A stretch of DNA of 64,000 nt from Modestobacter sp. VKM Ac-2982. Its GTDB lineage: Bacteria; Actinomycetota; Actinomycetes; Mycobacteriales; Geodermatophilaceae. A program made the translations under genes and the position numbers. Location of the stretch: assembly GCF_026967935.1 (NCBI RefSeq), contig NZ_JAPVBL010000005.1, forward strand, positions 320,994 to 384,993, written 5' to 3'. The notes beneath the pieces were generated by a model. That model made no database searches and was not told where the DNA came from. It saw only the letters and a program-made list of their open reading frames with translations. Shown here in pieces: positions 1 to 64,000 of this stretch. How positions within the stretch are numbered: the first letter of the stretch is position 1; every line of letters starts with the position of its first letter.

Positions 1-1
1 C

Positions 2-994
2 GACCCCGGGACGGCGACGACCCGGCCCGCCCCCTCCGACGGCGTCTTCCCAGAGGACTTCTACTCGACCACCAACCTGGAGACCCTGGTCCGGCTGGAC
101 CGGGACTGGCTGCGGGTGCAGCAGCCGGAGATGGACTGCGGTCTGGTCGTCACCGACGGACCGGTCGTGCGCACCGTTCCGGTCAGCGACGTCCGGGCCG
201 GGGACGCCGTGGTCTGCGGCGCCCACGGCGTGCGGGTGGAGCTGCCGCCACAGGCCCCCCGCGGCGACGAGGACGACTTCGGGTTCATGTCCTCCTCGGT
301 CTCCAGCGAGAAGCCCCAGGCGCTCCTGGTGCGCCAGATCGCCGAGCGGATGCGGGAGGTCAAGGCCGCCGGGAAGCGGGTGCTGTGGGTCGGCGGCCCG
401 GCCGTGGTCCACACCGGTGCCGCGCCCGCGATGGTCCGGCTGGTGCAGGCCGGCTACGTCGACGTGCTCTTCGCCGGGAACGCGCTCGCGACCCACGACA
501 TCGAGTCCTCGCTCTTCGGGACCTCGCTCGGGGTCGACCTGGCCAAGGGCTCCGGCGTGCCGCACGGCCACGAGCACCACATCCGGGCGATCAACACCAT
601 CCGGGCAGCCGGGTCGATCGCCGCGGCGGTGGAGACCGGCGTCCTCACCGGCGGGGTCATGCACGCGATGGTGCAGGCCGGCAAGCCGTTCGTGCTGGTC
701 GGGTCGGTGCGCGACGACGGCCCGCTGCCCGACGTCATCACCGACGTCATCGACGGTCAGCGGGCGATGCGCGCCGAGCTGCCCGACGTCGGCTTCGCGA
801 TCATGGTCGCCACGATGCTGCACTCGATCGCCACCGGGAACATCCTCCCGGCGTCGGTGCCGCTGGTGTGCGTGGACATCAACCCGGCGACGGTGACCAA
901 GCTGGCCGACCGGGGCAGCGCCCAGGCGATGGGCATCGTCACCGACATCGGCCTGTTCCTGGAGCAGCTGGCCCGCGAGCTCGCCCCCGAGTGA
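2..994 (+). CDS. LOR/SDH-type ornithine cyclodeaminase-like protein (C-terminal part)
   Basis: The reading frame is open from the window edge, so the N-terminus is missing; about 330 residues are visible. The sequence resembles the LOR/SDH-associated family (TIGR00300), whose archaeal and cyanobacterial relatives include NAD-dependent ornithine cyclodeaminases turning ornithine into proline and ammonia. Visible hallmarks are a PEDFYSTTN segment near the edge, an internal KRVLWVGGPAVVHTG stretch, GHEHHIRAINTIR, and a GGVMHAMVQAG region typical of the nucleotide-binding half. A 12-bp perfect hairpin follows the stop. The enzyme activity is inferred from family only; the upstream domain that could decide it lies outside the window. 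Confidence 0.75.
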   Translation, partial: DPGTATTRPAPSDGVFPEDFYSTTNLETLVRLDRDWLRVQQPEMDCGLVVTDGPVVRTVPVSDVRAGDAVVCGAHGVRVELPPQAPRGDEDDFGFMSSSVSSEKPQALLVRQIAERMREVKAAGKRVLWVGGPAVVHTGAAPAMVRLVQAGYVDVLFAGNALATHDIESSLFGTSLGVDLAKGSGVPHGHEHHIRAINTIRAAGSIAAAVETGVLTGGVMHAMVQAGKPFVLVGSVRDDGPLPDVITDVIDGQRAMRAELPDVGFAIMVATMLHSIATGNILPASVPLVCVDINPATVTKLADRGSAQAMGIVTDIGLFLEQLARELAPE

Positions 995-1000
995 GCACCC

Positions 1001-1027
1001 GGCAGCGGGGCCGCCGGCCCCGCTGCC
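1001..1027. terminator. Bidirectional terminator-like hairpin
   Basis: Perfect 12-bp inverted repeat (GGCAGCGGGGCC and its complement) with a 3-base loop, between the stop of the ornithine cyclodeaminase-like gene and the convergent glucokinase gene. There is no U-tract, as is usual in such GC-rich genomes. Confidence 0.6.
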
Positions 1028-1062
1028 GTCCTCGCCGTCGGCCCTGCTGCTGCTCCTCGCCG

Positions 1063-2097
1063 TCAGACCTGCTGCTGGTCCTCGCCGTCGGCCACGGAGC
1101 GGCGGACCAGGTCGGCGGCGCCGACCATCCCGGCCTGCGCACCCAGCTCGGCGGCCACCACCCGCGGCCCCGGCCGGAACCCACGACCGGGCAAGGCCCG
1201 CTCCAGGCGCTCCCGGGCCGGCGCCAGCACCGTCTCGCCCAGCACGCTCACCCCGCCGCCGATCACCACCACGTCCGGGTCGAGGATCGCCGAGAGGTCG
1301 GCGATCCCCTGCCCCAGCCAGGTGCCGACCTCGCACAGCAGCTCGATCGCCAGCGGGTCACCGTCGGCCGCGGCCTGCGCCACCACCTCACCGGTGATCC
1401 GCGCGGCGTTGCCGTCCACCCGGTCGAGCAGGTCGGCCGCGGCCGCCGGGGAGTTGTCGGCCACCTCCCGCGCGGTGTGGCCCAGCGCGTTCCCGCTGGC
1501 GTACTGCTCCCAGCACCCGCGGTTGCCGCAGGCGCACAGCCGGCCGTCGGGAACCACGCGCATGTGGCCCCACTCGCCGGCAACGCCGTGCGAGCCCCGC
1601 TGCAGCCGGCCGTCGACGACGATGCCGCCGCCGATCCCGGTGCCCAGGGTGATCATCAGCATCAGGCTGCTACCGCGGGCCGCGCCGTAGCGGTACTCGG
1701 CCCAGGCCGCCGCGTCGGCGTCGTTGCCGACCCAGAGCGGGCGCTGCAGCCGGTCGGCGAGGTCCTTGCGCAGCGCCTGGTTGCGCCAGGCCAGGTGCGG
1801 GCTGAACAGCACGGTGTCCCCGGTGCGGTCGAACCAGCCGGCGGCGCCGACGCCCACGCCGACCAGCGGGTCGCCGTGTCGCTGCGCCAGCTCGTCGACC
1901 ACCGCGCAGATCGCGTCCTCGGTGGCGGTCACCGACTTGCCCGGGGTGGCCCGGCGGGCGGTGTCCAGGATCGTGCCGTCGGGTGCGACGACGCCGCCGG
2001 CCACCTTGGTGCCGCCGATGTCGATGCCCAGCGCGGGCAGCTGCGCGGCCCGGCCGGTCGCGGTCGGGCCGTGGCTCTGCAGGTCGGGGACGGTCAT
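1063..2097 (-). CDS. ROK-family glucokinase
   Basis: 344 residues. ROK sugar kinases use ATP to phosphorylate glucose in the cytoplasm. The N-terminal ATP-binding motif GIDIGGTKVAGG lies near residues 23-35, the sugar-binding GNDADAAAWAE and GTGIGGGI segments follow, and the zinc-binding signature CACGNRGCWEQYASG is intact. No N-terminal DNA-binding helix-turn-helix is present, so it is an enzyme and not a ROK repressor. The ATG overlaps the stop of the upstream gene as ATGA, so it is the last gene of a translationally coupled operon. An imperfect short tandem duplication spans the stop codon. Substrate is assigned from family and length; a fructokinase or N-acyl-sugar kinase is less likely. 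Confidence 0.88.
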   Translation of the reverse strand: MTVPDLQSHGPTATGRAAQLPALGIDIGGTKVAGGVVAPDGTILDTARRATPGKSVTATEDAICAVVDELAQRHGDPLVGVGVGAAGWFDRTGDTVLFSPHLAWRNQALRKDLADRLQRPLWVGNDADAAAWAEYRYGAARGSSLMLMITLGTGIGGGIVVDGRLQRGSHGVAGEWGHMRVVPDGRLCACGNRGCWEQYASGNALGHTAREVADNSPAAAADLLDRVDGNAARITGEVVAQAAADGDPLAIELLCEVGTWLGQGIADLSAILDPDVVVIGGGVSVLGETVLAPARERLERALPGRGFRPGPRVVAAELGAQAGMVGAADLVRRSVADGEDQQQV

Positions 2098-2567
2098 GCG
2101 ACGTCGATCCGCTGGACAGGGGCGGGGGCCGGGTGGGTCACGGTCTCCTCGGAAGGGGCTCGTGCGTCCGCGGCGCGGACGTCAGGGGCAGGGTCCTCGG
2201 ACGCGGCAGCGCTGCCGTCCGGGTTCTGGTCGGCCGCGTGGGCGCAGTTCTGCTGGGCCGCTTGGGCGCGGAGGGCGGTCGCTGCGCTGGCGAGCACGTC
2301 GGCCAGCGCCTCGACCAGGTCGGGACGGCGTCCGCGCAGCGCTGCCAGACCGGCGCAGACCGGGCACCAGCGGCAGTCCTCCGCCGTCGGGGGCGGCGTG
2401 GCCGCACCGTCGTCCTCGGGTCGGTGGGCCGGGTCGGGCCGCGGGGCAGGGGTGCCGAGCAGACCGCCCAGCACGTCGGTCAACCGCGCGCCGGGCGCGT
2501 GTTCGGCCGCCAGCCCGGCAGCCAGCCGGCGGGCCTGCTCGACCCAGTCGGGGCCGGGCGCGGTCAC
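2094..2567 (-). CDS. Small CxxCPxC protein of the ArsA/glucokinase operon
   Basis: 157 residues, GTG start overlapping the stop of the ArsA-like gene as GTGA and ending in an ATGA overlap with glucokinase. I do not recognise a characterised family. It has an N-terminal helical stretch (WVEQARRLAAGLAAEHA), a central DCRWCPVC motif that looks like half of a zinc ribbon, then a helix (RPDLVEALADVLASAATAL), and a low-complexity Ala/Pro/Glu-rich tail. Coupling on both sides argues it is a real gene working with the ArsA-like ATPase. Function unknown. Confidence 0.8.
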   Translation of the reverse strand: MTAPGPDWVEQARRLAAGLAAEHAPGARLTDVLGGLLGTPAPRPDPAHRPEDDGAATPPPTAEDCRWCPVCAGLAALRGRRPDLVEALADVLASAATALRAQAAQQNCAHAADQNPDGSAAASEDPAPDVRAADARAPSEETVTHPAPAPVQRIDVA

Positions 2568-3745
2568 GTCCCGCTCCCCTCGGCCGGCGCACCCGCCGCG
2601 GCACCGGCGGCCAGCAGCCCGGCCGGCCACTGCTCCGGGTCGGGGACGAAGCGGACCTCCAGCACCGCGCGGGCCGTGCCCGGCTCGGTCAGCGACCCGC
2701 CGGAGATCGTGCACCGGCGCACCAGGGCGTCCAGCGCGAGCGACCGGCGTGCCCCGGCGGCGGTGACCACCAGGTCGTCGGCCCAGCGGGTGAGCTCGAC
2801 CTCGCCACGGCGGGCGAAGGGCAGCGGCACGTCCAGCAGCCACTCGCCGTCCACCCGGCGGGGCGCGGCCTGCGCCAGCGGCTGCAGTGCGGTCTCGGGC
2901 ACCGCGGCGTCCAGCGCGAGCAGGTCGGCGACGGTGGTCGGCGCGACGGCGGCCTCGGCGACCTCCTGCACCGGGTCCAGCAGCGCGCGCACCGAGCGCA
3001 CCGACTGCTCCTGCACCGCGGCCCGCTGCTGCCACCACTCCCCCGGCCCGGCCGGCAGCAGCCGGGCGACGGTGACCGAGGCGATCCGCTGCCCGAGGAC
3101 GCCCAGCGCGGTCGCCGTGTGCTGGAGGTGGTCGGCGGCCGCTGCGTCGGGGCGCAGCACCAGGTGGACGGCGGTGCGGGCCGGGTCGGCCAACGGCACG
3201 GCGTCCAGCAGCTCCTCCGTCGCGGCGGCACCGGCGAGCAATCCGGCGGTGACGCCGGCGCGGCCTGCGGTGGCGGCCGCCCGCAGCGTGGCGAGCACCC
3301 GGAGCCGGGTGGGCGCGGCCTGCGCCAGCCACCACCGCAGCGCCCCCGGGAGGCCGACCAGCGCCGTCGCCGCCACCGTCGGACCGGGGTCCAGCACGAC
3401 GACGTCGACGTCCTCGGCGCGGAGGTGCCCGGCCAGGGCGGTGAGCAACGCGAACTCCGCGACGCCGGGCAGTGGGACGACCGAGGTCGCCGGTGGCACG
3501 GTGAGCAGGGGCAGCGCCCCGGACAGCTGCCCGGCGTGCCGGGCCCACAGCTCCTCCAGCGCAGGCTGCGGCGCGGCGACGTCGACGGTCACCCGGTCGG
3601 GGAGGTCGGCGATCCCGGCCGGCTGACCGGTGAGCAGCACGCACCGGGAGCCGGCCGCGGCGAGCCGAGCGGCGGTGGCCGCGGCGACGGTGGAGCTGCC
3701 GGCGCCACCGGGGCCGGTGACGAGGAGGACCTGCACGGCGCCCAT
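2564..3745 (-). CDS. ArsA/GET3-like ATPase with degenerate P-loop
   Basis: 393 residues. The fold pattern is that of the ArsA/GET3/MinD ATPase group: an N-terminal beta strand and P-loop (VLLVTGPGGAGSSTVAAATA), an internal VDVVVLDPGPT segment in the position of the switch region, and a C-terminal ArsA-HSP20-like domain (WLLDVPLPFARRGEVELTRWADDLVV). Both lysines of the usual deviant Walker A (KGGxGKT/S) are replaced, by Pro and Ser, so ATP hydrolysis is doubtful. It starts one base inside the stop of the SRPBCC gene and its stop overlaps the next GTG. The mycobacterial counterpart in this position is Rv2184c (recalled). The role is unknown in any actinobacterium I can name. Confidence 0.82.
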   Translation of the reverse strand: MGAVQVLLVTGPGGAGSSTVAAATAARLAAAGSRCVLLTGQPAGIADLPDRVTVDVAAPQPALEELWARHAGQLSGALPLLTVPPATSVVPLPGVAEFALLTALAGHLRAEDVDVVVLDPGPTVAATALVGLPGALRWWLAQAAPTRLRVLATLRAAATAGRAGVTAGLLAGAAATEELLDAVPLADPARTAVHLVLRPDAAAADHLQHTATALGVLGQRIASVTVARLLPAGPGEWWQQRAAVQEQSVRSVRALLDPVQEVAEAAVAPTTVADLLALDAAVPETALQPLAQAAPRRVDGEWLLDVPLPFARRGEVELTRWADDLVVTAAGARRSLALDALVRRCTISGGSLTEPGTARAVLEVRFVPDPEQWPAGLLAAGAAAGAPAEGSGT

Positions 3746-4176
3746 CAGCCCTCGACGCGCTTCTTGAGCTCCTTGAGCGCGGTGTCGAGGATGACCTTCT
3801 CGGCCTTGCGCTTGATCATCCCGAGCATCGGGATCGACAGGTCGATGGTGATCGAGTACGTGACGGTGGTGCGGCCACCGGACTCGGCCAGGGAGTAGGA
3901 GCCGTCCTGCTGCTTCTGCATCTGACCCTGCACCAGGGTCCAGTCGACGCGGCGGTCGTCGTCCCAGGTGTAGTCCAGGACGTAGTCGTCCTGGACCGCA
4001 CCGGCGTCGAGCACGAAGTGCACCCGGCGGGCCCGGCCGTCCGCCCCGGTCTCCAGCACCTCCACCTGCTTGGCTGCCGACACCCACGACGGGTAGGCCG
4101 GGAAGTCGGCGATCACGGCCATGACCTCGGCCGCAGGCGCGTCGACGACGATCGACTGGGTGGACTGGTCAGCCAT
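3745..4176 (-). CDS. SRPBCC (polyketide cyclase/START-like) family protein
   Basis: 143 residues, the usual size for a single SRPBCC hydrophobic-ligand-binding domain: N-terminal strand SIVVDAPAAEVMAVIADFPAYPSWV, a central antiparallel sheet, and the long C-terminal helix (MIKRKAEKVILDTALKELKKRVEG) that closes the cavity. It is the first gene of the four-gene operon leading to glucokinase. A TACCCT box at 4184-4189 sits exactly 7 bases upstream of the ATG with no Shine-Dalgarno sequence, suggesting a leaderless transcript. The ligand is unknown; its position next to an acyl-CoA ligase and an ArsA-like protein (as for Rv2185c) hints at lipid handling, but that is inference. Confidence 0.88.
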   Translation of the reverse strand: MADQSTQSIVVDAPAAEVMAVIADFPAYPSWVSAAKQVEVLETGADGRARRVHFVLDAGAVQDDYVLDYTWDDDRRVDWTLVQGQMQKQQDGSYSLAESGGRTTVTYSITIDLSIPMLGMIKRKAEKVILDTALKELKKRVEG

Positions 4177-4275
4177 GGGGCGGAGGGTAGTCGCTGCCCA
4201 CCTCCGACCCGGCCTCCTCCCGGGCCACCTGCCCCGTCCGGGGCCGCTCGGCTACTGCGCGGTGGCCGAGCGGAC

Positions 4276-4302
4276 TAGATTGGGTGCCGGACCCTGGTCC
4301 GG
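4276..4302 (+). promoter_or_regulatory. Promoter and palindromic operator candidate of the acyl-CoA ligase gene
   Basis: A TAGATT -10-like box at 4276-4281 predicts a start site near 4288. The perfect inverted repeat CCGGACC-CT-GGTCCGG at 4287-4302 covers that start site, the classic place for a repressor operator. The leader to the GTG at 4351 is about 60 bases and contains an AGAGGA ribosome binding site. Confidence 0.45.
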
Positions 4303-4350
4303 AGCGGCGGGGCGACGGAGCCCCCGACCGGCCAGGACAGAGAGGACGGC

Positions 4351-6144
4351 GTGCGCGAACTGAGCGTTCCCCCCACCGCCAGCGTGGGACCCGAAGACGC
4401 CCTGACGGACATGGTCGCCACCAACGCGGCCGAGCACCCCGACGAGGTCGGGCTGCGCCGCCAACAGGCCGGTCAGTGGGTCGACGTCACCTACGCGGAG
4501 TTCGCCGCCGAGGTCTCCGGTGTCGCCAAGGGGCTGATCGCCGGTGGCGTGCAGGCCGGCGACCGGGTCGGGCTGATGGCCCGGACCCGCTACGAGTGGA
4601 CCGTCCTGGACTACGCGATCTGGACCGCCGGCGCCGTCGTCGTCCCGATGTACGAGACCTCCAGCGCCGACCAGGTGGCCTGGATCCTCTCCGACTCCAG
4701 CGCTCGCGCGGTCGTGGTGGAGAGCGCCGAGCACGCCGCGACCGTCGAGTCCGTGCGCTCCGAGTCCCCCGAGCTGGGCCCGGTCTGGGTGATCGACGAC
4801 GGCGGGCTGGACACCCTGACCGCCGCCGGCGCCGACGTGCCCGACAGCGAGCTGACCGCCCGCCGGGCCACCCTCTCCGCCGACAGCCTGGCCACGCTGA
4901 TCTACACCAGCGGCACCACCGGCCGGCCCAAGGGCTGCGAGCTCACCCACGCCAACTTCCTGTTCGAGATCCGCAACGGCATGACCCTGCTCAGCCGGTT
5001 CATGAACGCCGACGGGTCGCTGCTGCTGTTCATCCCGCTGGCGCACGTGCTGGCCCGCGTCCTGCAGGTGGGCGCGCTCAACACCCGCACGGTCATCGGA
5101 CACACCCCCGACCTCAAGGACCTGGTCGGGGACCTCGGCCGGTTCCAGCCCACGTTCGTGCTGGCCGTGCCCCGGGTCTTCGAGAAGGTGTTCAACGGCG
5201 CCAAGGCCAAGGCCGAGGGCGACGGCAAGGGCAAGGTCTTCGACCGGGCCGCCCAGGTGGCCGTCGACTGGTCGCGGGCACAGGACACCGGCGGCCCGGG
5301 ACTGGCCCTGCGGGTGCAGCACGCGCTGTTCGACCGGCTGGTCTACGGCAAGCTGCGGGCGGCCCTCGGCGGACGCTGCGCCGGCGCCATCTCCGGCGGC
5401 GCCCCGCTGGGCGAGAGACTCGGCCACTTCTTCCGGGGCATCGGCGTGACGATCTTCGAGGGCTACGGCCTGACCGAGACCACCGCCGCCGCCGCGGTCA
5501 ACCACGACGCGGCGCTGCGCATCGGCACCGTCGGGCGCCCGCTGCCCGGGGTCGACGCGGCGATCGCCGACGACGGCGAGGTGCTGCTGCGCGGCGGGAT
5601 CGTCATGCGCGGCTACTGGAAGAACGAGAAGGCCACCGCGGAGGCCATCGACGCCGACGGCTGGTTCCACACCGGCGACCTCGGTGAGCTCGACGCCCAG
5701 GGCTTCCTCAAGATCACCGGGCGGAAGAAGGAGATCCTGGTGACCGCGGGCGGCAAGAACGTCGCCCCCGCCGTGCTCGAGGACAGGCTGCGGGCGCACA
5801 AGCTGGTCAGCCAGTGCGTCGTCGTGGGCGACCAGCGGCCCTTCATCGCCGCCCTGGTCACGCTGGACGCCGAGGCCCTGCCCGCGTGGCTGAAGGCCCA
5901 GGGCAAGGACGCCTCGCTCACGCCCGAGCAGCTGCGCGACGACCCCGAGCTGCTGGCCGAGCTGGACACTGCGGTCGCCGAGGCGAACAAGGCCGTCTCG
6001 CAGGCCGAGGCGATCAAGAAGTTCCGGGTGCTCGGCGACGACTTCACCGAGGACAACGGCACCCTCACCCCGAGCCTGAAGCTCAAGCGGGCCGTGGTGA
6101 TGAAGGAGTTCGGCGCCGAGGTCGAGGCCCTCTACGCCCGGTAG
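4351..6144 (+). CDS. Long-chain fatty-acid CoA ligase (FadD15-like)
   Basis: 597 residues, GTG start preceded by AGAGGA. Adenylate-forming enzyme that activates long-chain fatty acids to acyl-CoA through an acyl-AMP intermediate. The AMP-binding motif YTSGTTGRPKG is at residues 185-195, the EGYGLTETT motif lies near 369-377, the ATP/AMP-binding TGDLGELD follows, and the hinge plus catalytic lysine region is GRKKEILVTAGGKNVAP. The length and the terminal SLKLKR segment fit bacterial long-chain synthetases. It lies divergent to the SRPBCC operon and convergent to the PimB gene, as fadD15 does in mycobacteria (recalled). A palindrome overlaps its predicted start site. Confidence 0.92.
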   Translation: MRELSVPPTASVGPEDALTDMVATNAAEHPDEVGLRRQQAGQWVDVTYAEFAAEVSGVAKGLIAGGVQAGDRVGLMARTRYEWTVLDYAIWTAGAVVVPMYETSSADQVAWILSDSSARAVVVESAEHAATVESVRSESPELGPVWVIDDGGLDTLTAAGADVPDSELTARRATLSADSLATLIYTSGTTGRPKGCELTHANFLFEIRNGMTLLSRFMNADGSLLLFIPLAHVLARVLQVGALNTRTVIGHTPDLKDLVGDLGRFQPTFVLAVPRVFEKVFNGAKAKAEGDGKGKVFDRAAQVAVDWSRAQDTGGPGLALRVQHALFDRLVYGKLRAALGGRCAGAISGGAPLGERLGHFFRGIGVTIFEGYGLTETTAAAAVNHDAALRIGTVGRPLPGVDAAIADDGEVLLRGGIVMRGYWKNEKATAEAIDADGWFHTGDLGELDAQGFLKITGRKKEILVTAGGKNVAPAVLEDRLRAHKLVSQCVVVGDQRPFIAALVTLDAEALPAWLKAQGKDASLTPEQLRDDPELLAELDTAVAEANKAVSQAEAIKKFRVLGDDFTEDNGTLTPSLKLKRAVVMKEFGAEVEALYAR

Positions 6145-6175
6145 CACCTGGCAGCCGGCCTGTTCGGCCCCGCGC

Positions 6176-7309
6176 TCAGGGCGCGGGGTCGAGCACGTCG
6201 GCGAAGGTGGACGCGATCGTCGTCCAGGACCACCGTTGCTCCACCCACGCCCGGCCGGCTGCGCCCATCGCCCGGGCGCGTGCCGGGTCAGCCAGCAGGT
6301 CGGCCAGCACACCCGCGACCGCGGCGGGTGACCGCGGGTCCACGACGTGCCCGGTCACCCCGTCCTGCACGGTCTCCGGCGCCCCGCCCGAGGTGCCGGC
6401 GACGACCGGCCGGCCACCGGCGGCCGCCTCCAGGAACACCATGCCCAGCCCCTCGACGTCCAGCCCACCGCGGCGTGTGCGGCACGGCATGGCGAACACG
6501 TCCCCGGCCGCGTAGTGCGCCGGCAGGTCCGCCGGTGCCACTCCCCCGGTCAGGACGACCGATCCGGCCAGCCCCCGGGCCGCGACCCTGCGTCGCAGCG
6601 CCGGCTCCAGCGGGCCGCCGCCGACCAGCAGCAGCTTCGCCCGGGGGTGCCGGGCCAGCACCTGCAGCCAGCCCTCGACCAGCACGTCCTGCCCCTTGCG
6701 CGGCACCAGCCGGGAGACGCAGACCACGACCGGGTCGGACCCGAGGCCGTACCGGGCGCGGACGGCGGCCCCGTCGGCGTCCGGGGTGAACCGGTCGACG
6801 TCAACCCCGGGCGAGAGCTGGACCAGCTGCGTGCGGTCCCCCAGCGCCGGGGCCAGCCGACCGTGGGTGTACTCGCTGATGTAGGTGAGCACGTCCAGGC
6901 CGGCGGCGATGCGCTGCAGGAGCTGCCGGGCCGCGGGCAGCGCCACCCAGCCGGTCTCGTGGCCGTGCGTGGCCCCGACCAGCCGCTCGACCCCGGCCCG
7001 GCGCAGCGCCGGCGCCAGCAGCCCCAGCGGTGCGGCGGCACCGAAGAACGCCGTCCGGCAGCCGTGCTCGCGGGCCAGCCGGGCGGCCGTCCGGGCGGTT
7101 CCCGGCGTCGGCAGCAGCATGCCGGTGGGCGCCCGCACCACCGGGTAGGGCAGCGCGGCGTCGTAAACGGCCGAGCCGGGATGGTCCGAGGCCAGCACGA
7201 CCAGCGACTCCGGCGGCCGGGTGGCCAGCAGGGCGGCGACGAAGGTCTGGATGCCGCCCTGCCGGGGCGGGAAGTCGTTGGTGACGACCAGCGTGCGACC
7301 TCCGCTCAC
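6176..7309 (-). CDS. pimB: GDP-mannose-dependent mannosyltransferase PimB-like (GT4)
   Basis: 377 residues, close to mycobacterial PimB' (about 385). This GT-B enzyme adds the second mannose to phosphatidylinositol monomannoside on the cytoplasmic face of the membrane. The N-terminal LVVTNDFPPRQGGIQTFV is the signature of the PimB group; the C-terminal half has VSRLVPRKGQDVLVEGW, LLLVGGGPLEP and the donor-binding EGLGMVFLEAAAGGRPVVAG. The GTG start overlaps the stop of the M48 protease as GTGA, so it is the second gene of that transcript. The conserved position next to fadD15 supports the symbol. Other GT4 mannosyltransferases cannot be excluded by sequence alone. Confidence 0.85.
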   Translation of the reverse strand: MSGGRTLVVTNDFPPRQGGIQTFVAALLATRPPESLVVLASDHPGSAVYDAALPYPVVRAPTGMLLPTPGTARTAARLAREHGCRTAFFGAAAPLGLLAPALRRAGVERLVGATHGHETGWVALPAARQLLQRIAAGLDVLTYISEYTHGRLAPALGDRTQLVQLSPGVDVDRFTPDADGAAVRARYGLGSDPVVVCVSRLVPRKGQDVLVEGWLQVLARHPRAKLLLVGGGPLEPALRRRVAARGLAGSVVLTGGVAPADLPAHYAAGDVFAMPCRTRRGGLDVEGLGMVFLEAAAGGRPVVAGTSGGAPETVQDGVTGHVVDPRSPAAVAGVLADLLADPARARAMGAAGRAWVEQRWSWTTIASTFADVLDPAP

Positions 7310-8589
7310 CGGTCGCGCACCGCCACCCAGTCGGCGGCGAAGGCGATCCGCTGCGGCGCCGTGGGGTGCGACCCGAAGACCCAGTGCCAGATCGCGGGCG
7401 GATCGGGGTCGTTGAGGTTGGCGCCCCCCAGGGCCTGCTGCACCGCCACGAACGAGTCCGCGTCCTCGGTCAGGTCGAGCGCGTGCAGGTCCGCCCGTGC
7501 CTCGATGTGCCGGGAGACCAGGTTCTGCACCGGCGTCGAGGCCAGGGTGCCGAGGGAGAGCAACAGCAGCAGCAGGCCCACCACCGCCCCCTCCCCGGGG
7601 CCCTCCGCGCCGGCCCGGCGGAGCAGCGGGGTCGAGCCGAGCAGCCAGCCCAGCAGCGCGACGCCCGCCCCGGCGCCCAGCGCCCCGATCAACGTGCCGG
7701 TGAGGACGTCGTCGTTGGCCACGTGCCCGAGCTCGTGGGCGGTGATCGAGACGATCTCCTCGTCGGGCCGCTGGTCCAGCAACGTGTCGTAGACGACGAT
7801 CCGCCGGGTGGAGCCGAAGCCGGAGACGTAGGCGTTCAGCGCGGTGGTGCGCCGGCTGGCGTCGGCGACCAGCACGTCGTCGACCGGCGAGCCGCTGCGC
7901 TCGGCGAGCTCGATCAGCTCCGTGCGCAGCGGGCCGGCCGGCATGGACTCGAAGCGGTTGAAGGCCGGCTCGAACACCAGGGGGTACAGGAACGACCCGA
8001 CGACGACCAACGATGCGGCTGCCGCACCCGCCCACGCCCACCACGTGCGTGGGGTCCGCCGGGCGAGAGCCACGAGCGCCAGCAGACCCAGTGCGGTCAG
8101 CCCGGCGGAGATGGCGAAGGACGTGGCGACGTCACGCGCCCACAGGTCCCACCCCCGCGTGGACAGGCCGTAGCGGCGCCGCACCACCTCGCCGTAGGCG
8201 GTCAGCGGCAGGGTCACCAGCCGGCCGACGAGCAGGATCACGATCGAGCCGAGCAGCACCTGCCACACCCAGCCACCGCCCAGCGGACGGGCGACGGTCC
8301 GGGCGGTCGCCGCGCCGGCCCGGGTGAGCCCGAAGACCGCCGAGACGAGCAGGCTCAGCACCAGGGCCGTCAGCGAGGCCGGGCGCAGCGCCGCGGCGAA
8401 GGCCTCGGCCCGGGTCACCTGCTCCGGGTCGAAGGCGGCGCCCGGGTCGACGGGGGTGCGGCCCCCCGGCGGCACCGGCAGCACGTCCCACGGGGTGGCC
8501 ACCACGATCACGACGACCAGGGCGGCGCCGAGGACCGCGGCCACGAACAGAGCGGCGCGCCGCGACCCGGCGGCTCCTCCCCGGCTCAT
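7306..8589 (-). CDS. M48-family (Ste24-like) membrane zinc metallopeptidase
   Basis: 427 residues. Integral membrane protease with a zinc site on the cytoplasmic side: the HELGH motif is at residues 285-289, and the downstream EARAD acidic segment supplies the third ligand. At least five hydrophobic segments are visible, including residues 11-31, 71-87, 108-122, 157-175 and 186-204, with more after the active site. The C-terminal HPTAPQRIAFA motif is typical of Ste24/HtpX-like enzymes. Its ATG overlaps the stop of an 11-residue leaderless upstream ORF, and its stop overlaps the start of pimB. The substrate is not known; prenylated-protein processing is unlikely in bacteria. Confidence 0.88.
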   Translation of the reverse strand: MSRGGAAGSRRAALFVAAVLGAALVVVIVVATPWDVLPVPPGGRTPVDPGAAFDPEQVTRAEAFAAALRPASLTALVLSLLVSAVFGLTRAGAATARTVARPLGGGWVWQVLLGSIVILLVGRLVTLPLTAYGEVVRRRYGLSTRGWDLWARDVATSFAISAGLTALGLLALVALARRTPRTWWAWAGAAAASLVVVGSFLYPLVFEPAFNRFESMPAGPLRTELIELAERSGSPVDDVLVADASRRTTALNAYVSGFGSTRRIVVYDTLLDQRPDEEIVSITAHELGHVANDDVLTGTLIGALGAGAGVALLGWLLGSTPLLRRAGAEGPGEGAVVGLLLLLLSLGTLASTPVQNLVSRHIEARADLHALDLTEDADSFVAVQQALGGANLNDPDPPAIWHWVFGSHPTAPQRIAFAADWVAVRDR

Positions 8590-8621
8590 CCGCGGGCTGT
8601 CGAACGAGGCGGGAGGTGCAC
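8586..8621 (-). CDS. Putative leaderless 11-residue upstream ORF of the M48 gene
   Basis: A TAAGCT box at 8629-8634 is followed after exactly 7 bases by a GTG, the same spacing seen at many genes here. The frame reads MHLPPRSTARG and stops at a TGA that overlaps the M48 protease ATG (ATGA). There is no Shine-Dalgarno sequence for the protease itself, so translation of this short ORF may deliver ribosomes to it. The peptide has no notable codon run, so amino-acid attenuation is not suggested. Confidence 0.45.
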   Translation of the reverse strand: MHLPPRSTARG

Positions 8622-8676
8622 GACGCCGAGCTTAGGCAGGCTCCCTGTGACCCGGCTGGACGGCCGGATCGCCGGC

Positions 8677-9774
8677 TCAGCCGAGGATGCGGCGTGCCCC
8701 GGCGTACCCGGCCATGTCGACGCTGGTGACCTGCACCGGGACGCCGAAGGTGGCCGCGTGCACCATCTGGCCGTTGCCGATGTACATGCCCACGTGGCTG
8801 ACCGGGCTGCGGAAGAAGACCAGGTCACCGGGCTGCAGGGCGCTCCGGGAGACCGCGGTCCCCATCGTGGACTGGAGGCGGCTGGAGTGCGGCAGGGCCA
8901 CCCCGGCCGCCGCGTAGGCGTACTGGGTCAGGCCCGAGCAGTCGAAGGCGTCCGGCCCGCCGGCGGCCCACACGTAGGGGTCACCGAGCTGCGCCATGGC
9001 GGTGTCCACGGCGACCTGGGCCGAGGCGCTGGTGGCCACCACCTCGGCCGGCGCCTCGAGCACCGGGCCGGCGTGCTCCACGACCACCTCCTCCTGCTGG
9101 ACCACGCTCAGCGCGTCGTACTGCGCCTGGTACTCGTCGACCCGCGAGGTGAGGTCGCGCTGGCGGGCGGTGACGTCCTGCAGCGTCTCGGCCGCGGCCG
9201 CGGCGGCGGCCTCCGCCTGCGACTGGGCCTGTGCGGCAGCGGTCGCCGCCGCGGTGACCTGGGAGAGGACGTCGTCCGTGTGCCCGGCGATGGCGTCCAG
9301 GGTGGTGACCTGGGAGAGGAACTCGTCTGCCGACCCACTGCTCATGAGGGCGTTGAAGCGGGACAGGTGCTCCCCGGTGAATGCGCTGCGGGCGACTCGG
9401 CGCACCTGCTCGTCCAGGGCGACCAGCTGCGCCTGGGCATCGGCGACCGCCCGGCCTGCGGCAGCTGCGGCTGCCTGCTGCTCGGCCAGCGTCTCCTGTG
9501 CCTCGTTGAACTGCTCGGTGACGACCTCGAGCTCGTGGGTCGCATCGGCGACCAGCTGGGTGGCCTGCTCCGGGCTCGTCGCCTCGGCGACCTGGCCACC
9601 CGGTGTGGCAGCGGCGTCGCCCGGCAGGACCGCCAGGGTCAGGCTCGCGGCGACGACGGCCACGATCCCGATGCCCAGCCGGCCGGCGAGACGACCGCAG
9701 CGCGCGTGCACCGGGGTGGCGGCGGCGACGAGGGTCGCCGAGGCGGGCAGGGCGCGGGGCTGAGGGCTCGCCAC
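8677..9774 (-). CDS. Secreted NlpC/P60 peptidoglycan endopeptidase
   Basis: 365 residues. The N-terminal signal segment is RLGIGIVAVVAASLTLAVLP followed by an Ala-x-Ala-type cleavage region. A long Ala/Gln-rich coiled coil comes next, as in RipA-like hydrolases, then a C-terminal NlpC/P60 domain of about 120 residues with the catalytic cysteine in DAFDCSGLTQYAY and the histidine in VSHVGMYIG. It probably cleaves D-Glu to diaminopimelate bonds in peptidoglycan outside the membrane. The GTG start was chosen because it gives a complete signal peptide, has GGAG about 11 bases upstream, and lies just downstream of a riboswitch-like leader. Position matches Rv2190c (recalled). Confidence 0.88.
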   Translation of the reverse strand: MASPQPRALPASATLVAAATPVHARCGRLAGRLGIGIVAVVAASLTLAVLPGDAAATPGGQVAEATSPEQATQLVADATHELEVVTEQFNEAQETLAEQQAAAAAAGRAVADAQAQLVALDEQVRRVARSAFTGEHLSRFNALMSSGSADEFLSQVTTLDAIAGHTDDVLSQVTAAATAAAQAQSQAEAAAAAAAETLQDVTARQRDLTSRVDEYQAQYDALSVVQQEEVVVEHAGPVLEAPAEVVATSASAQVAVDTAMAQLGDPYVWAAGGPDAFDCSGLTQYAYAAAGVALPHSSRLQSTMGTAVSRSALQPGDLVFFRSPVSHVGMYIGNGQMVHAATFGVPVQVTSVDMAGYAGARRILG

Positions 9775-9802
9775 GGGCGGCGGGACTCCGTTTCTCCGAT
9801 TC

Positions 9803-9948
9803 GGACCGCCTGCCGGGTCACCCGACGCAGCCGGGCTCTGCACGAGCCCCGGCCGCTGGCACGGTGTCCCGATGCCCGAGACCCACCTCGGTGTCGAGGC
9901 GCTCCCCGGTCCACCACCCGGGCGCGGGTCGGCGGTTCGGCGGTGTCC
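9803..9948 (-). promoter_or_regulatory. Probable c-di-AMP (ydaO/yuaA) riboswitch
   Basis: The 146-base segment lies about 28 bases before the NlpC/P60 start. Its ends pair: GGAC, a 2-base bulge and CGCC at the 5' side against GGCGGTCC at the 3' side. Inside are features I recognise from the actinobacterial ydaO class: a GACCGGGGAG segment, a GAGGTGGGTC element, and near the 3' end CTGCGTCGGGTGACCCGGCAG, written here in two parts as CTGCGTCGGG and TGACCCGGCAG. This class is known to control wall hydrolase genes in actinobacteria and to switch expression off when c-di-AMP binds. No covariance search was possible, so the call rests on motif memory and context. Confidence 0.62.
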
Positions 9949-10060
9949 AACCGAGGTCACCCTCTGTGGTGACTTCGTCTCGCTCGGACACGACGAACGT
10001 AGGTCCGTGACCGGACCGAGACCTAGCCCCGTCAAACCGCGAATGGACCCCAGGACCTGC

Positions 10061-10082
10061 CAAATCACAGCAGTGCGATTTG
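10061..10082 (-). terminator. Weak terminator-like hairpin after the Cys-rich gene
   Basis: CAAATC and GATTTG form 6-bp arms directly beyond the stop of the minus-strand Cys-rich gene, with a possible GC extension in the loop. Stem is short and AT-containing, so this is tentative. Confidence 0.3.
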
Positions 10083-10454
10083 TCAGCTCACGTGGCGGTC
10101 GCCGTGAGAGGACGCATCCTGATGACGTAACGGCGGAACCAGCCCGAACTCTGCCAAGGCGCGGACGGCTCGTCGCTCCACGTCGTCCCACTCGACGACC
10201 GGGCGCGCGGCCTCGGCGACACGCTCGCCGGGCCGGCTCTCGCCGTCTGCGGTCGCCTCCCCCGGCGCGGCACCGGCCGCCAGCAGGCCCTCGCCGGCCG
10301 GGACCCCGGCAGAGACGCCGGGCCGGCGTCGCGTCAGCGGGACGACCGTGGGCGCGCTCCCCCGCCAGTCCGGTGGGGCGCCCAGCAGGACGGTCACGAC
10401 GCAGTCGTCGCAGCCCTGACCGCGGACGGTGCAGGTGTCGCAGTCGATGAGCAC
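10083..10454 (-). CDS. Small Cys-rich conserved actinobacterial protein
   Basis: 123 residues. The GTG start is fixed by a strong AAGGAGAG ribosome binding site 6-7 bases upstream. The N-terminus reads VLIDCDTCTVRGQGCDDCVVTVLLG, given here as VLIDCDTC, VRGQGCDDC and VVTVLLG: four or five cysteines in about 20 residues, which could bind a metal or Fe-S cluster. A Pro/Arg/Ala-rich middle and a helical tail (VERRAVRALAEFGLVPPL) follow. I recognise it as a conserved actinobacterial hypothetical family and cannot assign a function. It is divergent to the exonuclease/UvrC-like gene. Confidence 0.78.
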   Translation of the reverse strand: MLIDCDTCTVRGQGCDDCVVTVLLGAPPDWRGSAPTVVPLTRRRPGVSAGVPAGEGLLAAGAAPGEATADGESRPGERVAEAARPVVEWDDVERRAVRALAEFGLVPPLRHQDASSHGDRHVS

Positions 10455-10560
10455 GGCGGCTCTCCTTGTCTCCTGAGGTCCAGACACCGCGGACCGTAGG
10501 AGCGACCACCGACAGTTCTGCTCAGCTCCCGGGCGGGGAGCCCGGACGGCTCCGGCCAGC

Positions 10561-10660
10561 GGCCCCCACCGCTCCGGCCAGCGGCCCCCACGGCTCCGGC
10601 CAGCGGCCCCCACGGCTCCGGCCAGCGGCCCCCACGGCTCCGGCCAGCGGCCCCTACGGC
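10561..10660. repeat. 22-bp tandem repeat (about 4.5 copies)
   Basis: Four units begin at 10561, 10583, 10605 and 10627, three of them identical and the first with one change, followed by a partial unit at 10649; a partial copy precedes the array. Each unit begins GGCCCCCACGG and ends CTCCGGCCAGC. The 22-base period is not a multiple of three, so it would change frame in each copy, which argues against coding. It fills the intergenic space between two divergent genes. Confidence 0.85.
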
Positions 10661-10705
10661 GTGGCCTCCCGGGGACTGTCGGACCCCCGACCTAGCGTCC
10701 GCGCC

Positions 10706-12664
10706 GTGCCATCCGTACCTGCCCCGCCCCCAGCAGCACCACCGGGACCACCTCCGGTCCCCCCGACCACCGCGGCGCCCGCCCCCTCACCGTGGCGACA
10801 GGTGGCACTGCCCGGCCGGCCCGGGGCCCGGGACGAGCCGCGCTTCCAGCAGGCGACGATCGACGACCTGGGCACCCCGCTGGCCGGGGTCACCTTCGTG
10901 GTCGTCGACCTGGAGACCACCGGGGGCTCGCCGAAGAACAGCGCGATCACCGAGATCGGGGCGGTCAAGGTCCGCGGCGGTCAGGTGCTCGGCGAGTTCC
11001 AGACCCTGGTCGACCCCGGTCACGAGATCCCGCCCTACATCAGCGTGCTGACCGGGATCACCTCGATGATGGTGGCCGCGGCGCCCCGGATCGACGCGGT
11101 GCTGCCGGCCTTCCTGGAGTTCGCCCGCGGCGCCGTCCTCGTGGCCCACAACGCCCCGTTCGACCTCGGGTTCCTACGGGCGGCCTGTGAGGCGAGCGCG
11201 GTGCCCTGGCCGGTGTTCGCCTCGGTCGACACCGCCGTCCTGGCCCGCCGGCTGCTCAGCCGTGACGAGGTGCCCAACTGCAAGCTGGCCACGCTGGCGC
11301 CCTACTTCTCCACCTCCACGCAGCCCTGCCACCGGGCACTGGACGACGCCCGGGCGACCGTCGACGTCCTGCACGGGCTCTTCGAGCGCCTCGGGCCGCT
11401 GGGCATCACCTCGCTCGAGGAGCTGACCGGGCTGACCCGCCAGGTCGACCCGCGCCGTCGCCGCAAGCGTCATCTCGCTGAGCACGTGCCCTCGGGTCCC
11501 GGGGTGTACGTCTTCCGCGGCCCGCGCGACGAACCGCTGTACGTCGGCACCTCGGGCGACCTCCGCAGCCGGGTGCGCACCTACTTCTCCGCCGGCGAGC
11601 AGCGCAGCCGGATGACCGAGATGATCACCCTCGCCGAGCGGGTCGAGGCGCTGCCGTGCGCGCACGACCTCGAGGCCGCCGTCCGGGAGCTGCGGCTGAT
11701 CGCCGAGCACAAGCCCCGGTACAACCGGCGGTCCCGGTTCCCCGAGCGCGCCCTGTGGGTCCGGTTGACCGACGAGCCGTTCCCCCGGCTGTCGGTGGTG
11801 CGCCGGGTGCGGCCGGGCGCGGGAGCGTTCCTCGGCCCCTTCCCCGACCGGCGGGCAGCCGACACCGCCGTCGCCGCCGTGCACGAGTCCCTGCCGCTGC
11901 GCCAGTGCACCTCCCGCCTGTCGCTGACGGTGCTGGGCAGCGCCTGCGCCCTGGCCGGGATGGGCCGGTGCGGGGCGCCCTGCACCGGCGACCAGTCCCG
12001 CGAGGAGTACTCCGAGATAGCGGCGGTGTTCCGTGCGGCCGTCGAGTCCGATCCCCGCGACCTGGTGGCCCCGTTGCTGCACCGGGTCGAGCGGCTGGCC
12101 GGCGAGGGCCGGTACGAGGAGGCGGCCGTGCTGCGCGACCGGGTGGCCGTGCTGGTCCGGGCGGTCCGGCGGCGACAGCGCCTGCAGTCGCTGGCCACCG
12201 TGGCCGAGCTCGTCCTCGCCCGGCCCGACGGCGCCGGGGGCTGGCAGCTGGCGGTGGTCCGTCGGGGCCGACTGGTGGCGGCCGGCGTCGCCGAACGCGG
12301 GCGCTCCGTCCGCGGTCACCTGGCCGACCTGCGCGCCACCGCCGAGACCCCGACCGGGCCGGACGACGAGCTGGCCGCCTCCGTCGACGAGACGGAACTG
12401 GTGCTGCGCTGGATGGAGAAGCCCGGCACCCGCCTGGTCGACCTGACCGGCACCCTGGCCAGCCGCACCCCGGGCACGGGTGGCTACAGCGGCTTCCTCG
12501 CCCAGGTGGACGCCGGCCTCGCCGAGCGCGACCCGTTCGCCGACACCCGGTCGCTCAGCACCCGCAGCCAGCCCGACCGGGTCACCGCGGGTGCGCCGGT
12601 GGCAGGCCGGCACGCCGCCGGGCGGCGCGGCCGGGTCGCGACCGGGCTAGCATCCCGGACGTGA
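10706..12664 (+). CDS. DnaQ-like DEDDh 3'-5' exonuclease fused to a UvrC-like GIY-YIG module
   Basis: 652 residues. Domains in order: a Pro-rich N-terminal tail; a DEDDh exonuclease with VVDLETTGG (first Asp/Glu), HNAPFDLGFL and HRALDDARAT (terminal Asp with the Dh histidine); then a GIY-YIG nuclease core (GPGVYVFRGPRDEPLYVGTS), the UvrC-style insertion, a Cys-containing segment (CALAGMGRCGAPC) and a UvrBC-like helix pair (YEEAAVLRDRVAVLVRAV). The actinobacterial family (Rv2191-like, recalled) is thought to act in DNA repair. Start: GTG exactly 7 bases after TAGCGT (10693-10698); the longer frame upstream would translate the 22-bp array and is unlikely. Its stop overlaps the next start. Confidence 0.88.
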   Translation: MPSVPAPPPAAPPGPPPVPPTTAAPAPSPWRQVALPGRPGARDEPRFQQATIDDLGTPLAGVTFVVVDLETTGGSPKNSAITEIGAVKVRGGQVLGEFQTLVDPGHEIPPYISVLTGITSMMVAAAPRIDAVLPAFLEFARGAVLVAHNAPFDLGFLRAACEASAVPWPVFASVDTAVLARRLLSRDEVPNCKLATLAPYFSTSTQPCHRALDDARATVDVLHGLFERLGPLGITSLEELTGLTRQVDPRRRRKRHLAEHVPSGPGVYVFRGPRDEPLYVGTSGDLRSRVRTYFSAGEQRSRMTEMITLAERVEALPCAHDLEAAVRELRLIAEHKPRYNRRSRFPERALWVRLTDEPFPRLSVVRRVRPGAGAFLGPFPDRRAADTAVAAVHESLPLRQCTSRLSLTVLGSACALAGMGRCGAPCTGDQSREEYSEIAAVFRAAVESDPRDLVAPLLHRVERLAGEGRYEEAAVLRDRVAVLVRAVRRRQRLQSLATVAELVLARPDGAGGWQLAVVRRGRLVAAGVAERGRSVRGHLADLRATAETPTGPDDELAASVDETELVLRWMEKPGTRLVDLTGTLASRTPGTGGYSGFLAQVDAGLAERDPFADTRSLSTRSQPDRVTAGAPVAGRHAAGRRGRVATGLASRT

Positions 12665-12951
12665 TCACCGCCATCGTGATGATCGATGCCGCCACCGACT
12701 CGATCGGCGAGGTGGCCGAGGCGGTCGCCGCGCTGCCCGGGGTCAGCGAGGTCTACTCCGTCGCCGGCGACGTCGACCTGGTCGCACTCGTCCGCGTGCA
12801 CGAGTTCGAGGAGATCGCCCAGGTCATCGCCGGGCGGATCAACAAGGTGCCCGGTGTCGTCGACACCGCCACCCACATCGCCTTCCGCGCCTACTCGCGG
12901 CACGACCTCGAGGCCGCGTTCTCGATCGGCTTCGAGTCGACCGACCAGTAG
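12661..12951 (+). CDS. Stand-alone Lrp/AsnC ligand-binding (RAM) domain protein
   Basis: 96 residues, only the regulation-of-amino-acid-metabolism fold, without a DNA-binding helix-turn-helix: [33 protein letters not shown] and [17 protein letters not shown] are the expected strands. Such proteins form dimers or octamers that bind amino acids and may modify full-length Lrp proteins. The GTG overlaps the exonuclease stop as GTGA but also has its own TAGCAT box 7 bases upstream (12648-12653), inside the exonuclease coding sequence, so it may be both coupled and leaderless. Confidence 0.9.
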
Positions 12952-13020
12952 CTCACCCCGCGGTTCGGGCGCCCTCGTTCCGGGCCCCCCGGCGGGCAGG
13001 GCCGGAGAGCCACCTGGTGC

Positions 13021-14067
13021 TCACCCGCGCGCGGCGCGGCTGACCCGCACCCAGTCCGCCAGCTTCGCCGCTGCCCTGCCGTCGTCGACGGCGGCCGCAG
13101 CCCGTTCCAGCCCCGCCCCCAGCGCGTCGTGCAGCCGCGACCCACGGGCGTCGAACGCGGCGAGCGCCCCGGCCGCGTTGAGCAGCACCGCGTCGCGGAC
13201 CGGTCCCGGTTCACCCGCCACCAGCCGACGCACGACCTCGGCGTTGACCTCCGGACCGCCTCCGCGCAGCGCCCCCGGCCCGGACACCGGGATGCCCAGC
13301 GCCGTCGGGTCCAGCCGCTCGGAGACCACCTCCCCGTCGCGCACCACCCACACCGCCGAGGTCGTGCTGGTGGTGAGCTCGTCCAGCCCGTCGTCCCCGC
13401 GGAACACCAGTGCCCGGGTGCCCCGGTCGGCGAGCACCTGGGCCAGCACCGGGGCCATCCGGGTGTCGGCACAGCCGATCGCGGCCGCCACCGGACGGGC
13501 CGGGTTCGTCAGCGGGCCCAGGAAGTTGAAGACCGTGCCGATCCCCAGCTCCCGACGCGGCGCGGCGGCATGCCGCATCCCGGGATGGAAGACGGGCGCG
13601 AAGAAGAAGCCGATCCCCGCCTCGAGCACGCACCGGGCCACGGACGGGGCCGGCAGGTCGATGACGACCCCGAGCGCCTCGAGGACGTCGGCGGTCCCCG
13701 AGGCCGAGGACGCAGCCCGGTTGCCGTGCTTGGCCACGGGGACGCCGGCCGCTGCGGTGACGATCGCGGCCATCGTGGAGATGTTCACCGTCTGCGCGCC
13801 GTCGCCCCCGGTGCCGACGATGTCGACACAGTCCATCGGCAGCTGCACCGGGGTGGCCTGTTCCAACATCGTGGCGGCGAGCCCGGAGACCTCCTCCGGT
13901 GACTCCCCCTTGGCCCGCAGGGCGACGACGAACCCGGCCACCTGCGCCGGCGTCGCCTCCCCCGTCATGACCTGCCGCATCGCCCAGCGGGTGTCCTCGA
14001 CCCCGAGGTGCTCACCGCGGGTGAGCCGGGTGAGCAGGCCGGGCCAGGTCGGGCTGGCTGACGTCAT
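13021..14067 (-). CDS. trpD: Anthranilate phosphoribosyltransferase
   Basis: 348 residues, the normal size for TrpD. It transfers phosphoribose from PRPP to anthranilate in the second step specific to tryptophan synthesis. The PRPP-binding glycine motif is in [17 protein letters not shown], followed by [43 protein letters not shown], and [14 protein letters not shown], all hallmark blocks. It is the second gene after a stand-alone receiver protein, with only 4 bases between. No other trp gene is in the window, the usual arrangement in actinobacteria, where trpD is often next to ctaE. Confidence 0.97.
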
Positions 14068-14071
14068 CGGG

Positions 14072-14494
14072 TCAGCGACGGACGGACGGGCGCTGTGCTG
14101 CCCGGTCCCGCAGCAGCCCGGCGACGACCTGGGGCGCGGTCAGCGGGTCCACCGGGTAGGCCAACGTGGCGTCGGCCATCGACCAGTGGGCCAGCCAGCG
14201 GTCCGCCTGCCGGGCGATGAGCACCACCAGTTGGGGGCAGTCGGCGATCTCGTGCTTCAGCTGGCGACTGATCCCCATGCCACCGGTGGGCTGGGCCTCA
14301 CCGTCCAGCACGCACAGGTCGACGCCGCCGCGGTCGACGGCCGCCACCACCTCGTCGGCGGTCGCGCACTCCAGGTACGTGAGCGGTCCCACGTCGGCGG
14401 CCGGCGCGTTGCCCAGGGCCGTCCGGACGGCGGTGCGGACCTCGGCCCGCTGGCTGAAGACCAGCACGGTGGCCGGTGCGGAGTCGGGGCTCAC
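14072..14494 (-). CDS. Stand-alone receiver-like protein upstream of trpD
   Basis: 140 residues resembling a CheY-like receiver with no output domain: [20 protein letters not shown] at the N-terminus, the putative phospho-acceptor Asp in [10 protein letters not shown], and a degenerate alpha4-beta5 region ([16 protein letters not shown]), where the usual conserved lysine is not obvious. Actinobacterial genomes carry it between ctaE and trpD. A TAGGCT box (14502-14507) lies 7 bases before the GTG, so it is probably leaderless and drives trpD. Whether it is phosphorylated is not known. Confidence 0.8.
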
Positions 14495-14629
14495 CCTCGC
14501 GAGCCTAGTGCCCGGAGGAAGAGGGGCGGGAAGGCGGCGTGCCGAGCCGCTCCCGGGTGGCCGGACCGGGCGCGCCACGCCCACCCACCCCGCGTCGTGG
14601 GACGGCTGTCCCGATGCCATGATGAGCCG

Positions 14630-15244
14630 GTGACAACGGCCCCCGTGGCGAGCAGCACCTTCGACACCTCGCGGGTGCACTCCCTGACCCGACCGAACAT
14701 GGTCAGCGTCGGCACGATCGTCTGGCTCGCCAGTGAGCTGATGTTCTTCGCCGGCCTGTTCGCCATGTACTTCACCGCCCGTGCCCGAGCCGAGGACGGC
14801 TGGCCGCCGGAGCCGACCGAGCTGAACGTGCCGTACGCGCTGGCCTTCACGCTGATCCTGGTCGCCTCGTCGGTGACCTGCCAGTACGGCGTCTTCGCCG
14901 CTGAGATCGGCAACGTCTACGGACTGCGGCGCTGGTTCACCATCACGTTCGTGATGGGGCTGACCTTCGTGCTCGGCCAGATGTGGGAGTACCGCACCCT
15001 GGTCGTCGACCACGGCACGACGATCTCCTCGTCGTCGTACGGGTCGGTGTTCTACCTGACGACGGGCTTCCACGCCCTGCACGTGATCGGCGGCCTCATC
15101 GCCTTCGTCTTCGTGCTCATCCGGTCCACGATGGGCCGTTTCACACCCGCCCAGGCGACCTCGGCGATCGTCGTGTCCTATTACTGGCACTTCGTCGACG
15201 TCGTGTGGGTGGGCCTCTTCATCACGATCTACCTGATCAAGTAG
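14630..15244 (+). CDS. ctaE: Cytochrome c oxidase subunit III
   Basis: 204 residues, five or more membrane helices. CtaE supports the aa3-type oxidase core that reduces oxygen with electrons from the QcrC diheme subunit. Recognisable blocks are [15 protein letters not shown], the [16 protein letters not shown] helix, and the terminal [21 protein letters not shown] split as [12 protein letters not shown] and LFITIYLIK. Start chosen as GTG 6 bases after CATGAT (14618-14623); there is no Shine-Dalgarno sequence. It begins the ctaE-qcrC-qcrA-qcrB operon, 8 bases before qcrC. Subunit I (ctaD) is not in the window, as is usual. Confidence 0.95.
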
Positions 15245-15252
15245 GGAACCGG

Positions 15253-16134
15253 GTGTCCACCACGAACGCCTCGTCCGAAGCCCCTCTCGAGGGCGGCCGC
15301 CGCGGGTTGCTGCGTCGCCGGCCAGCCGCTGGAACGCCGGCCGCCGCCGCCCGTGACCGGCGCCGCTCCAAGCAGCGCCGCCGCCTGGCCAACGTGGCCG
15401 GGTTGATGGCCGCCCTGGTCCTGACCGGGGTCGGCTACTCCGCCTTCGCCCCGGGGGCGATCGCCGCTGACGAACAGTCGGACACGGAGTCCATCGCCGT
15501 CGAAGCCGGCCGCGAGCTCTACGTCCTCAGCTGCATCACCTGCCACGGTTCCAACCTGCAGGGCGTGGAGGACCGCGGCCCGTCGCTCATCGGCGTCGGC
15601 TCGGCCTCCGTCTACTTCCAGGTCTCCACCGGCCGCATGCCGCTGGTCCGCCAGGAGGCCCAGGCGCCCGAGCACCCGGTCATCTTCACCGAGGCGGAGA
15701 TCGCCCAGCTGATGGCCTACGTCCAGGCAAACGGTGGCGGCCCCTCCGTCCCCTCGGGCGACCTGCGCGACGGCGAGCTGGCCGAGGGCGGTGAGCTGTT
15801 CCGCCTCAACTGCGCCTCCTGCCACAACTTCGTCGGGGAGGGCGGTGCCCTCTCCTCCGGCAAGCGGGCACCCTCGCTGGACGGCCTGACCGACGAGCAG
15901 ATCTACGCGGCCATGCTGACCGGTCCGGAGAACATGCCGGTCTTCGGTGACAACCAGCTGACGCCGGAGGAGAAGCGCTCGGTCATCGACTACGTGCAGA
16001 CGATCCAGGACCAGGCCGACCCCGGTGGCGCCCCGATCGGCCGCGCCGGTCCGGTCGCCGAGGGCCTGGTGATCTGGGTCGCCGGTGTCGGCGCCCTGCT
16101 GTTCGGGATCTTCTGGATGGGGACGAAGGCGTGA
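15253..16134 (+). CDS. qcrC: Diheme cytochrome c subunit of the bc1 complex
   Basis: 293 residues. Two c-type heme sites are present, CITCHGS in the first half and CASCHNF in the second, so it is the fused diheme c1 that passes electrons directly to cytochrome oxidase and replaces a soluble cytochrome c. The N-terminus has a twin-Arg/Lys-rich region followed by a hydrophobic segment (LANVAGLMAALVLTGVGYSAF), split here as LANVAGLMAALV and LTGVGYSAF; a C-terminal helix (GLVIWVAGVGALLFGIFW) anchors it. Axial methionines may come from RMPLV and NMPVF. It overlaps qcrA by 4 bases (GTGA). Confidence 0.96.
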   Translation: MSTTNASSEAPLEGGRRGLLRRRPAAGTPAAAARDRRRSKQRRRLANVAGLMAALVLTGVGYSAFAPGAIAADEQSDTESIAVEAGRELYVLSCITCHGSNLQGVEDRGPSLIGVGSASVYFQVSTGRMPLVRQEAQAPEHPVIFTEAEIAQLMAYVQANGGGPSVPSGDLRDGELAEGGELFRLNCASCHNFVGEGGALSSGKRAPSLDGLTDEQIYAAMLTGPENMPVFGDNQLTPEEKRSVIDYVQTIQDQADPGGAPIGRAGPVAEGLVIWVAGVGALLFGIFWMGTKA

Positions 16135-17243
16135 GCACGACCGACAAGAACCCCGGTTCGGCCGGCGGGGACCGCGCCAGCGGACCCAGCCACGGCGGCC
16201 CGGACGACGAGTACACGCCGGCCCAGCTCGCCGCGATGGACCGCACGGAGCTGGACCGGCTGGGTGCCCGCTACGACGGCGTCGAGGTGCTCCACGTCGA
16301 ACCCGGCCCCGTTCCGGGTTCGGCACTGGAGAAGCAGGCCACCCGCCAGGTGACGATGTGGTTCGCCCTCGCCGGGGTGTTCGCCGTGGCCTTCCTGGTC
16401 GTCTACGCCGGTTCCGGGTGGTTCCTCCCCGACTGGGAGTGGGAGGTGGGGGCCGCTCCCTGGAGCGCGCTGTTCACCCCGCTGCTCGGTCTGGCGATGG
16501 GCCTGTCGCTGCTGTGCATCGGCATCGGCCTGGTCCAGTACGTCAAGAAGCTGCTTCCCCACGAGACCGCGGTCCAGGACAAGCACGACGGTTCCCACTT
16601 CGACCGCGTCACCACCGGCGCCACCCTCATGAGCGGCCTGGACAAGTCGGGGCTCCCCCGCCGCAAGCTGCTCCTGGGCACGATCGGTGGGATGGGTGTC
16701 GCGTTCGGCGCCATGCTCATCGCCCCGCTCGGTGGCCTCATCAAGAACCCGAACACCGGCAACCCGCTCGGCACCACGTCGTGGGCCGAGGGCGTCCGCC
16801 TGCTGCGCGACGACGGCACTCCGATCCGCCCCGGCGACCAGCAGCCCGGTTCCCTGGAGACGGTCTTCCCGGCCGTCGCCGGCGGCAACTTCCAGGCAGA
16901 CGCGGCGACCATGCTGATCCGGCTCCGGCCGGAGCAGCAGCTCAGCGAGGAGCCGAGGGAAGGTCAGGCCGACTTCTCCTACGGCGACTACGTCGCCTAC
17001 TCGAAGATCTGCACCCACGCCGGGTGCCCGGTCGGGCTCTACGAGCAGGAGACGGGCCGCATCCTCTGCCCCTGTCATCAGTCGCAGTTCCTGGTGACCC
17101 AGGGCGCGAAGCCGGTCTTCGGTCCGGCGACCCGCCCACTCCCCCAGCTGCCCATCACGGTCGACGACGAGGGCTACTTCGTGGCACGGAGCGACTACAT
17201 TGAGGCAGTCGGCCCCACCTACTGGAACCGGGAACGGATCTGA
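16131..17243 (+). CDS. qcrA: Rieske iron-sulfur subunit of the bc1 complex
   Basis: 370 residues. The C-terminal Rieske domain has both cluster-binding boxes, CTHAGCP and CPCHQSQF, with two Cys and two His ligands. The N-terminal half carries three membrane helices (around [41 protein letters not shown] and [20 protein letters not shown], each no longer than about 21 residues), the actinobacterial arrangement. A twin-arginine-like pair (LPRRKLLLG) precedes the third helix, consistent with Tat-dependent insertion. GTG start overlaps the qcrC stop; the stop overlaps the qcrB start by one base. Confidence 0.96.
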
Positions 17244-18925
17244 TGGCCACCACCACGGCGGCGCCTGGTGCGCCGACGACCAAGATCGGGCAAGCAGCCC
17301 TCGAGGTCGACGATCGCCTGATCGTCGCCGGTCCGCTCCGCCGGACGCTGAACAAGGTCTTCCCCGACCACTGGTCCTTCCTGCTCGGGGAGATCGCGCT
17401 CTACGCGTTCATGATCCTGCTGGTGTCGGGCACCTACCTGACGTTCTTCTACGACGCCAGCATGGAAGAGGTCGTCTACGAGGGCGTCTACGCACCCCTG
17501 CGGGGCGTGGAGATGTCGGCGGCCTACGAGTCGACCCTCGGGCTCTCCTTCGACGTCCGCGGCGGGCTGCTGATCCGGCAGATCCACCACTGGGCAGCCC
17601 TGCTGTTCGTGGCCGCGATCGTCATCCACCTCATCCGCATCTTCTTCACCGGTGCGTTCCGGCGGCCGCGTGAGACCAACTGGCTGATCGGCGTCGTCCT
17701 GCTCGTCCTGGCGCTGCTCATGGGCGTCACCGGCTACTCCCTCCCCGACGACCTCCTGTCGGGAACGGGCCTGCGGATCATCAGCGCGATCATCCTGTCG
17801 CTCCCGGTCATCGGCACCTGGGCGCACTGGGCCGTCTTCAACGGCGACTACGTCGGCACGGAGATCATCGGGCGCTTCTACATCGCCCACGTGCTGATCA
17901 TCCCGGCGATCCTGCTCGCACTGATCGCCGCGCACCTGCTGATCCTGGTCAAGCAGAAGCACACCCAGTTCCCGGGTGCCGGTCGCACGGAGCACAACGT
18001 CGTCGGGAACCGGCTCTTCCCCACCTTCGCCGGCAAGGCGACGGCCCTCTTGTTCATCGTGTTCGGGTTGTGCGCCGCCCTGGGTGGTCTCGTCCAGATC
18101 AACCCGATCTGGCTGTGGGGTCCGTACAACCCGGCGCAGGTGTCGGCCGGTTCGCAGCCGGACTGGTACATCGGCTTCCTCGATGGTTCGACCCGGCTCT
18201 TCCCGGCCTGGGACATCAACCTGCCCGGCGACTACACGATCCCGGCGCTGTTCTGGCCGACCGTCGTCGGTGCCGGCCTGATGTTCACCGTGCTCGCGCT
18301 CTACCCGATGATCGAGCGCAAGCTGACCGGGGACACGGCGTCCCACCACCTGCTGCAGCGCCCCCGTGACGTCCCGGTCCGGACGGCGGTGGGGGCCATG
18401 GCGCTGACGTTCTACGTCGTGCTGTGGATCTCCGGTGGCAACGACGTCATCGCGGACAAGTTCGACATCAGCCTCAACGCGATGACGTGGTTCGGTCGGA
18501 TCGGTTGCCTGGTGCTCCCGCCCTTCGCCTACTGGATGACCTACCGCCTGTGCCTGGGGCTCCAGCGGCACGACCGCGAGGTCCTCGAGCACGGCATCGA
18601 GACCGGGGTCATCCGGCGGCTGCCCAGTGGTGAGTTCATCGAGGTGCACCAGCCCCTCGGCCCGGTGGACGAGCACGGTCACGGTCAGCTGGCCTACGGC
18701 GGGGCCTCGGTGCCCAAGAAGATGAACCAGGTCGGCGGCGCACGCCGGGCGATCAAGGGCTTCTTCAAGCCGATCGAGGAGCCGGCCGAGGTGCAGCGGC
18801 AGGCCGAGCTCGAAGCCCGCGGGCTGGAGGCGGAGCAGTCCGACCGCCAGACCATCAGCTCTGGTCGACCGTCCGAGGGCGGGCGTCCCTCCGAGGGCGG
18901 GCGGCCGCAGGCTCCGCGCGACTGA
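17243..18925 (+). CDS. qcrB: Cytochrome b subunit of the bc1 complex
   Basis: 560 residues, longer than mitochondrial cytochrome b because of a C-terminal hydrophilic extension, as in other actinobacteria. It holds two b hemes and the quinol oxidation and reduction sites. Heme-ligand helices are visible in [19 protein letters not shown] and [19 protein letters not shown]. The Qo-site PEWY equivalent appears as PDWYIGF. The tail ends in two copies of [15 protein letters not shown]-like repeats, an oddity without known role. The ATG shares one base with the qcrA stop. A strong hairpin follows. Confidence 0.96.
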
Positions 18926-18940
18926 CCCACCGCAGCGAAC

Positions 18941-18976
18941 AGCAGGCCCCGACGGACTCCTCCGTCGGGGCCTGCT
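18941..18976 (+). terminator. Terminator of the ctaE-qcrCAB operon
   Basis: Perfect 16-bp stem (AGCAGGCCCCGACGGA and complement) with a CTCC loop, 16 bases after the qcrB stop. Confidence 0.85.
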
Positions 18977-19807
18977 GTCTTCACGGCTGGGTGCCGTGGC
19001 CCAACCGGGCAGGGGGCTGCCGGCCAGGGGGCTGCCGGCCAGGGGGCTGCCCGTGCCGCCGGCCGGCACCCCCACACTCCGCCGTCGCACCGGCGCTCGG
19101 GCTCGGGCTCGGGCTGACGGGGCGGCATGCCGATCTGTAGCGGCGTGTCCACCCGCTCAGTCCGTGATCGTCGGGAAGGCGGCCGTCTGCTGGTCACCAG
19201 TGAAGGCCCTCCGGCGCCGCCGGTCCTCACCACACCGCAGGATGGGCGTGACCCGCCCGCTGTGGTGGCCCTCAGTGCCCTCTGACTCCCTGCCGCCGGC
19301 TCGTAGCCGGCAGGGGCCTGGCTCTGCTCAGCCCACCCCCACGGCACGCGGCAGCGCGGCACGCGGCACGCGGCACGCGGCACGCGGCTCGCGGCACGCG
19401 GCACGCGGCAGCTCCCTTCCGCCGCCCGAGGTCCCGAGGCCTGCTGTGGGGCGCCCTGCTCGGATGCCGCGTCACCCTCGCCGCGGGCACCTGCGCCACG
19501 GAGGCATCCGCACGCGCTGGGCATCTCACGGCTGGACCTCTCCACGCCCGGGCCCTCCGGTGGCAGCGGCGTCCCCCAGGGCCCTGGACCGCGTCCCGGC
19601 CGGGTTCGCCTCCCTCCGGCGATGGGCGGCCCTGGCGGAGGATGCACGTCCCTGGCGGGAGGATGGGCGGCCCTGCTGAGAACTGGTCCGCTCACCCACG
19701 ACGCTCGGCTGACGTTCTGAGGTCCTCCTGGCTCAGCGGAGGCCGGCCGGCGACCAGTTCCCGGCCACCTCAGCCTGCGCCTGGTCGGTGTGCGGGTACG
19801 GACGCCG
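18977..19807. repeat. Repeat-rich gap without a convincing gene
   Basis: About 830 bases between the qcrB and ctaF terminators. Long open frames exist on both strands but have no recognisable motif and are built from low-complexity repeats. Visible repeats: a 15-bp unit AGGGGGCTGCCGGCC at 19011 and 19026 with a partial third copy; a short GGGCTC run near 19097; a 7-bp GGCACGC unit repeated about nine times at 19343-19412; and a degenerate GGGCGGCCCTGGCGG repeat at about 19623-19675. This looks like non-coding DNA expanded by slippage, not a broken gene I can name. Confidence 0.6.
19343..19412. repeat. 7-bp tandem repeat, about 9-10 copies
   Basis: GGCACGC is repeated head to tail from 19343 to 19412, with one GGCAGCGC variant second and one GGCTCGC variant in the middle and a partial last copy. 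Being 7 bases long, it cycles through all frames, so it is likely a slippage-prone non-coding microsatellite. Confidence 0.9.
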
Positions 19808-19843
19808 AGCGGGGCCCCTTCCCGACTGGGAAGGGGCCCCGCT
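19808..19843 (-). terminator. Terminator of the ctaC-ctaF operon
   Basis: Perfect 16-bp stem (AGCGGGGCCCCTTCCC and complement) with a GACT/AGTC loop, 23 bases beyond the ctaF stop in the direction of its transcription. Confidence 0.85.
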
Positions 19844-19866
19844 GAGTCGTGCGGTCCTGCTGGCGA

Positions 19867-20268
19867 TCAGCTGTGCGCGTTCTGCCCGACGTAGTACTCG
19901 AACAGCAGCCCACCGATGGTCACGATGAGCGCCACGGCACCGATGAGCACCAGCCACGGGTACCAGAAGGCCAGCGCGAGGCCCATGATGCCGGCGGAGA
20001 AGGCCAGCCCGAAGGGCCAGTAGCTCGCCGGGCTGAAGAAGCCCAGTTCGCCCGCCCCGTCGGCGATCTCGGCGTCCTTGCGGTCCTCGGGGCGCTCGTC
20101 GATGCGACGGCTCACGAACCAGAAGAAGCCACCGATGAGGGCGGTGAGGCCACCCGACAGAGCCAGCGCCGTCGTCCCGATCGGCTCACGCGCCCAGAAG
20201 CCGTAGACCACCGCGGTCACCAGGCAGAACACCGTGATCAAGTTGAAGATGAGTGCTTCGACCTTCAC
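19867..20268 (-). CDS. ctaF: Cytochrome c oxidase subunit IV (actinobacterial)
   Basis: 133 residues with four hydrophobic helices: MKVEALIFNLITVFCLVTAVVYG at the start (shortened here to IFNLITVFCLVTAVVYG), TTALALSGGLTALIGGFFWF, ASYWPFGLAFSAGIMGLALA and WLVLIGAVALIVTIGGLLFEYY. This is the actinobacteria-specific subunit that completes the aa3 oxidase in the supercomplex. It lies 33 bases after ctaC on the same strand, with a GGAGGAGCGGCC-type ribosome binding site just before the ATG. Confidence 0.94.
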   Translation of the reverse strand: MKVEALIFNLITVFCLVTAVVYGFWAREPIGTTALALSGGLTALIGGFFWFVSRRIDERPEDRKDAEIADGAGELGFFSPASYWPFGLAFSAGIMGLALAFWYPWLVLIGAVALIVTIGGLLFEYYVGQNAHS

Positions 20269-20301
20269 GGCCGCTCCTCCTGGTAGTGCGGGGTGATCGC
20301 G

Positions 20302-21192
20302 TCAGTCATCCGAGGCCACCGCCTGCTCGCGCTGAGGCGCGAACGGCTGCGTGGAGACCGCATTGCCGGGCTCGTCGATGAGCACCAGGGCGTCGTAGGT
20401 CGACAGTCCGTCCTCGCGCGCTTCGAGGTAGGTCTCGTATGCGTCGGGCGTGACCGACCGCAGCTCGAAGTTCATGAACGCGTGGTAGGTGCCGCACAGC
20501 TCGGCGCAGCGGCCGACGTAGGCGCCTTCCTCGCGGACCGTGACCTCGAAGACGTTGTCCCGGCCGTTGTCCTGGCCCGGGATGATGTCCAGCTTGAAGA
20601 GGAACTCCGGCACCCAGAAGGAGTGGATGACGTCCGCCGAGGCCAGCTCGAACCGGATCGTCCGGTCGGTGGGGACCACGAGGATCGGGATCTCCGTGCT
20701 GGTGCCGACGGTCGAGACCGCTTCACCCGCCTCGGTCTCCGTCTCCGGGTAGACGAACTGCCAGTTCCACTTGAAGGCGTTGACCGCCACCGTGACGTCG
20801 GGGTCCTCGCTGACGTCACGGACCTCGTTCTGGGTGTTCACGGTGAAGAAGAAGAGCACCGCGATGATCAGGAACGGGATGATCGTGTAGACGACCTCGA
20901 GCGGGAGGTTGTAGGCGGTCTGCCGGGGCAGCTCGTTCCCGCGCTTCCGGTACCGGATCGTCGCGTAGGCGATGAGCGCCCACACCCCGATGCCGACCAC
21001 CAGGGCAGCGATCGTCGAACCGATCCACAGGTCGTGCATCGCCTCGGCCTGGTCGGTGATGCCCTCAGGCCATCCCCAACTGACCCAACTGCCCGTCAGT
21101 TCGCACCCGCTGAGCGTCAGCGCTCCCAGGAGACCGAGCCCGGCGACCTTCGCCAGCTTGCTGCGTCGAGCCACTGCCCGCTGCCTCCTCAT
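20302..21192 (-). CDS. ctaC: Cytochrome c oxidase subunit II (lipoprotein)
   Basis: 296 residues. It takes electrons from the QcrC heme through its binuclear CuA centre on the outer face of the membrane. The CuA ligands are complete: VIHSFWVPEF supplies the first His, and CAELCGTYHAFM the two Cys, second His and Met. The N-terminus has a signal peptide ending in a lipobox (ALTLSGC), so it is probably lipid-anchored, then two membrane helices. The start ATG sits 3 bases from a perfect 21-bp palindrome in the leader. An AGTCTC-GCC-GAGACT inverted repeat overlaps the predicted promoter. Confidence 0.95.
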   Translation of the reverse strand: MRRQRAVARRSKLAKVAGLGLLGALTLSGCELTGSWVSWGWPEGITDQAEAMHDLWIGSTIAALVVGIGVWALIAYATIRYRKRGNELPRQTAYNLPLEVVYTIIPFLIIAVLFFFTVNTQNEVRDVSEDPDVTVAVNAFKWNWQFVYPETETEAGEAVSTVGTSTEIPILVVPTDRTIRFELASADVIHSFWVPEFLFKLDIIPGQDNGRDNVFEVTVREEGAYVGRCAELCGTYHAFMNFELRSVTPDAYETYLEAREDGLSTYDALVLIDEPGNAVSTQPFAPQREQAVASDD

Positions 21193-21195
21193 CCC

Positions 21196-21216
21196 CCGCG
21201 TGGCGACGCCACGCGG
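21196..21216. promoter_or_regulatory. Perfect palindrome in the ctaC leader
   Basis: CCGCGTGGCG-A-CGCCACGCGG: two 10-base arms around one central base, ending 3 bases from the ctaC start codon. In RNA it would form a hairpin covering the ribosome binding region; in DNA it could be an operator. Confidence 0.5.
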
Positions 21217-21270
21217 TCTCACCGGCGGGTGCTCCTCGGTTGCCCGACGGGCTCTGCCCACCCCGACCAC

Positions 21271-21286
21271 AGTCTCGCCGAGACTA
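21271..21286 (-). promoter_or_regulatory. Predicted ctaC promoter with overlapping inverted repeat
   Basis: On the minus strand TAGTCT (21281-21286) looks like a -10 box, giving a leader of about 80 bases. The inverted repeat AGTCTC-GCC-GAGACT (21271-21285) overlaps it, a position where a repressor could block polymerase. Confidence 0.4.
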
Positions 21287-21482
21287 GCCGACCCCGCCTG
21301 TCGTTCCGGGGGCGGGAGGACCGCCCCGGCGGGTCGCCCGGGGCCGCTGGTCGGACGCGGTCGATGGCGTCCACTCCGGCGGGCGGCGAGCCCGGCGCCG
21401 ACCGCCGGCGTGGGGTCGACGTGCTCCGGACCACGCCCTGGGCGACGGCCTGCCGCCGGTCCCGGCGGTTACAGTCGCGGGC

Positions 21483-21848
21483 GTGTACCGACGCCTGCTC
21501 AGCCCCGGGTGGCTCTTCATGCACCTGGTGGTCGTGGCGCTCTTCGTGATGACGTTCTTCCTCGGCTACTGGCAGTTGACGAAGGCCGAGGCCGGTGGCG
21601 GTGCCGTCAACTGGAGCTACGCGCTCCAGTGGCCGCTGTACGGGTTCATGGGCCTGGGCTTCTACCTCAAGATGTGCAAGGACGAGCTGGCCCGGGACCC
21701 CGCGGACGACGAGCCCGGTTCCTCGCTGGTGCTCTACCAGCGGCCGCGGATCGACACCACGGGCGATCCGGAGCTGGCTGCCTACAACGCCTACCTCGCC
21801 GAGCTCAACGAGAAGGCGCTCCGGCCCGGGAGCAGCAGTGACCGCTGA
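21483..21848 (+). CDS. Small conserved membrane protein next to ctaC
   Basis: 121 residues, GTG start 7 bases after TACAGT (21470-21475), so probably leaderless. It has two hydrophobic segments (GWLFMHLVVVALFVMTFFLGYW and WPLYGFMGLGFYLKMCKDEL, each near 20 residues), a conserved LGYWQL motif, and an acidic cytosolic tail ending ELAAYNAYLAELNEKA. I recognise it as a conserved actinobacterial neighbour of ctaC and of a DUF3817 gene; a part in oxidase assembly is a guess from position. The next gene starts 11 bases before its stop. Confidence 0.82.
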   Translation: MYRRLLSPGWLFMHLVVVALFVMTFFLGYWQLTKAEAGGGAVNWSYALQWPLYGFMGLGFYLKMCKDELARDPADDEPGSSLVLYQRPRIDTTGDPELAAYNAYLAELNEKALRPGSSSDR

Positions 21849-22212
21849 CCGCACGGCGACCGCCTCGCGTCTGCCGCGCGCGCTCGCCCGCCGGGTCGGA
21901 CAGGACGTCCCGGCTGCGCTGCGCCGCTACCGGGTGATGGCGTGGGTCGTCGGCGTCCTGCTGATCGCCCTCGTCCTGGTCGCCGTCCCGCTGAAGTACC
22001 TCGCCGAGGTCGAGGGCCCCGTGGAGGTCATCGGCACCGCGCACGGCTGGCTCTACGCGATCTTCTTCGTGACCGCTTGCGACCTGGCGCTCCGCGCCCG
22101 GTGGACGATCAAGGGCTCGGTGCTGGTGCTGCTGGCCGGCACGGTGCCCATCCTGTCGTTCCTCGCCGAGCGGATCGCGACCCGCAAGACCCGCGCCGGC
22201 GAGCGCGTCTGA
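21838..22212 (+). CDS. DUF3817 family membrane protein
   Basis: 124 residues. The DUF3817 pattern is RYRVMAWVVGVLLIALVLVAVPLKYLAE, abbreviated as RYRVMAWVVGVLLI and VPLKYLAE, then GTAHGWLYAIFFVTACDLALRARW and a third helix LVLLAGTVPILSFLAER. Three membrane helices with the conserved HGW in the middle one. Function unknown. The GTG start overlaps the previous gene by 11 bases, so the two are co-translated. A 7-bp hairpin (22216-22232) separates it from asnB. Confidence 0.88.
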   Translation: MTADRTATASRLPRALARRVGQDVPAALRRYRVMAWVVGVLLIALVLVAVPLKYLAEVEGPVEVIGTAHGWLYAIFFVTACDLALRARWTIKGSVLVLLAGTVPILSFLAERIATRKTRAGERV

Positions 22213-22215
22213 CCC

Positions 22216-22232
22216 CGGGGCCGTCGGCCCCG
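22216..22232 (+). terminator. Short hairpin between DUF3817 gene and asnB
   Basis: CGGGGCC-GTC-GGCCCCG, 7-bp arms, right after the stop. It is short and may only attenuate read-through into asnB. Confidence 0.35.
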
Positions 22233-22264
22233 TTCCCTCCCCCCACCACCTGGAGACCTCCCGC

Positions 22265-24199
22265 ATGTGCGGCCTGCTGGCCTACCTGTCCACCGACGCC
22301 GAAAGGGTCGACGAGCAGACGGTCTCCGGTGTGCAACACGCCCTGCGGTGCCTGCGGCACCGTGGCCCCGATGACCGGGAGGTCTGGTCGGACCGGCACG
22401 CGGTGCTGGGCTTCAACCGGCTGGCGTTCATCGACATCGAGGGCAGCCCCCAGCCGATGCCCTACGCCGAGGGCCGGTACCGGATCGTCTTCAACGGCGA
22501 GATCTACAACTACCTCGAGCTGCGTGAGGAGCTGAAGGCCGCCGGCGCCACGTTCGCCACCGAGGGCGACACCGAGGCGATCGTCGCGGGCTACCACCTG
22601 TGGGGCGAGGCGATCGTCCCGCGGCTGCGCGGCATGTTCGCGTTCGTCATCTGGGACACCCGGACCGGGACGGCCTTCGGCGCCCGGGACGCCTTCGGCA
22701 TCAAGCCCCTGTTCACCGCCCGTCTGGCCGACGGTGGCCTGGTCTTCAGCTCGGAGAAGAAGGCCCTGCTGGAGCTGCTGGGCGGCACCCCGGGCGCCGG
22801 CGGCGTCGACCCGGCGTCGCTGCAGCACTACCTGACCCTGCAGTACGTCCCCGAGCCCGCCACCCTCCACCGGGGGATCCGGCGGATCGAGAGCGGGACG
22901 AGCTTCACCGTCGTGGACGGCGAGCTGCACACGAAGCGCTGGTTCCACCCGTCGTTCCGGTCGCAGCCGGTCGCCCCGGGAGGCGAGCAGGCGCTGTTCG
23001 ACCGGATCGCCGAGGTGCTCGACGACTCGGTGGCCAAGCACATGCGCGCCGACGTCACGGTCGGCTCGTTCCTCTCCAGCGGCATCGACTCCACGGCGAT
23101 CGCCGCACTGGCCCACAAGTACAACGACGACCTGGTCACCTTCACCGTCGGCTTCCAGCGGGAGGCCACCTCGGAGGTGGACATCGCCGCCGAGTCCGCG
23201 GCGATCCTCGGCGTGAGGCACGTTCCGGTCGAGATCACCGCGCAGGAGTTCGCCGATGCGATCCCCGCGGTCGTCTGGTACCTGGACGACCCGGTCGCCG
23301 ACCCGGCGCTCGTGCCGCTCTACTTCGTGGCCCGCGAGGCCCGCAAGCACGTCAAGGTGGTGCTCTCCGGCGAGGGCGCCGACGAGCTGTTCGGCGGCTA
23401 CACGATCTACCGGGAGCCCCTGAGCCTGGCCTGGGCGTCGAAGCTCCCGGCCGCCGGCCGCCGCGCACTGGGCGGGTTGTCGCGACTGGTGCCCGAGGGC
23501 GTCCGGGGGCAGGACCTGCTGCGCCGGGCGTCGATCCCGCTCGAGGAGCGGTACTACGGCAACGCCCGCAACCTCAACGCCGACGAGCTCGCCCAGCTGC
23601 TGCCCGGCCGCGACCCCGACCTCTCGCACGTCACGGTCACCGAGGCCCTCTACCGGCAGACCCGCGAGGCCGGCTACGACGACGTGACGGCGATGCAGTA
23701 CGTCGACCTCTTCACCTGGCTCCGCGGCGACATCCTGGTCAAGGCCGACAAGATGACCATGGCCAACTCCCTCGAGCTGCGGGTGCCGTTCCTGGACCCG
23801 GAGGTCTTCGCCCTGGCCAGCAGCCTGCCGCTGGAGATGCGGGTGCCGAGCCGGGGTGACGCCACCAAGTACGCACTGCGGCAGGCGATGCGGCAGATCG
23901 TCCCGCCGAAGATCATGAACCGGCGCAAGCTGGGCTTCCCGGTGCCGACGGCGGAGTTCCTGGCCGGTCCGTTGCACGACTGGGCCCGGGGCATCGTGAG
24001 CGACAGCCAGACCGACGAGTGGCTCGACCGCGACCACGTGCTCGGCCTGCTGGACCGGCTGCGTGCGGCCGAGGTGCCCAGCAAGCGGATCGCCCGGCAG
24101 GTCTGGGGGGTGCTGGTCTTCATGATCTGGCACGGGATCTTCGTCGAGGAGCGGATCACCCCGGAGATCCCGGAGCCGGTCTACCCGGTCCGGCTGTGA
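22265..24199 (+). CDS. asnB: Asparagine synthase, glutamine-hydrolysing
   Basis: 644 residues. It makes asparagine from aspartate, ATP and glutamine. The N-terminal glutaminase domain begins MCGLLAYLS, with Cys2 as the nucleophile exposed after Met removal, and includes RHRGPDD and FNGEIYNYLELREEL. The C-terminal synthetase domain has the PP-loop FLSSGIDSTAIAAL near residue 275 and GEGADELFGGY. Downstream DILVKADKMTMANSLELRVPF is the usual C-terminal block. A GGAG ribosome binding site precedes the ATG. The position next to ctaC is conserved in mycobacteria. A double-domain amidotransferase acting on cell-wall diaminopimelate is possible for this subfamily, but not decidable here. Confidence 0.92.
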   Translation: MCGLLAYLSTDAERVDEQTVSGVQHALRCLRHRGPDDREVWSDRHAVLGFNRLAFIDIEGSPQPMPYAEGRYRIVFNGEIYNYLELREELKAAGATFATEGDTEAIVAGYHLWGEAIVPRLRGMFAFVIWDTRTGTAFGARDAFGIKPLFTARLADGGLVFSSEKKALLELLGGTPGAGGVDPASLQHYLTLQYVPEPATLHRGIRRIESGTSFTVVDGELHTKRWFHPSFRSQPVAPGGEQALFDRIAEVLDDSVAKHMRADVTVGSFLSSGIDSTAIAALAHKYNDDLVTFTVGFQREATSEVDIAAESAAILGVRHVPVEITAQEFADAIPAVVWYLDDPVADPALVPLYFVAREARKHVKVVLSGEGADELFGGYTIYREPLSLAWASKLPAAGRRALGGLSRLVPEGVRGQDLLRRASIPLEERYYGNARNLNADELAQLLPGRDPDLSHVTVTEALYRQTREAGYDDVTAMQYVDLFTWLRGDILVKADKMTMANSLELRVPFLDPEVFALASSLPLEMRVPSRGDATKYALRQAMRQIVPPKIMNRRKLGFPVPTAEFLAGPLHDWARGIVSDSQTDEWLDRDHVLGLLDRLRAAEVPSKRIARQVWGVLVFMIWHGIFVEERITPEIPEPVYPVRL

Positions 24200-24201
24200 T
24201 C

Positions 24202-24245
24202 CGCGTCCGGGGGCTGAGGGAACACTCCCCCAGCCCCCGGACGCG
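24202..24245 (+). terminator. Terminator of asnB
   Basis: 15-bp perfect stem CGCGTCCGGGGGCTG and complement, with an inner GGG/CCC pairing, 2 bases after the stop. Confidence 0.85.
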
Positions 24246-24283
24246 ACGAGGCCCGGCACCCCTCGCGGGGTGCCGGGCCTCGT
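24246..24283 (-). terminator. Terminator of the ErpA-like gene
   Basis: 17-bp perfect stem with TCGC/GCGA loop, adjacent to the asnB terminator, facing the convergent Fe-S carrier gene. Confidence 0.85.
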
Positions 24284-24303
24284 GCGTTCGGGCTAACCGG
24301 CGA

Positions 24304-24660
24304 TCAGTGGAACGAGTCGCCGCAGGCGCAGGAACCGCCCGCGTTCGGGTTGTCGATGGTGAAGCCCTGCTTCTCGATGGTGTCGACGAAGTCGATCGTC
24401 GCGCCGCTGAGGTACGGGATGCTCATCCGGTCGACGATGACCTCGACGCCACCGAACTCGAAGGTCTGGTCGCCGTCGAGGAAGCGCTCGTCGAAGAACA
24501 GCTGGTACCGGAGGCCCGAGCAACCACCCGGCTGCACTGCGATCCGCAGCCGCAGGTCGTCGCGACCCTCCTGCTCCAGCAGCGTCTTCACCTTCAGGGC
24601 GGCGGGGTCGCTGAGGATGACGCCGGTGGCGCCGGGGGCCTGCGTGTCCTGCACGGTCAT
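24304..24660 (-). CDS. erpA: A-type iron-sulfur carrier (ErpA/HesB)
   Basis: 118 residues. HesB/IscA-type protein that accepts an Fe-S cluster from the scaffold and hands it to apo-enzymes. The three cluster cysteines are all there: one in QPGGCSGLRYQL and two in GGSCACGDSFH at the C-terminus. The typical ILSDPAALKVKTLL start and GVEVIVDRMSIPYLSG core are present. ATG start fixed by a GGGAGGA site about 8 bases upstream. Located between asnB and a DUF3043 gene as in mycobacteria (Rv2204c, recalled). Its clients could include LipA and QcrA encoded nearby. Confidence 0.9.
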   Translation of the reverse strand: MTVQDTQAPGATGVILSDPAALKVKTLLEQEGRDDLRLRIAVQPGGCSGLRYQLFFDERFLDGDQTFEFGGVEVIVDRMSIPYLSGATIDFVDTIEKQGFTIDNPNAGGSCACGDSFH

Positions 24661-24863
24661 GTCGTGGTCCTCCCACACTCGAGGGTGTCCTGCTCGGCCC
24701 GCCACGGAGGACGGGCTCTCAGAACGGCCAACACCGCCGGGGCGGAGCTGCTTCCCACTGTACGGCGCGATCGGAGCACGGGCGGCCTGCACACTGCCCA
24801 CCGGAGGGACACCGCCCGCCGGGACCCCCGTCGAGGCTTCACGGCCACGTAGACTCCGCAGCC

Positions 24864-25478
24864 GTGAAGCTCCGCCTGCCCGGCCGCCGTCCCGCCTCCG
24901 ACACGACGCCGGACGCCGCCGCCGTCACCCCCCACGGGTCCACGGCGGTCGGCACGACGGGCAAGGGTCGGCCGACCCCTCGGCGCAACCAGGCCCAGGG
25001 GCGTCGCACCGGCCCGGTGCCGCCGCCGCCGACCACGCGCAAGGAGGCGTACAAGCGGATGCGCGAGCAGCAGGCCGCCGGGCGTGGCACCACGCGTGCC
25101 GCTGCCGCCCGTGGCGACGACAGCGCGCTGCCCGCCCGGGATCGCGGCCCGGTCCGCCGGTTGGTCCGCGACGTCGTCGACGCCCGCCGCAACGCAGGCA
25201 GCTTCTTCCTGGCCGTGGCTGCACTCGTGCTGGTCGGCTACTTCATCCCCGTCCCGGCGGTGCAGAGCTACACCGTGTTCGTCTGGTTCGCCTTCTTCCT
25301 CGTGATCATCGGGGACTCCTTCCTCCTCGGCCGCAAGATCAAGGCGAAGGTCCAGGAGCGCTTCCCGAACACCGACCAGAAGATGCGCAGCCTGGTCTGG
25401 TACGGCATCAGCCGCGCGACGATGATCCGCCGCTGGCGCTTCCCCAAGCCGCAGGTCCCGCTGGGCGCCGAGGTCTGA
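24864..25478 (+). CDS. DUF3043 membrane protein
   Basis: 204 residues. A long positively charged N-terminal half (TTRKEAYKRMREQQ region) precedes two membrane helices (AGSFFLAVAALVLVGYFIPV and YTVFVWFAFFLVIIGDSFLL) and a basic C-terminus (RMRSLVWYGISRATMIRRWRFPKP region, with QKMRSLVWYGISR visible). This is the DUF3043 architecture, function unknown. The GTG lies 8 bases after TAGACT (24850-24855), probably leaderless. Confidence 0.88.
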   Translation: MKLRLPGRRPASDTTPDAAAVTPHGSTAVGTTGKGRPTPRRNQAQGRRTGPVPPPPTTRKEAYKRMREQQAAGRGTTRAAAARGDDSALPARDRGPVRRLVRDVVDARRNAGSFFLAVAALVLVGYFIPVPAVQSYTVFVWFAFFLVIIGDSFLLGRKIKAKVQERFPNTDQKMRSLVWYGISRATMIRRWRFPKPQVPLGAEV

Positions 25479-25529
25479 GGGACGGCCGCTGCTCCCGGTT
25501 GTTGAGCCGCGCTAAGTAGTGTCCCGACC

Positions 25530-26513
25530 GTGCACACACGACGCCTCGGCCGCTCCGGCCTGACCATCTCCGAGATCGCCTACGGCAACTGGCTGACCCA
25601 CGGCAGCCAGGTCGAGGAGGACGCCGCCCACGCCTGTGTCCGGGCCGCCCTCGATGCGGGGATCACCACCTTCGACACCGCCGACGTCTACGCCGGCACG
25701 AAGGCCGAGTCGGTCCTGGGCCGGGCGCTGGCCGGCCAGCGCCGGGAGGGCCTGGAGATCTTCACGAAGGTCTACTGGCCCACCGGCCCGGGGGCCAACG
25801 ACCGCGGGCTGTCCCGCAAGCACATCGTCGAGAGCTGCAATGCGTCGCTGAAGCGGCTGCAGACCGACTACGTCGACCTGTACCAGGCGCACCGGTACGA
25901 CTCCTCGGTGCCGCTGGAGGAGACGATGACCGCCTTCGCCGACCTGGTGCGGCAGGGCAAGGTCCTCTACCTGGGCGTCTCGGAGTGGCGCGCCGAGGAG
26001 ATCGCCGCCGCTGCCGAGCTCGCTCGCGAGCTGAAGGTGCAGCTGATCAGCAACCAGCCCCAGTACTCGATGCTGTGGCGGGTCATCGAGGCGGAGGTGG
26101 TGCCCACCAGCGAGCAGGAGGGTCTCTCCCAGATCGTCTGGTCGCCGCTGGCCCAGGGCGTGCTCACCGGCAAGTACCTGCCCGGCCAGCAGCCACCGGC
26201 CGACAGCCGCGGCGGGCACGCCACCGTGGGCGGGTCGATGAAGGACTACCTGACCGACGACGTGCTCACCCGCGTCCAGCAGTTGCGGCCCATCGCCGAC
26301 GAGCTGGGCCTGTCGATGGCCCAGCTGGCGGTGGCCTGGGTCCTGCAGAACGGCAACGTGGCCGCGGCGATCATCGGCGCCAGCCGGCCCGAGCAGGTGC
26401 ACGACAACGTCAAGGCCGCCGGCGTCCAGCTGCCGCCGGAGGTCATGACCCGCATCGACGAGGCCCTGGGCGACGTGGTGGTCCGCGACCCCGCCAAGAC
26501 CTCGCGGGGCTGA
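25530..26513 (+). CDS. Aldo/keto reductase, Kv-beta-like
   Basis: 327 residues. NADPH-dependent reductase with a TIM-barrel fold. The catalytic tetrad is visible: Asp and Tyr in FDTADVYAG, Lys in FTKVYWP, His in YQAHRYD. The C-terminal cofactor block IIGASRPEQVHDNVKA is typical of the Kv-channel beta/YghZ-like subgroup. The GTG is 7 bases after TAGTGT (25517-25522), so the transcript is probably leaderless. Substrate unknown. It has no counterpart in the mycobacterial order I recall, so it is likely an insertion in this lineage. Confidence 0.92.
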   Translation: MHTRRLGRSGLTISEIAYGNWLTHGSQVEEDAAHACVRAALDAGITTFDTADVYAGTKAESVLGRALAGQRREGLEIFTKVYWPTGPGANDRGLSRKHIVESCNASLKRLQTDYVDLYQAHRYDSSVPLEETMTAFADLVRQGKVLYLGVSEWRAEEIAAAAELARELKVQLISNQPQYSMLWRVIEAEVVPTSEQEGLSQIVWSPLAQGVLTGKYLPGQQPPADSRGGHATVGGSMKDYLTDDVLTRVQQLRPIADELGLSMAQLAVAWVLQNGNVAAAIIGASRPEQVHDNVKAAGVQLPPEVMTRIDEALGDVVVRDPAKTSRG

Positions 26514-26557
26514 CGGAGCCCCCTCCCGAGCTCAGCACGGGGAGTGGGACGAGGACA

Positions 26558-26588
26558 CGGGGCGGACGTCGTTGCGGCGTCCGCCCCG
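26558..26588. terminator. Bidirectional terminator
   Basis: CGGGGCGGACG and its complement (11 bp) with a 9-base loop, between the convergent aldo/keto reductase gene and the 70-residue protein gene. Confidence 0.75.
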
Positions 26589-26590
26589 GT

Positions 26591-26803
26591 TCAGCTGGCC
26601 GCCAGGCCCATCGGGCCGTACACCCGCTCCCCGTCCTCCTGCAGCGTCACCGTGGCGACCCCGCGCTCCAGCAGGTCACGCCAGGCCTCCCCCAGCCAGG
26701 ACTCGGCGTCGCCCTGGTTGTCGCACTCGGGCACCTCCACCCCGAGCGCGGCAGGGTCGATCGGTGCACCCGAGGGGTCTTCCAGCTGCCAGGTCCAGCT
26801 CAT
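26591..26803 (-). CDS. Small conserved acidic protein, 70 residues
   Basis: The sequence starts MSWTWQLEDPSGAPI and contains SWLGEAWRDLLERGVATVTL and EDGERVYGPMGL; it is acidic, without cysteine motif or membrane segment except a single Cys. I recognise it as a conserved actinobacterial hypothetical of unknown function. A TAGCCT box (26810-26815) lies 6 bases before the ATG, consistent with leaderless transcription, and a shared terminator follows. Confidence 0.8.
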   Translation of the reverse strand: MSWTWQLEDPSGAPIDPAALGVEVPECDNQGDAESWLGEAWRDLLERGVATVTLQEDGERVYGPMGLAAS

Positions 26804-26892
26804 GGCGGCAGGCTAGCGATCCCGCGGCCTCGGGGCAGCCCCGAACAGAGCGACTCCGGGCCAACTGCTCCGGTGCACGCATTGGCGATCTT

Positions 26893-26918
26893 GGTTTACG
26901 CGGTAAGCACCCGGGCAT
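26893..26918 (+). promoter_or_regulatory. Candidate stress sigma factor (SigB/SigF-type) promoter
   Basis: GGTTT (26893-26897) and GGGCAT (26913-26918) are separated by 15 bases, matching the actinobacterial general-stress consensus GGTTT-N15-17-GGGTAT with one mismatch. It lies about 35 bases before the start of the holin-DUF3618-BrkB operon, an envelope-stress type gene set. Confidence 0.4.
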
Positions 26919-26958
26919 GGTGCAGGACACCACCCACGCCCGACACCGCGGAGGACGA

Positions 26959-27402
26959 ATGAGCCAGCTCACCATGAGCGCCGGCGCCAGCCGGGTGGAG
27001 ACACCTCCGCCCGCGCCCGAGAACGCATCCACCGGTCAGCTGATCGGTCAGCTGTCCGACCAGCTGACCACCCTGGTCCGGGACGAGATGCGCCTCGCCC
27101 AGGTCGAGGTCAGCGCCAAGGCGAAGAAGTTCGGCCTGGGCGCCGGCCTCTTCGGTGGTGCCGGCCTGTTCGGCTTCCTCGGGCTCCAGGTGCTCGTCGC
27201 CGCCGCAGTGCTGGCCCTCGCGCTCGCCCTCCCGGGCTGGCTGGCCGCCGTCGTCGTCGCCGTGGTGCTGTTCGTGGTCGCCGGCGTGCTGGCCCTCATC
27301 GGCAAGAAGGACGTCCAACAGGCAGCGCCGCCGGTGCCGACCGAGGCCATCTCGAGCATCAAGACCGACGTCGCCACCGTGAAGGAGAGTGCGTCCCGAT
27401 GA
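26959..27402 (+). CDS. Phage holin superfamily III (DUF1469) protein
   Basis: 147 residues; ATG with GGAGGA 3-8 bases upstream. An N-terminal amphipathic segment (LIGQLSDQLTTLVRDEMRLAQ) is followed by two membrane helices (LFGGAGLFGFLGLQVLVAAAV and WLAAVVVAVVLFVVAGVLALI), the Actinobacteria holin-like/DUF1469 pattern. Despite the name there is no phage context. It overlaps the DUF3618 gene by 4 bases (ATGA), and the pair recurs widely in actinobacteria, probably as an envelope-associated module. Confidence 0.88.
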   Translation: MSQLTMSAGASRVETPPPAPENASTGQLIGQLSDQLTTLVRDEMRLAQVEVSAKAKKFGLGAGLFGGAGLFGFLGLQVLVAAAVLALALALPGWLAAVVVAVVLFVVAGVLALIGKKDVQQAAPPVPTEAISSIKTDVATVKESASR

Positions 27403-28073
27403 CCGGACCCGACGAGACCCCCTCGGGGGGCAAGCCCGACCCCGATGCCATCCGCGCCGACATCGAGCAGACCCGGGAGCAGCTCGGCCGCACGGTCGAC
27501 GAGCTGAGCCACCGGCTCGACGTCCCGGCCCGGGCCCAGGAGCGCGTCGACCAGGCCAAGAGCTCGGCGCTGGAGAGCGCCAACCGGACCAAGGACACGG
27601 CGGTCGAGACCTACCGGGAGAACCCGCCCGCCGTCATCGGTGGCGGTGTGGCGGCCCTGACCGCGCTCGTCGGGCTGCTCGCCTGGCGACGGAAGCGCCG
27701 GCAGACCGCGGCCGAGCGCGCGGCGGCCAAGGAGGCCGCCCGGCGTCGCGCAGCCGCCCAGAAGGCGGCCGAGCGCGCCGGCAAGGAGCGGGCAGTCGCC
27801 CGGAAGAAGGCCGCGAAGCGGGCCGAGGCGCGCCGGAAGGCTGCGATCGCGAGCCTCAGCGCACGCAAGCGCAGCGCCACCAAGCAGCTCTCCACGGCGG
27901 AGCGGGCGGCCTCGAAGCAGCTGTCCGCCACACAGCAGGCCGCCGCTGCCCGGCTGCGGGCCGGCGAGCGCGTCGCGGTGAAGCGGGTCTCGGCGACCCA
28001 GCGGGCTGCCGGCCGGCGGCTGCCGCGCCGTCGCTCCGGGTGGCGGCGGACCTTGGCCGAGCTGAGCCGCTGA
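27399..28073 (+). CDS. DUF3618 membrane-anchored basic protein
   Basis: 224 residues. The DUF3618 signature is in the first 50 residues (DAIRADIEQTREQLGRTVDEL, with SHRLDVPAR following). One membrane helix (PPAVIGGGVAALTALVGLLAW) then leads to a long Lys/Arg/Ala-rich tail of about 130 residues with recurring SATKQLS, SKQLSATQ and KRVSATQ segments, likely an extended coil that could bind nucleic acid or anionic polymers. ATG overlaps the holin-like gene stop. Function unknown. Confidence 0.88.
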   Translation: MTGPDETPSGGKPDPDAIRADIEQTREQLGRTVDELSHRLDVPARAQERVDQAKSSALESANRTKDTAVETYRENPPAVIGGGVAALTALVGLLAWRRKRRQTAAERAAAKEAARRRAAAQKAAERAGKERAVARKKAAKRAEARRKAAIASLSARKRSATKQLSTAERAASKQLSATQQAAAARLRAGERVAVKRVSATQRAAGRRLPRRRSGWRRTLAELSR

Positions 28074-28079
28074 GCCGCC

Positions 28080-28107
28080 GGTGGGGTCCGGGCGACCGGG
28101 CCCCACC
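28080..28107 (+). other. Intercistronic hairpin with GCGA tetraloop
   Basis: 12-bp stem (GGTGGGGTCCGG with CCGGGCCCCACC, one G-T wobble) closed by GCGA, a GNRA-type tetraloop. It lies 6 bases after the DUF3618 stop and 37 before the BrkB start. It could be a terminator, a partial attenuator or a processing site that sets the ratio between the two products. Confidence 0.55.
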
Positions 28108-28144
28108 GTTCCACCTGCAGACCCGAGACAAGGGGATGAGACCG

Positions 28145-29302
28145 ATGGCCGACGACGGGCGGCAGGGCAGCGCCGTGGAGAACATCCGCGCGCGGGTCCA
28201 GGAGAAGGCCGAACGGCGGGCCGCACAGCGGGCCGCGGAGGCGCGTGTCGCCGGCAACGGCGAGGGCAGCGGCGCCTCGTCGTCGGCCGTCGTCCGCGGC
28301 GAGCGGCGCGAAGCCGCCCGGCCGGCCCCGGAGGTACCCGACTCCCAGGAGATGCCGGGCATCGACGCCGACCGCCCGACGGACATCCCGAAGCGCGGTT
28401 GGCTGCAGATCGTCAAGCGGTCCTGGGCGGAGAACAACGCCGACAACATGCCGATCATCGCCGGTGGGGTGGCCTTCTTCGCCTTCCTCTCGATCTTCCC
28501 GGCGCTGATCGCAACCATCTCCATCTACGGCCTGGTCGCCTCCCCCGAGCAGGTCACCCAGCAGATCGAGTCGCTGTCCGACCAGCTCCCGGAGAGCGCC
28601 CAGGACATCCTCACCGAGCAGCTGACCGACATCACCAGCAACGCCGGCGGCGCGCTCACCTTCGGGTTGATCGCCTCGGTGCTCGGCGCGCTGTGGACGG
28701 CGTCCGGCGGTGTCAACAACATGGTGAAGGCGGTGAACATCGCCTACGACGAGGTCGAGACCCGCAACTTCCTCAAGCTGCGCGCGCTCTCCCTGGTGCT
28801 CACCCTGGGCGCGATCGTCTTCATCCTCATCACCTTCGCCCTCATCGCCGTGGTCCCGGTGGTGCTGGACGTGCTCCCGCTGGGCGGTGTCGGCACGGTC
28901 CTGGCCCAGGTCCTGCGCTGGGTGCTCCTGCTGGCCGTGGTGGTCGGTTCCCTGGCGGTCCTCTACCGGGTCGCCCCGGACCGGGACGCGCCGAAGATCC
29001 GCTGGGTCAGCCTCGGCTCCCTGGTGGTCACCGTCATCTGGGCGGTCGTCAGCGTCGCCTTCAGCTTCTACGTGAACAACTTCGGTTCCTACAACGAGAC
29101 GTACGGCGCGATCGCCGGCGTCATCGTGTTGATGCTGTGGCTGTACCTGACCTGCTACCTGGTGCTGCTGGGCGCGGAGATCAACGCCGAGACCGAGCAC
29201 CAGACCGCGCGGGACACCACCCAGGGCGACCCGGAGCCGATGGGCAAGCGGGACGCCGTGGTCGCCGACGAGATGCCCGACCCGCCCGTGCCGGCCAAGT
29301 GA
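28145..29302 (+). CDS. YihY/BrkB-family membrane protein
   Basis: 385 residues. A hydrophilic N-terminal region of about 80 residues precedes the YihY core with six or so helices: NMPIIAGGVAFFAFLSIFPAL, the FGLIASVLGALWTASGGVNN block with the family-typical SxGGxxNM, and LMLWLYLTCYLVLLGAEINAE split as MLWLYLTCYLVLLG and AEINAE. Family function is not settled; it was once mis-assigned as RNase BN. The start ATG at 28145 was chosen because AAGGGG lies 9 bases upstream; an in-frame ATG at 28136 abuts that site. A hairpin separates it from DUF3618. Confidence 0.9.
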   Translation: MADDGRQGSAVENIRARVQEKAERRAAQRAAEARVAGNGEGSGASSSAVVRGERREAARPAPEVPDSQEMPGIDADRPTDIPKRGWLQIVKRSWAENNADNMPIIAGGVAFFAFLSIFPALIATISIYGLVASPEQVTQQIESLSDQLPESAQDILTEQLTDITSNAGGALTFGLIASVLGALWTASGGVNNMVKAVNIAYDEVETRNFLKLRALSLVLTLGAIVFILITFALIAVVPVVLDVLPLGGVGTVLAQVLRWVLLLAVVVGSLAVLYRVAPDRDAPKIRWVSLGSLVVTVIWAVVSVAFSFYVNNFGSYNETYGAIAGVIVLMLWLYLTCYLVLLGAEINAETEHQTARDTTQGDPEPMGKRDAVVADEMPDPPVPAK

Positions 29303-29318
29303 CGGGCCGGGCAGCGCC

Positions 29319-30437
29319 TCAGCGGACGTGCGAGGGGACGAAGGGCGGACGGCGGACGACGACCGCCTGAGGCCGCCCCCGCACGTCGACGGCGACCTCG
29401 ACCCCCTCGGCGACGCCGGCGGACCTGTCCAGCAGCGCGAGCGCGATCCCGGTCCGCAGGGTCGGGGAGAACGTGCCGCTGGTGACCTCCCCGATCCGCG
29501 AGCCGTCGGCGCCGAGGACGAGCATCCCCGGCCGCGGGATGCCCCGTCCGGGCGCCTGCAGGCCCCACAGCTGACGGACCGGCCCGGCCGCCTTCTCCGC
29601 CAGCAGCGCCTCGCGCCCCCAGAAGGCGCTCTTGCCCCAGCCCACGGCCCAACCCGACCGCGCCTGGTTGGGCGTGATGTCCCGCGACAGCTCGTGGCCG
29701 TGCAGCGGGTAGCCCATCTCGGTGCGCAGGGTGTCCCGGGCGCCGAGACCGCACGGCCGGATCTGCTCGGGCGCGCCGGCGGCCAGCAGCGCATCCCAGA
29801 GCTGGGCGGCACGGTCAGCGGCGACGAGCAGCTCGTAGCCGTGCTCGCCGGTGTAGCCGGTGCGACAGACGGTGACCTCGTCCCCGCCGGAGCCGGGCGT
29901 CTCCGCGAAGGACATGTAGGACAGCCCGCCGGGCAGGCCGACCGCCGCCAGCACCTCGGGTGAACGCGGACCTTGCAGCGCGAGGACGGCGACCTCGGTG
30001 TGCCGGTCGGTGACGGTGACACCCGCCGGCGCCTCGGCCGAGAGCCGGGCCAGCACGTCGGCGGCGTTGGCGGCGTTCGGCACGAGCAGGACGTCGTCCG
30101 GGCCGTGCAGGTAGGCGATCAGGTCGTCGACCACTCCCCCGGCCTGCGGCTCACCGTCGGGCAGACAGCACAGCGTGTACTGGGCCTGACCGGGCCCGAT
30201 CTTCCCCAGGTCGTTGGTCAGGCAGGCGTTCACGAACTCGGCGGCCCCCGGGCCACGCACCGTGCCGGTGCCCAGGTGCGAGACGTCGAAGAGCCCGACC
30301 CCCTCCCGGACGGCGGTGTGCTCGGCCAGCACGCCACCACCGGAGTACTCGATCGGCATGGACCAGCCACCGAAGTCGGCGAACTTCGCGCCGGCGGCGA
30401 CGTGGCGATCGTGCAGCGGGGAGGTCAGGGGGCTCAC
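29319..30437 (-). CDS. gcvT: Glycine cleavage system T protein (aminomethyltransferase)
   Basis: 372 residues. It moves the methylene carbon from the aminomethyl-lipoyl H protein to tetrahydrofolate, releasing ammonia. Family blocks: [22 protein letters not shown] near the start, LFDVSHLG, the [15 protein letters not shown] folate-binding region, [14 protein letters not shown], and the C-terminal [12 protein letters not shown]. The GTG at 30437 was chosen over a GTG nine bases upstream because TAGCGT (30445-30450) lies exactly 7 bases before it and overlaps the upstream codon. gcvH and gcvP are not in the window. Confidence 0.95.
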
Positions 30438-30506
30438 CGTCAGCACGCTAGTGGTCGGCGACCTGCCGGTCGTACGCCGTCCTCACCACCTCCTTACGAT
30501 CGTCGG

Positions 30507-32021
30507 GTGCCGCCTACCATCTCCGCCACCGACCGCCCGCTCGAGAAGCTGACCGCCGACGCCGTCGTCGTCGGGGTCGGCAAGGGACCCGCCGGCCTGG
30601 TGTCCACGCCCGGTGCCGACGCGGTCGACCGGCTCCTCGGCGGCCGGCTCCTCGCCGCGCTGGCCGATCTCGGCGCCCGGGGGGCCGAGGACGAGGTCAC
30701 CAAGCTGCCCACCTTCGGCCAGGGTCCCTTCCCGGTCGTGGCCGTGGCCGGGCTGGGCGCCCCGCAGGCCGACGGCTCGTACTCTGCCGAGGCGGTCCGC
30801 CGGGCCGCCGGTGCCGCGAGCCGCGCGCTGACCGGCCGCAGCTCACTGGTCAGCCTGCTGGCCGCCGTGGGCGGCGCACCGGACGCCGACCGGCTTCACG
30901 CCGTCGGCGAGGGGTCGCTGCTCGGGGCGTACGAGTACACCGCCTACAAGTCCGACCTCCCCGCGGACCGCCCCTCCCCGCCGTCCTCGGTGGAGCTCGT
31001 CGTCCCCGACGCCGGCGCCGCCAAGGCGCCGCTGGCCCGGGTGCGGGCGGTCGCCGACGCCGTCGCCCTGGTCCGCGACCTGGTCAACGCCCCGCCGAAC
31101 GACCTGTACCCGGCCGAGTTGGCCGCCCGCGGTGCCGCGGCCGGCAAGAAGGCGGGGCTGTCGGTCGAGGTGCTCGACGAGAAGGCCCTGGCCGCGGGCG
31201 GGTACGGCGGCATCCTCGCCGTCGGCGGCGGCTCGAGCCGCGGGCCGCGGCTGCTGCGCCTGGAGTACAAGGGCAAGAAGGCCAGGACGAGCGTCGCGCT
31301 GGTCGGCAAGGGCATCACCTTCGACTCCGGCGGCATCTCGATCAAGCCCGCCGCGAAGATGGAGGACATGAAGAGCGACATGGCCGGTGCCGCGGCCGTG
31401 ATCGCCACCATCTGCCTGGTCGCCGAGCTCGGCCTCCCCGTCGACGTGACCGCGACCGTGCCGATCGCCGAGAACATGCCCAGCGGCACCGCCTACCGCC
31501 CGGCCGACGTGGTGACGTTCCGCAACGGCAAGAAGGCGGAGATCACGAACACCGACGCCGAGGGCCGGGTCGTGCTCGCCGACGCCATCTGCCGGGCCGT
31601 CGAGGACTCCCCCGCCCACCTGCTGGAGACCTCGACCCTGACCGGCGCGCAGCTGGTCGCGCTGGGCACCCGCACCGCCGGCGTGATGGGCAGCGACGAC
31701 CTGCGGGACGCCGTGGTCGCGGCCAGCCGGCGCAGCGGGGAGCCGATGTGGGCGATGCCGCTGCCGCCGGAGCTGCGCCGGGGGCTGGACTCCCCGATCG
31801 CCGACATGGTCAACGCGAACGCCGACCGGATGGGCGGGATGCTCGTGGGCGGGCACTTCCTGTCCGAGTTCGTGCCCGCCGGCCTGCCCTGGGCGCACAT
31901 CGACGTGGCCGGCCCGGCCTACAACACCGGGGCGCCCTGGGGCTACACGCCCAAGGGCGGCACCGGTGTCCCGGTCCGCACCCTGCTCGCGACGATCGAG
32001 GGCCTGATCGCGGCCCAGTGA
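30507..32021 (+). CDS. pepA: Leucyl aminopeptidase (M17)
   Basis: 504 residues. Cytosolic hexameric aminopeptidase using two metal ions. The metal and substrate blocks are intact: GKGITFDSGGISIKPAAKM, the signature NTDAEGRVVLADA, and LLETSTLTGAQLVALG. The N-terminal macro-like domain is less conserved, as expected. GTG start is 6 bases after TACGAT (30495-30500); its promoter is divergent from that of gcvT, with about 45 bases between the two -10 boxes, so the two may share control. Equivalent position to mycobacterial pepB (recalled). Confidence 0.95.
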   Translation: MPPTISATDRPLEKLTADAVVVGVGKGPAGLVSTPGADAVDRLLGGRLLAALADLGARGAEDEVTKLPTFGQGPFPVVAVAGLGAPQADGSYSAEAVRRAAGAASRALTGRSSLVSLLAAVGGAPDADRLHAVGEGSLLGAYEYTAYKSDLPADRPSPPSSVELVVPDAGAAKAPLARVRAVADAVALVRDLVNAPPNDLYPAELAARGAAAGKKAGLSVEVLDEKALAAGGYGGILAVGGGSSRGPRLLRLEYKGKKARTSVALVGKGITFDSGGISIKPAAKMEDMKSDMAGAAAVIATICLVAELGLPVDVTATVPIAENMPSGTAYRPADVVTFRNGKKAEITNTDAEGRVVLADAICRAVEDSPAHLLETSTLTGAQLVALGTRTAGVMGSDDLRDAVVAASRRSGEPMWAMPLPPELRRGLDSPIADMVNANADRMGGMLVGGHFLSEFVPAGLPWAHIDVAGPAYNTGAPWGYTPKGGTGVPVRTLLATIEGLIAAQ

Positions 32022-32028
32022 GCTGACG

Positions 32029-32057
32029 GCCCCCTGCCCCTGACGAGGCGGGGGGCC
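32029..32057. terminator. Bidirectional terminator-like hairpin
   Basis: GGCCCCC pairs with GGGGGCC across about 15 bases between the convergent pepA and small hypothetical genes. Confidence 0.45.
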
Positions 32058-32063
32058 CAGCCG

Positions 32064-32426
32064 CTACAGCTTGTCGTCCGCCTTCTGGCGGGCGCTCCAG
32101 TCGCGCATCCGCTGCGGGTAGCCGGTGATCTGTGCGTCGTAGACCGGGACGGTGAGGTCCCGGGACAGCTTCCGGGCGGTCTCCGGGCCGTCGATCCGCC
32201 GCCGCGTCCACTCCCCGTCGGCAGCGACCAGCAGGATCGTCGTCTCGGTCACCGCGGTGCGGGGCTCGACGTACCCCTCGACGCCCCGCCGGGTGGCGAC
32301 GAACTGCTCCAGGTGGCTCAGGTCCGCCGACCCCGACGCGCGGTCGAGCGTGCCGCGCCGGCCACGGCCCTTCCCTGCGGCCCCGCTGCTCCCGCGGCGG
32401 CCACGCAGCCGGTCGATCAGCCCCAT
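32064..32426 (-). CDS. Conserved hypothetical protein opposite lpdA
   Basis: 120 residues. A basic N-terminus (MGLIDRLRGRRGSSG) is followed by a compact alpha/beta domain: LSHLEQFVATRRGVEGYVEP, TETTILLVAADGEWTRRRI, ETARKLSRDLTVPVYDAQITG and PQRMRDWSARQKAD. Found in many actinobacteria between pepA and lpdA; function unknown, and I see no catalytic motif. ATG supported by GGAG 7 bases upstream. Confidence 0.82.
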   Translation of the reverse strand: MGLIDRLRGRRGSSGAAGKGRGRRGTLDRASGSADLSHLEQFVATRRGVEGYVEPRTAVTETTILLVAADGEWTRRRIDGPETARKLSRDLTVPVYDAQITGYPQRMRDWSARQKADDKL

Positions 32427-32585
32427 CGCACTGCTCCAGTCCTCGCCGGTCGCGGGCTGCTCCGCGACGCACTCGGGGAGTGCAACGGAGCATCCGAACG
32501 CGTCGTTCCCGGGAGTGGCAGGATGAGCACGCGCAGGATCGCCGTGCCCGGAGGACTCCGGGCCACCCAGCACTGAGGAGCAGCC

Positions 32586-33968
32586 GTGAGCGCACCGACC
32601 ACCCCCGCTGACCTGGTCATCCTCGGTGGTGGCTCGGGTGGCTACGCCGCCGCACTGCGTGCGGCCGAGCTGGGCATGTCCGTCGTCCTGATCGAGCGCG
32701 ACAAGGTCGGCGGCACCTGCCTGCACCGCGGCTGCATCCCCACCAAGGCCCTGCTGCACACCGCCGAGGTCGCCGACAACGCCCGCGAGGGCGAGCAGTT
32801 CGGCGTCAAGTCGACGCTCTCGGGCATCGACATGGACGGGGTGAACGCCTACAAGGACGGCGTCATCTCCAAGAACCACAAGGGCCTGCAGGGCCTGATC
32901 AAGAGCCGCGGGATCAACTACGTCACCGGCGAGGGCAAGCTCGTCTCCCCCACCGCCGTCCAGGTCGGCGACCAGACGTTCGAGGGCAAGCACGTCCTGC
33001 TCGCGACCGGCTCCTACGCCCGCTCGCTGCCGGGCATCGAGATCGACGGCACCAAGGTCATCACCAGCGACCACGCGCTGAAGCTGGACCGCGTGCCGGC
33101 GTCGGCGATCGTCCTCGGTGGCGGGGTCATCGGCTGTGAGTTCGCCAGCGCGTGGAAGTCCTTCGGCGTCGACGTGACCATCGTCGAGGGCCTGCCCCAC
33201 CTGGTCCCGCTGGAGGACGAGTCGTCCTCCAAGCTGCTGGAGCGTGCGTTCCGCCGCCGCAAGATCGACTTCTCCCTGGGCAGCCGGGTCGCCAGCGTGC
33301 AGACCACCGCCGACGGCGTGAAGGTCGCCCTGGAGAACGGCAAGGAGTACGAGGCCGAGCTGGTGCTCGTCGCCGTCGGCCGCGGCCCGGTCAGCCAGGG
33401 CCTGGGCTACGAGGAGGCCGGGGTCGCCATGGACCGCGGCTACGTCCTCGTCGACGAGTACTGCCAGACGAACGTGCCCACCATCTCCGCCGTCGGTGAC
33501 CTGATCCCGACCCTGCAGCTGGCGCACGTCGGCTTCGGCGAGGGGATCCTCGTCGCCGAGCGGCTCGCCGGACTGCCGGTCGTGCCGATCGACTACGCGG
33601 GCGTCCCGCGGGTCACCTACTCCGAGCCCGAGGTCGCCTCCGTCGGCCTGACCGAGGCCCAGGCCAAGGAGAAGCACGGCGAGATCGAGGTCGCCACCTA
33701 CGACCTGGCCGGCAACGGCCGGGCCGCGATCCTGAAGACGGCCGGTGCGGTCAAGCTGATCCGCGTCGCCGGCAACGGGCCGGTGGTCGGCGTGCACATG
33801 GTCGGCAGCCGGGTCGGCGACATGATCGCCGAGGCCCAGCTGGTCTACAACTGGGAGGCGCTCCCGGAGGAGGTGGCCCAGCTGATCCACCCGCACCCGA
33901 CGCTGAGCGAGGCCCTCGGCGAGGCGGCGCTGGTCCTGGCCGGCAAGCCACTGCACGCGCACGACTGA
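32586..33968 (+). CDS. lpdA: Dihydrolipoyl dehydrogenase (E3)
   Basis: 460 residues. FAD enzyme that reoxidises the dihydrolipoyl groups of 2-oxoacid dehydrogenases with NAD. FAD-binding LVILGGGSGGYAAALRAAELG near the start, redox-active disulfide in GGTCLHRGCIPTKAL, NAD-binding IVLGGGVIGCEFASAWKSFG, FAD-contacting SAVGDLIPTLQLAH, and the C-terminal HPHPTLSEALGEAAL with the catalytic His-Glu pair are all present. GTG start with GAGGAG 5 bases upstream. It precedes sucB by 89 bases and is probably co-transcribed with it. Confidence 0.95.
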   Translation: MSAPTTPADLVILGGGSGGYAAALRAAELGMSVVLIERDKVGGTCLHRGCIPTKALLHTAEVADNAREGEQFGVKSTLSGIDMDGVNAYKDGVISKNHKGLQGLIKSRGINYVTGEGKLVSPTAVQVGDQTFEGKHVLLATGSYARSLPGIEIDGTKVITSDHALKLDRVPASAIVLGGGVIGCEFASAWKSFGVDVTIVEGLPHLVPLEDESSSKLLERAFRRRKIDFSLGSRVASVQTTADGVKVALENGKEYEAELVLVAVGRGPVSQGLGYEEAGVAMDRGYVLVDEYCQTNVPTISAVGDLIPTLQLAHVGFGEGILVAERLAGLPVVPIDYAGVPRVTYSEPEVASVGLTEAQAKEKHGEIEVATYDLAGNGRAAILKTAGAVKLIRVAGNGPVVGVHMVGSRVGDMIAEAQLVYNWEALPEEVAQLIHPHPTLSEALGEAALVLAGKPLHAHD

Positions 33969-34057
33969 CACCACCTGCTCAGCACCACCGGTTGAACCGC
34001 ACCACCCGAACAGCACCCGCTCAGCACCACCCCACGACCTGAGGAGACCTGCCTTCG

Positions 34058-35926
34058 ATGCCGACGTCCGTCACCATGCCCGCCCTGGGCGAGAGCGTCA
34101 CCGAGGGCACGGTCACCCGCTGGCTGAAGCAGGAGGGTGACCAGGTCGAGGTCGACGAGCCCCTCCTCGAGGTCTCCACCGACAAGGTCGACACCGAGAT
34201 CCCCTCCCCCGTGGCGGGTGTGCTCACCAAGATCGTCGTGGCCGAGGACGAGACGGTCGAGGTCGGCGCGGAGCTGGCCGTGATCGGCGGCGAGGACGGC
34301 GGCGACGCCGACGCCCCGGCAGAGGACGCCCCCGCCCAGGAGGCACCGGCCGAGGAGCCGGCCGCTGCCGAGGAGCCGGCCCAGGACGAGCCGGCCGAGG
34401 AGGCCCCGGCCGAGCAGCCGGCCCCCGCGGCCGCAGAGCAGGACGGCGACTCGGGTGGTTCCGACGGCGAGGGCACCTCGGTGACCATGCCGGCGCTGGG
34501 CGAGAGCGTCACCGAGGGCACGGTCACCCGCTGGCTGAAGCAGGAGGGTGACCAGGTCGAGGTCGACGAGCCCCTCCTCGAGGTCTCCACCGACAAGGTC
34601 GACACCGAGATCCCCTCCCCCGTGGCGGGTGTGCTCACCAAGATCGTCGTGGCCGAGGACGAGACCGTGGAGGTCGGCGCGGAGCTGGCCGTCATCGGTG
34701 GCTCCGGCGGCGGCTCCGGGAAGGCCGAGTCCGCACCGGAGTCCGAGCCGAAGGCGGAGCCCGCCGCCGAGGAGAAGCCGGCTCCGAAGGAGGAGCCGAA
34801 GGAGAAGGCGGCTCCGAAGGCGAGCCAGCCGACGCCCGTCGAGGCCAACACCGACACCGGCCAGCCCGGTGCCGACTACGGCTCCAGCGGGAGCATGCCG
34901 ACCGAGTCGCCCACCGACCAGCCGTCCCCGGCCGAGGCCGTCGCGCCCGCATCGCGGCCCGCTGCGGCACCGGCACCCGACGGCGGCGGCGCCTACGTCA
35001 CCCCCCTCGTGCGTCGCCTGGCGGCGGAGCACGGCGTCGACCTCGGGTCGGTGACCGGCACCGGTGTCGGTGGCCGGATCCGCAAGCAGGACGTGCTCGC
35101 CGCTGCCGAGGAGTCCAAGAAGGAGCCGGCCGCCGCGCCGGCCGCTGCCGCCTCCGGTGGTGCGCGCACCCCCTCGCCGGCCGCCACCCCGGACTCCTCG
35201 CTGCGGGGGAACACGGAGAAGCTGTCCCGGCTGCGCACCGTCATCGCCAAGCGGATGGTCGAGTCGCTGCAGATCAGCGCGCAGCTCACCACCGTCGTCG
35301 AGGCGGACGTCACCCGGATCGCGAACCTGCGCAACCAGGTGAAGAACGACTTCGCCGCCCGCGAGGGCGTGAAGCTGTCGTTCCTGCCCTTCTTCGCCAA
35401 GGCAGCGGTCGAGGCCCTCAAGTCGCACCCCGTGGTCAACTCCTCGGTCGACCTCGAGGCCGGGACGGTCACCTACCACGACGCCGAGAACCTGGGCGTC
35501 GCCGTGGACACCGAGCGTGGCCTGCTGGTGCCGGTCATCCGCGGTGCGGGCGACCTCAACGTGCCCGGCATCGCCCGGAAGATCGCCGACCTGGCGGAGC
35601 GGACGCGCACCAACAAGATCACGCCGGACGAGCTCGGTGGTGGCACCTTCACGCTGACCAACACCGGCAGCCGCGGTGCGCTGTTCGACACCCCGATCAT
35701 CAACCAGCCCCAGGTGGCCATCCTGGGTGTCGGTTCGGTGGTGAAGCGCCCCGTGGTGGTCCAGGACCCGGAGCTCGGCGAGGTGATCGCGGTCCGCTCG
35801 ATGGTGTACCTGGCGCTGAGCTACGACCACCGGATCGTCGACGGCGCCGACGCCGCCCGTTTCCTCACCACCGTGAAGGAACGGCTCGAAGGGGGGCAGT
35901 TCCAGGGCGACCTGGGCATCTCCTGA
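34058..35926 (+). CDS. sucB: 2-oxoglutarate dehydrogenase E2 (dihydrolipoyl succinyltransferase), two lipoyl domains
   Basis: 622 residues. Order: lipoyl domain 1 (residues about 2-76), an Ala/Pro/Glu linker, lipoyl domain 2 (about 139-213), a second linker, the E3-binding domain ([21 protein letters not shown], with [14 protein letters not shown]), and the acyltransferase core ending in the catalytic [17 protein letters not shown]. Each lipoyl lysine is in STDKVDTEI. In actinobacteria this E2 can serve both 2-oxoglutarate and pyruvate complexes. The DNA of the two lipoyl domains contains 170 identical consecutive bases. A 13-bp hairpin follows. ATG has GAGGAGA upstream. Confidence 0.93.
34085..34665 (+). 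repeat. Direct repeat of 170 identical bases encoding the two lipoyl domains
   Basis: Bases 34085-34254 and 34496-34665 are identical, 411 bases (137 codons) apart. Flanking parts of the domains differ at several synonymous positions, so the identical block is sharply bounded, suggesting recent duplication or gene conversion inside sucB. Confidence 0.9.
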
Positions 35927-35935
35927 TCCACCGAT

Positions 35936-35965
35936 GAAGGGCCCCGGCTTCGGCCGGGGCCCTTC
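35936..35965 (+). terminator. Terminator or attenuator after sucB
   Basis: Perfect 13-bp stem GAAGGGCCCCGGC with a TTCG tetraloop, 9 bases after the stop and followed by a short T-containing stretch. Confidence 0.85.
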
Positions 35966-36012
35966 GTCGTCCGCCTGACGCAGGCCCGCGCACAGATCCG
36001 AAGGAGCACTCG

Positions 36013-36918
36013 ATGAAGGTGGCGGTCACCGGGTCCTCCGGGCTGATCGGATCCGCGCTCGTGCCGGCGCTGGTGGCCGACGGGCACGAGGTGCTGCGCC
36101 TGGTGCGCCGCACCCCGCGCACCGCCGACGAGCACCGTTGGGAACCGGCGCACCACGGCATCCCTGAGGGGTTGCTGACCGACGTGGACGCCGTGGTCAA
36201 CCTCGCCGGCGTCGGGGTCGGTGACCGGCGCTGGACGGACGCGCACAAGAAGCAGGTGCTGGCCAGCCGGGTCCACAGCACGGCCACGGTCACCCAGGCC
36301 CTCGTCGAGGCGGCTGCTGCCGACCCCGACCGGGAGCGGGTGCTGCTGTCGGCGTCCGCGGTCGGCTGGTACGGCGACACCGGCGAGCGGGTGGTCGACG
36401 AGACCGCGCCGGCCGGCGACGACTTCCTGGCCCAGGTCTGTGTGACGTGGGAGGCGGCGACAGCACCGGCCGCCGCCGCCGGGGTCCGGGTCGCGACACT
36501 GCGGACCGGCCTCGTCCTCGGCCCCGGCGGTCTGCTCGGCCGGCTGCTCCCGCTGTTCCGCCTCGGCCTGGGCGGCAAGCTCGCCTCGGGCCGGCAGTAC
36601 ATGCCCTGGATCAGCCTGCAGGACGAGGTCGACGCCATCCGCTTCCTGCTCACCGCCCCGGTGTCCGGTCCGGTCAACCTCACCGCGCCCAGCCCGGCCA
36701 CCAACGCGGAGTTCACCGCCGCGCTCGCCGACGTCGTGCACCGGCCCGCGGTGTTCACCGTCCCGGGCTTCGCCCTGCGGTTGGCCCTGGGGGAGTTCGC
36801 CGACGTGGGCGTCCTGGCCGGCCAGCGCGCCGTGCCGGAGGTGCTGCGGTCCGCCGGGTTCCAGTTCACCCACGAGGACCTCCGAGAGGCACTGCGCGCC
36901 GCCGTCGCCGCGCACTGA
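36013..36918 (+). CDS. TIGR01777-family SDR epimerase-like protein
   Basis: 301 residues. Extended short-chain dehydrogenase fold: VAVTGSSGLIGSALVPAL nucleotide-binding loop, NLAGVGVGDRRWTDAHK, RVLLSASAVGWYGDTGE with the SxxxYG active-site-like Tyr, and a C-terminal DUF1731-like helical domain (ALRLALGEFADVGVLAGQRA with VPEVLRSAGFQFTHEDL). This family (called SulA/YfcH homologues) has no agreed substrate. AAGGAG precedes the ATG. Rv2216 occupies the same place between dlaT and lipB (recalled). Its stop and that of the convergent kinase gene share the palindrome TGAGCTCA. Confidence 0.9.
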   Translation: MKVAVTGSSGLIGSALVPALVADGHEVLRLVRRTPRTADEHRWEPAHHGIPEGLLTDVDAVVNLAGVGVGDRRWTDAHKKQVLASRVHSTATVTQALVEAAAADPDRERVLLSASAVGWYGDTGERVVDETAPAGDDFLAQVCVTWEAATAPAAAAGVRVATLRTGLVLGPGGLLGRLLPLFRLGLGGKLASGRQYMPWISLQDEVDAIRFLLTAPVSGPVNLTAPSPATNAEFTAALADVVHRPAVFTVPGFALRLALGEFADVGVLAGQRAVPEVLRSAGFQFTHEDLREALRAAVAAH

Positions 36919-36920
36919 GC

Positions 36921-38591
36921 TCACCCGCCCAGCACGGCGTCGGCGATCCGCCAGCCGTCAGCCGCGCGCTCCAGGACCAGCCGGACCGGCGCCTCACCCC
37001 GGGCAGGGACCTCGGCGACCACCGAGGGCTCGGCCGCACCGGCTCGCACGACCCGGTAGGCCGGCAGCGCGTCGACCAGCTGCACCTCCACCCGGGTGGG
37101 CCCCTGGGCCGTCACCTCGACCAGGCGGACCAGCCGGGGCGCGAAGCCGTCCAGCCGCTGGCCGGCGCCGACCAGCTGCTGGACCTGCTCGGTGTCGCGA
37201 GCCAACAGTGCGCTGCCGGACGCGTGCACCTCCGCCAGCACCGTCGGGTCGGCCTCGACGAAGGCAGTGCTGCGCCGGACGTAGAGGTCGCTGAGCACCG
37301 CAGCCCACTCGGCGTCCCCGACCGGGGCTGCCGACCGGTCGGCCGGCGACGCCGAGCCGTCATCCGCATGCTCGTCCGGGGAGGTCGGTGCCGTGGGCGG
37401 AGGGGGCGCGGTGCCCGCCGCGGCTCGGCCTGCGGCCGGCACCGGATCGGCGCTGGACCCACCCCAGCTCGCTCCGAGCCAGGTCACCCCGGCCAGCGCG
37501 GCCGCGACGGCGACGAGCACCAGGCCGGCCGTCGCCGCGCGCCGCACCGCACCCGTGACCAGCGGACCCACTCCCACGTCGCTGCCCCCTCGTGCGGCGG
37601 CGACCCGGTCACCGAGCCGCCCTCGCAGCTGCGCCCACCGGCCGTCGGGAACCGGCACTGCGTGCGCGGCGCGGGGTCGGCGGCCGGGCACCTGGTGGGT
37701 GAGCTCGGTCCGTGGGCCCTGCCCCGTGGCCCCGAGTTCGCCATCGGGCACACCGGCCACCGGGAGGCGAACCGGCTCCGGCCGGCAGGAGTGGCGGAGG
37801 TCGAGGGCGAACGCAGCGGCGGACCCCCGCAGATGGGGCTCGGCCGACAACCCGCGGAGGACCACGCGCACCAGCTCCTCGGGAGCCTCGGGGGCGAGGA
37901 GGGCCAGGTCGGGGATCTCACCGCCGGCCGCGACGGCCAGCGTGCCCGCTGGGTCCGCGGCGTTCCAGGGGGCGACCCCGGTGAGCGCGTGGAAGGCCGC
38001 CGCGGCGACGCCGAAGACGTCCGACGCCGGCCCGGGCGCACCGCCGCGGGCCACCACCGGGTCGACGTACGCCGGGGTGACCTCTGCCCGTGCGGTGTCC
38101 CCGACCAGCCGGGCGGTGCCCAGGTCGGTGAGCACCGGGCGTCCCTCGGCCGTGAACACGACGTTGCCCGGCGACAGGTCGCCGTGCACGACCCCCCGCT
38201 CGTGGGCGTGGGCCAGCGCGGCCGCCACCGGGGCCACCGTCGTGACCACCTCGCCCGGCCGCAACCGTCCCCGCCGGGCGAGCAGCGCTGCGAGGCTGCC
38301 GCCGGCGAGCAGGTCGAGCACCAACGCCACCTGGGCCGGGCCGTCACGCACCTCCCGGCGGACGACGTGGTGCAGCCGCACCAGGTGCGGGTGGTCGAGC
38401 TCGCCGAGCAGCCCGGCCTCGCGCTCCTGCCGTTCTGGGTCCCCCCGCACCAGCACCTTGACCGCGACCGGCGGGCCACCCGACCGCGGCCGGACCCGCC
38501 ACACCTGCCCGGAGCCACCCCGGCCCAGGAGCTCCTCGAGCACGTAGCCGGGCACGACGGGAGCCGCGGACGGGGAGGGGTGCGCAGGCAT
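36921..38591 (-). CDS. Membrane Ser/Thr protein kinase (PknB-like, atypical motifs)
   Basis: 556 residues. Kinase domain at about 15-260: glycine loop LLGRGGSGQVWRV, ATP lysine in VAVKVL, catalytic loop GVVHGDLSPGNVVF and metal-binding TDLGTARLV. The usual HRD and DFG appear as HGD and DLG; the catalytic Asp and the metal Asp are kept, so activity is possible. A membrane helix (AATAGLVLVAVAAALAGVTWL) near residue 355 leads to a Pro/Ala linker and an external domain of about 150 residues with no recognisable PASTA repeats. The start ATG is 6 bases after TACGGT (38598-38603). It interrupts the conserved sucB-lipB order. Confidence 0.88.
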   Translation of the reverse strand: MPAHPSPSAAPVVPGYVLEELLGRGGSGQVWRVRPRSGGPPVAVKVLVRGDPERQEREAGLLGELDHPHLVRLHHVVRREVRDGPAQVALVLDLLAGGSLAALLARRGRLRPGEVVTTVAPVAAALAHAHERGVVHGDLSPGNVVFTAEGRPVLTDLGTARLVGDTARAEVTPAYVDPVVARGGAPGPASDVFGVAAAAFHALTGVAPWNAADPAGTLAVAAGGEIPDLALLAPEAPEELVRVVLRGLSAEPHLRGSAAAFALDLRHSCRPEPVRLPVAGVPDGELGATGQGPRTELTHQVPGRRPRAAHAVPVPDGRWAQLRGRLGDRVAAARGGSDVGVGPLVTGAVRRAATAGLVLVAVAAALAGVTWLGASWGGSSADPVPAAGRAAAGTAPPPPTAPTSPDEHADDGSASPADRSAAPVGDAEWAAVLSDLYVRRSTAFVEADPTVLAEVHASGSALLARDTEQVQQLVGAGQRLDGFAPRLVRLVEVTAQGPTRVEVQLVDALPAYRVVRAGAAEPSVVAEVPARGEAPVRLVLERAADGWRIADAVLGG

Positions 38592-38709
38592 GCCGGGACC
38601 GTAGGGCCGACGGGCAGTCCCCCGCTGGGCCCGTCCACAGGCTCCGGGCCGGTCCACAGATCCGCCACGGGGCAGGGCCTCCCGGCCCGGGACCGCCTAG
38701 GTTCGGGCC

Positions 38710-39984
38710 ATGTCGCTGCCACCCCGTGCCGAGGTCGTCGTGGTCGGTGCGGGCCTGGCCGGGCTGAGTGCGGCGACCCGGCTGGCCGCCGCCGGGTGCG
38801 ACGTCCACCTGGTCGACGCCGCCCAGCACCCGGGCGGCCGGCTGTCGACCTCCCGGGTCGACGGCTTCCTGGTCGACCGCGGATTCCAGGTGTTCAACAC
38901 CGGCTACCCGCGGGCCGCCGACCTCGACCTGCCGGCGCTCGACCTGGGCTGGTTCTGGACGGGCGCGGTGGTCCGGGTCGACGGACGCGCCCACCGGGTG
39001 GTCGACCCCCGCCAGCACCCGGGCACCGTCGTGGACACCCTGCGGGCACCCCTGGGCGGGCCGCACCGAGCGGCCGCGCTCGCCGCCTTCTCCGCCCGGG
39101 CCGGCTACGCACCGGTGTCCCGGTTGCTCGCGGCCCGGGAACGCCCGGCCGACGAGGCCCTCCGTGCCGCCGGCGTGGGCGAGCAGGCTCTCGAGGTGTT
39201 CCTCCGCCCCTTCCTCGCCGGCGTCCTGCTGGAGGACCGCCTCGAGACCTCCAGCCGCTACCTGGACCTGGTCTGGCGCAGCTTCGTCCGGGGCCGGGTC
39301 GGCCTCCCCGCCGGTGGGATGCAGTCGATCGGCGAACAGCTCGCCGGCCGGCTCCCCGCCGACCGGGTGCACCTGGGTGTCCGCGTGACGCGCGTGGAGG
39401 AACGTGCGGTCCACACCGACGCCGGCACCACGACCGCCGACGTCGTCGTGGTGGCGACCGACCCCGACACCGCCGCCGCCCTGCTCCCCGGGGTCGAGGC
39501 GTCGGCGCCCCGGCAGGTGACCACGCACCTGCACGTGCTGCCGGAGTCGCCCTGGTCGGCGCCGCTGATCGTGCTCGGGCAACCCCGTGATCAGCTGGTG
39601 AACAGCGCGGTGGTCTCGGACGCGCAGCCCACGTACAGCCCCGACCGCCGGGCGCTCGTCGCCAGCTCGACCTTGGCGCCGACCCGGGAGCCCGACGTCC
39701 GTGCAGAGGTGGCGCGCCTGCACGGTGTCGCCACCACCGACCTCGAGCACCTCACCACCGTCACGGTGAGCGGCGCGCAGCCGGCGGCCACTCCCCCGCT
39801 GCAGCACCGACGCCCGGTCGACCTGGGCGGTGGGCTGTTCGTCTGCGGAGACCACCGCGACACCCCGTCCATCCAGGGCGCGATGGCGAGCGGGGCACGC
39901 ACCGCGCGGGCCGTGCTCCGGCGCCTCGGCACCCCGCTCCCGACCCCCACCGACCCGACCACCACCGACCCGGGGGCCGGCTGA
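38710..39984 (+). CDS. FAD-dependent oxidoreductase, phytoene desaturase/amine oxidase-like
   Basis: 424 residues. N-terminal dinucleotide-binding motif [21 protein letters not shown], then the second FAD motif [23 protein letters not shown], and a C-terminal [24 protein letters not shown] that closes the FAD site. Substrate unknown; the family spans carotenoid desaturases, amine oxidases and protoporphyrinogen oxidases. ATG is 6 bases after TAGGTT (38698-38703), so it is probably leaderless, divergent from the kinase gene. Ends in a Thr/Pro-rich tail. Confidence 0.87.
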
Positions 39985-40039
39985 GCACGGATCGGCGGTC
40001 GGGCGCACGCGCGGCGGTGCACGGCATACGCTCGGCGGC

Positions 40040-40681
40040 ATGAGCGAGCTGGTGGTCGTCCGAGCAGGTCTGGTCCCCTACGAGCGGGCCTGGGCGCAGC
40101 AGCGTGAGCTGCACGAGCAGCGCGTCGCCGGCACCGGCCCGGACACGCTGCTACTGCTGGAGCACCCGCCCGTCTACACCGCGGGCAAGCGGACCGAGCC
40201 GCACGAGCGGCCGTTCGACGGCACCCCGGTGATCGACGTCGACCGAGGCGGCAAGATCACCTGGCATGGTCCCGGCCAGCTGGTCGGCTACCCGATCGTC
40301 GCCCTGCCCGACCCGGTCGACGTGGTCGCACACGTACGCCGGCTGGAGCGGGCCCTGATGGAGGTCTGCGGCAGCTTCGGTCTGGCCACCGAGCAGGTCG
40401 AGGGGCGCAGCGGCGTGTGGGTCCGGGCCGACGAGCGCGGCCCCGACCGGAAGATCGCCGCCATCGGCGTCCGGGTCGCCCGGGGCGTCACGATGCACGG
40501 TTTCGCGCTGAACTGCGACCCGGACATGGCCGCCTTCACCAACATGGTGCCGTGCGGGATCCCCGACGCCGGGGCGACCTCGCTGAGCGTCGAGCTCGGC
40601 CGCGACGTCACCGTCGCCCAGGTCATCGACACGGTCGAGACCGCGATGCGCCGTGCGCTCACCCGCACCCCCGTCGCGTGA
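40040..40681 (+). CDS. lipB: Octanoyl-ACP:protein transferase
   Basis: 213 residues. It moves octanoate from acyl carrier protein to the lipoyl-domain lysine, the first step in endogenous lipoylation. Hallmarks: [33 protein letters not shown], the [21 protein letters not shown] block with the catalytic Lys, and the active-site Cys in NMVPCGI. ATG lies 7 bases after TACGCT (40027-40032), consistent with a leaderless transcript. Overlaps the next gene as GTGA. Its partner lipA is 8 kb downstream instead of adjacent. Confidence 0.96.
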
Positions 40682-41064
40682 CCCGGCTCCCCACCAGCCG
40701 GTACGTCAGCCTCACCACCTTCCGGCGCACCGGCGAGGCGGTGCCCACCCCGGTCTGGGCGGCGCCCGACGACGCCGCGCTGGTGGTCTGGACGCGGGCG
40801 GACTCCGGCAAGGTGAAGCGGCTGCGGCACACCAGCCGGGTCACCGTCGCGCCGTGCGACATGCGTGGCCGACTCGAGGGCCCTGCCGTCGACGCTGTCG
40901 CCGAGTTCCTCGACCCCGCCGAGTGGTCCCGCGCGCGAGCTGCCCTCGCCCGGCGCTACGGCTGGCAGTGGCGGATCACCTACGGCACCTCCCGCATCGC
41001 GGCGCGGGTCACGCACCGCGGACGGGAACGTCAGACGATGATCCGGATCACCCCCGCAGGCTGA
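40678..41064 (+). CDS. PPOX-class F420-dependent oxidoreductase-like protein
   Basis: 128 residues, the usual size for the split-barrel F420/FMN-binding family with the TIGR03666-type start [20 protein letters not shown]. Further blocks are [20 protein letters not shown] and [15 protein letters not shown]. It probably reduces or oxidises a small molecule with deazaflavin F420. GTG overlaps the lipB stop (GTGA), so it is co-translated with lipB; it converges on leuS with only 14 bases between stops. Substrate unknown. Confidence 0.88.
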
Positions 41065-41078
41065 CCCGGGGGCCTTGC

Positions 41079-43988
41079 TCAGCCCAGGACGAAGTTGACC
41101 AGCCGGCCCGGCACCGCGACGACCCGGCGCACGGTCGCACCGTCCAGGTAGCCGGCGATCCGCTCGTCCGCCCGGGCCGCCGCCTCCAGCGCCGCGGCGT
41201 CCGCGTCGGCCGGCACGGCCACCTGGGCCCGCACCTTGCCGTTCACCTGGACGGCGACCTGCACCGTCTCGTCGACCAGCCACTGCGGATCGGCCACCGG
41301 GAACGACGCCCAGGCGACGGAGCTGGAGTGCCCCAGCCGGGCCCACAGCTCCTCGGCCAGGTGCGGGGCCAGCGGCGCGACCAGCAGCACGAGGGCCTCG
41401 GCGACCGCGCGGGGCACCGGCGTGCCGGGCGGGCAGGCCGACGTCAGGTGGTTGGTCAGCTCGGTGATCCGGGCGATGGCGATGTTGAACCGCAGCGTCG
41501 TCATGCCGTCGCGCACGGCCTCGATCGCCCGGTGCAGCGCACGGGAGGTCTCGTCGCCCGGCTCGACGTCCCCGACGCGCAGCGCGCCGGACTCCTCGTC
41601 CACCACGACCCGCCAGACCCGCTGCAGCAGCCGCTGCGAACCGACCGCGGCCTTGGTCTCCCACGGCCGGGACTGGTCCAGCGGCCCGGTCGACATCTCG
41701 TAGACCCGGAAGGTGTCCGCGCCGAACATGGCGATCATCTCGTCCGGCGTGACCACGTTCTTCAGGCTCTTGCCCATCTTCCCGTACTCCCGGGTGACAG
41801 GCTCGCCCTGGTACCGGAACTGACCGTCCTCCTCGACGACCTCGGCGGCGGGCACGTGGAAGCCACGGGCGTCGGTGTAGGCGAAGGCGGAGATGTAGCC
41901 CTGGTTGACCAGCCGGCGGAACGGCTCCTCGCTGGAGACGTGCCCCAGGTCGAACAGCACCTTGTGCCAGAACCGGGCGTACAGCAGGTGCAGCACCGCG
42001 TGCTCGACACCTCCGACGTACAGGTCGACGCCGCCGACGTCACCGGGCTCCCGGGGGCCCATCCAGTAGGCCTCCAGCTCCGGGTCGACGAACCGCTCGT
42101 CGTCGCCCGGGTCCAGGTAGCGCAGGTGGTACCAGCACGAGCCGGCCCAGTTCGGCATGGTGTTGGTCTCGCGGCGGTACTGGCGCGGGCCGTCGCCCAG
42201 GTCCAGGGTGACCGTCGTCCACTCGGTGGCCCGGGACAGCGGCGGCTCGGGCTGGGAGTCGGCGTCGTCGTCGGCGAACGTGGTGGGCGAGTAGTCGTCG
42301 ACGTCGGGCAGCAGCACCGGCAGCATCGACTCCGGGACGGCGATCGGCAGGTCGGCGTCCTCGCCGTCGATCGCGTAGACGACCGGGAACGGCTCGCCCC
42401 AGTAGCGCTGCCGGCTGAACAGCCAGTCCCGCAGCTTGTAGGTGGTCGTCGCCTCGCCGGCGCCGGTGGCGACCAGCCACTCGGTGACCTTGGCGATCGC
42501 GGCGGCCTTGTCCAGCCCGTCCAGGGACAGCTGCTCGTTCGAGCTGTTGATCATCGGGCCGGTGCCGGTGTACGCGCCGCCGTCGAAGTCGGCCGGCGGC
42601 TGCACGGTGCGGACGACGGGCAGCCCGAACTCCTGCGCGAAGTCCCAGTCGCGGGCGTCCTCGCCGGGCACCGCCATGATCGCGCCGGTGCCGTAGCCGG
42701 TCAGCACGTAGTCGGCGATGAAGACCGGCAGGTGGCCCTGAGTCAGCGGGTTGCGCGCGGTGACGCCCAGCCAGACACCGGTCTTCTCCCGGCCCTCGGC
42801 CTGCCGGTCCAGCTCCGAGCGGCGGGACGCCTGGCGCTGGTAGGCGGCGACCGCCTCGGCCGGGGTGGCCGCGCCGGCGGTCCAGCGCGGGTCGGTGCCC
42901 TCGGGCCACCGGTCGGCGGTCAGCGTGCCGACCAGCGGGTGCTCGGGGGCCAGCACCAGGTAGGTGGCGCCGAACAGGGTGTCCGGCCGGGTGGTGAACA
43001 CCTCGACGGTCTCCCCCGACACCGGGAACCGCACCCGGGCACCGGTCGAGCGGCCGATCCAGTTGCGCTGCATCTGCTTCAGCGAGTCCGACCAGTCCAG
43101 CCGGTCCAGGTCGGTCAGCAGGCGCTCGGCGTAGGAGGTGATCCGCATCATCCACTGGGTCAGCGGACGGCGGAACACCGGGAAGTTGCCCCGCTCGGAG
43201 CGGCCGTCCGGGGTGACCTCCTCGTTGGACAGCACCGTGCCCAGCCCGGGACACCAGTTCACCGGCGCCTGGTGCCGGTAGGCCAGCCGGTGCGCGTCGA
43301 CGACCCGGCGGCGTTCCACGTCGGACAGCTCCGCCCAGCTGCGACCCTCGGGCAGCGTGCCCTCGACCGGCTGCCGGGTGCCGGCGTCCAGCTCGGCGAC
43401 CAGCTCGGGGATCGGCCGCGCCCTGCCGCGGCCGCCGTCGGCGGACTCGTCGAACCAGGCCTCGAAGATCTGCCGGAAGATCCACTGGGTCCACTTGTAG
43501 TAGCCCGGGTCGATCGTGGCAAAGGTGCGGCGGGTGTCGTGGTCGACGCCCAGCCGGCGCAGCTGGGCGCTGATCGCGGCGATGTTCGCCTCGGTGGTGA
43601 CCCGCGGGTGCTGCCCGGTCTGCACGGCGAACTGCTCGGCGGGCAGGCCGAAGGCGTCGTAGCCCATCGGGTGCAACACGTTGTGGCCGTCCATCCGCAG
43701 GAAGCGGCTGGTGACGTCGGTGCCCAGGTAGCCCAGCGGGTGCCCGACGTGCAGCCCGGCACCGGAGGGGTACGGGAACATGTCCATCAGGAAGGCCTTG
43801 GGCCGGTCGGCCACCCGGTCGAAGCCCTCGCTCAGCCGGCCGACCGGGTTGGGCGTGTGGAACGTGCCCTCGGCCTCCCACCGGTCCTGCCAGGCGAGCT
43901 CGATCTGCTGCGCCAGTGCCGGGGTGTACCGGTGCGGCGGCACTCCGTCAGCGGTGGGATCGGTGTTCTGGCTGGCCGTCTGGCTCAT
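41079..43988 (-). CDS. leuS: Leucyl-tRNA synthetase
   Basis: 969 residues. Class Ia enzyme charging tRNA-Leu. The HIGH-type motif is in [14 protein letters not shown], the KMSKS-type motif is KMGKSLKN near residue 740, and the editing domain includes [20 protein letters not shown]. The zinc-free insert and the C-terminal anticodon and tail domains are complete (ending [12 protein letters not shown]). ATG at 43988 has GGGAG about 9 bases upstream; a GTG 15 bases earlier is in frame but lacks a site. Upstream lies a leader peptide with three Leu codons and a terminator, so expression is probably controlled by leucine or charged tRNA-Leu supply. Confidence 0.97.
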
Positions 43989-44026
43989 CGTCGGTGCTCC
44001 CACGGGAAGGATCTGGCGGCGGACAG

Positions 44027-44053
44027 AAAAAGACCCCTCACACAGGAGGGGTC
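44027..44053 (-). terminator. U-tailed terminator in the leuS leader
   Basis: On the minus strand GACCCCTC pairs with GAGGGGTC (8 bp, 6-base loop) and is followed by five Ts. It is the only T-tailed intrinsic terminator I noticed in the window and sits upstream, not downstream, of a gene, as expected of an attenuator. Confidence 0.85.
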
Positions 44054-44089
44054 GCCGTGCTGGTCTCGATCAGGTCAGATCAGCACGGC
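44054..44089 (-). promoter_or_regulatory. 9-bp stem preceding the leuS leader terminator
   Basis: GCCGTGCTG, overlapping the last codons and stop of the leader peptide, pairs with CAGCACGGC directly abutting the terminator stem. A ribosome ending at the leader stop would block this stem; one paused at the Leu codons would not. Confidence 0.6.
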
Positions 44090-44115
44090 TGGGGAAGGAG
44101 GAGTCCGCCGGTCAC
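44080..44115 (-). CDS. leuS leader peptide with three consecutive Leu codons
   Basis: GTG start, reading MTGGLLLPQPC and stopping at TGA. The Leu codons are CTC, CTC and CTT at 44095-44103. TAGGAT (44123-44128) lies exactly 7 bases before the GTG, so the peptide is probably made from a leaderless RNA. The placement before a terminator and leuS, an enzyme that consumes leucine, is the classic logic of translation-dependent attenuation. Confidence 0.75.
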   Translation of the reverse strand: MTGGLLLPQPC

Positions 44116-44122
44116 GCAGCCG

Positions 44123-44128
44123 ATCCTA
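44123..44128 (-). promoter_or_regulatory. -10 box of the leuS leader transcript
   Basis: TAGGAT, 7 bases before the leader peptide GTG. No clear -35 hexamer is visible. Confidence 0.55.
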
Positions 44129-44517
44129 GCGCGCCGCCACAGCCCCCCGGCTCGACGGCGGGGCCTTCCAGGCCGTAGCCTGCACTGGCTCGACTGCGGA
44201 CGGGCGAGGAACTCCAGCGGGGACGGCCCCGGCGGGACGACCGCAGCCCGCACGCACCGGGACGTCGAGGTCCACCGGAACTCAGCAGCGCCGCTCGGCA
44301 CGCGGCAGCGCGACCGGAGGACCAGCCCCGGTGCCGGCCGGGTGCACCGCCGCCCCGACCCGGTGCAGTGGCGCACCTGGATGCAAGGCACCTGGACGCA
44401 ACCGCACCTGGACGTACCGCACTGCCCCGCTGGCGGACAGCAGAGGTCGCACCCGTGGCCGCCGGTCGCCGCGCACACGCACCGGTCGAGCCGGACCGAC
44501 GGAAGAGGAGTGAGTGC
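44129..44517 (+). other. Gene-free region / long leader of the polymer gene pair
   Basis: About 390 bases with no convincing gene. TAGCCT (44176-44181) is a possible -10 box for the plus strand, which would give a leader of over 300 bases. Three near-copies of GCACCTGGAYGYA stand at 44373, 44388 and 44404, spaced 15-16 bases apart, so they could be protein-binding sites on nearly the same or alternating faces of the helix. A GAGGAG site at 44505-44510 ends the region. Confidence 0.45.
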
Positions 44518-44607
44518 ATGACAGAACGCCCAGGCCCGCAGCGGGCCACGAGGCGCACCCGATGCCGGGTGATCGCCCCCTCCTCCGTCCGGGGCCGACG
44601 ACGGTGA
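44518..44607 (+). CDS. Possible 29-residue coupled upstream ORF
   Basis: ATG with an ideal ribosome binding site: GAGGAG ends 7 bases upstream. It encodes a basic 29-residue peptide (MTERPGPQRATRRTRCR start, ending RGRRR) whose TGA overlaps a GTG of the glycerophosphotransferase frame as GTGA. Either it is a real coupled small ORF, or it is the true N-terminus of the next gene separated by a frameshift. The sequence alone cannot decide. Confidence 0.4.
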   Translation: MTERPGPQRATRRTRCRVIAPSSVRGRRR

Positions 44608-45731
44608 AGGTCGTCTTCAACAGCTTCGGCGGCCGCTACAACGACAACCCGCGGGCCGTCTACGAGGCCCTCGTCGCGCGCGGCACCGAGATGGACGCCG
44701 TCTGGCTGGCCCGCCCCGAGCTGCGCGGCGACTTCCCGGCCGGGGTGCACACCGAGGAGCACTGGGGCCCCGGCGCCCGGGCGGCCGTGGAGTCCGCCGA
44801 CGTCATCGTCTCCAACGACGGTCTCTCCCGGGAGTGGGACAAGCAGCCGACGACGACGTACCTGCAGACCTGGCACGGCACGCCGCTCAAGCGGCTGCAC
44901 CGGGACGCGGTCTGGGCCCCGGAAGGCCGCCTGGAGATGGTGATGCGGGACATCGCCCGCTGGGACCACCTGCTCTCCCCCAACGCGGCGAGCACGCCGC
45001 ACCTGCGCAGCGCGTTCGGCTTCGACGGGCCGGTGCACGAGACCGGCTACCCGCGCAACGACGTGCTCAGCGCACCGGACCGGGACCGCCGCCGCGCCCG
45101 GGTGCGGGAGGCCCTCGGGATCGCCGAGCACGTGACGGCGGTGCTCTACGCGCCGACCTGGCGGGACGACCTGGTGCTCAGCGACGACGGCCCGGCGCAC
45201 TCCTTCCCGGTCGACCTGGGCGACCTGGCGCGTGGCCTCGGACCTGACCACGTGCTGTTGGTCCGGCTGCACGCGATGGTCTCCGACCAGCTGGTGGTCC
45301 AGGGCCGGGCGCCGCTGGTGGACGTGTCCCGACACCCCGACATCAGCGAGCTGTACCTGGCCGCCGACGTCCTGGTCACCGACTACTCCTCGACGATGTT
45401 CGACTTCGCCGTCACCGGGAAGCCGATCGTCCACTTCACCTACGACCTGGAGCACTACCGCGACGACCTGCGGGGCTTCTACTTCGACCTCGCCGAGATC
45501 GCCCCGGGCCCGCTGCTCACCACCAGCGACCAGGTACTGGCGGCCGTCGCCGGGCTCGGCGAGCGCCCATGGGAGCCCCCGGCGCGGTACAACCGGTTCC
45601 GGGAGCGCTTCTGCTCCCTGGAGGACGGTTCGGCCACCGAACGGGTGCTCCAGCTGTTCTTCCCCCCGGACGGCCACCCCGGCCGGCCGGGCTCCACCCC
45701 CGTGCCCACGAACGACGAACCGAGGAGATGA
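44604..45731 (+). CDS. CDP-glycerol glycerophosphotransferase-like (TagB/TagF family)
   Basis: 375 residues from the GTG at 44604; an in-frame GTG at 44514 would give 405, but its spacing to GAGGAG is only 3 bases. The family polymerises or primes polyol-phosphate chains on the cytoplasmic membrane face. The hallmark TWHGTPLKRL and the CDP-binding VTDYSSTMFDFAVTGKPIVHF are both present, with YLAADVLVTDY between. Only the catalytic domain is visible, with no membrane segment. It is followed by a nucleotidyltransferase, so the two may make a surface polymer. The exact acceptor and donor are unknown. Confidence 0.85.
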   Translation: MKVVFNSFGGRYNDNPRAVYEALVARGTEMDAVWLARPELRGDFPAGVHTEEHWGPGARAAVESADVIVSNDGLSREWDKQPTTTYLQTWHGTPLKRLHRDAVWAPEGRLEMVMRDIARWDHLLSPNAASTPHLRSAFGFDGPVHETGYPRNDVLSAPDRDRRRARVREALGIAEHVTAVLYAPTWRDDLVLSDDGPAHSFPVDLGDLARGLGPDHVLLVRLHAMVSDQLVVQGRAPLVDVSRHPDISELYLAADVLVTDYSSTMFDFAVTGKPIVHFTYDLEHYRDDLRGFYFDLAEIAPGPLLTTSDQVLAAVAGLGERPWEPPARYNRFRERFCSLEDGSATERVLQLFFPPDGHPGRPGSTPVPTNDEPRR

Positions 45732-45733
45732 GC

Positions 45734-46555
45734 ATGCGCACTGCTGACCCGATCCTGACCGGGGGCCGCGATCAGCGGTCGCGTTCCCTGGTCTCCGTCC
45801 CCGCCGCCGAGCCGGTCACCCCCGCCCCCCAGGTGGTGGTGCTGGCCGCCGGCATGGGCACCCGGCTGGGCCGCAAGCTGCCCAAGCCGCTGACGCCGTT
45901 GATGGACGGCCGCAGCATCATGCAGCAGCAGCTGGACGGCATCCGCGCCGTCTTCGGCGACGCCGCCCCGATCACCGCGGTGGTGGGCTACCGGGCCAAG
46001 GCCGTCATGCGGGCACAGCCGGACCTGCTGTTCGCGTTCAACCCCGACTTCGCCGTCACGAACACGTCGCAGAGCCTGCTGCGCGCCCTGCGCAGCTCGC
46101 AGGCCGGCGGCGTGCTCTGGATGAACGGCGACGTGGTGTTCGACCCGGCGGTGCTCGACCACGCCGCCCCCCTGGTCCAGGCGGACCAGAGCTTCGTCTG
46201 CGTGGACACCTCCACGGTCGCCGACGAGGAGGTCAAGTACACCCTCGACGCCGACGGGTTCATCCGCGAGCTGTCCAAGACCGTGGTCGGTGGCCTCGGC
46301 GAGGCGGTCGGGATCAACTACGTGTCCGGCGCGGACAAGCGGGCCCTGATCGAGCAGCTGGCGGCCTGCGAGGCCTCCGACTACTTCGAGCGCGGCATGG
46401 AGCTGTCGATCCGGCGGTCGGGCGTGCGCTTCCAGCCGCTGGACATCTCCCGGTTCTCCGCCGTGGAGATCGACTTCGACGACGACCTGCAGCGGGCGAA
46501 CACCTGGCTGGGCTCCCGGGCGGCCCTGGCGCCGTTCGCCTCCGAGCTGGGCTGA
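45734..46555 (+). CDS. Sugar/alcohol-phosphate nucleotidyltransferase
   Basis: 273 residues. Rossmann-like NTP transferase: VVVLAAGMGTRLGRKLPKPLTPL holds the nucleotide and Lys contacts, WMNGDVVFDP the metal Asp, and VEIDFDDDLQRAN the C-terminal acidic site; the layout resembles phosphocholine or sugar-phosphate cytidylyl/uridylyltransferases. The ATG at 45734 is 6 bases after GAGGAG; another ATG at 45728 abuts it. It overlaps or abuts the preceding glycerophosphotransferase gene, so it may supply its CDP-activated substrate. A palindromic terminator follows. Confidence 0.85.
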   Translation: MRTADPILTGGRDQRSRSLVSVPAAEPVTPAPQVVVLAAGMGTRLGRKLPKPLTPLMDGRSIMQQQLDGIRAVFGDAAPITAVVGYRAKAVMRAQPDLLFAFNPDFAVTNTSQSLLRALRSSQAGGVLWMNGDVVFDPAVLDHAAPLVQADQSFVCVDTSTVADEEVKYTLDADGFIRELSKTVVGGLGEAVGINYVSGADKRALIEQLAACEASDYFERGMELSIRRSGVRFQPLDISRFSAVEIDFDDDLQRANTWLGSRAALAPFASELG

Positions 46556-46565
46556 GGCCCCGACG

Positions 46566-46593
46566 CCCCGCCCGTCCGCGCGGACGGGCGGGG
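46566..46593. terminator. Bidirectional terminator
   Basis: CCCCGCCCGTCC and its complement (12 bp) around GCGC, between the convergent nucleotidyltransferase and F420 oxidoreductase genes. Confidence 0.85.
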
Positions 46594-46604
46594 TGCCGCA
46601 GCGC

Positions 46605-47534
46605 TCACCCCAGTTGAGGGGCGACCTCGGCCGCCACCAGGTCCAGGTGGTCGAGGTCAGTGAGGTCGAGCACCTGCAGGTACACCCGGCTCGCCCCCGC
46701 TTCGGCGTACCGGCCGAGGGTGTCCACGGCCTCGGCCGGCGTGCCGGCGACCCCGTGGGCCCGGAGCTCCTCGACGTCCCGGCCGATGGCGGCGGCGCGG
46801 CGGGCCAGCTCCGACTCGTCCCGGCCGACGCACAGCACCAGGGCGGAGCTGTGGACCAGCTCGCCCGGGTCACGGCCGACCTCCGCGCAGGCGTCCCGGA
46901 CGCCGGCGAACAGCCGGGCGTTGTCCTCGGCGGAGGCGAAGGGCACGTTGAACTCGGCCGCGTACCTCGCCGCCAGCCGCGGGGTGCGCTTCTTGCCGCT
47001 GCCGCCGACCAGGATCGGGATGCCGCCGGGCTGCACCGGCTTCGGCAGCGCCGGGGAGCCGGAGAGCTGGTGGTGCTCCCCGGTGAAGTCGAAGGTCTCC
47101 CCCACCGGGGTGTTCCACAGCCCGCTGATGACGGCGAGCTGCTCCTCGTAGCGGTCGAACCGCTCCCCCACCTCGGGGAACGGGATGCCGTAGGCGCGGT
47201 GCTCGGCGGCGAACCAGCCCGAGCCGATGCCCAGCTCCACCCGGCCGCCGCTCATCTGGTCGACCTGGGCCACCGAGATGGCCAGCGGCCCGGGCAGCCG
47301 GAACGTCGCCGCCGTCATCAGGGTGCCGAGCCGGATCCGGGAGGTCTCCCGGGCGAGACCGGCCAGGGTCACCCAGGCGTCGGTCGGGCCCGGCAGCCCG
47401 TCCCCGCCCATGGTCAGGTAGTGGTCGGACCGGAAGAAGGCGTCGAAGCCGGTCTCCTCGGTGCGCCGGGCCACCGCGAGCAGGTCGTCGTAGGTGGCGC
47501 CCATCTGGGGTTCGGTGAAGATCCGTAGCTGCAC
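46605..47534 (-). CDS. LLM-class F420-dependent oxidoreductase
   Basis: 309 residues, a luciferase-like TIM barrel with the F420-family features GFDAFFRSDHYLTMGG, LARETSRIRLGTLMT, GGRVELGIGSGWFAAEH and GIPILVGGSGKKRTPRLAARYAAEF (each shown as fragments of about 20 or fewer). Cytosolic; substrate unknown. GTG start is 7 bases after TACCTT (47542-47547), so it is probably leaderless. It shares no conserved place in the mycobacterial order that I recall. Confidence 0.9.
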   Translation of the reverse strand: MQLRIFTEPQMGATYDDLLAVARRTEETGFDAFFRSDHYLTMGGDGLPGPTDAWVTLAGLARETSRIRLGTLMTAATFRLPGPLAISVAQVDQMSGGRVELGIGSGWFAAEHRAYGIPFPEVGERFDRYEEQLAVISGLWNTPVGETFDFTGEHHQLSGSPALPKPVQPGGIPILVGGSGKKRTPRLAARYAAEFNVPFASAEDNARLFAGVRDACAEVGRDPGELVHSSALVLCVGRDESELARRAAAIGRDVEELRAHGVAGTPAEAVDTLGRYAEAGASRVYLQVLDLTDLDHLDLVAAEVAPQLG

Positions 47535-47696
47535 GGGGTGGAAGGTAGTCAGCGCAGCTGTCCGCTGCTGGCCACCCAGCACCCCGCCTGCCGGGCGGAT
47601 TGTGGTCTCCCACCGGACCGCGTCGGGGTTCAGGGTGTGCCCGGCGGCGTCAACGGGCAGGATGATCGCCGAAGCGATCAACTCGGAGGTGCTGGA

Positions 47697-48965
47697 GTGT
47701 TCCGCAAGAAGAGCTCGACAGAGGTCATCGGGACCGAGTTGCAAGAGGGGTTCGCCCACATCGGCGCGGCGGTCACCGAGGCCCGTCGGGCGACGGCGGA
47801 GCAGCTCGCCCCGCAGGTGGCAGCCGCGACCAAGGCCGCCCAGAGCGCCTACGCCGCGGACGTGGCCCCTCGGGTCGGGGCAGCCGTGGCCGCCCTCGCC
47901 CCCCAGTTGGACGCGGCCCGCGAGGTGCTCGTCCCGCGGCTGGACGCGGCGACCCGGGCCGCCCGGGCCAACCTCGAGCTGGCGGTGGCCGCTGCGCTCC
48001 CACGGCTCGAGGCCGCCCGGGAGGCCAGCGGCCCGGCGTTCGAGGCCGCTGCCAAGTCGGCCCGGGCCAACCTGGAGACGGCGATCGCCGCCGCGACCCC
48101 CCGGATCGAGGCGGCTCGCGGGGCAGCCGGCCCTGCGCTGGACAACGCCCGTGCCGGCCTGGCCAGCAGCGTCGAGGCGGCACGGGCCCAACTGGACGCC
48201 CGCGGCGCCGAGCTCGCCGCGTCCGCGGCGACCCTCGGCTCGGCCACCGCCAAGCAGGGCGACAAGGTCCGCCAGGACGCAGCAGCTGCCACGGAGGCCG
48301 CCCGGGCTCAGGCGGCCCTGCGGGTCGCGGCGGTGCGCGCCGCCGCCGAGACCAACCGCAAGGCCGCCGGCAAGAAGGCCGACAAGCTGGGCAAGAAGGC
48401 CGACAAGCTCTCCAAGAAGGCGGCCAAGCGCCGCGCAGAGCTGGAGAAGGCAGCCGGCCGGGCCCGCAAGGAAGCCGGCAAGCGCACCACGAAGACCGTC
48501 ACGTCGGTCAAGCGGCGCGTCGGAGTCGAGCCCGAGCCCCGGCGCTGGCCCTGGGTGCTCGGCGTCCTGGCCGTCCTCGCTGCGGTCGCCGTCGTGCTGC
48601 GCAAGAAGAGCGAGACCGACTCATGGACCCCGGCGCCGACCGGCGACGGCCCCGTGCCCAGCTACCGAGAGGACCCCGTGCCCACCTCCCCGAGCACCCC
48701 TGCAGGCGGGACCGAGAGCCCCGAGGCCCAGGGCAAGACGGTCTCCACCGCCGAGACCGCCCCCTCGGACTCGAGCCCCACCGACACCGACGTCGGCGCG
48801 CTGACCGCGCAGCCGGCCTCCGGATCGGACGAGCCGAGCAACCAGTCGACGCCCGAGCCGGGGAGCAGCACCCTGAACGACCCGGACACCCCGGTGGCCA
48901 CCGCCGGACCGGATGGCGCCGACACCGGCGGCCCGGACGGCACGCCCGGCAACACCCGCGGCTGA
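47697..48965 (+). CDS. Ala-rich coiled-coil membrane protein
   Basis: 422 residues; GTG start fixed by GGAGG 7 bases upstream. No characterised family recognised. Residues about 20-290 are an Ala/Arg/Glu helix built of repeating units (AAREVLVPRLDAATRAARANLE, then PRLEAAREASGPAFEAAAKSA and similar), likely a long coiled coil. A Lys-rich stretch (KKADKLGKKADKLSKKAAKRR) and a single membrane helix (WPWVLGVLAVLAAVAVVLRKK) follow, then an acidic Ser/Thr/Pro-rich tail of about 100 residues, probably outside the cell. It could be a structural or wall-spanning protein. The mix of composition is as GC-rich as its neighbours. Confidence 0.8.
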   Translation: MFRKKSSTEVIGTELQEGFAHIGAAVTEARRATAEQLAPQVAAATKAAQSAYAADVAPRVGAAVAALAPQLDAAREVLVPRLDAATRAARANLELAVAAALPRLEAAREASGPAFEAAAKSARANLETAIAAATPRIEAARGAAGPALDNARAGLASSVEAARAQLDARGAELAASAATLGSATAKQGDKVRQDAAAATEAARAQAALRVAAVRAAAETNRKAAGKKADKLGKKADKLSKKAAKRRAELEKAAGRARKEAGKRTTKTVTSVKRRVGVEPEPRRWPWVLGVLAVLAAVAVVLRKKSETDSWTPAPTGDGPVPSYREDPVPTSPSTPAGGTESPEAQGKTVSTAETAPSDSSPTDTDVGALTAQPASGSDEPSNQSTPEPGSSTLNDPDTPVATAGPDGADTGGPDGTPGNTRG

Positions 48966-48985
48966 TCCCGGTCGCACCGCACGCC

Positions 48986-49022
48986 CCGGAGGGGGTCCAG
49001 CCGCTGGCTGGGCCCCCTCCGG
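48986..49022 (+). terminator. Terminator after the coiled-coil gene
   Basis: 16-bp stem starting CCGGAGGGGG with one T-G pair and a 5-base loop, 20 bases after the stop; it separates this gene from lipA. Confidence 0.85.
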
Positions 49023-49064
49023 CGTCCCCGGAGCAGTCGGGCAGGCGGGAGTACCGTGCTGGAC

Positions 49065-50063
49065 ATGAGCCTGGGCATGGAGGAGGCAGCCACGACTGCA
49101 GGGCCGGAGGCCCCGGCGACGACCTCGCCGATCGAACCGGCCGGCCGCAAGCTGCTGCGCCTGGAGGTCCGCAACAGCCAGACGCCGATCGAGCGCAAGC
49201 CCGAGTGGATCAAGACCAAGCTCAAGACCGGCCCGGAGTACACCGAGCTGAAGTCGCTGGTCAAGCGCGAGGGCCTGCACACGGTGTGCGAGGAGGCCGG
49301 CTGTCCCAACATCTACGAGTGCTGGGAGGACCGCGAGGCCACCTTCCTCATCGGCGGTGACCAGTGCACCCGGCGCTGCGACTTCTGCCAGATCGACACC
49401 GGGAAGCCGGCCGACTTCGACGCCGACGAGCCCCGCCGGGTCGCCGAGAGCGTGGCCACGATGGGCCTGCGCTACGCCACCATCACCGGCGTCGCCCGTG
49501 ACGACCTGCCCGACGGCGGAGCATGGCTGTACGCCGAGACGGTGCGTCAGATCCACCAGCAGATCCCCGGCTGCGGTGTCGAGCTGCTCATCCCCGACTT
49601 CAACGCCGAGCCCGACCAGCTGGCCGAGGTTTTCTCCTCCCGGCCGGAGGTGCTGGCGCACAACGTGGAGACGGTGCCCCGCATCTTCAAGCGGATCCGC
49701 CCGGGCTTCCGCTTCGAGCGCTCGCTGTCGGTGATCACCGCAGCCCGCGAGGCCGGCCTGGTCACCAAGTCCAACCTGATCCTGGGCATGGGCGAGGAGC
49801 CGCACGAGGTCGTGGAGACCATGCAGGCGCTGCACGACGCCGGCTGTGACCTGCTCACGATCACCCAGTACCTGCGGCCCAGCGTCCGGCACCACCCGGT
49901 GGTCCGGTGGGTCAAGCCCGACGAGTTCGTCGGCTTCGCCGCCGAGGCCGAGCGGATCGGCTTCCCCGGCGTCCTGGCCGGCCCGCTGGTGCGCAGCTCC
50001 TACCGTGCCGGCCGGCTGTACCAGCAGGCCGCTGCGGCCCGCGGGCTCACCCCGACGCGCTGA
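49065..50063 (+). CDS. lipA: Lipoyl synthase
   Basis: 332 residues. Radical SAM enzyme that inserts two sulfurs into the octanoyl group placed by LipB. The radical SAM motif is [11 protein letters not shown], and the auxiliary cluster cysteines are in [13 protein letters not shown]; the C-terminal RSSYRAG serine ligand motif is present. The ATG at 49065 was chosen because TACCGT (49052-49057) stands exactly 7 bases before it; a GTG nine bases upstream overlaps that box. Followed by the DUF4191 gene, as in mycobacteria. Confidence 0.97.
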
Positions 50064-50149
50064 GCCCCAGCCGCCGGCCCGCGACAGGGGTCCCGCCGCG
50101 AGCTCGCGCGTGGCGGGAGGTGGCCGGTCCTCCGACTATCCTGGGGGAC

Positions 50150-51013
50150 ATGGCACGCAGCAGGTCCACCGACACCTCCGCCCCCGCCGGCGCCGCGGGC
50201 CGCGGCCCGGCCGGCGCACCGCCCGGGCGCGGCACCAAGGGCTCGACCGCGGTCGGCGCACCGGCCGCGACGGGCAAGGGCCGGCGGGGCAAGAAGCAGA
50301 AGCTGGGCAAGGACGGCCAGCCGAAGGTCTCGCGGCTGGCCAAGCTCAAGCGCCAGGCCGGGATGATCCGGCAGGCCTACTCGATGACCTACAAGAACGA
50401 CCCGAAGCTCCCCTGGATCATGCTCATCGTCTTCGTGGCGGTGGCCGGTGTGGTCGAGCTGGTCGGCATCCTGCTCGGCTCGCCGTTCTTGTTCCTCCCC
50501 TTCGCCGTCCTGCTCGGTCTGCTGGGGGCGATGATCGTCTTCGGCCGCCGGGCGCAGGGTTCGGCCTACCGGCAGGTCGAGGGCCGGCCGGGTGCCGCGT
50601 CCTGGGTCCTGGAGGGCATGCGCGGCGACTGGCGGGTCAGCTCCGGCGTCGCCGGCAACCGGGAGCTGGACTCCGTCCACCGGGTGCTCGGCCGGCCGGG
50701 CATCGTCCTGGTGGGTGAGGGCAACCCGCAGCGCGTCCGCAGCCTGATCGCAGCCGAGAAGCGCCGGATCGCCAAGGTCGTCGGCGACACCCCGATCTAC
50801 GACGTGACCGTCGGCGACGGGGAGGGCCAGGTGCCGTTGAAGAAGCTCAGCGCCCACGTGATGAAGCTGCCGCGCAACCTGGACGGCGGCGAGGTCAACG
50901 CCCTGGGCAAGCGGATGTCGGCGCTGGGTGGCCCGCGCCCGCCGGTGCCGGGTGGGCCGCTCCCCGGCGGCCGGCAGATGTCGGTCAGCCAGCGGCAGGT
51001 CCGCCGCCGCTGA
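50150..51013 (+). CDS. DUF4191 membrane protein
   Basis: 287 residues. A basic, low-complexity N-terminus precedes two adjacent membrane helices (LPWIMLIVFVAVAGVVELVG and PFLFLPFAVLLGLLGAMIVF) and a soluble C-terminal domain (WVLEGMRGDWRVSSGVAGN, GRPGIVLVGEG, AEKRRIAKVVGDTPIYDV). This is the conserved protein that follows lipA in actinobacteria (Rv2219-like, recalled), function unknown. ATG 7 bases after TATCCT (50137-50142); the G-rich spacer might also act as a ribosome binding site. Confidence 0.9.
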   Translation: MARSRSTDTSAPAGAAGRGPAGAPPGRGTKGSTAVGAPAATGKGRRGKKQKLGKDGQPKVSRLAKLKRQAGMIRQAYSMTYKNDPKLPWIMLIVFVAVAGVVELVGILLGSPFLFLPFAVLLGLLGAMIVFGRRAQGSAYRQVEGRPGAASWVLEGMRGDWRVSSGVAGNRELDSVHRVLGRPGIVLVGEGNPQRVRSLIAAEKRRIAKVVGDTPIYDVTVGDGEGQVPLKKLSAHVMKLPRNLDGGEVNALGKRMSALGGPRPPVPGGPLPGGRQMSVSQRQVRRR

Positions 51014-51032
51014 GCCCGGTCCCCCGGCTCCC

Positions 51033-51065
51033 CCACCCCCGGTCGTGATCTGCGACCGGGGGTGG
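51033..51065 (+). terminator. Terminator after the DUF4191 gene
   Basis: Perfect 13-bp stem CCACCCCCGGTCG with a 7-base loop, 19 bases after the stop. Confidence 0.85.
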
Positions 51066-51200
51066 TGTGCGTCCGGGGGGTGCCCGGACGGGTCTCGGCG
51101 CAGGCAGTACCTGTGAGGTCATGGACGGGCTGCCGCGGACGGGCGACGGTGGTCCCGGCCGGACGACCGGCCGCGTCAGCTCCACCGAGAGGACACCACC

Positions 51201-51596
51201 ATGACCACAGACACCGTCCCCCCGACCAGCAGGGGGACGTCCGCACCGGCCCGGCTGCTCCGGCTCGACGGCGTGCTCTGCGCCGCGACGGGGCTGGTCA
51301 CCGGGATCGCCGCCGGTCCGGTCGCCGGGCTCCTCGGCACCGGTTCGACGGGCGTCGTCCGCGCCGTCGGACTCGCCCTGGTCGGCTACGCCGTCGTGCT
51401 CCTCGTCAGCTCCCGCACCCGCCGGACCCGGCAGGCGCTGCGGGCTGCCGCGCTCGGCAACCTCGGCTGGGAGGTGGCGAGCCTGGCGGTCGCCACCCTC
51501 GCCGACCTCAGCACCGCAGGTCGGCTCCTCGTCGCCGCCCAGGGCCTGGCCATCGGGGCACTCGCGCTGGTCCAGCTGCGGGCAGTCCGACAGTGA
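51201..51596 (+). CDS. Small membrane protein next to an HTH regulator
   Basis: 131 residues with four predicted helices (LDGVLCAATGLVTGIAAGPV, VVRAVGLALVGYAVVLLVSS, AAALGNLGWEVASLAVATLA, LVAAQGLAIGALALVQLRAV). No family recognised beyond a general SPW/DoxX-like size. GAGAGGA lies about 8 bases before the ATG. The HTH regulator starts 67 bases after its stop on the same strand and may control it. The two genes stand between DUF4191 and the RDD gene, adjacent in mycobacteria, and are probably an insertion. Confidence 0.75.
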   Translation: MTTDTVPPTSRGTSAPARLLRLDGVLCAATGLVTGIAAGPVAGLLGTGSTGVVRAVGLALVGYAVVLLVSSRTRRTRQALRAAALGNLGWEVASLAVATLADLSTAGRLLVAAQGLAIGALALVQLRAVRQ

Positions 51597-51663
51597 CCAG
51601 GAGCCGGCAGCAGGCCCCCGCCGCGTTGCCCCCCTCCTGGGAGACCCCACCGGGGGTCCTGCC

Positions 51664-52461
51664 GTGACGGGGAGCCTCGCACCCTCGGTGGCCGGCGCGC
51701 TGCTCAGGGAGTGGCGTGCGCGCCGGCGACTGAGCCAGCTCGACCTGGCCAACGCGGCCGAGACCTCCACCCGGCACCTGTCCTTCGTCGAGACGGGCAG
51801 GTCGCGGCCGAGCCGTCAGCTGGTGCTCCGGCTCGGCCAGGCACTGCAGATGCCGCTGGCGGAGCAGAACCAGGTCCTGCTCGCGGCCGGTCACGCGCCG
51901 GAGTTCCAGGACGCTCGGCGCGACGCCACGGCCACCCGGTACCTCCTGGAGGTGCTGGACCTGGCCCTGGCAGCGCACGACCCGTGGCCGGCGTTGGTGA
52001 TCGACGCGCACTTCGACGTCGTCGCGATGAACGCCGCCGTCGAACGGCTGATGGCCCTGGTCGACCCGGAGCTGCTCGACCCGCCGGTCAACGTCGTCCG
52101 GGTCATGCTGCACCCGCGCGGGCTCGCGGACCGGGTGCTGAACCACGGCGCCTGGCGGGCACACCTGCTCCGGCAGGTCCGACGGCACGCCGCGGCTGCG
52201 CCGTCGGCGGACCTCCAGGCCCTGCTCACCGAGGTGGCCGGCTACCCGGACCGCCGCTCGGCCGCGCCGGCGCACGCGGGCCCGACCTTCGCCCTGCCGC
52301 TCGAGCTGCGGGTCGACGACGCCGTCCTGCGGACCTACAGCACCGTCGCGACCTTCGGCACCCCGCTGGACGTCGCCGCCAGCGAGCTCGCCATCGAGAC
52401 CTTCCTGCCGGCGGACGAGACCACCCGGCGGTGGTTCGCCGAGGCAGCCGCCCGGGCGTGA
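51664..52461 (+). CDS. MmyB-like helix-turn-helix transcriptional regulator
   Basis: 265 residues. N-terminal XRE-type HTH (LLREWRARRRLSQLDLANAA, ETSTRHLSFVETGRSRPS) and a C-terminal MmyB/PAS-like ligand domain (WPALVIDAHFDVVAMNAAVERLM, shown in part; MLHPRGLADRVLNHGAWRAHL). Such regulators often control a nearby reductase or membrane gene in response to a small lipid-like ligand. GTG start; no clear ribosome binding site. Target is probably the preceding small membrane gene, by position only. Confidence 0.88.
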   Translation: MTGSLAPSVAGALLREWRARRRLSQLDLANAAETSTRHLSFVETGRSRPSRQLVLRLGQALQMPLAEQNQVLLAAGHAPEFQDARRDATATRYLLEVLDLALAAHDPWPALVIDAHFDVVAMNAAVERLMALVDPELLDPPVNVVRVMLHPRGLADRVLNHGAWRAHLLRQVRRHAAAAPSADLQALLTEVAGYPDRRSAAPAHAGPTFALPLELRVDDAVLRTYSTVATFGTPLDVAASELAIETFLPADETTRRWFAEAAARA

Positions 52462-52465
52462 GCGT

Positions 52466-52888
52466 TCAGCGATCGCGGATGACCGCGGTGCCGGTCAGCC
52501 GGTCGTGCAGGCCGCGGCCGTCGACGTCGACGACCAGCGCCGGGACCAGCAGCACGAGCAGCCCGGTGCGCACCACCGCCCGCCAGAGGGCGAGCCGCCG
52601 TTCCGGCTCGCGGTGGGCCAGCCGCAGCCCGAGCAGCCGCATGCCCGGGGTCTGGCCGGCCAACACCAGGAAGACCACGGTGATCAGCGCGAAGGCCAGC
52701 AGGCTCCAGTTGCGCGGCAGCTGCGGTGCGGTGAACAGGCCGGCGACCAGCGCCGCGGCCAGCGCGTCGACGACGAAGGCGACCACCCGCTGCCCGAAGG
52801 ACGCCAGCGAGCCGGGGCCGGTGCCGGGCAGCCCCAGTGCGGCGCCCCGGGGGCGCTCCTGAGAGGGTTGAGCGTCGTTGCCGGCCAC
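52466..52888 (-). CDS. RDD-family membrane protein
   Basis: 140 residues. After a short soluble N-terminus come three helices of the RDD type: FGQRVVAFVVDALAAALVAG (with the R and D of the motif), LAFALITVVFLVLAGQTPGMRLLGL and AVVRTGLLVLLVPALVVDVDGRGLHDRLTGT, quoted by landmarks TPGMRLLG and GRGLHDRL. Function unknown; a transport or scaffold role is proposed for the family. GTG start 6 bases after TACGCT (52895-52900). Divergent from glnA as in mycobacteria. Confidence 0.9.
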   Translation of the reverse strand: MAGNDAQPSQERPRGAALGLPGTGPGSLASFGQRVVAFVVDALAAALVAGLFTAPQLPRNWSLLAFALITVVFLVLAGQTPGMRLLGLRLAHREPERRLALWRAVVRTGLLVLLVPALVVDVDGRGLHDRLTGTAVIRDR

Positions 52889-52982
52889 TCCACCAGCGTA
52901 GTGAAGGGACCTCCTGCCTCTCGCCACTCGCACGATCGCAGCGGGTGACGGCAGGAGACCGACGCGACACGCCAGGAGCGGT

Positions 52983-53020
52983 GTTACCGCGACGAAACAC
53001 AAGAGACACCCCGGAGCAAC
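52983..53020 (+). promoter_or_regulatory. GlnR operator upstream of glnA
   Basis: GTTAC-n6-GAAAC-n6-GACAC-n6-GCAAC, four half-sites with exact 6-base spacers. This matches the actinobacterial GlnR consensus (GTnAC-n6-GaAAC repeated) perfectly in the first pair and partially in the second. It lies just upstream of a TAACTT -10 box. Confidence 0.75.
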
Positions 53021-53030
53021 CCCGCGCTCG

Positions 53031-53036
53031 TAACTT
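53031..53036 (+). promoter_or_regulatory. glnA -10 box
   Basis: TAACTT, 11 bases after the GlnR operator, predicting a start near 53043 and a leader of about 27 bases that includes GGAGGA. Confidence 0.5.
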
Positions 53037-53069
53037 GCGGGTGGCTTTCCGTCCACTCCCGGAGGATCG

Positions 53070-54503
53070 ATGTTCAACAGTCCCGAAGAGGTCACCGCTT
53101 ACATCCGCGACAACGACGTGAAGTTCGTCGACGTCCGGTTCTGCGACCTGCCTGGCGTCATGCAGCACTTCACCATCCCCGCGGAGACCTTCGGGCCTGA
53201 CACCTTCGCCGACGGTCTGGGCTTCGACGGCTCGTCCATCCGCGGGTTCCAGGCGATCAACGAGTCCGACATGCTGCTGCTGCCCGACGCGAGCAGTGCC
53301 TACCTCGACCCGTTCCGCATCCACAAGACGCTGAACATCAACTTCTTCATCCACGACCCGATCACGCGCGAGGCCTACAGCCGCGACCCGCGCAACGTGG
53401 CGAAGAAGGCCGAGGCCTATCTGGCGGCCAGCGGCATCGCCGACACCGCGTACTTCGGCCCCGAGGCCGAGTTCTACGTCTTCGACTCGGTGCGGCACAA
53501 CACCTCGATCAACGAGGGCTACTACCACATCGACGCGGTCGAGGGCTCCTGGAACACCGGCTCGCTCACCGGCGAGAACGGCGGCCCCAACCTGGGGTAC
53601 AAGACCCGGCCCAAGGGCGGCTACTTCCCCGTCGAGCCCTACGACCACCAGAGCGACCTGCGCTCGACGATGATGGTGAACCTGGCCAACGCCGGGCTCG
53701 AGCTCGAGCGTGGTCACCACGAGGTGGGCACCGGCGGCCAGGCCGAGATCAACTACAAGTTCGACACCCTGCTGCGTTCGGCCGACAGCCTGATGCTGTT
53801 CAAGTACATCGTGAAGAACACCGCCTGGGCAGCCGGCAAGTCGGCCACCTTCATGCCGAAGCCGCTGTTCGGCGACAACGGCTCGGGCATGCACTGCCAC
53901 CAGAGCCTCTGGAAGGACGGCGAGCCGCTCTTCCACGCCGAGACCGGTTACGCGGGGCTGTCCGACATGGCCCGGCACTACATCGGTGGCCTGCTGGCCC
54001 ACGCCCCGTCACTGCTGGCCTTCACCAACCCGACGGTCAACAGCTACCACCGGCTGGTGCCCGGCTACGAGGCGCCGATCAACCTGGTCTACTCCGCGCG
54101 CAACCGCTCGGCGTGCACGCGCATCCCGATCTCCGGGGACAGCCCGAAGGCCAAGCGCATCGAGTTCCGGGTGCCCGACCCGTCGGCCAACCCCTACCTC
54201 GCCTTCTCGGCGATGCTGATGGCCGGCCTCGACGGCGTCAAGAACAAGATCGAGCCCCCGGCACCGATCGACAAGGACCTCTACGAGCTGCCGCCCGAGG
54301 AGGCCCTCGGCATCGAGAAGGTGCCGGCGTCGCTGGACGCGGTGCTCGACCGGCTCGAGGTCGACCACGACTACCTGCTCGACGGTGGCGTGTTCACCTC
54401 CGACCTGATCGAGACCTGGATCGAGTACAAGCGGGAGAACGAGATCGACCCGATCCGGCTCCGCCCGCACCCGCACGAGTTCGCGATGTACTACGACATC
54501 TGA
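53070..54503 (+). CDS. glnA: Glutamine synthetase type I
   Basis: 477 residues. Dodecameric enzyme that joins ammonia and glutamate at the cost of ATP. Signature blocks: [18 protein letters not shown], the [12 protein letters not shown] metal site, [25 protein letters not shown] site and NRSACTRIP. The adenylylation tyrosine is Tyr405 in [10 protein letters not shown], so it is a beta-type enzyme controlled by GlnE, whose gene lies 8 kb downstream. A GGAGGA site precedes the ATG. A GlnR-like operator is in front. Confidence 0.98.
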
Positions 54504-54541
54504 TCGACGGGGCCGTCACCGGCCCTGAGCTGCACGGCAGT

Positions 54542-54574
54542 GCCGCCCCCGCCGGGTCTCCCGGCGGGGGCGGC
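54542..54574 (+). terminator. glnA terminator
   Basis: Perfect 15-bp stem GCCGCCCCCGCCGGG with a 3-base loop, 38 bases after the stop. Confidence 0.85.
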
Positions 54575-54601
54575 CCTGTTCGTGGGGCCATCTCGAACCG
54601 C

Positions 54602-55828
54602 TCATCCGGCGGGGACGTGCACCGCCGGGGTCCGGGCGCGCGGGACCTGCACCGTCGGTGCGGCGACCGCGGCCCCGGGGTGCTCGGGACGCCCGAAGTG
54701 CCAGCCCTGCCCGAGGTCCACCCCCAGGCCGCGGAGCGCCGCCGCCTCGGGAGCGGTCTCGACGCCCTCGGCCACCACACCCGCCCCGCAGCCGTGCCCG
54801 AACTCGACGAGAGAGGCGACCAGCCGGGTGAGCACCGGGTCGGCGTCGACCCCGGAGACGATGCTGCGGTCCAGCTTGATCACGTCCGGTGCGGTGATGA
54901 CGATGTGCCGCAGCGAGGAGAACCCGGCACCGACGTCGTCGATGGCCAGGCGCATCCCACGAGCCCGGAACGGGCTCAGCACGGCGGCCAGGGCGGCGTA
55001 GTCGGCCACCTGGTCGTGCTCGGAGAGCTCGAGCAGCACCCGGTCCAGCGGCAGGGTCTCCATCAGGGCCGCGAACCCCGGCTCCAGGAGCGTCGCCGGG
55101 GAGATGTTCATCGCGACGTACCCCTCGACGACGCCCAGGTGGTCCGCCGCCCGGTGCAGCGCCAGCAGTTCCAGCTCGTGCCCCAGCCCGACGCTGTGCG
55201 CCTCCTCGAAGCACACGTCCGGCGCCTTCCCCCACGATGCGGGGAACCGGCTGAGCGCCTCGGACCCGACCCGCAGCCCGGTGGCCAGGTCGACGATGGG
55301 CTGCAGCAGGACGACCGGCCCCCCGTCGGAGACCACCGGCTCCAGTCGGCCCAGCAGCTCACTGCGCCGCTCCCGCTCGCGCACCGAGGGCTCGATGAGC
55401 ACGGCGGCCGCCGAGGCGAGCACGGTCATCAACGACTGGTCCCGCTTGGTCAGCCCCTTGTCCGTGGTGAGACCGGCGGCGCAGAAGGTGCCGTAGAGCT
55501 CGCCGTCGCTGAGCACGACGGGCACGGAGACGAAGCTGCGGATCCTCGGCAGCCGGGCGGCCGGCAACGCCATCGCCACCGGGTGCTGCCGGACGTCGGG
55601 GATCACCGCCGGCAGCTCGCCGTCCAGGATGGCCTGGCAGAAGGTGGTCTCCTGGCGCTGCTGATTGCCCTCCTGGAACAGGAAGGGCACCGATGACTCG
55701 ACGACCTCCAGGTGCTGCGTCGTCCCGTCCAGCCGGCTGAGGAAGGCCACGGAGAGCTGCAGCGACTCCTTCGCGGTCCGGAGCAGCTCGGCGACCTTCT
55801 GGTCGGCTTCCGACCGTCTCTTCTTCAC
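54602..55828 (-). CDS. GAF-EAL c-di-GMP phosphodiesterase
   Basis: 408 residues. An N-terminal GAF sensor domain (about 10-150: LQLSVAFLSRLDG, TTFCQAILDGELPAVIPD, GELYGTFCAAGL) is joined to an EAL domain (about 165-385). All metal and catalytic residues I know are kept: the GSEALSRF Glu, Asn in MNISP, LLELSEHD, the Asp pair in AIDDVGAGFSSL, IKLDRS, VAEGVET and QGWHFGRP. It therefore should cleave c-di-GMP in response to a small ligand. GTG at 55828 sits 5 bases after AGGAG; a GTG two codons upstream abuts it. No membrane segment. Confidence 0.92.
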   Translation of the reverse strand: MKKRRSEADQKVAELLRTAKESLQLSVAFLSRLDGTTQHLEVVESSVPFLFQEGNQQRQETTFCQAILDGELPAVIPDVRQHPVAMALPAARLPRIRSFVSVPVVLSDGELYGTFCAAGLTTDKGLTKRDQSLMTVLASAAAVLIEPSVRERERRSELLGRLEPVVSDGGPVVLLQPIVDLATGLRVGSEALSRFPASWGKAPDVCFEEAHSVGLGHELELLALHRAADHLGVVEGYVAMNISPATLLEPGFAALMETLPLDRVLLELSEHDQVADYAALAAVLSPFRARGMRLAIDDVGAGFSSLRHIVITAPDVIKLDRSIVSGVDADPVLTRLVASLVEFGHGCGAGVVAEGVETAPEAAALRGLGVDLGQGWHFGRPEHPGAAVAAPTVQVPRARTPAVHVPAG

Positions 55829-55934
55829 GTTCACTCCTCGTGGCCTGTGCCCGTCTCATCGGTCGCCCTCGACCCGAGCTCAAGCTCCTCACCCGAAGGG
55901 GTCAGACCGGGGATCGACGGGCACTGGAGACCGC

Positions 55935-56768
55935 ATGGACCTTCCGATCGGAGAGACCCAGCTCATCCCCGTCGGCGACAGCCCGATGAACGTCTGGACG
56001 GCCGGTGACGACGGCCCCACCGTCCTGTTCGTCCACGGCATCCCGACCAACCACCGGCTCTGGTGGGACGTCGTCCCGGCCGTGGCCCAGCGGGCCCGGG
56101 TGCTGGCCGTGGACATGGCCGGCTACGGCGACTCCCCCGCTCCCGACGGCCAGCCGGTGGACCTCGCCGCCCAGGCCGCCCGGTTGCTCGGCCTGCTCGA
56201 CGCCCTGGACCTGGACCGGGTCATCGTGGTGGGGCACGACCTCGGTGGCGGCGTCGCGCAGATCCTCGCCACGACGGCGAGCACACGCATCGCCGGCCTG
56301 GGCGTCGTCGACGGGGTCTGCTACGACGCGTGGCCGGTGCCGCTGGTGCGGGCGATGAAGGCCGGCTGGCCACTGGTCCGCCAGCTGCCCCCCGCAGCCC
56401 TGGGGACGGCGTTGCGGCCGGCGCTGCGCACGCTGTTCGCCCACCAGGAGCGCGCGACGCCCTTCCTGGACCGGTTCGTCGAGCCGTGGGAGCGGCCGGA
56501 CGGGCCCCGGCTGCTGAGCCGGCACCTCCGCTCCCTGGACTCCGTCTACACCCAGACGGTGGCCCCGTTCCTGTCGCGCCTGACCGTCCCGGCCGAGGTG
56601 GTGTGGGGCCGGCAGGACCACCAGATGAAGCCCGAGCACGGCCAGCGGCTGGCCGACGACCTGCCCGGTGCCCGGCTCACCTGGGTCGACGACGCCAGCC
56701 ACTTCGTGCCGGCCGACCGCCCCGACGTGGTCGCCGAGGCGGTCCTGCGGTTGGTCGACCGCGCCTGA
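55935..56768 (+). CDS. Alpha/beta hydrolase with Asp nucleophile
   Basis: 277 residues. The nucleophile elbow is VGHDLGGGVAQ, with Asp instead of Ser, as in haloalkane dehalogenases and epoxide hydrolases; oxyanion-side VLFVHGIPTNHRLWWDV, the acid in GRQDHQMKP and the His in DDASHFVPADRPD complete the triad. Substrate unknown; epoxide hydrolysis is the simplest guess. Divergent from the GAF-EAL gene. A 13-bp terminator follows. Confidence 0.88.
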   Translation: MDLPIGETQLIPVGDSPMNVWTAGDDGPTVLFVHGIPTNHRLWWDVVPAVAQRARVLAVDMAGYGDSPAPDGQPVDLAAQAARLLGLLDALDLDRVIVVGHDLGGGVAQILATTASTRIAGLGVVDGVCYDAWPVPLVRAMKAGWPLVRQLPPAALGTALRPALRTLFAHQERATPFLDRFVEPWERPDGPRLLSRHLRSLDSVYTQTVAPFLSRLTVPAEVVWGRQDHQMKPEHGQRLADDLPGARLTWVDDASHFVPADRPDVVAEAVLRLVDRA

Positions 56769-56781
56769 GCCCGCACGGAGA

Positions 56782-56811
56782 ACGGCCCGCCTCCTCGCGG
56801 AGGCGGGCCGT
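56782..56811. terminator. Bidirectional terminator
   Basis: ACGGCCCGCCTCC and complement (13 bp) around TCGC, between convergent hydrolase and AMIN-repeat genes. Confidence 0.85.
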
Positions 56812-56842
56812 CACCCGACTGCTGGCCAGCCCGTTCTGTGGA

Positions 56843-58402
56843 TCAACCCTGGTTGCCGACCGTGATGTCCAGGGTGTGCACCATGTGGTCGAGGACGCGG
56901 ACGTTCCGCTCGTAGTCGAACTCCGGCAGCCCGACGGTGTTCGCCACCAGCGTGGCCGGGCCGTCCGCCCCACCGGCACCCAGGTCGATCAGGTACGTGG
57001 TGATCGGGGTGCCCTCCGGCCACAGGCCCTCACCGGTCGAGGTCCGCTGGACCCGGACGCCCTGCCGCCCGTCGACGATGGTGCCGCTGCGGCTCTCCTC
57101 GGCGCCCTCCTGCGGTGCGCTGGCCCGGGCGTACGGGACCGGCTCCACCGAGGTGGAGATCGGCGCCGTCCGGACGTCGGTCCCCTCGGTCAGGGTGAAC
57201 GGCTCGGGAGCGAACCGGGAGCAGGGCGGCAGCACGTCACCGGCGTTGGTCGACCAGGACCCGGGGTAGCTGATCGCGAAGCCGTCCGGGTGCTCGCACC
57301 GGTTGCCGAGGTCGACCGGCGACAGCCCGTCCTGGGCCAGCACGTCGACGACGATCCGCTGCGGCGAGGAGAGCCGGGACACCGCGAACGGCCGCTCCGC
57401 GTCGAGCCCGGCGAAGAACGTGTACTGGCCCTCGAAGAGGGTGTCCTCCACCAGGGCCTGCAGGGCCGAGGCCCCGGGCACCTGCTGCCGATCGGGGCCG
57501 TCCCAGGGCTGCACGCCCTCCGGGGCGTCGGCGGGGAGTGCGATGTTGGTCAGGGTGATGCCCAGGACAGCGTCCCCCGGCACGTCGACGGGCGCACCGG
57601 AGCCCTGTGCGCGCGGGTCGTCGGTGTACCCGATCCGCCAGCCGGCCTCCCCCTCACCGGCGACCTCGAACACCATCCGGTCGAAGCCGGGGTGGGCCCC
57701 CAACCGGACGTCGGTGACCACCACCGGCTCCCCGGTCCCGGCGACCACGGAGTCCGCAACGTCCCCGGCCCCGACGGGCTCGATCGACTCCGCCGGCTCG
57801 TGGTGCAGGTCCACGACCAGCCGGGTCGGGTCCTCCAGCATCGCCACGCCGAAGGGCACGCGCTGGTCCAGCCCGATCGTCCAGGCCAACTGGCCCTCGA
57901 AGTCGCCGGTCTCGACCACCTCGGTGACGACGCCGCCGTCGGATGGGGCGACCCGGTCGGGACCGGTGTAGGTCTCCCGCGGCTCGGAGCCGGACAGGTC
58001 CACGCCGCTGGCGGGCGCGACCCGCACCTCGAGGAACGCCTGACCGGGCACCGCGATCTCGGCGCCGGAGCCGTCCTCGGTGATCGGGGGCTCGACGTAG
58101 GACACCCGGTAACCGGGCACCGCGTCCCCGGCGAACTCCAGGACCACGCGGTCGAAGCCGTCGTGCCCAGCGGTCCGCACGTCGGTCAGGTGGGCCGTCG
58201 GCCCGGTCACGGCAGGGAAGTCACCTGCCTGCACCGGGTCGGTGCCCGGCGTGCCCACGGGTCGGAGGCCCGTCGGCGGCGCCGGCTCCCCGGCGGACGG
58301 CGCCGGGGTGGGTGGTGCGGCCGGCGGTGCGGTGGTGGCACCGCCCACCAGCCCGCTGGTCGCGAGCAGCGCGGCGGAGGAGAGCGCGAGGAAGGTTCTC
58401 AT
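56843..58402 (-). CDS. Secreted protein with two AMIN-like repeats
   Basis: 519 residues. A signal peptide ([20 protein letters not shown]) is followed by a Pro/Ala linker. Two related units of about 140 residues come next; each has a DVR...G-H-x-G-F-D-R-x-V block ([14 protein letters not shown] and [14 protein letters not shown]), a GYRVSYV/GWRIGYT strand, and a closing strand ([24 protein letters not shown]). These resemble the actinobacterial AMIN-like domain, thought to bind the envelope. The last 150 residues ([15 protein letters not shown], with two Cys) are an unidentified domain. A structured leader candidate precedes the ATG. Confidence 0.82.
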
Positions 58403-58410
58403 GAGACAGA

Positions 58411-58487
58411 CCCCGATCCGATCGTGGTTGTTTCGTCCATGTCCTGTGGCCCTTGCCACTCGACATGGCCGCAAACGTGGATCGGGG
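58411..58487 (-). promoter_or_regulatory. Candidate structured leader RNA of the AMIN-repeat gene
   Basis: CCCCGATCC and GGATCGGGG form a 9-bp closing stem around about 60 bases. Inside, CCATGTC-GA-GTGG-loop-CCAC-AG-GACATGG (58437-58468) makes a nested hairpin whose internal loop is GA opposite AG, the arrangement that forms tandem sheared pairs. The 3' edge ends 8 bases before the start codon. No known riboswitch class recognised. Confidence 0.45.
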
Positions 58488-58664
58488 ACGGTCTCGGGGG
58501 CGGCCGGACGGGCGGCACACGACCGAGTTGCCCCCCGGCTCAACTGCCGCCGAGACCTGCCGACGTCCATGACGAGCTGGGCCGACCGCTGTCGGGGTCC
58601 GGGCAGCTCAGCACGCCGCCGCGAGCCCGACTCGCCAGCGCCCAGCCTGCGATGGAGGACATGG

Positions 58665-59720
58665 ATGAGGCGGCGCACCAGCACCCCGGTCACGAACGGC
58701 GTCGACGTGGGGCACATGCCCCGCGACGTCGAGGCCGTAGAGGCCGTGATCGCCCGCCTCGACCAGGGCGTCACCGACGAGCCCCAGGCCCACCGGGTGG
58801 TCATCGAGACGCTCGTCCACGAGCTCGGCATCGCCTACGGTGCGGCGTGGCTGGCCGGTGACGGCGGTGTCTTCCACCTGACCCACGAGTCCGGCCCCCT
58901 GGCACCGACCATCGCCGCGGGCTTCGGCGGCCAGGCGCTGCAGATGACCGCCTCCGACGGCTACGGCGGCGAGGCGATCCGCACCAAGAGGGCGCTGGTG
59001 ACCGATGGGAACAGTGACCCGCGGACGTGCCTGCGCTGGGCTGCGGCGCTCACCGCCGGCGCCACGGCCGGGGTCAAGTCCGGCGTGTGCTTCCCGCTGG
59101 TGGTCGGTGGCCGGGTCGTCGGCACGATGGACTTCTTCGTCACCTCGACGATCGAGCTGTCCGAGTCCCGCCGCTCGGCGCTGCGGAACGTGCAGCAACT
59201 GGTGTCGCAGCGACTCGACGTGCTGCGCCGCACGGAGGAGTCGGCGGAGAACGCCCGCGAGCTGCTGGACACCGTCTCCCGGCTCCGGGAGGCCGCGCAC
59301 GACGCCGGCCGGGTGGCCGAGAGCGCGGTCAGCCAGGCGTCCACGATGACCACCGAGGTCGAGGCGCTGGACGAGGCCTCGGCCGCCGTCGGCGAGGTGA
59401 TCCGGATCATCTCCGGCATCGCCGACCAGACCAACCTGCTGGCGCTGAACGCCACCATCGAGGCGGCCCGCGCCGGCGAGCTGGGCAAGGGCTTCGCGGT
59501 CGTGGCCAGCGAGGTCAAGGACCTCGCCCGGGAGACCGCCAACGCGACGCAGAAGGTGTCCGACCAGATCGCCGGGATCCAGGCGAGCAGCAAGGCGGTC
59601 GCCGACGGCATCCACACCACCGGGGAGATCATCGGTCAGCTGGACGCCGTCCAGCCCCGGATCGGCGAGGTGCTGGAGGAGCAGGCCCGGATGGCCTCCG
59701 CCTTCGACCAGCACGTCTGA
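58665..59720 (+). CDS. Cytosolic GAF-domain methyl-accepting chemotaxis protein
   Basis: 351 residues with no membrane segment. GAF domain at about 40-170 ([35 protein letters not shown]), then the MCP signalling helices ending with the conserved hairpin [20 protein letters not shown], followed by [20 protein letters not shown]. The ATG has GGAGG 6 bases upstream. No other chemotaxis gene is in the window, so its kinase partner must be elsewhere. It may sense a cytosolic ligand or redox state; the GAF ligand is unknown. Confidence 0.9.
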
Positions 59721-59826
59721 CCTCGCAGCACGCCGGGCTCCGCACCTCCCGCGAGGTACGGGGACCGTCAGCAGATGGCGCACCACCGATCCGTCCCGGG
59801 AGGTTCCGGACGGCGGCCGGCTGGGC

Positions 59827-60852
59827 ATGACCGGACCCATGCGCCTTCCCAAGCCACGGGGCCCCGTCAGTGCCGCGCTGTGCGCGGACCTCGCCGCCGG
59901 GGCGACCCTCAGCACCCGCACGCTGGCCGCGGCCGAGGGGCTGGCCGCCTCGGCGGTCGACCCGCTGACCGACGACGACCTCCAGCTGACCCTGGCCATC
60001 TGCTACGAGCTGCACTACCGCGGCTTCGACGAGGTGGACGACGCCTGGGAGTGGGACCCGGAGCTGCTGCGACTGCGCGCCGTGCTCGAGCAGCGGCACC
60101 TGGCCGCGCTGCGGGCCCTGGTCACGCCCCTCGAGGTCACCGACGCACCGGTGGACCAGCAGCTCAGCGCCGTGATCGCGGCCGACGACGGCCCGTCGCT
60201 GTCCAGGTACCTGGCCAAGCACGGCACCCGCGAGCAGTGGCAGGAGTACCTCACGCTGCGGTCGGTCTACCACCTCAAGGAGGGCGACCCGCACACCTGG
60301 GCCATCCCGCGGATCAGCGGGCGGGCCAAGGCGGCGATGGTGGAGATCCAGGCCGACGAGTACGGCGGCGGGTCGGCCGAGCGGATGCACAGCCAGCTGT
60401 TCGCCGGGATGATGGCCGACCTCGGCCTGGACACCGGCTACGGCGCCCTCTGGGACGACGCCCCCGCGGTGGCGTTCACCTCGGTCAACACCATGTCGCT
60501 GTTCGGGCTGCACCGCCGGTTCCGGGGCGCGTGCCTCGGCCACCTGGCCGCGGTGGAGATGACCTCCTCGGAGCCCAGCCGCCGCTACTCCTCCGGGCTG
60601 CGGCGCCTCGGGTTCGGCGAGCAGACCAGCGTCTTCTACGACGAGCACGTGGAGGCCGACGCCGTCCACGAGCAGATCGCCTCGGTCGACATGTGCGGGT
60701 CGCTGGTGGCCGAGGACCCGTCGCTGGCCGCCGACGTCCTGTTCGGTGCGCAGTGCTCGCTGGCGCTGGACGGTCTCACCGCCGAGCACCTGCTGGGCGC
60801 CTGGGAGGCCGGCCGCTCCGGCCTGCGCGAGGGTGACCCGGTCGCCGCCTGA
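59827..60852 (+). CDS. Iron-containing redox enzyme family (heme-oxygenase-like diiron)
   Basis: 341 residues. All-helical protein with the hallmark EIQADEYGGGSAERMHSQLF, which carries carboxylate and His ligands of a heme-oxygenase-like di-metal site. Upstream YELHYRGFDEVDDAWEW and downstream RRFRGACLGHLAAVEMTSSEP and YDEHVEADAVHE supply further Glu/His. Actinobacterial members often stand near CDGSH Fe-S protein genes, and one is 1.4 kb away here. The reaction is unknown; oxidative cleavage or desaturation would fit the fold. The ATG was taken as the first in frame after the intergenic region. Confidence 0.85.
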   Translation: MTGPMRLPKPRGPVSAALCADLAAGATLSTRTLAAAEGLAASAVDPLTDDDLQLTLAICYELHYRGFDEVDDAWEWDPELLRLRAVLEQRHLAALRALVTPLEVTDAPVDQQLSAVIAADDGPSLSRYLAKHGTREQWQEYLTLRSVYHLKEGDPHTWAIPRISGRAKAAMVEIQADEYGGGSAERMHSQLFAGMMADLGLDTGYGALWDDAPAVAFTSVNTMSLFGLHRRFRGACLGHLAAVEMTSSEPSRRYSSGLRRLGFGEQTSVFYDEHVEADAVHEQIASVDMCGSLVAEDPSLAADVLFGAQCSLALDGLTAEHLLGAWEAGRSGLREGDPVAA

Positions 60853-60855
60853 AGA

Positions 60856-60923
60856 AGGACCCCCTCGCCCCCCACCACTCGCGAGCTCGCGGCGGGCCCC
60901 TGCGAGGGGGCCGAGGGGGTCCT
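60856..60923. terminator. Bidirectional terminator between convergent genes
   Basis: AGGACCCCCTCG and its complement (12 bp) close a loop of 44 bases with further GC-rich pairing inside. It lies 3 bases after one stop and 3 before the other. Confidence 0.7.
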
Positions 60924-60926
60924 CCG

Positions 60927-62189
60927 TCAGCGGAGGCCGAAGACCGACAGCGAGCCGTCGTCCTCGTTGCTGGTGACGAACAGCCCGCGGGACGGGATGG
61001 CCAGCAGCCCCTCGGGGGCGTCGCCGACGGGCAGCACCTGGAGCAGCTCCGGCGCGGCATCGCGGTCGGTGTCGTAGACCAGCACGGCATCCCCGCGCTC
61101 GGCACCGATGAACGTGTAGTCGACGCCGCGCATGCGGGCGACCTCGGCGCCCTCGAACTCCGCGCCCTTGTCGTCGCTGCGACCGTCCGGGTAGGCGCCG
61201 ACGGCCGCGAGCGCCCGCTCGGCGGAGCCACCGCTGCTGTGCAGCACCGTGCCGTCCTGCGCGAACACCGTCCAGCCGCGGCCACCGGCGGGCTCCTCGG
61301 CCAGGTCGCCCTCGTCGGCGGTGACCAGGTTGCCGCGCAGCGTCCACTGCACGGTGTCCGGCTCACGCGGGGCGACCAGCGGGTCGTCGAAGGCGATGAC
61401 GTCGTCGTCGACGGTGTCGGCGTCGGAGCGGGTGACCGTGCCGGCCGAGAACGAGCTGACCACCTGGCGGCGGGCCAGGTCGACCAGCGCGACGGCGTTG
61501 TTCTCCTGGAGGGTGACGGCGGCGATGTCCCGGCCGTCGACGTCGACGAACTCCGGCTCCGGGTCGTCGGCGAAGACCGCACCCGGCAGCCCGGTCAGCT
61601 CCACCCGGCCCACCGTCCACGCGCTCACCGGACCGCGCAGGTCCACCACCGAGAGGAAGCCGGCCGGCAGCTGCGGGAGGCCGCCCTCCACGTCCCCGAC
61701 CTCGATGTCCTCGTCGCGCTGGTTCTCGATCGCGATCGCCGCGAAGACGCCGCTGGGGCCGACGTCGATCGAGTCGGGCTGACCGCCCAGGTCGATGGTG
61801 CGCACGATCGCCCGCCGCGGCAGGTCGACGACCGCCAGGTGGCCCGAGGGCCGGGTCAGGTCGGTGGTGGTGTCGACCGCGACCAGGGCGTACCGGGCGC
61901 TGGAGGTGACGGTGACCGAGGTCGGCGAGCCCCCCACGTCGATGGCCCCCCGGTCCCGCGGCGCGCTGGGGTCGCTCAGGTCGACCAACCCGATCCGGCC
62001 GAGCTCGGAGTCGGTGTAGACGACCGTCCGCCCGTCCGGGGTGGCCGAGATGATCTCGGCGACCTCCCCTGCCACGGGGAACGTGGCCAGCGGCGTGAAG
62101 GTGCGTGCCGGTGCGGCTGCGGCCGGGCCGGCGGCGGCCAGCAGGGCGAGCGCGCTGAGCGAGAGCACGGCGGTGACGGGACGGAGCAC
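60927..62189 (-). CDS. Secreted beta-propeller protein, short form of a phytase-like family
   Basis: 420 residues. Signal peptide (VTAVLSLSALALLAAAGPAAAA region) then a seven-bladed-propeller pattern of repeats such as PDGRTVVYTDSE, GGSPTSVTVTSSARYALVAVD and GGQPDSIDVGPSG. I recognise it as the N-terminal half of an actinobacterial family (choice-of-anchor/phytase-like) whose members usually continue for about 300 more residues with an esterase-like phytase domain. Here the stop comes directly after SLSVFGLR, and a terminator follows, so this copy is short by design or truncation. GAGG lies 6 bases before the GTG. A CAGGGTCG inverted repeat stands 23 bases upstream. Confidence 0.78.
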   Translation of the reverse strand: MLRPVTAVLSLSALALLAAAGPAAAAPARTFTPLATFPVAGEVAEIISATPDGRTVVYTDSELGRIGLVDLSDPSAPRDRGAIDVGGSPTSVTVTSSARYALVAVDTTTDLTRPSGHLAVVDLPRRAIVRTIDLGGQPDSIDVGPSGVFAAIAIENQRDEDIEVGDVEGGLPQLPAGFLSVVDLRGPVSAWTVGRVELTGLPGAVFADDPEPEFVDVDGRDIAAVTLQENNAVALVDLARRQVVSSFSAGTVTRSDADTVDDDVIAFDDPLVAPREPDTVQWTLRGNLVTADEGDLAEEPAGGRGWTVFAQDGTVLHSSGGSAERALAAVGAYPDGRSDDKGAEFEGAEVARMRGVDYTFIGAERGDAVLVYDTDRDAAPELLQVLPVGDAPEGLLAIPSRGLFVTSNEDDGSLSVFGLR

Positions 62190-62211
62190 GGGCCACCTCA
62201 GGAGTTCGGGT

Positions 62212-62230
62212 CAGGGTCGCCCCGACCCTG
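62212..62230. promoter_or_regulatory. Inverted repeat before the propeller gene
   Basis: CAGGGTCG-CCC-CGACCCTG, 8-bp arms, 23 bases upstream of the GTG start of the minus-strand propeller gene; possible operator. Confidence 0.35.
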
Positions 62231-62295
62231 GTACGCCCGCACGGCCAGCAGGTGACCCACCGGCGAACAGGCGGTGGACCGGGGCCGACGTCCGC

Positions 62296-62658
62296 TCAGG
62301 TCGGCGGCCGGTGCCCGTCGTCGGACTCGCGACCGGCCTCCTGGAACAGCCGGGCCGCCGGCCGGGGCCGGGACGGGGCGCTGCCGGAGTGGAACCCGGC
62401 GCGCTTGTGGGTGCCGTCGCAGAAGGGCTTGATCCCGGACTTCCCGCAGCGGCACAGCGCCACCGTCTTGCGGCCCGGGTCGATCTCCTGGCCGTCGGTG
62501 TCGACCAGCTGGAAGTTCCCGCGCACGATCAGCGGCCCGTCCCGGTACGGCGTGATCGTCGCCGTCGGCTCGTCGGCCGGGGGCTCGTCACGCACCCGGG
62601 CGTCGGTCACGTCGGCAGGGTCGTCGGGCACGGCGGCCGGGGTCTGGTCGGTGGGCAC
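62296..62658 (-). CDS. CDGSH iron-sulfur domain protein
   Basis: 120 residues. The 2Fe-2S ligands are three Cys and one His in CRCGKSGIKPFCDGTHKRAG, the mitoNEET-type motif. A charged N-terminal tail and a strand-rich start (TATITPYRDGPLIVRGNFQLV) precede it. Cytosolic electron or cluster carrier. GTG start was chosen because the upstream frame is low-complexity; the ribosome binding site is weak. It lies between glnE and the propeller gene; by family it may work with the diiron-type enzyme nearby. Confidence 0.85.
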   Translation of the reverse strand: MPTDQTPAAVPDDPADVTDARVRDEPPADEPTATITPYRDGPLIVRGNFQLVDTDGQEIDPGRKTVALCRCGKSGIKPFCDGTHKRAGFHSGSAPSRPRPAARLFQEAGRESDDGHRPPT

Positions 62659-62725
62659 CGCTCCAGGGTGCCCGGGACCGGCCGTGCCCAACCGACCGCC
62701 CACCCGCCACCTCGCCGAGGCCGGC

Positions 62726-64000
62726 TCAGCCCTCGTCGGTGTGGCCGTAGAAGACGCGCTCCACGACCGTGCGCGCGTGCCGGGTGACCCGCCGGTACTC
62801 GTCGAGGAACTGCCCGGCGTCGGTCTCCGGCCCGTACCCGCACGCCCGCGCCACGCCGCTCAGCTCGAGCCCCTGCCGGGGCAGCTGGTCACCCGGCCGA
62901 CCGCGGACCAGGAAGACGGCGTTGCGCGCCCGGCTGGCCAGCTCCCACGCCGACCGCAGCGCGTCTCGCTGCTCGGCGTCCAGCAGACCGGCCTCCGCCA
63001 GGGCCTCCAGGGCCGACACCGTGCCGGTGACCCGGAGCCCCGGGTGCGTCGCGGCGTGCTGCAGCTGGAGCAGTTGCGCGGTCCACTCCACGTCGGCCAG
63101 CCCGCCCCGGCCGAGCTTGGTGTGCGTGGCCGGGTCGGCACCGCGGGGCAGCCGCTCGCTGTCCACCCGGGCCTTGATCCGGCGGATCTCGGCCACCTGC
63201 TCGGCCGACAGCCCCTCGGCCGGGTACCGCAGCGGGTCGATCAGGGCGACGAACTCCCGGCCCAGCGCCTCGTCGCCGGCCACCGGCTCGGCGCGCAGCA
63301 GCGCCTGCACCTCCCAGGTGGAGACCCAGCGCTCGTAGTACTCGGCGAACGCGCTCAGGCTCCGCGACATCGCCCCCTGGCGGCCCTCGGGACGGAGGTT
63401 GGCGTCGACCTCGAAGGCCGGGTCGGGTGCGGGTTCGCTGAGCAGCCGGCGCAGGGCGTGCGCGATGGCGGTGGCCGCCGACGTGGCCCGGCTCTCGTCC
63501 GCACCCGGACGCAGGCGGTGCACGAACAGGACGTCGGCGTCCGAGCCGTAGCCCAGCTCGGCGCCGCCCAGCCGGCCCATGCCGATCACCGCGACGTCGA
63601 CCGGGACGTCCTCGACCGCCAGCCCGGTCTCGACGGCCCAGCTGCGCACCGCGGCGTCCAGCCCGGCGCGCAGGGTGGCCACCGCGACGTCGTACAGCGC
63701 CTGGCCGACCCGGAGCACCTCCAGCCGGCCGAGCAGGTCGGCGCAGGCGATCCGCAGCAGCTCCTGGCGGCGCAGGGACCGGAGCACCTGCACCCCGGCG
63801 CTCGGGCTGTCGGCCCGGGCCACCGCCTGCCGCCACGCCGAGGTCAGCGTCTCGGCGCTGCGGGGCTCCAGCTGGGCGTCGTCGGCCAGGATGCGCATCG
63901 CCTCCGGCGTGCGGGTCAGCAGGCCGGCGACGTACTGGCTGGAGCCCAGCAGCACGGCCAGCCGCTCGGCGGCCTGCCCCTCGTCCCGCAGCAGCCGCAG
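62726..64000 (-). CDS. glnE: Glutamine synthetase adenylyltransferase/deadenylase (C-terminal part)
   Basis: The frame is open to the window edge; about 424 residues of a protein near 1000 are visible, so the N-terminal deadenylase half is missing. The visible part holds the C-terminal adenylyltransferase domain: VAVIGMGRLGGAELGYGSDADVLFVH with the G-S-D-A-D nucleotidyltransferase site, then FEVDANLRPEGRQGAMSRSL and TKLGRGGLADVEWTAQLLQL. It adds AMP to Tyr405 of GlnA when nitrogen is plentiful. Same relation to glnA as in mycobacteria, with several genes inserted between. Confidence 0.95.
   Translation of the reverse strand: MRLLRDEGQAAERLAVLLGSSQYVAGLLTRTPEAMRILADDAQLEPRSAETLTSAWRQAVARADSPSAGVQVLRSLRRQELLRIACADLLGRLEVLRVGQALYDVAVATLRAGLDAAVRSWAVETGLAVEDVPVDVAVIGMGRLGGAELGYGSDADVLFVHRLRPGADESRATSAATAIAHALRRLLSEPAPDPAFEVDANLRPEGRQGAMSRSLSAFAEYYERWVSTWEVQALLRAEPVAGDEALGREFVALIDPLRYPAEGLSAEQVAEIRRIKARVDSERLPRGADPATHTKLGRGGLADVEWTAQLLQLQHAATHPGLRVTGTVSALEALAEAGLLDAEQRDALRSAWELASRARNAVFLVRGRPGDQLPRQGLELSGVARACGYGPETDAGQFLDEYRRVTRHARTVVERVFYGHTDEG

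Follow-up and report, generated by a model that had tools for sequence, protein, structure and literature searches.

What do a short leucine-rich reading frame and two abutting hairpins do in front of the gene for leucyl-tRNA synthetase? The question arises from a 64,000-nucleotide stretch of Modestobacter DNA (the window, that is, the whole stretch analysed), in which such an element precedes leuS. Our preferred reading, to which we give a probability of roughly 0.6 as a whole, is that the element is a leucine-responsive, ribosome-mediated transcription attenuator of leuS, with hairpin 1 acting as an antiterminator that abuts on the terminator. Leucine attenuation of leuS as such is very likely; the step in which hairpin 1 would stop the terminator by its position has about an even chance of being correct.

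Layout of the leuS leader

The original prediction described a TAGGAT hexamer, a 7-nt gap, a GTG codon, a short open reading frame, two stems, five T and then leuS, and each of these details is present on the minus strand (Table 1). The leader codons are GTG ACC GGC GGA CTC CTC CTT CCC CAG CCG TGC TGA, with the start GTG at 44115-44113 and the stop TGA at 44082-44080. Hairpin 1 pairs GCCGTGCTG (44089-44081) with CAGCACGGC (44062-44054), its 5' end lying inside the leader ORF and its 5' arm containing the TG of the stop codon. The terminator pairs GACCCCTC (44053-44046) with GAGGGGTC (44039-44032); the spacer between the two hairpins is 0, and they have no base in common. The leuS ATG is at 43988, and the leader element lies 92 nt upstream of the leuS start region.

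Table 1. Positions of the leuS leader features and of leuS in the window.
Feature	Positions	Strand	Remark	Basis
-10 hexamer TAGGAT of the leader promoter	44123..44128	-	7 nt before the start codon	direct reading
Leader ORF, GTG start, MTGGLLLPQPC and stop	44080..44115	-	11 codons	direct reading
Control codons CTC CTC CTT (Leu)	44095..44103	-		codon counts, family leaders versus window genes
Hairpin 1, proposed antiterminator	44054..44089	-	9 bp	MFE fold and covariation
Terminator stem GACCCCTC-CTGTGT-GAGGGGTC	44032..44053	-	8 bp	terminator scan and covariation
U-tract	44027..44031	-	five T	direct reading
YG dinucleotide past the U-tract	44024..44025	-	putative role	conserved position in leaders
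TG in the terminator loop	44043..44044	-	possible hairpin pause site, putative role	spacing relative to hairpin 1
leuS, leucyl-tRNA synthetase, regulated gene	41079..43988	-	969 aa	TIGR00396 above cut-off; Pfam PF13603, PF00133, PF08264

A sigma-70 scan returned no two-hexamer promoter at the leader, where a -10-like hexamer is present with no good -35, so the promoter is assigned from the -10 hexamer alone. No Rfam family reached its gathering score within the 64-kb window, which holds 0 matches to the T-box or any other curated riboswitch family. Divergent from leuS, on the plus strand at 44604-46555, lie a CDP-glycerol glycerophosphotransferase-type gene (PF04464) and a nucleotidyltransferase gene (PF12804), a teichoic-acid-like pair.

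The leader folds with a z-score of -3.39, and 1 of 200 shuffled sequences folded equally well. The two strands of the window together hold 42 terminator-like sites, of which two have a hairpin close upstream (at least 7 G-C pairs, ending -3 to 12 nt from the terminator), and the leuS leader is the one with a linker of 0. Sequence comparison shows the parts, their order and spacing, their conservation and their covariation, and the leuS leader element is real and well beyond chance.

Distribution of the element and choice of control codons

The element precedes leuS in all 75 genomes with a leuS match out of a sample of 76 Geodermatophilaceae; the 76th, about 73% complete, gave no leuS match. 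In every one of the 75 leaders a TANNNT hexamer stands 6 nt (38 leaders) or 7 nt (37 leaders) before the start codon, in a search that permitted 4-10 nt, and the start codon is GTG in 71 and ATG in four. In 75/75 a short Leu-rich ORF containing two or more Leu codons occupies the corresponding place, and a hairpin and a terminator come after it. The proposal of a Leu-codon leader with a leaderless-type start and a terminator before leuS is thereby borne out in the relatives, and a homologue in S. lividans has been mapped as leaderless, as described in PMC8079986. From the -10 hexamer at 6-7 nt in 75/75 leaders and this mapped homologue, the leader ORF of the window is presumably leaderless as well. 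By LeuRS N-terminus the closest named genomes are Modestobacter, at 98% identity.

A covariance model built solely from the Geodermatophilaceae leaders (R1) was used to search the class, and matches were obtained in 168 of its 394 genomes, spread over 71 of 138 genera, a genome count that slightly overstates the leuS leaders since some matches precede other genes. Among the class genomes listed without a match, 20 in number, all belong to one family of the same order. A check of 49 matches put 45 on the leuS strand, 40-199 nt upstream of the gene, and left four unplaced (G012, G108, G133 and G146): the match in G012 was found upstream of leuS in a separate family search, that in G108 lies at a contig end and is followed by a LeuRS start, that in G133 is at a contig end, and that in G146 precedes cimA. 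In the Modestobacter genome itself, a search with R1 for further copies returned the leuS leader as its single significant match.

Viewed from the synthetase, R1 found the whole element in 71 of 80 named loci encoding LeuRS relatives; it is absent from the other nine, which are from metagenome-assembled genomes (MAGs) labelled Acidimicrobiales, Acidimicrobiia, Aquihabitans or Actinomycetota. At several of the MAG loci outside the class that have no leader (L332, L333, L334, L336, L340, L341, L343, L344 and L345), a TANNNT-like hexamer stands, by eye, close before the leuS ATG, giving leuS itself a leaderless look. Genome G284 encodes two LeuRS proteins that score above the TIGR00396 cut-off (L145/L194 and L146/L193); one measures about 870 aa, the other is of the long actinobacterial type, and a separate Leu leader precedes each gene. 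Shorter LeuRS genes elsewhere (L196, L198) also bear the leader, so leader and synthetase type are not linked.

The leaders differ from the genes around them in their Leu codons. Four window genes use CTG 146 times, CTC 26 times, TTG three times and CTT not at all (n=175), against CTC 103, CTT 70, CTG 54 and TTA 1 in the 75 family leaders (n=228). CTC and CTT are read by one tRNA-Leu, with anticodon GAG. Class-wide, CTT serves as the last Leu codon in 91 of the 126 leaders whose geometry was parsed (see below). The choice of control codons for sensitive isoacceptors has been discussed in PMC1183508.

Two compatible hairpins and the proposed switch

Both hairpins are supported by compensatory change. 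Two-sided changes affect 4 of 17 pairs in the MAFFT alignment of the family (A1), a number reached by 2 of 500 shuffles, and 0/500 shuffles reached the observed count of covarying cells. In the class alignment (A2, 81 sequences), which was fitted to the covariance model and therefore leans towards the model structure, 11/17 pairs changed on both sides, in 86 cells (0/500 shuffles). Hairpin 1 contributes 3/9 such pairs within the family and 5/9 class-wide, and the terminator 6/8 class-wide. The alignment of leaders from relatives that had been suggested with the original prediction thus gives covariation in both hairpins and conserved Leu codons, with no loss of the terminator in 75/75 family leaders.

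The geometry of the leaders was then read with a parser, which passed 126 of 137 leaders from 45 genera and 17 families; these leaders are related, and counts over them are not independent. Two leaders (L085, L108) had been left out beforehand, as had L086, a duplicate of L057. Eleven failed: eight were without an ORF by the parser's rule (L132, L134-L139 and L142; Ile- or BCAA-type leaders, the downstream genes read among them being cimA or ilvB) and three without a terminator by rule (L057, L125, L141). Counted from the first base of the final Leu codon, hairpin 1 begins 8 nt on in 90/126 leaders and 5 nt on in 17, and the stop codon lies inside the 5' arm of hairpin 1 in 116/126, falling outside by parser rule in 10/126. 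Hairpin 1 and terminator are separated by a linker of 0-1 nt in 111/126 leaders (36/45 genera) and of -1 to 2 in 122/126 (43/45 genera), with 3-5 nt in the remaining 4/126; the parser could have returned values from -3 to 8. This near-constant linker is kept despite a span of hairpin 1 that ranges from 16 to 68 nt.

That the 9-bp stem and the terminator can coexist had been claimed for the window, and it holds class-wide: in the MFE fold from hairpin 1 to terminator, both hairpins are present in 124 of 126 leaders. When the RNA was ended at the terminator loop, 0 nt of the terminator 5' arm were engaged in 108/126 leaders and at least 3 nt in only 9/126, on which ground base overlap between hairpin 1 and terminator was rejected as the switch. 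Pairing of the hairpin-1 3' arm with the terminator loop was likewise discarded as an antiterminator, the test pointing in the wrong direction (P 0.986) with no cognate advantage. These results also bear on classical trp-type attenuation, in which a distinct antiterminator forms at the expense of the terminator by claiming bases that both need. Streptomyces leuS leaders have been called classical, with antiterminator and terminator hairpins (Seliverstov et al., PMC1262725), and in C. glutamicum ilvBNC the bases of the hairpins are adjacent with a GCC trinucleotide in common, according to PMC11857589. The coexistence of both hairpins, the scarcity of engaged terminator bases and the want of a cognate advantage, both for the leader with the terminator 3' arm and for the hairpin-1 3' arm with the terminator loop, make this explanation decidedly unlikely here. 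The element has a leader ORF with control codons, an intrinsic terminator and a stop codon at which a ribosome would mask the proposed antiterminator, and it does not have mutual exclusion of antiterminator and terminator by base pairing; it works like an attenuator and we do not file it as trp-type.

The original prediction had looked for the switch in the Leu-codon stretch itself, which would pair with the terminator 3' arm. The duplex does exist in the window, as an 8-bp complementarity of -12.7 kcal/mol against -14.4 kcal/mol for the terminator hairpin, and it is not supported as the switch. Over 45 genera the cognate pairing is weaker than the mismatched one (-11.63 vs -12.33 kcal/mol), with 0.9975 of permutations at least as strong. 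Moreover, its logic is inverted: under leucine shortage the stalled ribosome would sit on those very codons, and starvation would then favour termination. We regard this pairing as the switch as hardly credible.

One of the four pairing tests over the 45 genera, that of the leader with the 25 nt past the terminator, did give a cognate value (-15.7) slightly beyond the mismatched one (-14.66; P 0.0105). In the window, the sequence that immediately follows the U-tract, GUCCGCC, is complementary to GGCGGAC of leader codons 3-5 (44024-44018 with 44112-44104, minus strand).

In our preferred reading of an abutting antiterminator, RNA polymerase would start at or adjoining the GTG, and a ribosome would initiate on the leaderless 5' end. 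With ample Leu-tRNA the ribosome would reach the stop codon, which is part of the hairpin-1 5' arm, and block this hairpin, and the terminator would release the polymerase. With Leu-tRNA short, above all the CTC/CTT isoacceptor, it would stall on the Leu codons and hairpin 1 would form; only 0-1 nt away, hairpin 1 would prevent the terminator stem from closing at its base inside the RNA exit channel, allowing read-through into leuS. The level of charged tRNA-Leu would in this way set leuS transcription, as first suggested from the sequence. Hairpin 1 is taken to act by position because it has no base in common with the terminator. If the ribosome covers 26 nt, the footprint used for M. tuberculosis ilvB1 (PMC13236596), its front edge lies at nt 27, the start of hairpin 1, while it is stalled on the first Leu codon, and at the stop codon it hides the entire 5' arm of hairpin 1; hairpin 1 should therefore be able to form under starvation and be prevented when leucine is plentiful. 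The full-text literature searched yielded no direct support for an abutting hairpin that blocks termination.

A second possible effect of hairpin 1 is to maintain a pause by which ribosome and polymerase stay synchronized. A further explanation makes pausing the main role of hairpin 1: the polymerase would be held in the terminator loop until the ribosome melts hairpin 1, and timing rather than sterics would decide. The letters G(-10)Y(-1)G(+1), which we take to be the consensus of a pause site, occur within reach of hairpin 1 in 105 of 126 leaders, most often 10 nt beyond the hairpin base, against a mean of 61.6 and a maximum of 82 in 1000 shuffles, which kept composition only, the sequences themselves being related. 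In the window, the loop TG of Table 1 lies 10 and 11 nt beyond the hairpin-1 base, and position 44053 supplies the G(-10). The terminator loop reads CTGCGT or CTGTGT in 64/126 leaders. Hairpin pausing in the exit channel is described in PMC6336406. However, a pause alone does not explain read-through upon starvation, and the CTG loop is missing from the ilvB and cimA leaders of the family, so that we consider this explanation unlikely.

Past the U-tract, a Y at +9 and a G at +10 from the last stem G are found in 74/74 parsed family leaders and in 35/52 others. This conserved NTG may reflect pause-like spacing. It was also considered as a start codon and rejected, its first base varying between A (29), C (28), T (8) and G (4) in 69 pattern-matched family leaders.

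Finally, the terminator might merely set a basal level with no leucine effect, as constitutive attenuation or a small RNA. In earlier work on S. coelicolor, cited in PMC1262725, codon mutations in the ilvB and leuA leaders did not have the expected effect, which speaks against a leucine-responsive switch, and the negative ilvB result fits constitutive attenuation. Against it, the Leu codons, the CTT bias, the frame and the position of the stop are kept through 45 genera, and changing the control codons to Ala abolished induction in M. tuberculosis ilvB1, according to PMC13236596. We hold constitutive attenuation to be very improbable, and return to the leucine-responsive attenuator.

Similar leaders before ilvB and cimA and the place among known systems

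The Modestobacter genome has two similar leaders, which were found through their genes and not via R1. Before ilvB (TIGR00118) the ORF MPRTRLLVAIR ends at a hairpin abutting a terminator (L199:1101-1220), and the cimA gene (citramalate synthase, TIGR00977) is preceded by an ORF whose final three codons specify Ile, then by a hairpin and an abutting terminator (L203:1330-1420). Across the family, a BCAA ORF precedes ilvB in 29 of 30 loci, one having no ORF, with a linker of 0-2 in 26 and of 11 in three where the parser took a shorter stem. Among 31 family cimA loci, three are without a terminator, and in 23 of the 28 that have one an Ile/BCAA-type ORF occurs with a linker of 0-1, the other five being without a clear BCAA ORF. 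R1 itself matches Ile-codon leaders before cimA in another family, where TIGR00977 was above cut-off for L188 and L190. Ile-codon cimA leaders were seen further at L189, L192 and L197, and an ilvB-type leader at L191. The likeness to the leuS leader is incomplete, because TANNNT at leaderless spacing was found in few family cimA leaders and in no family ilvB leader, and because YG at +9, present in 26/29 ilvB leaders, occurs in only 3/23 cimA leaders. It is possible, though we put it forward tentatively and with more doubt than confidence, that a zero-overlap attenuator, in which a hairpin freed by starvation blocks the terminator from its base and also pauses the polymerase, is a common design of BCAA leaders in the class, with Leu codons before leuS, mixed codons before ilvB and Ile codons before cimA.

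The kind of element is not new: a leaderless leucine-codon attenuator of leuS is known in Streptomyces. Attenuators of leuS with antiterminator hairpins were predicted in two Streptomyces in 2005 (Seliverstov, PMC1262725), and S. lividans LeuL2 (MRAVRLLLSEPR), upstream of leuS, is leaderless by RNA-seq and followed by a hairpin and a run of U, as described in PMC8079986. R1 matches at full length, with E about 1e-11, in genomes coding MRAVRLLLS[EG]PR, and one matched leader (L148) encodes exactly the LeuL2 peptide. Since R1 finds a leader encoding this published peptide, the window element belongs to the known Streptomyces kind, and as judged from the sequences it is homologous to the Streptomyces leuS leader by common descent. 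Both lie directly upstream of leuS and have a Leu-run peptide, a leaderless start (presumed in the window) and a hairpin followed by a U-run. In contrast to the classical scheme with an antiterminator proposed in 2005, no competing antiterminator is seen in 124/126 leaders; the distal part of hairpin 1 is also shorter in the window element than in the Streptomyces leader.

Other systems share single traits with the leuS leader. Mycobacterial polycysteine attenuators (Canestrari, 2020) reportedly have a short ORF in which one residue is repeated consecutively, as here, and which is leaderless, as presumed here. They differ in serving cysteine operons and in being assigned to translation attenuation in PMC13236596. 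C. glutamicum ilvBNC resembles the window element in the adjacent bases of antiterminator and terminator, in a translation start adjoining the transcript start and in a Leu control codon CUU, but its hairpins share GCC and a third hairpin is involved, as described in PMC11857589, whereas the window hairpins share no bases. M. tuberculosis ilvB1 likewise has a BCAA-codon uORF, a terminator and a stop-codon ribosome that masks the antiterminator; however, the gene is different and the hairpins are described as mutually exclusive (PMC13236596). The LEU element before leuA is also a Leu-codon leader peptide of Actinobacteria, but, as presented in PMC1262725, it forms a pseudoknot overlapping the leuA Shine-Dalgarno sequence and has no terminator, unlike the window element. 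The accessible text of PMC2965389 contains no mention of leuS. In the literature searched, whose scope excluded most subscription journals, we did not meet the element outside Streptomyces, compatible yet abutting hairpins throughout a class, the CTT bias, the similar ilvB and cimA leaders or, specifically, an Ile leader before cimA.

The analysis widens the leuS leader from the two Streptomyces of 2005 to the whole actinobacterial class, with a covariance model, and the CTC/CTT bias probably names the tRNA-Leu isoacceptor that is sensed. It leaves the question of how a hairpin that competes for no base controls a terminator, to which the textbook mechanism gives no answer; solving it would inform our view of intrinsic termination within the exit channel and of the coupling of leaderless ribosomes to RNA polymerase.
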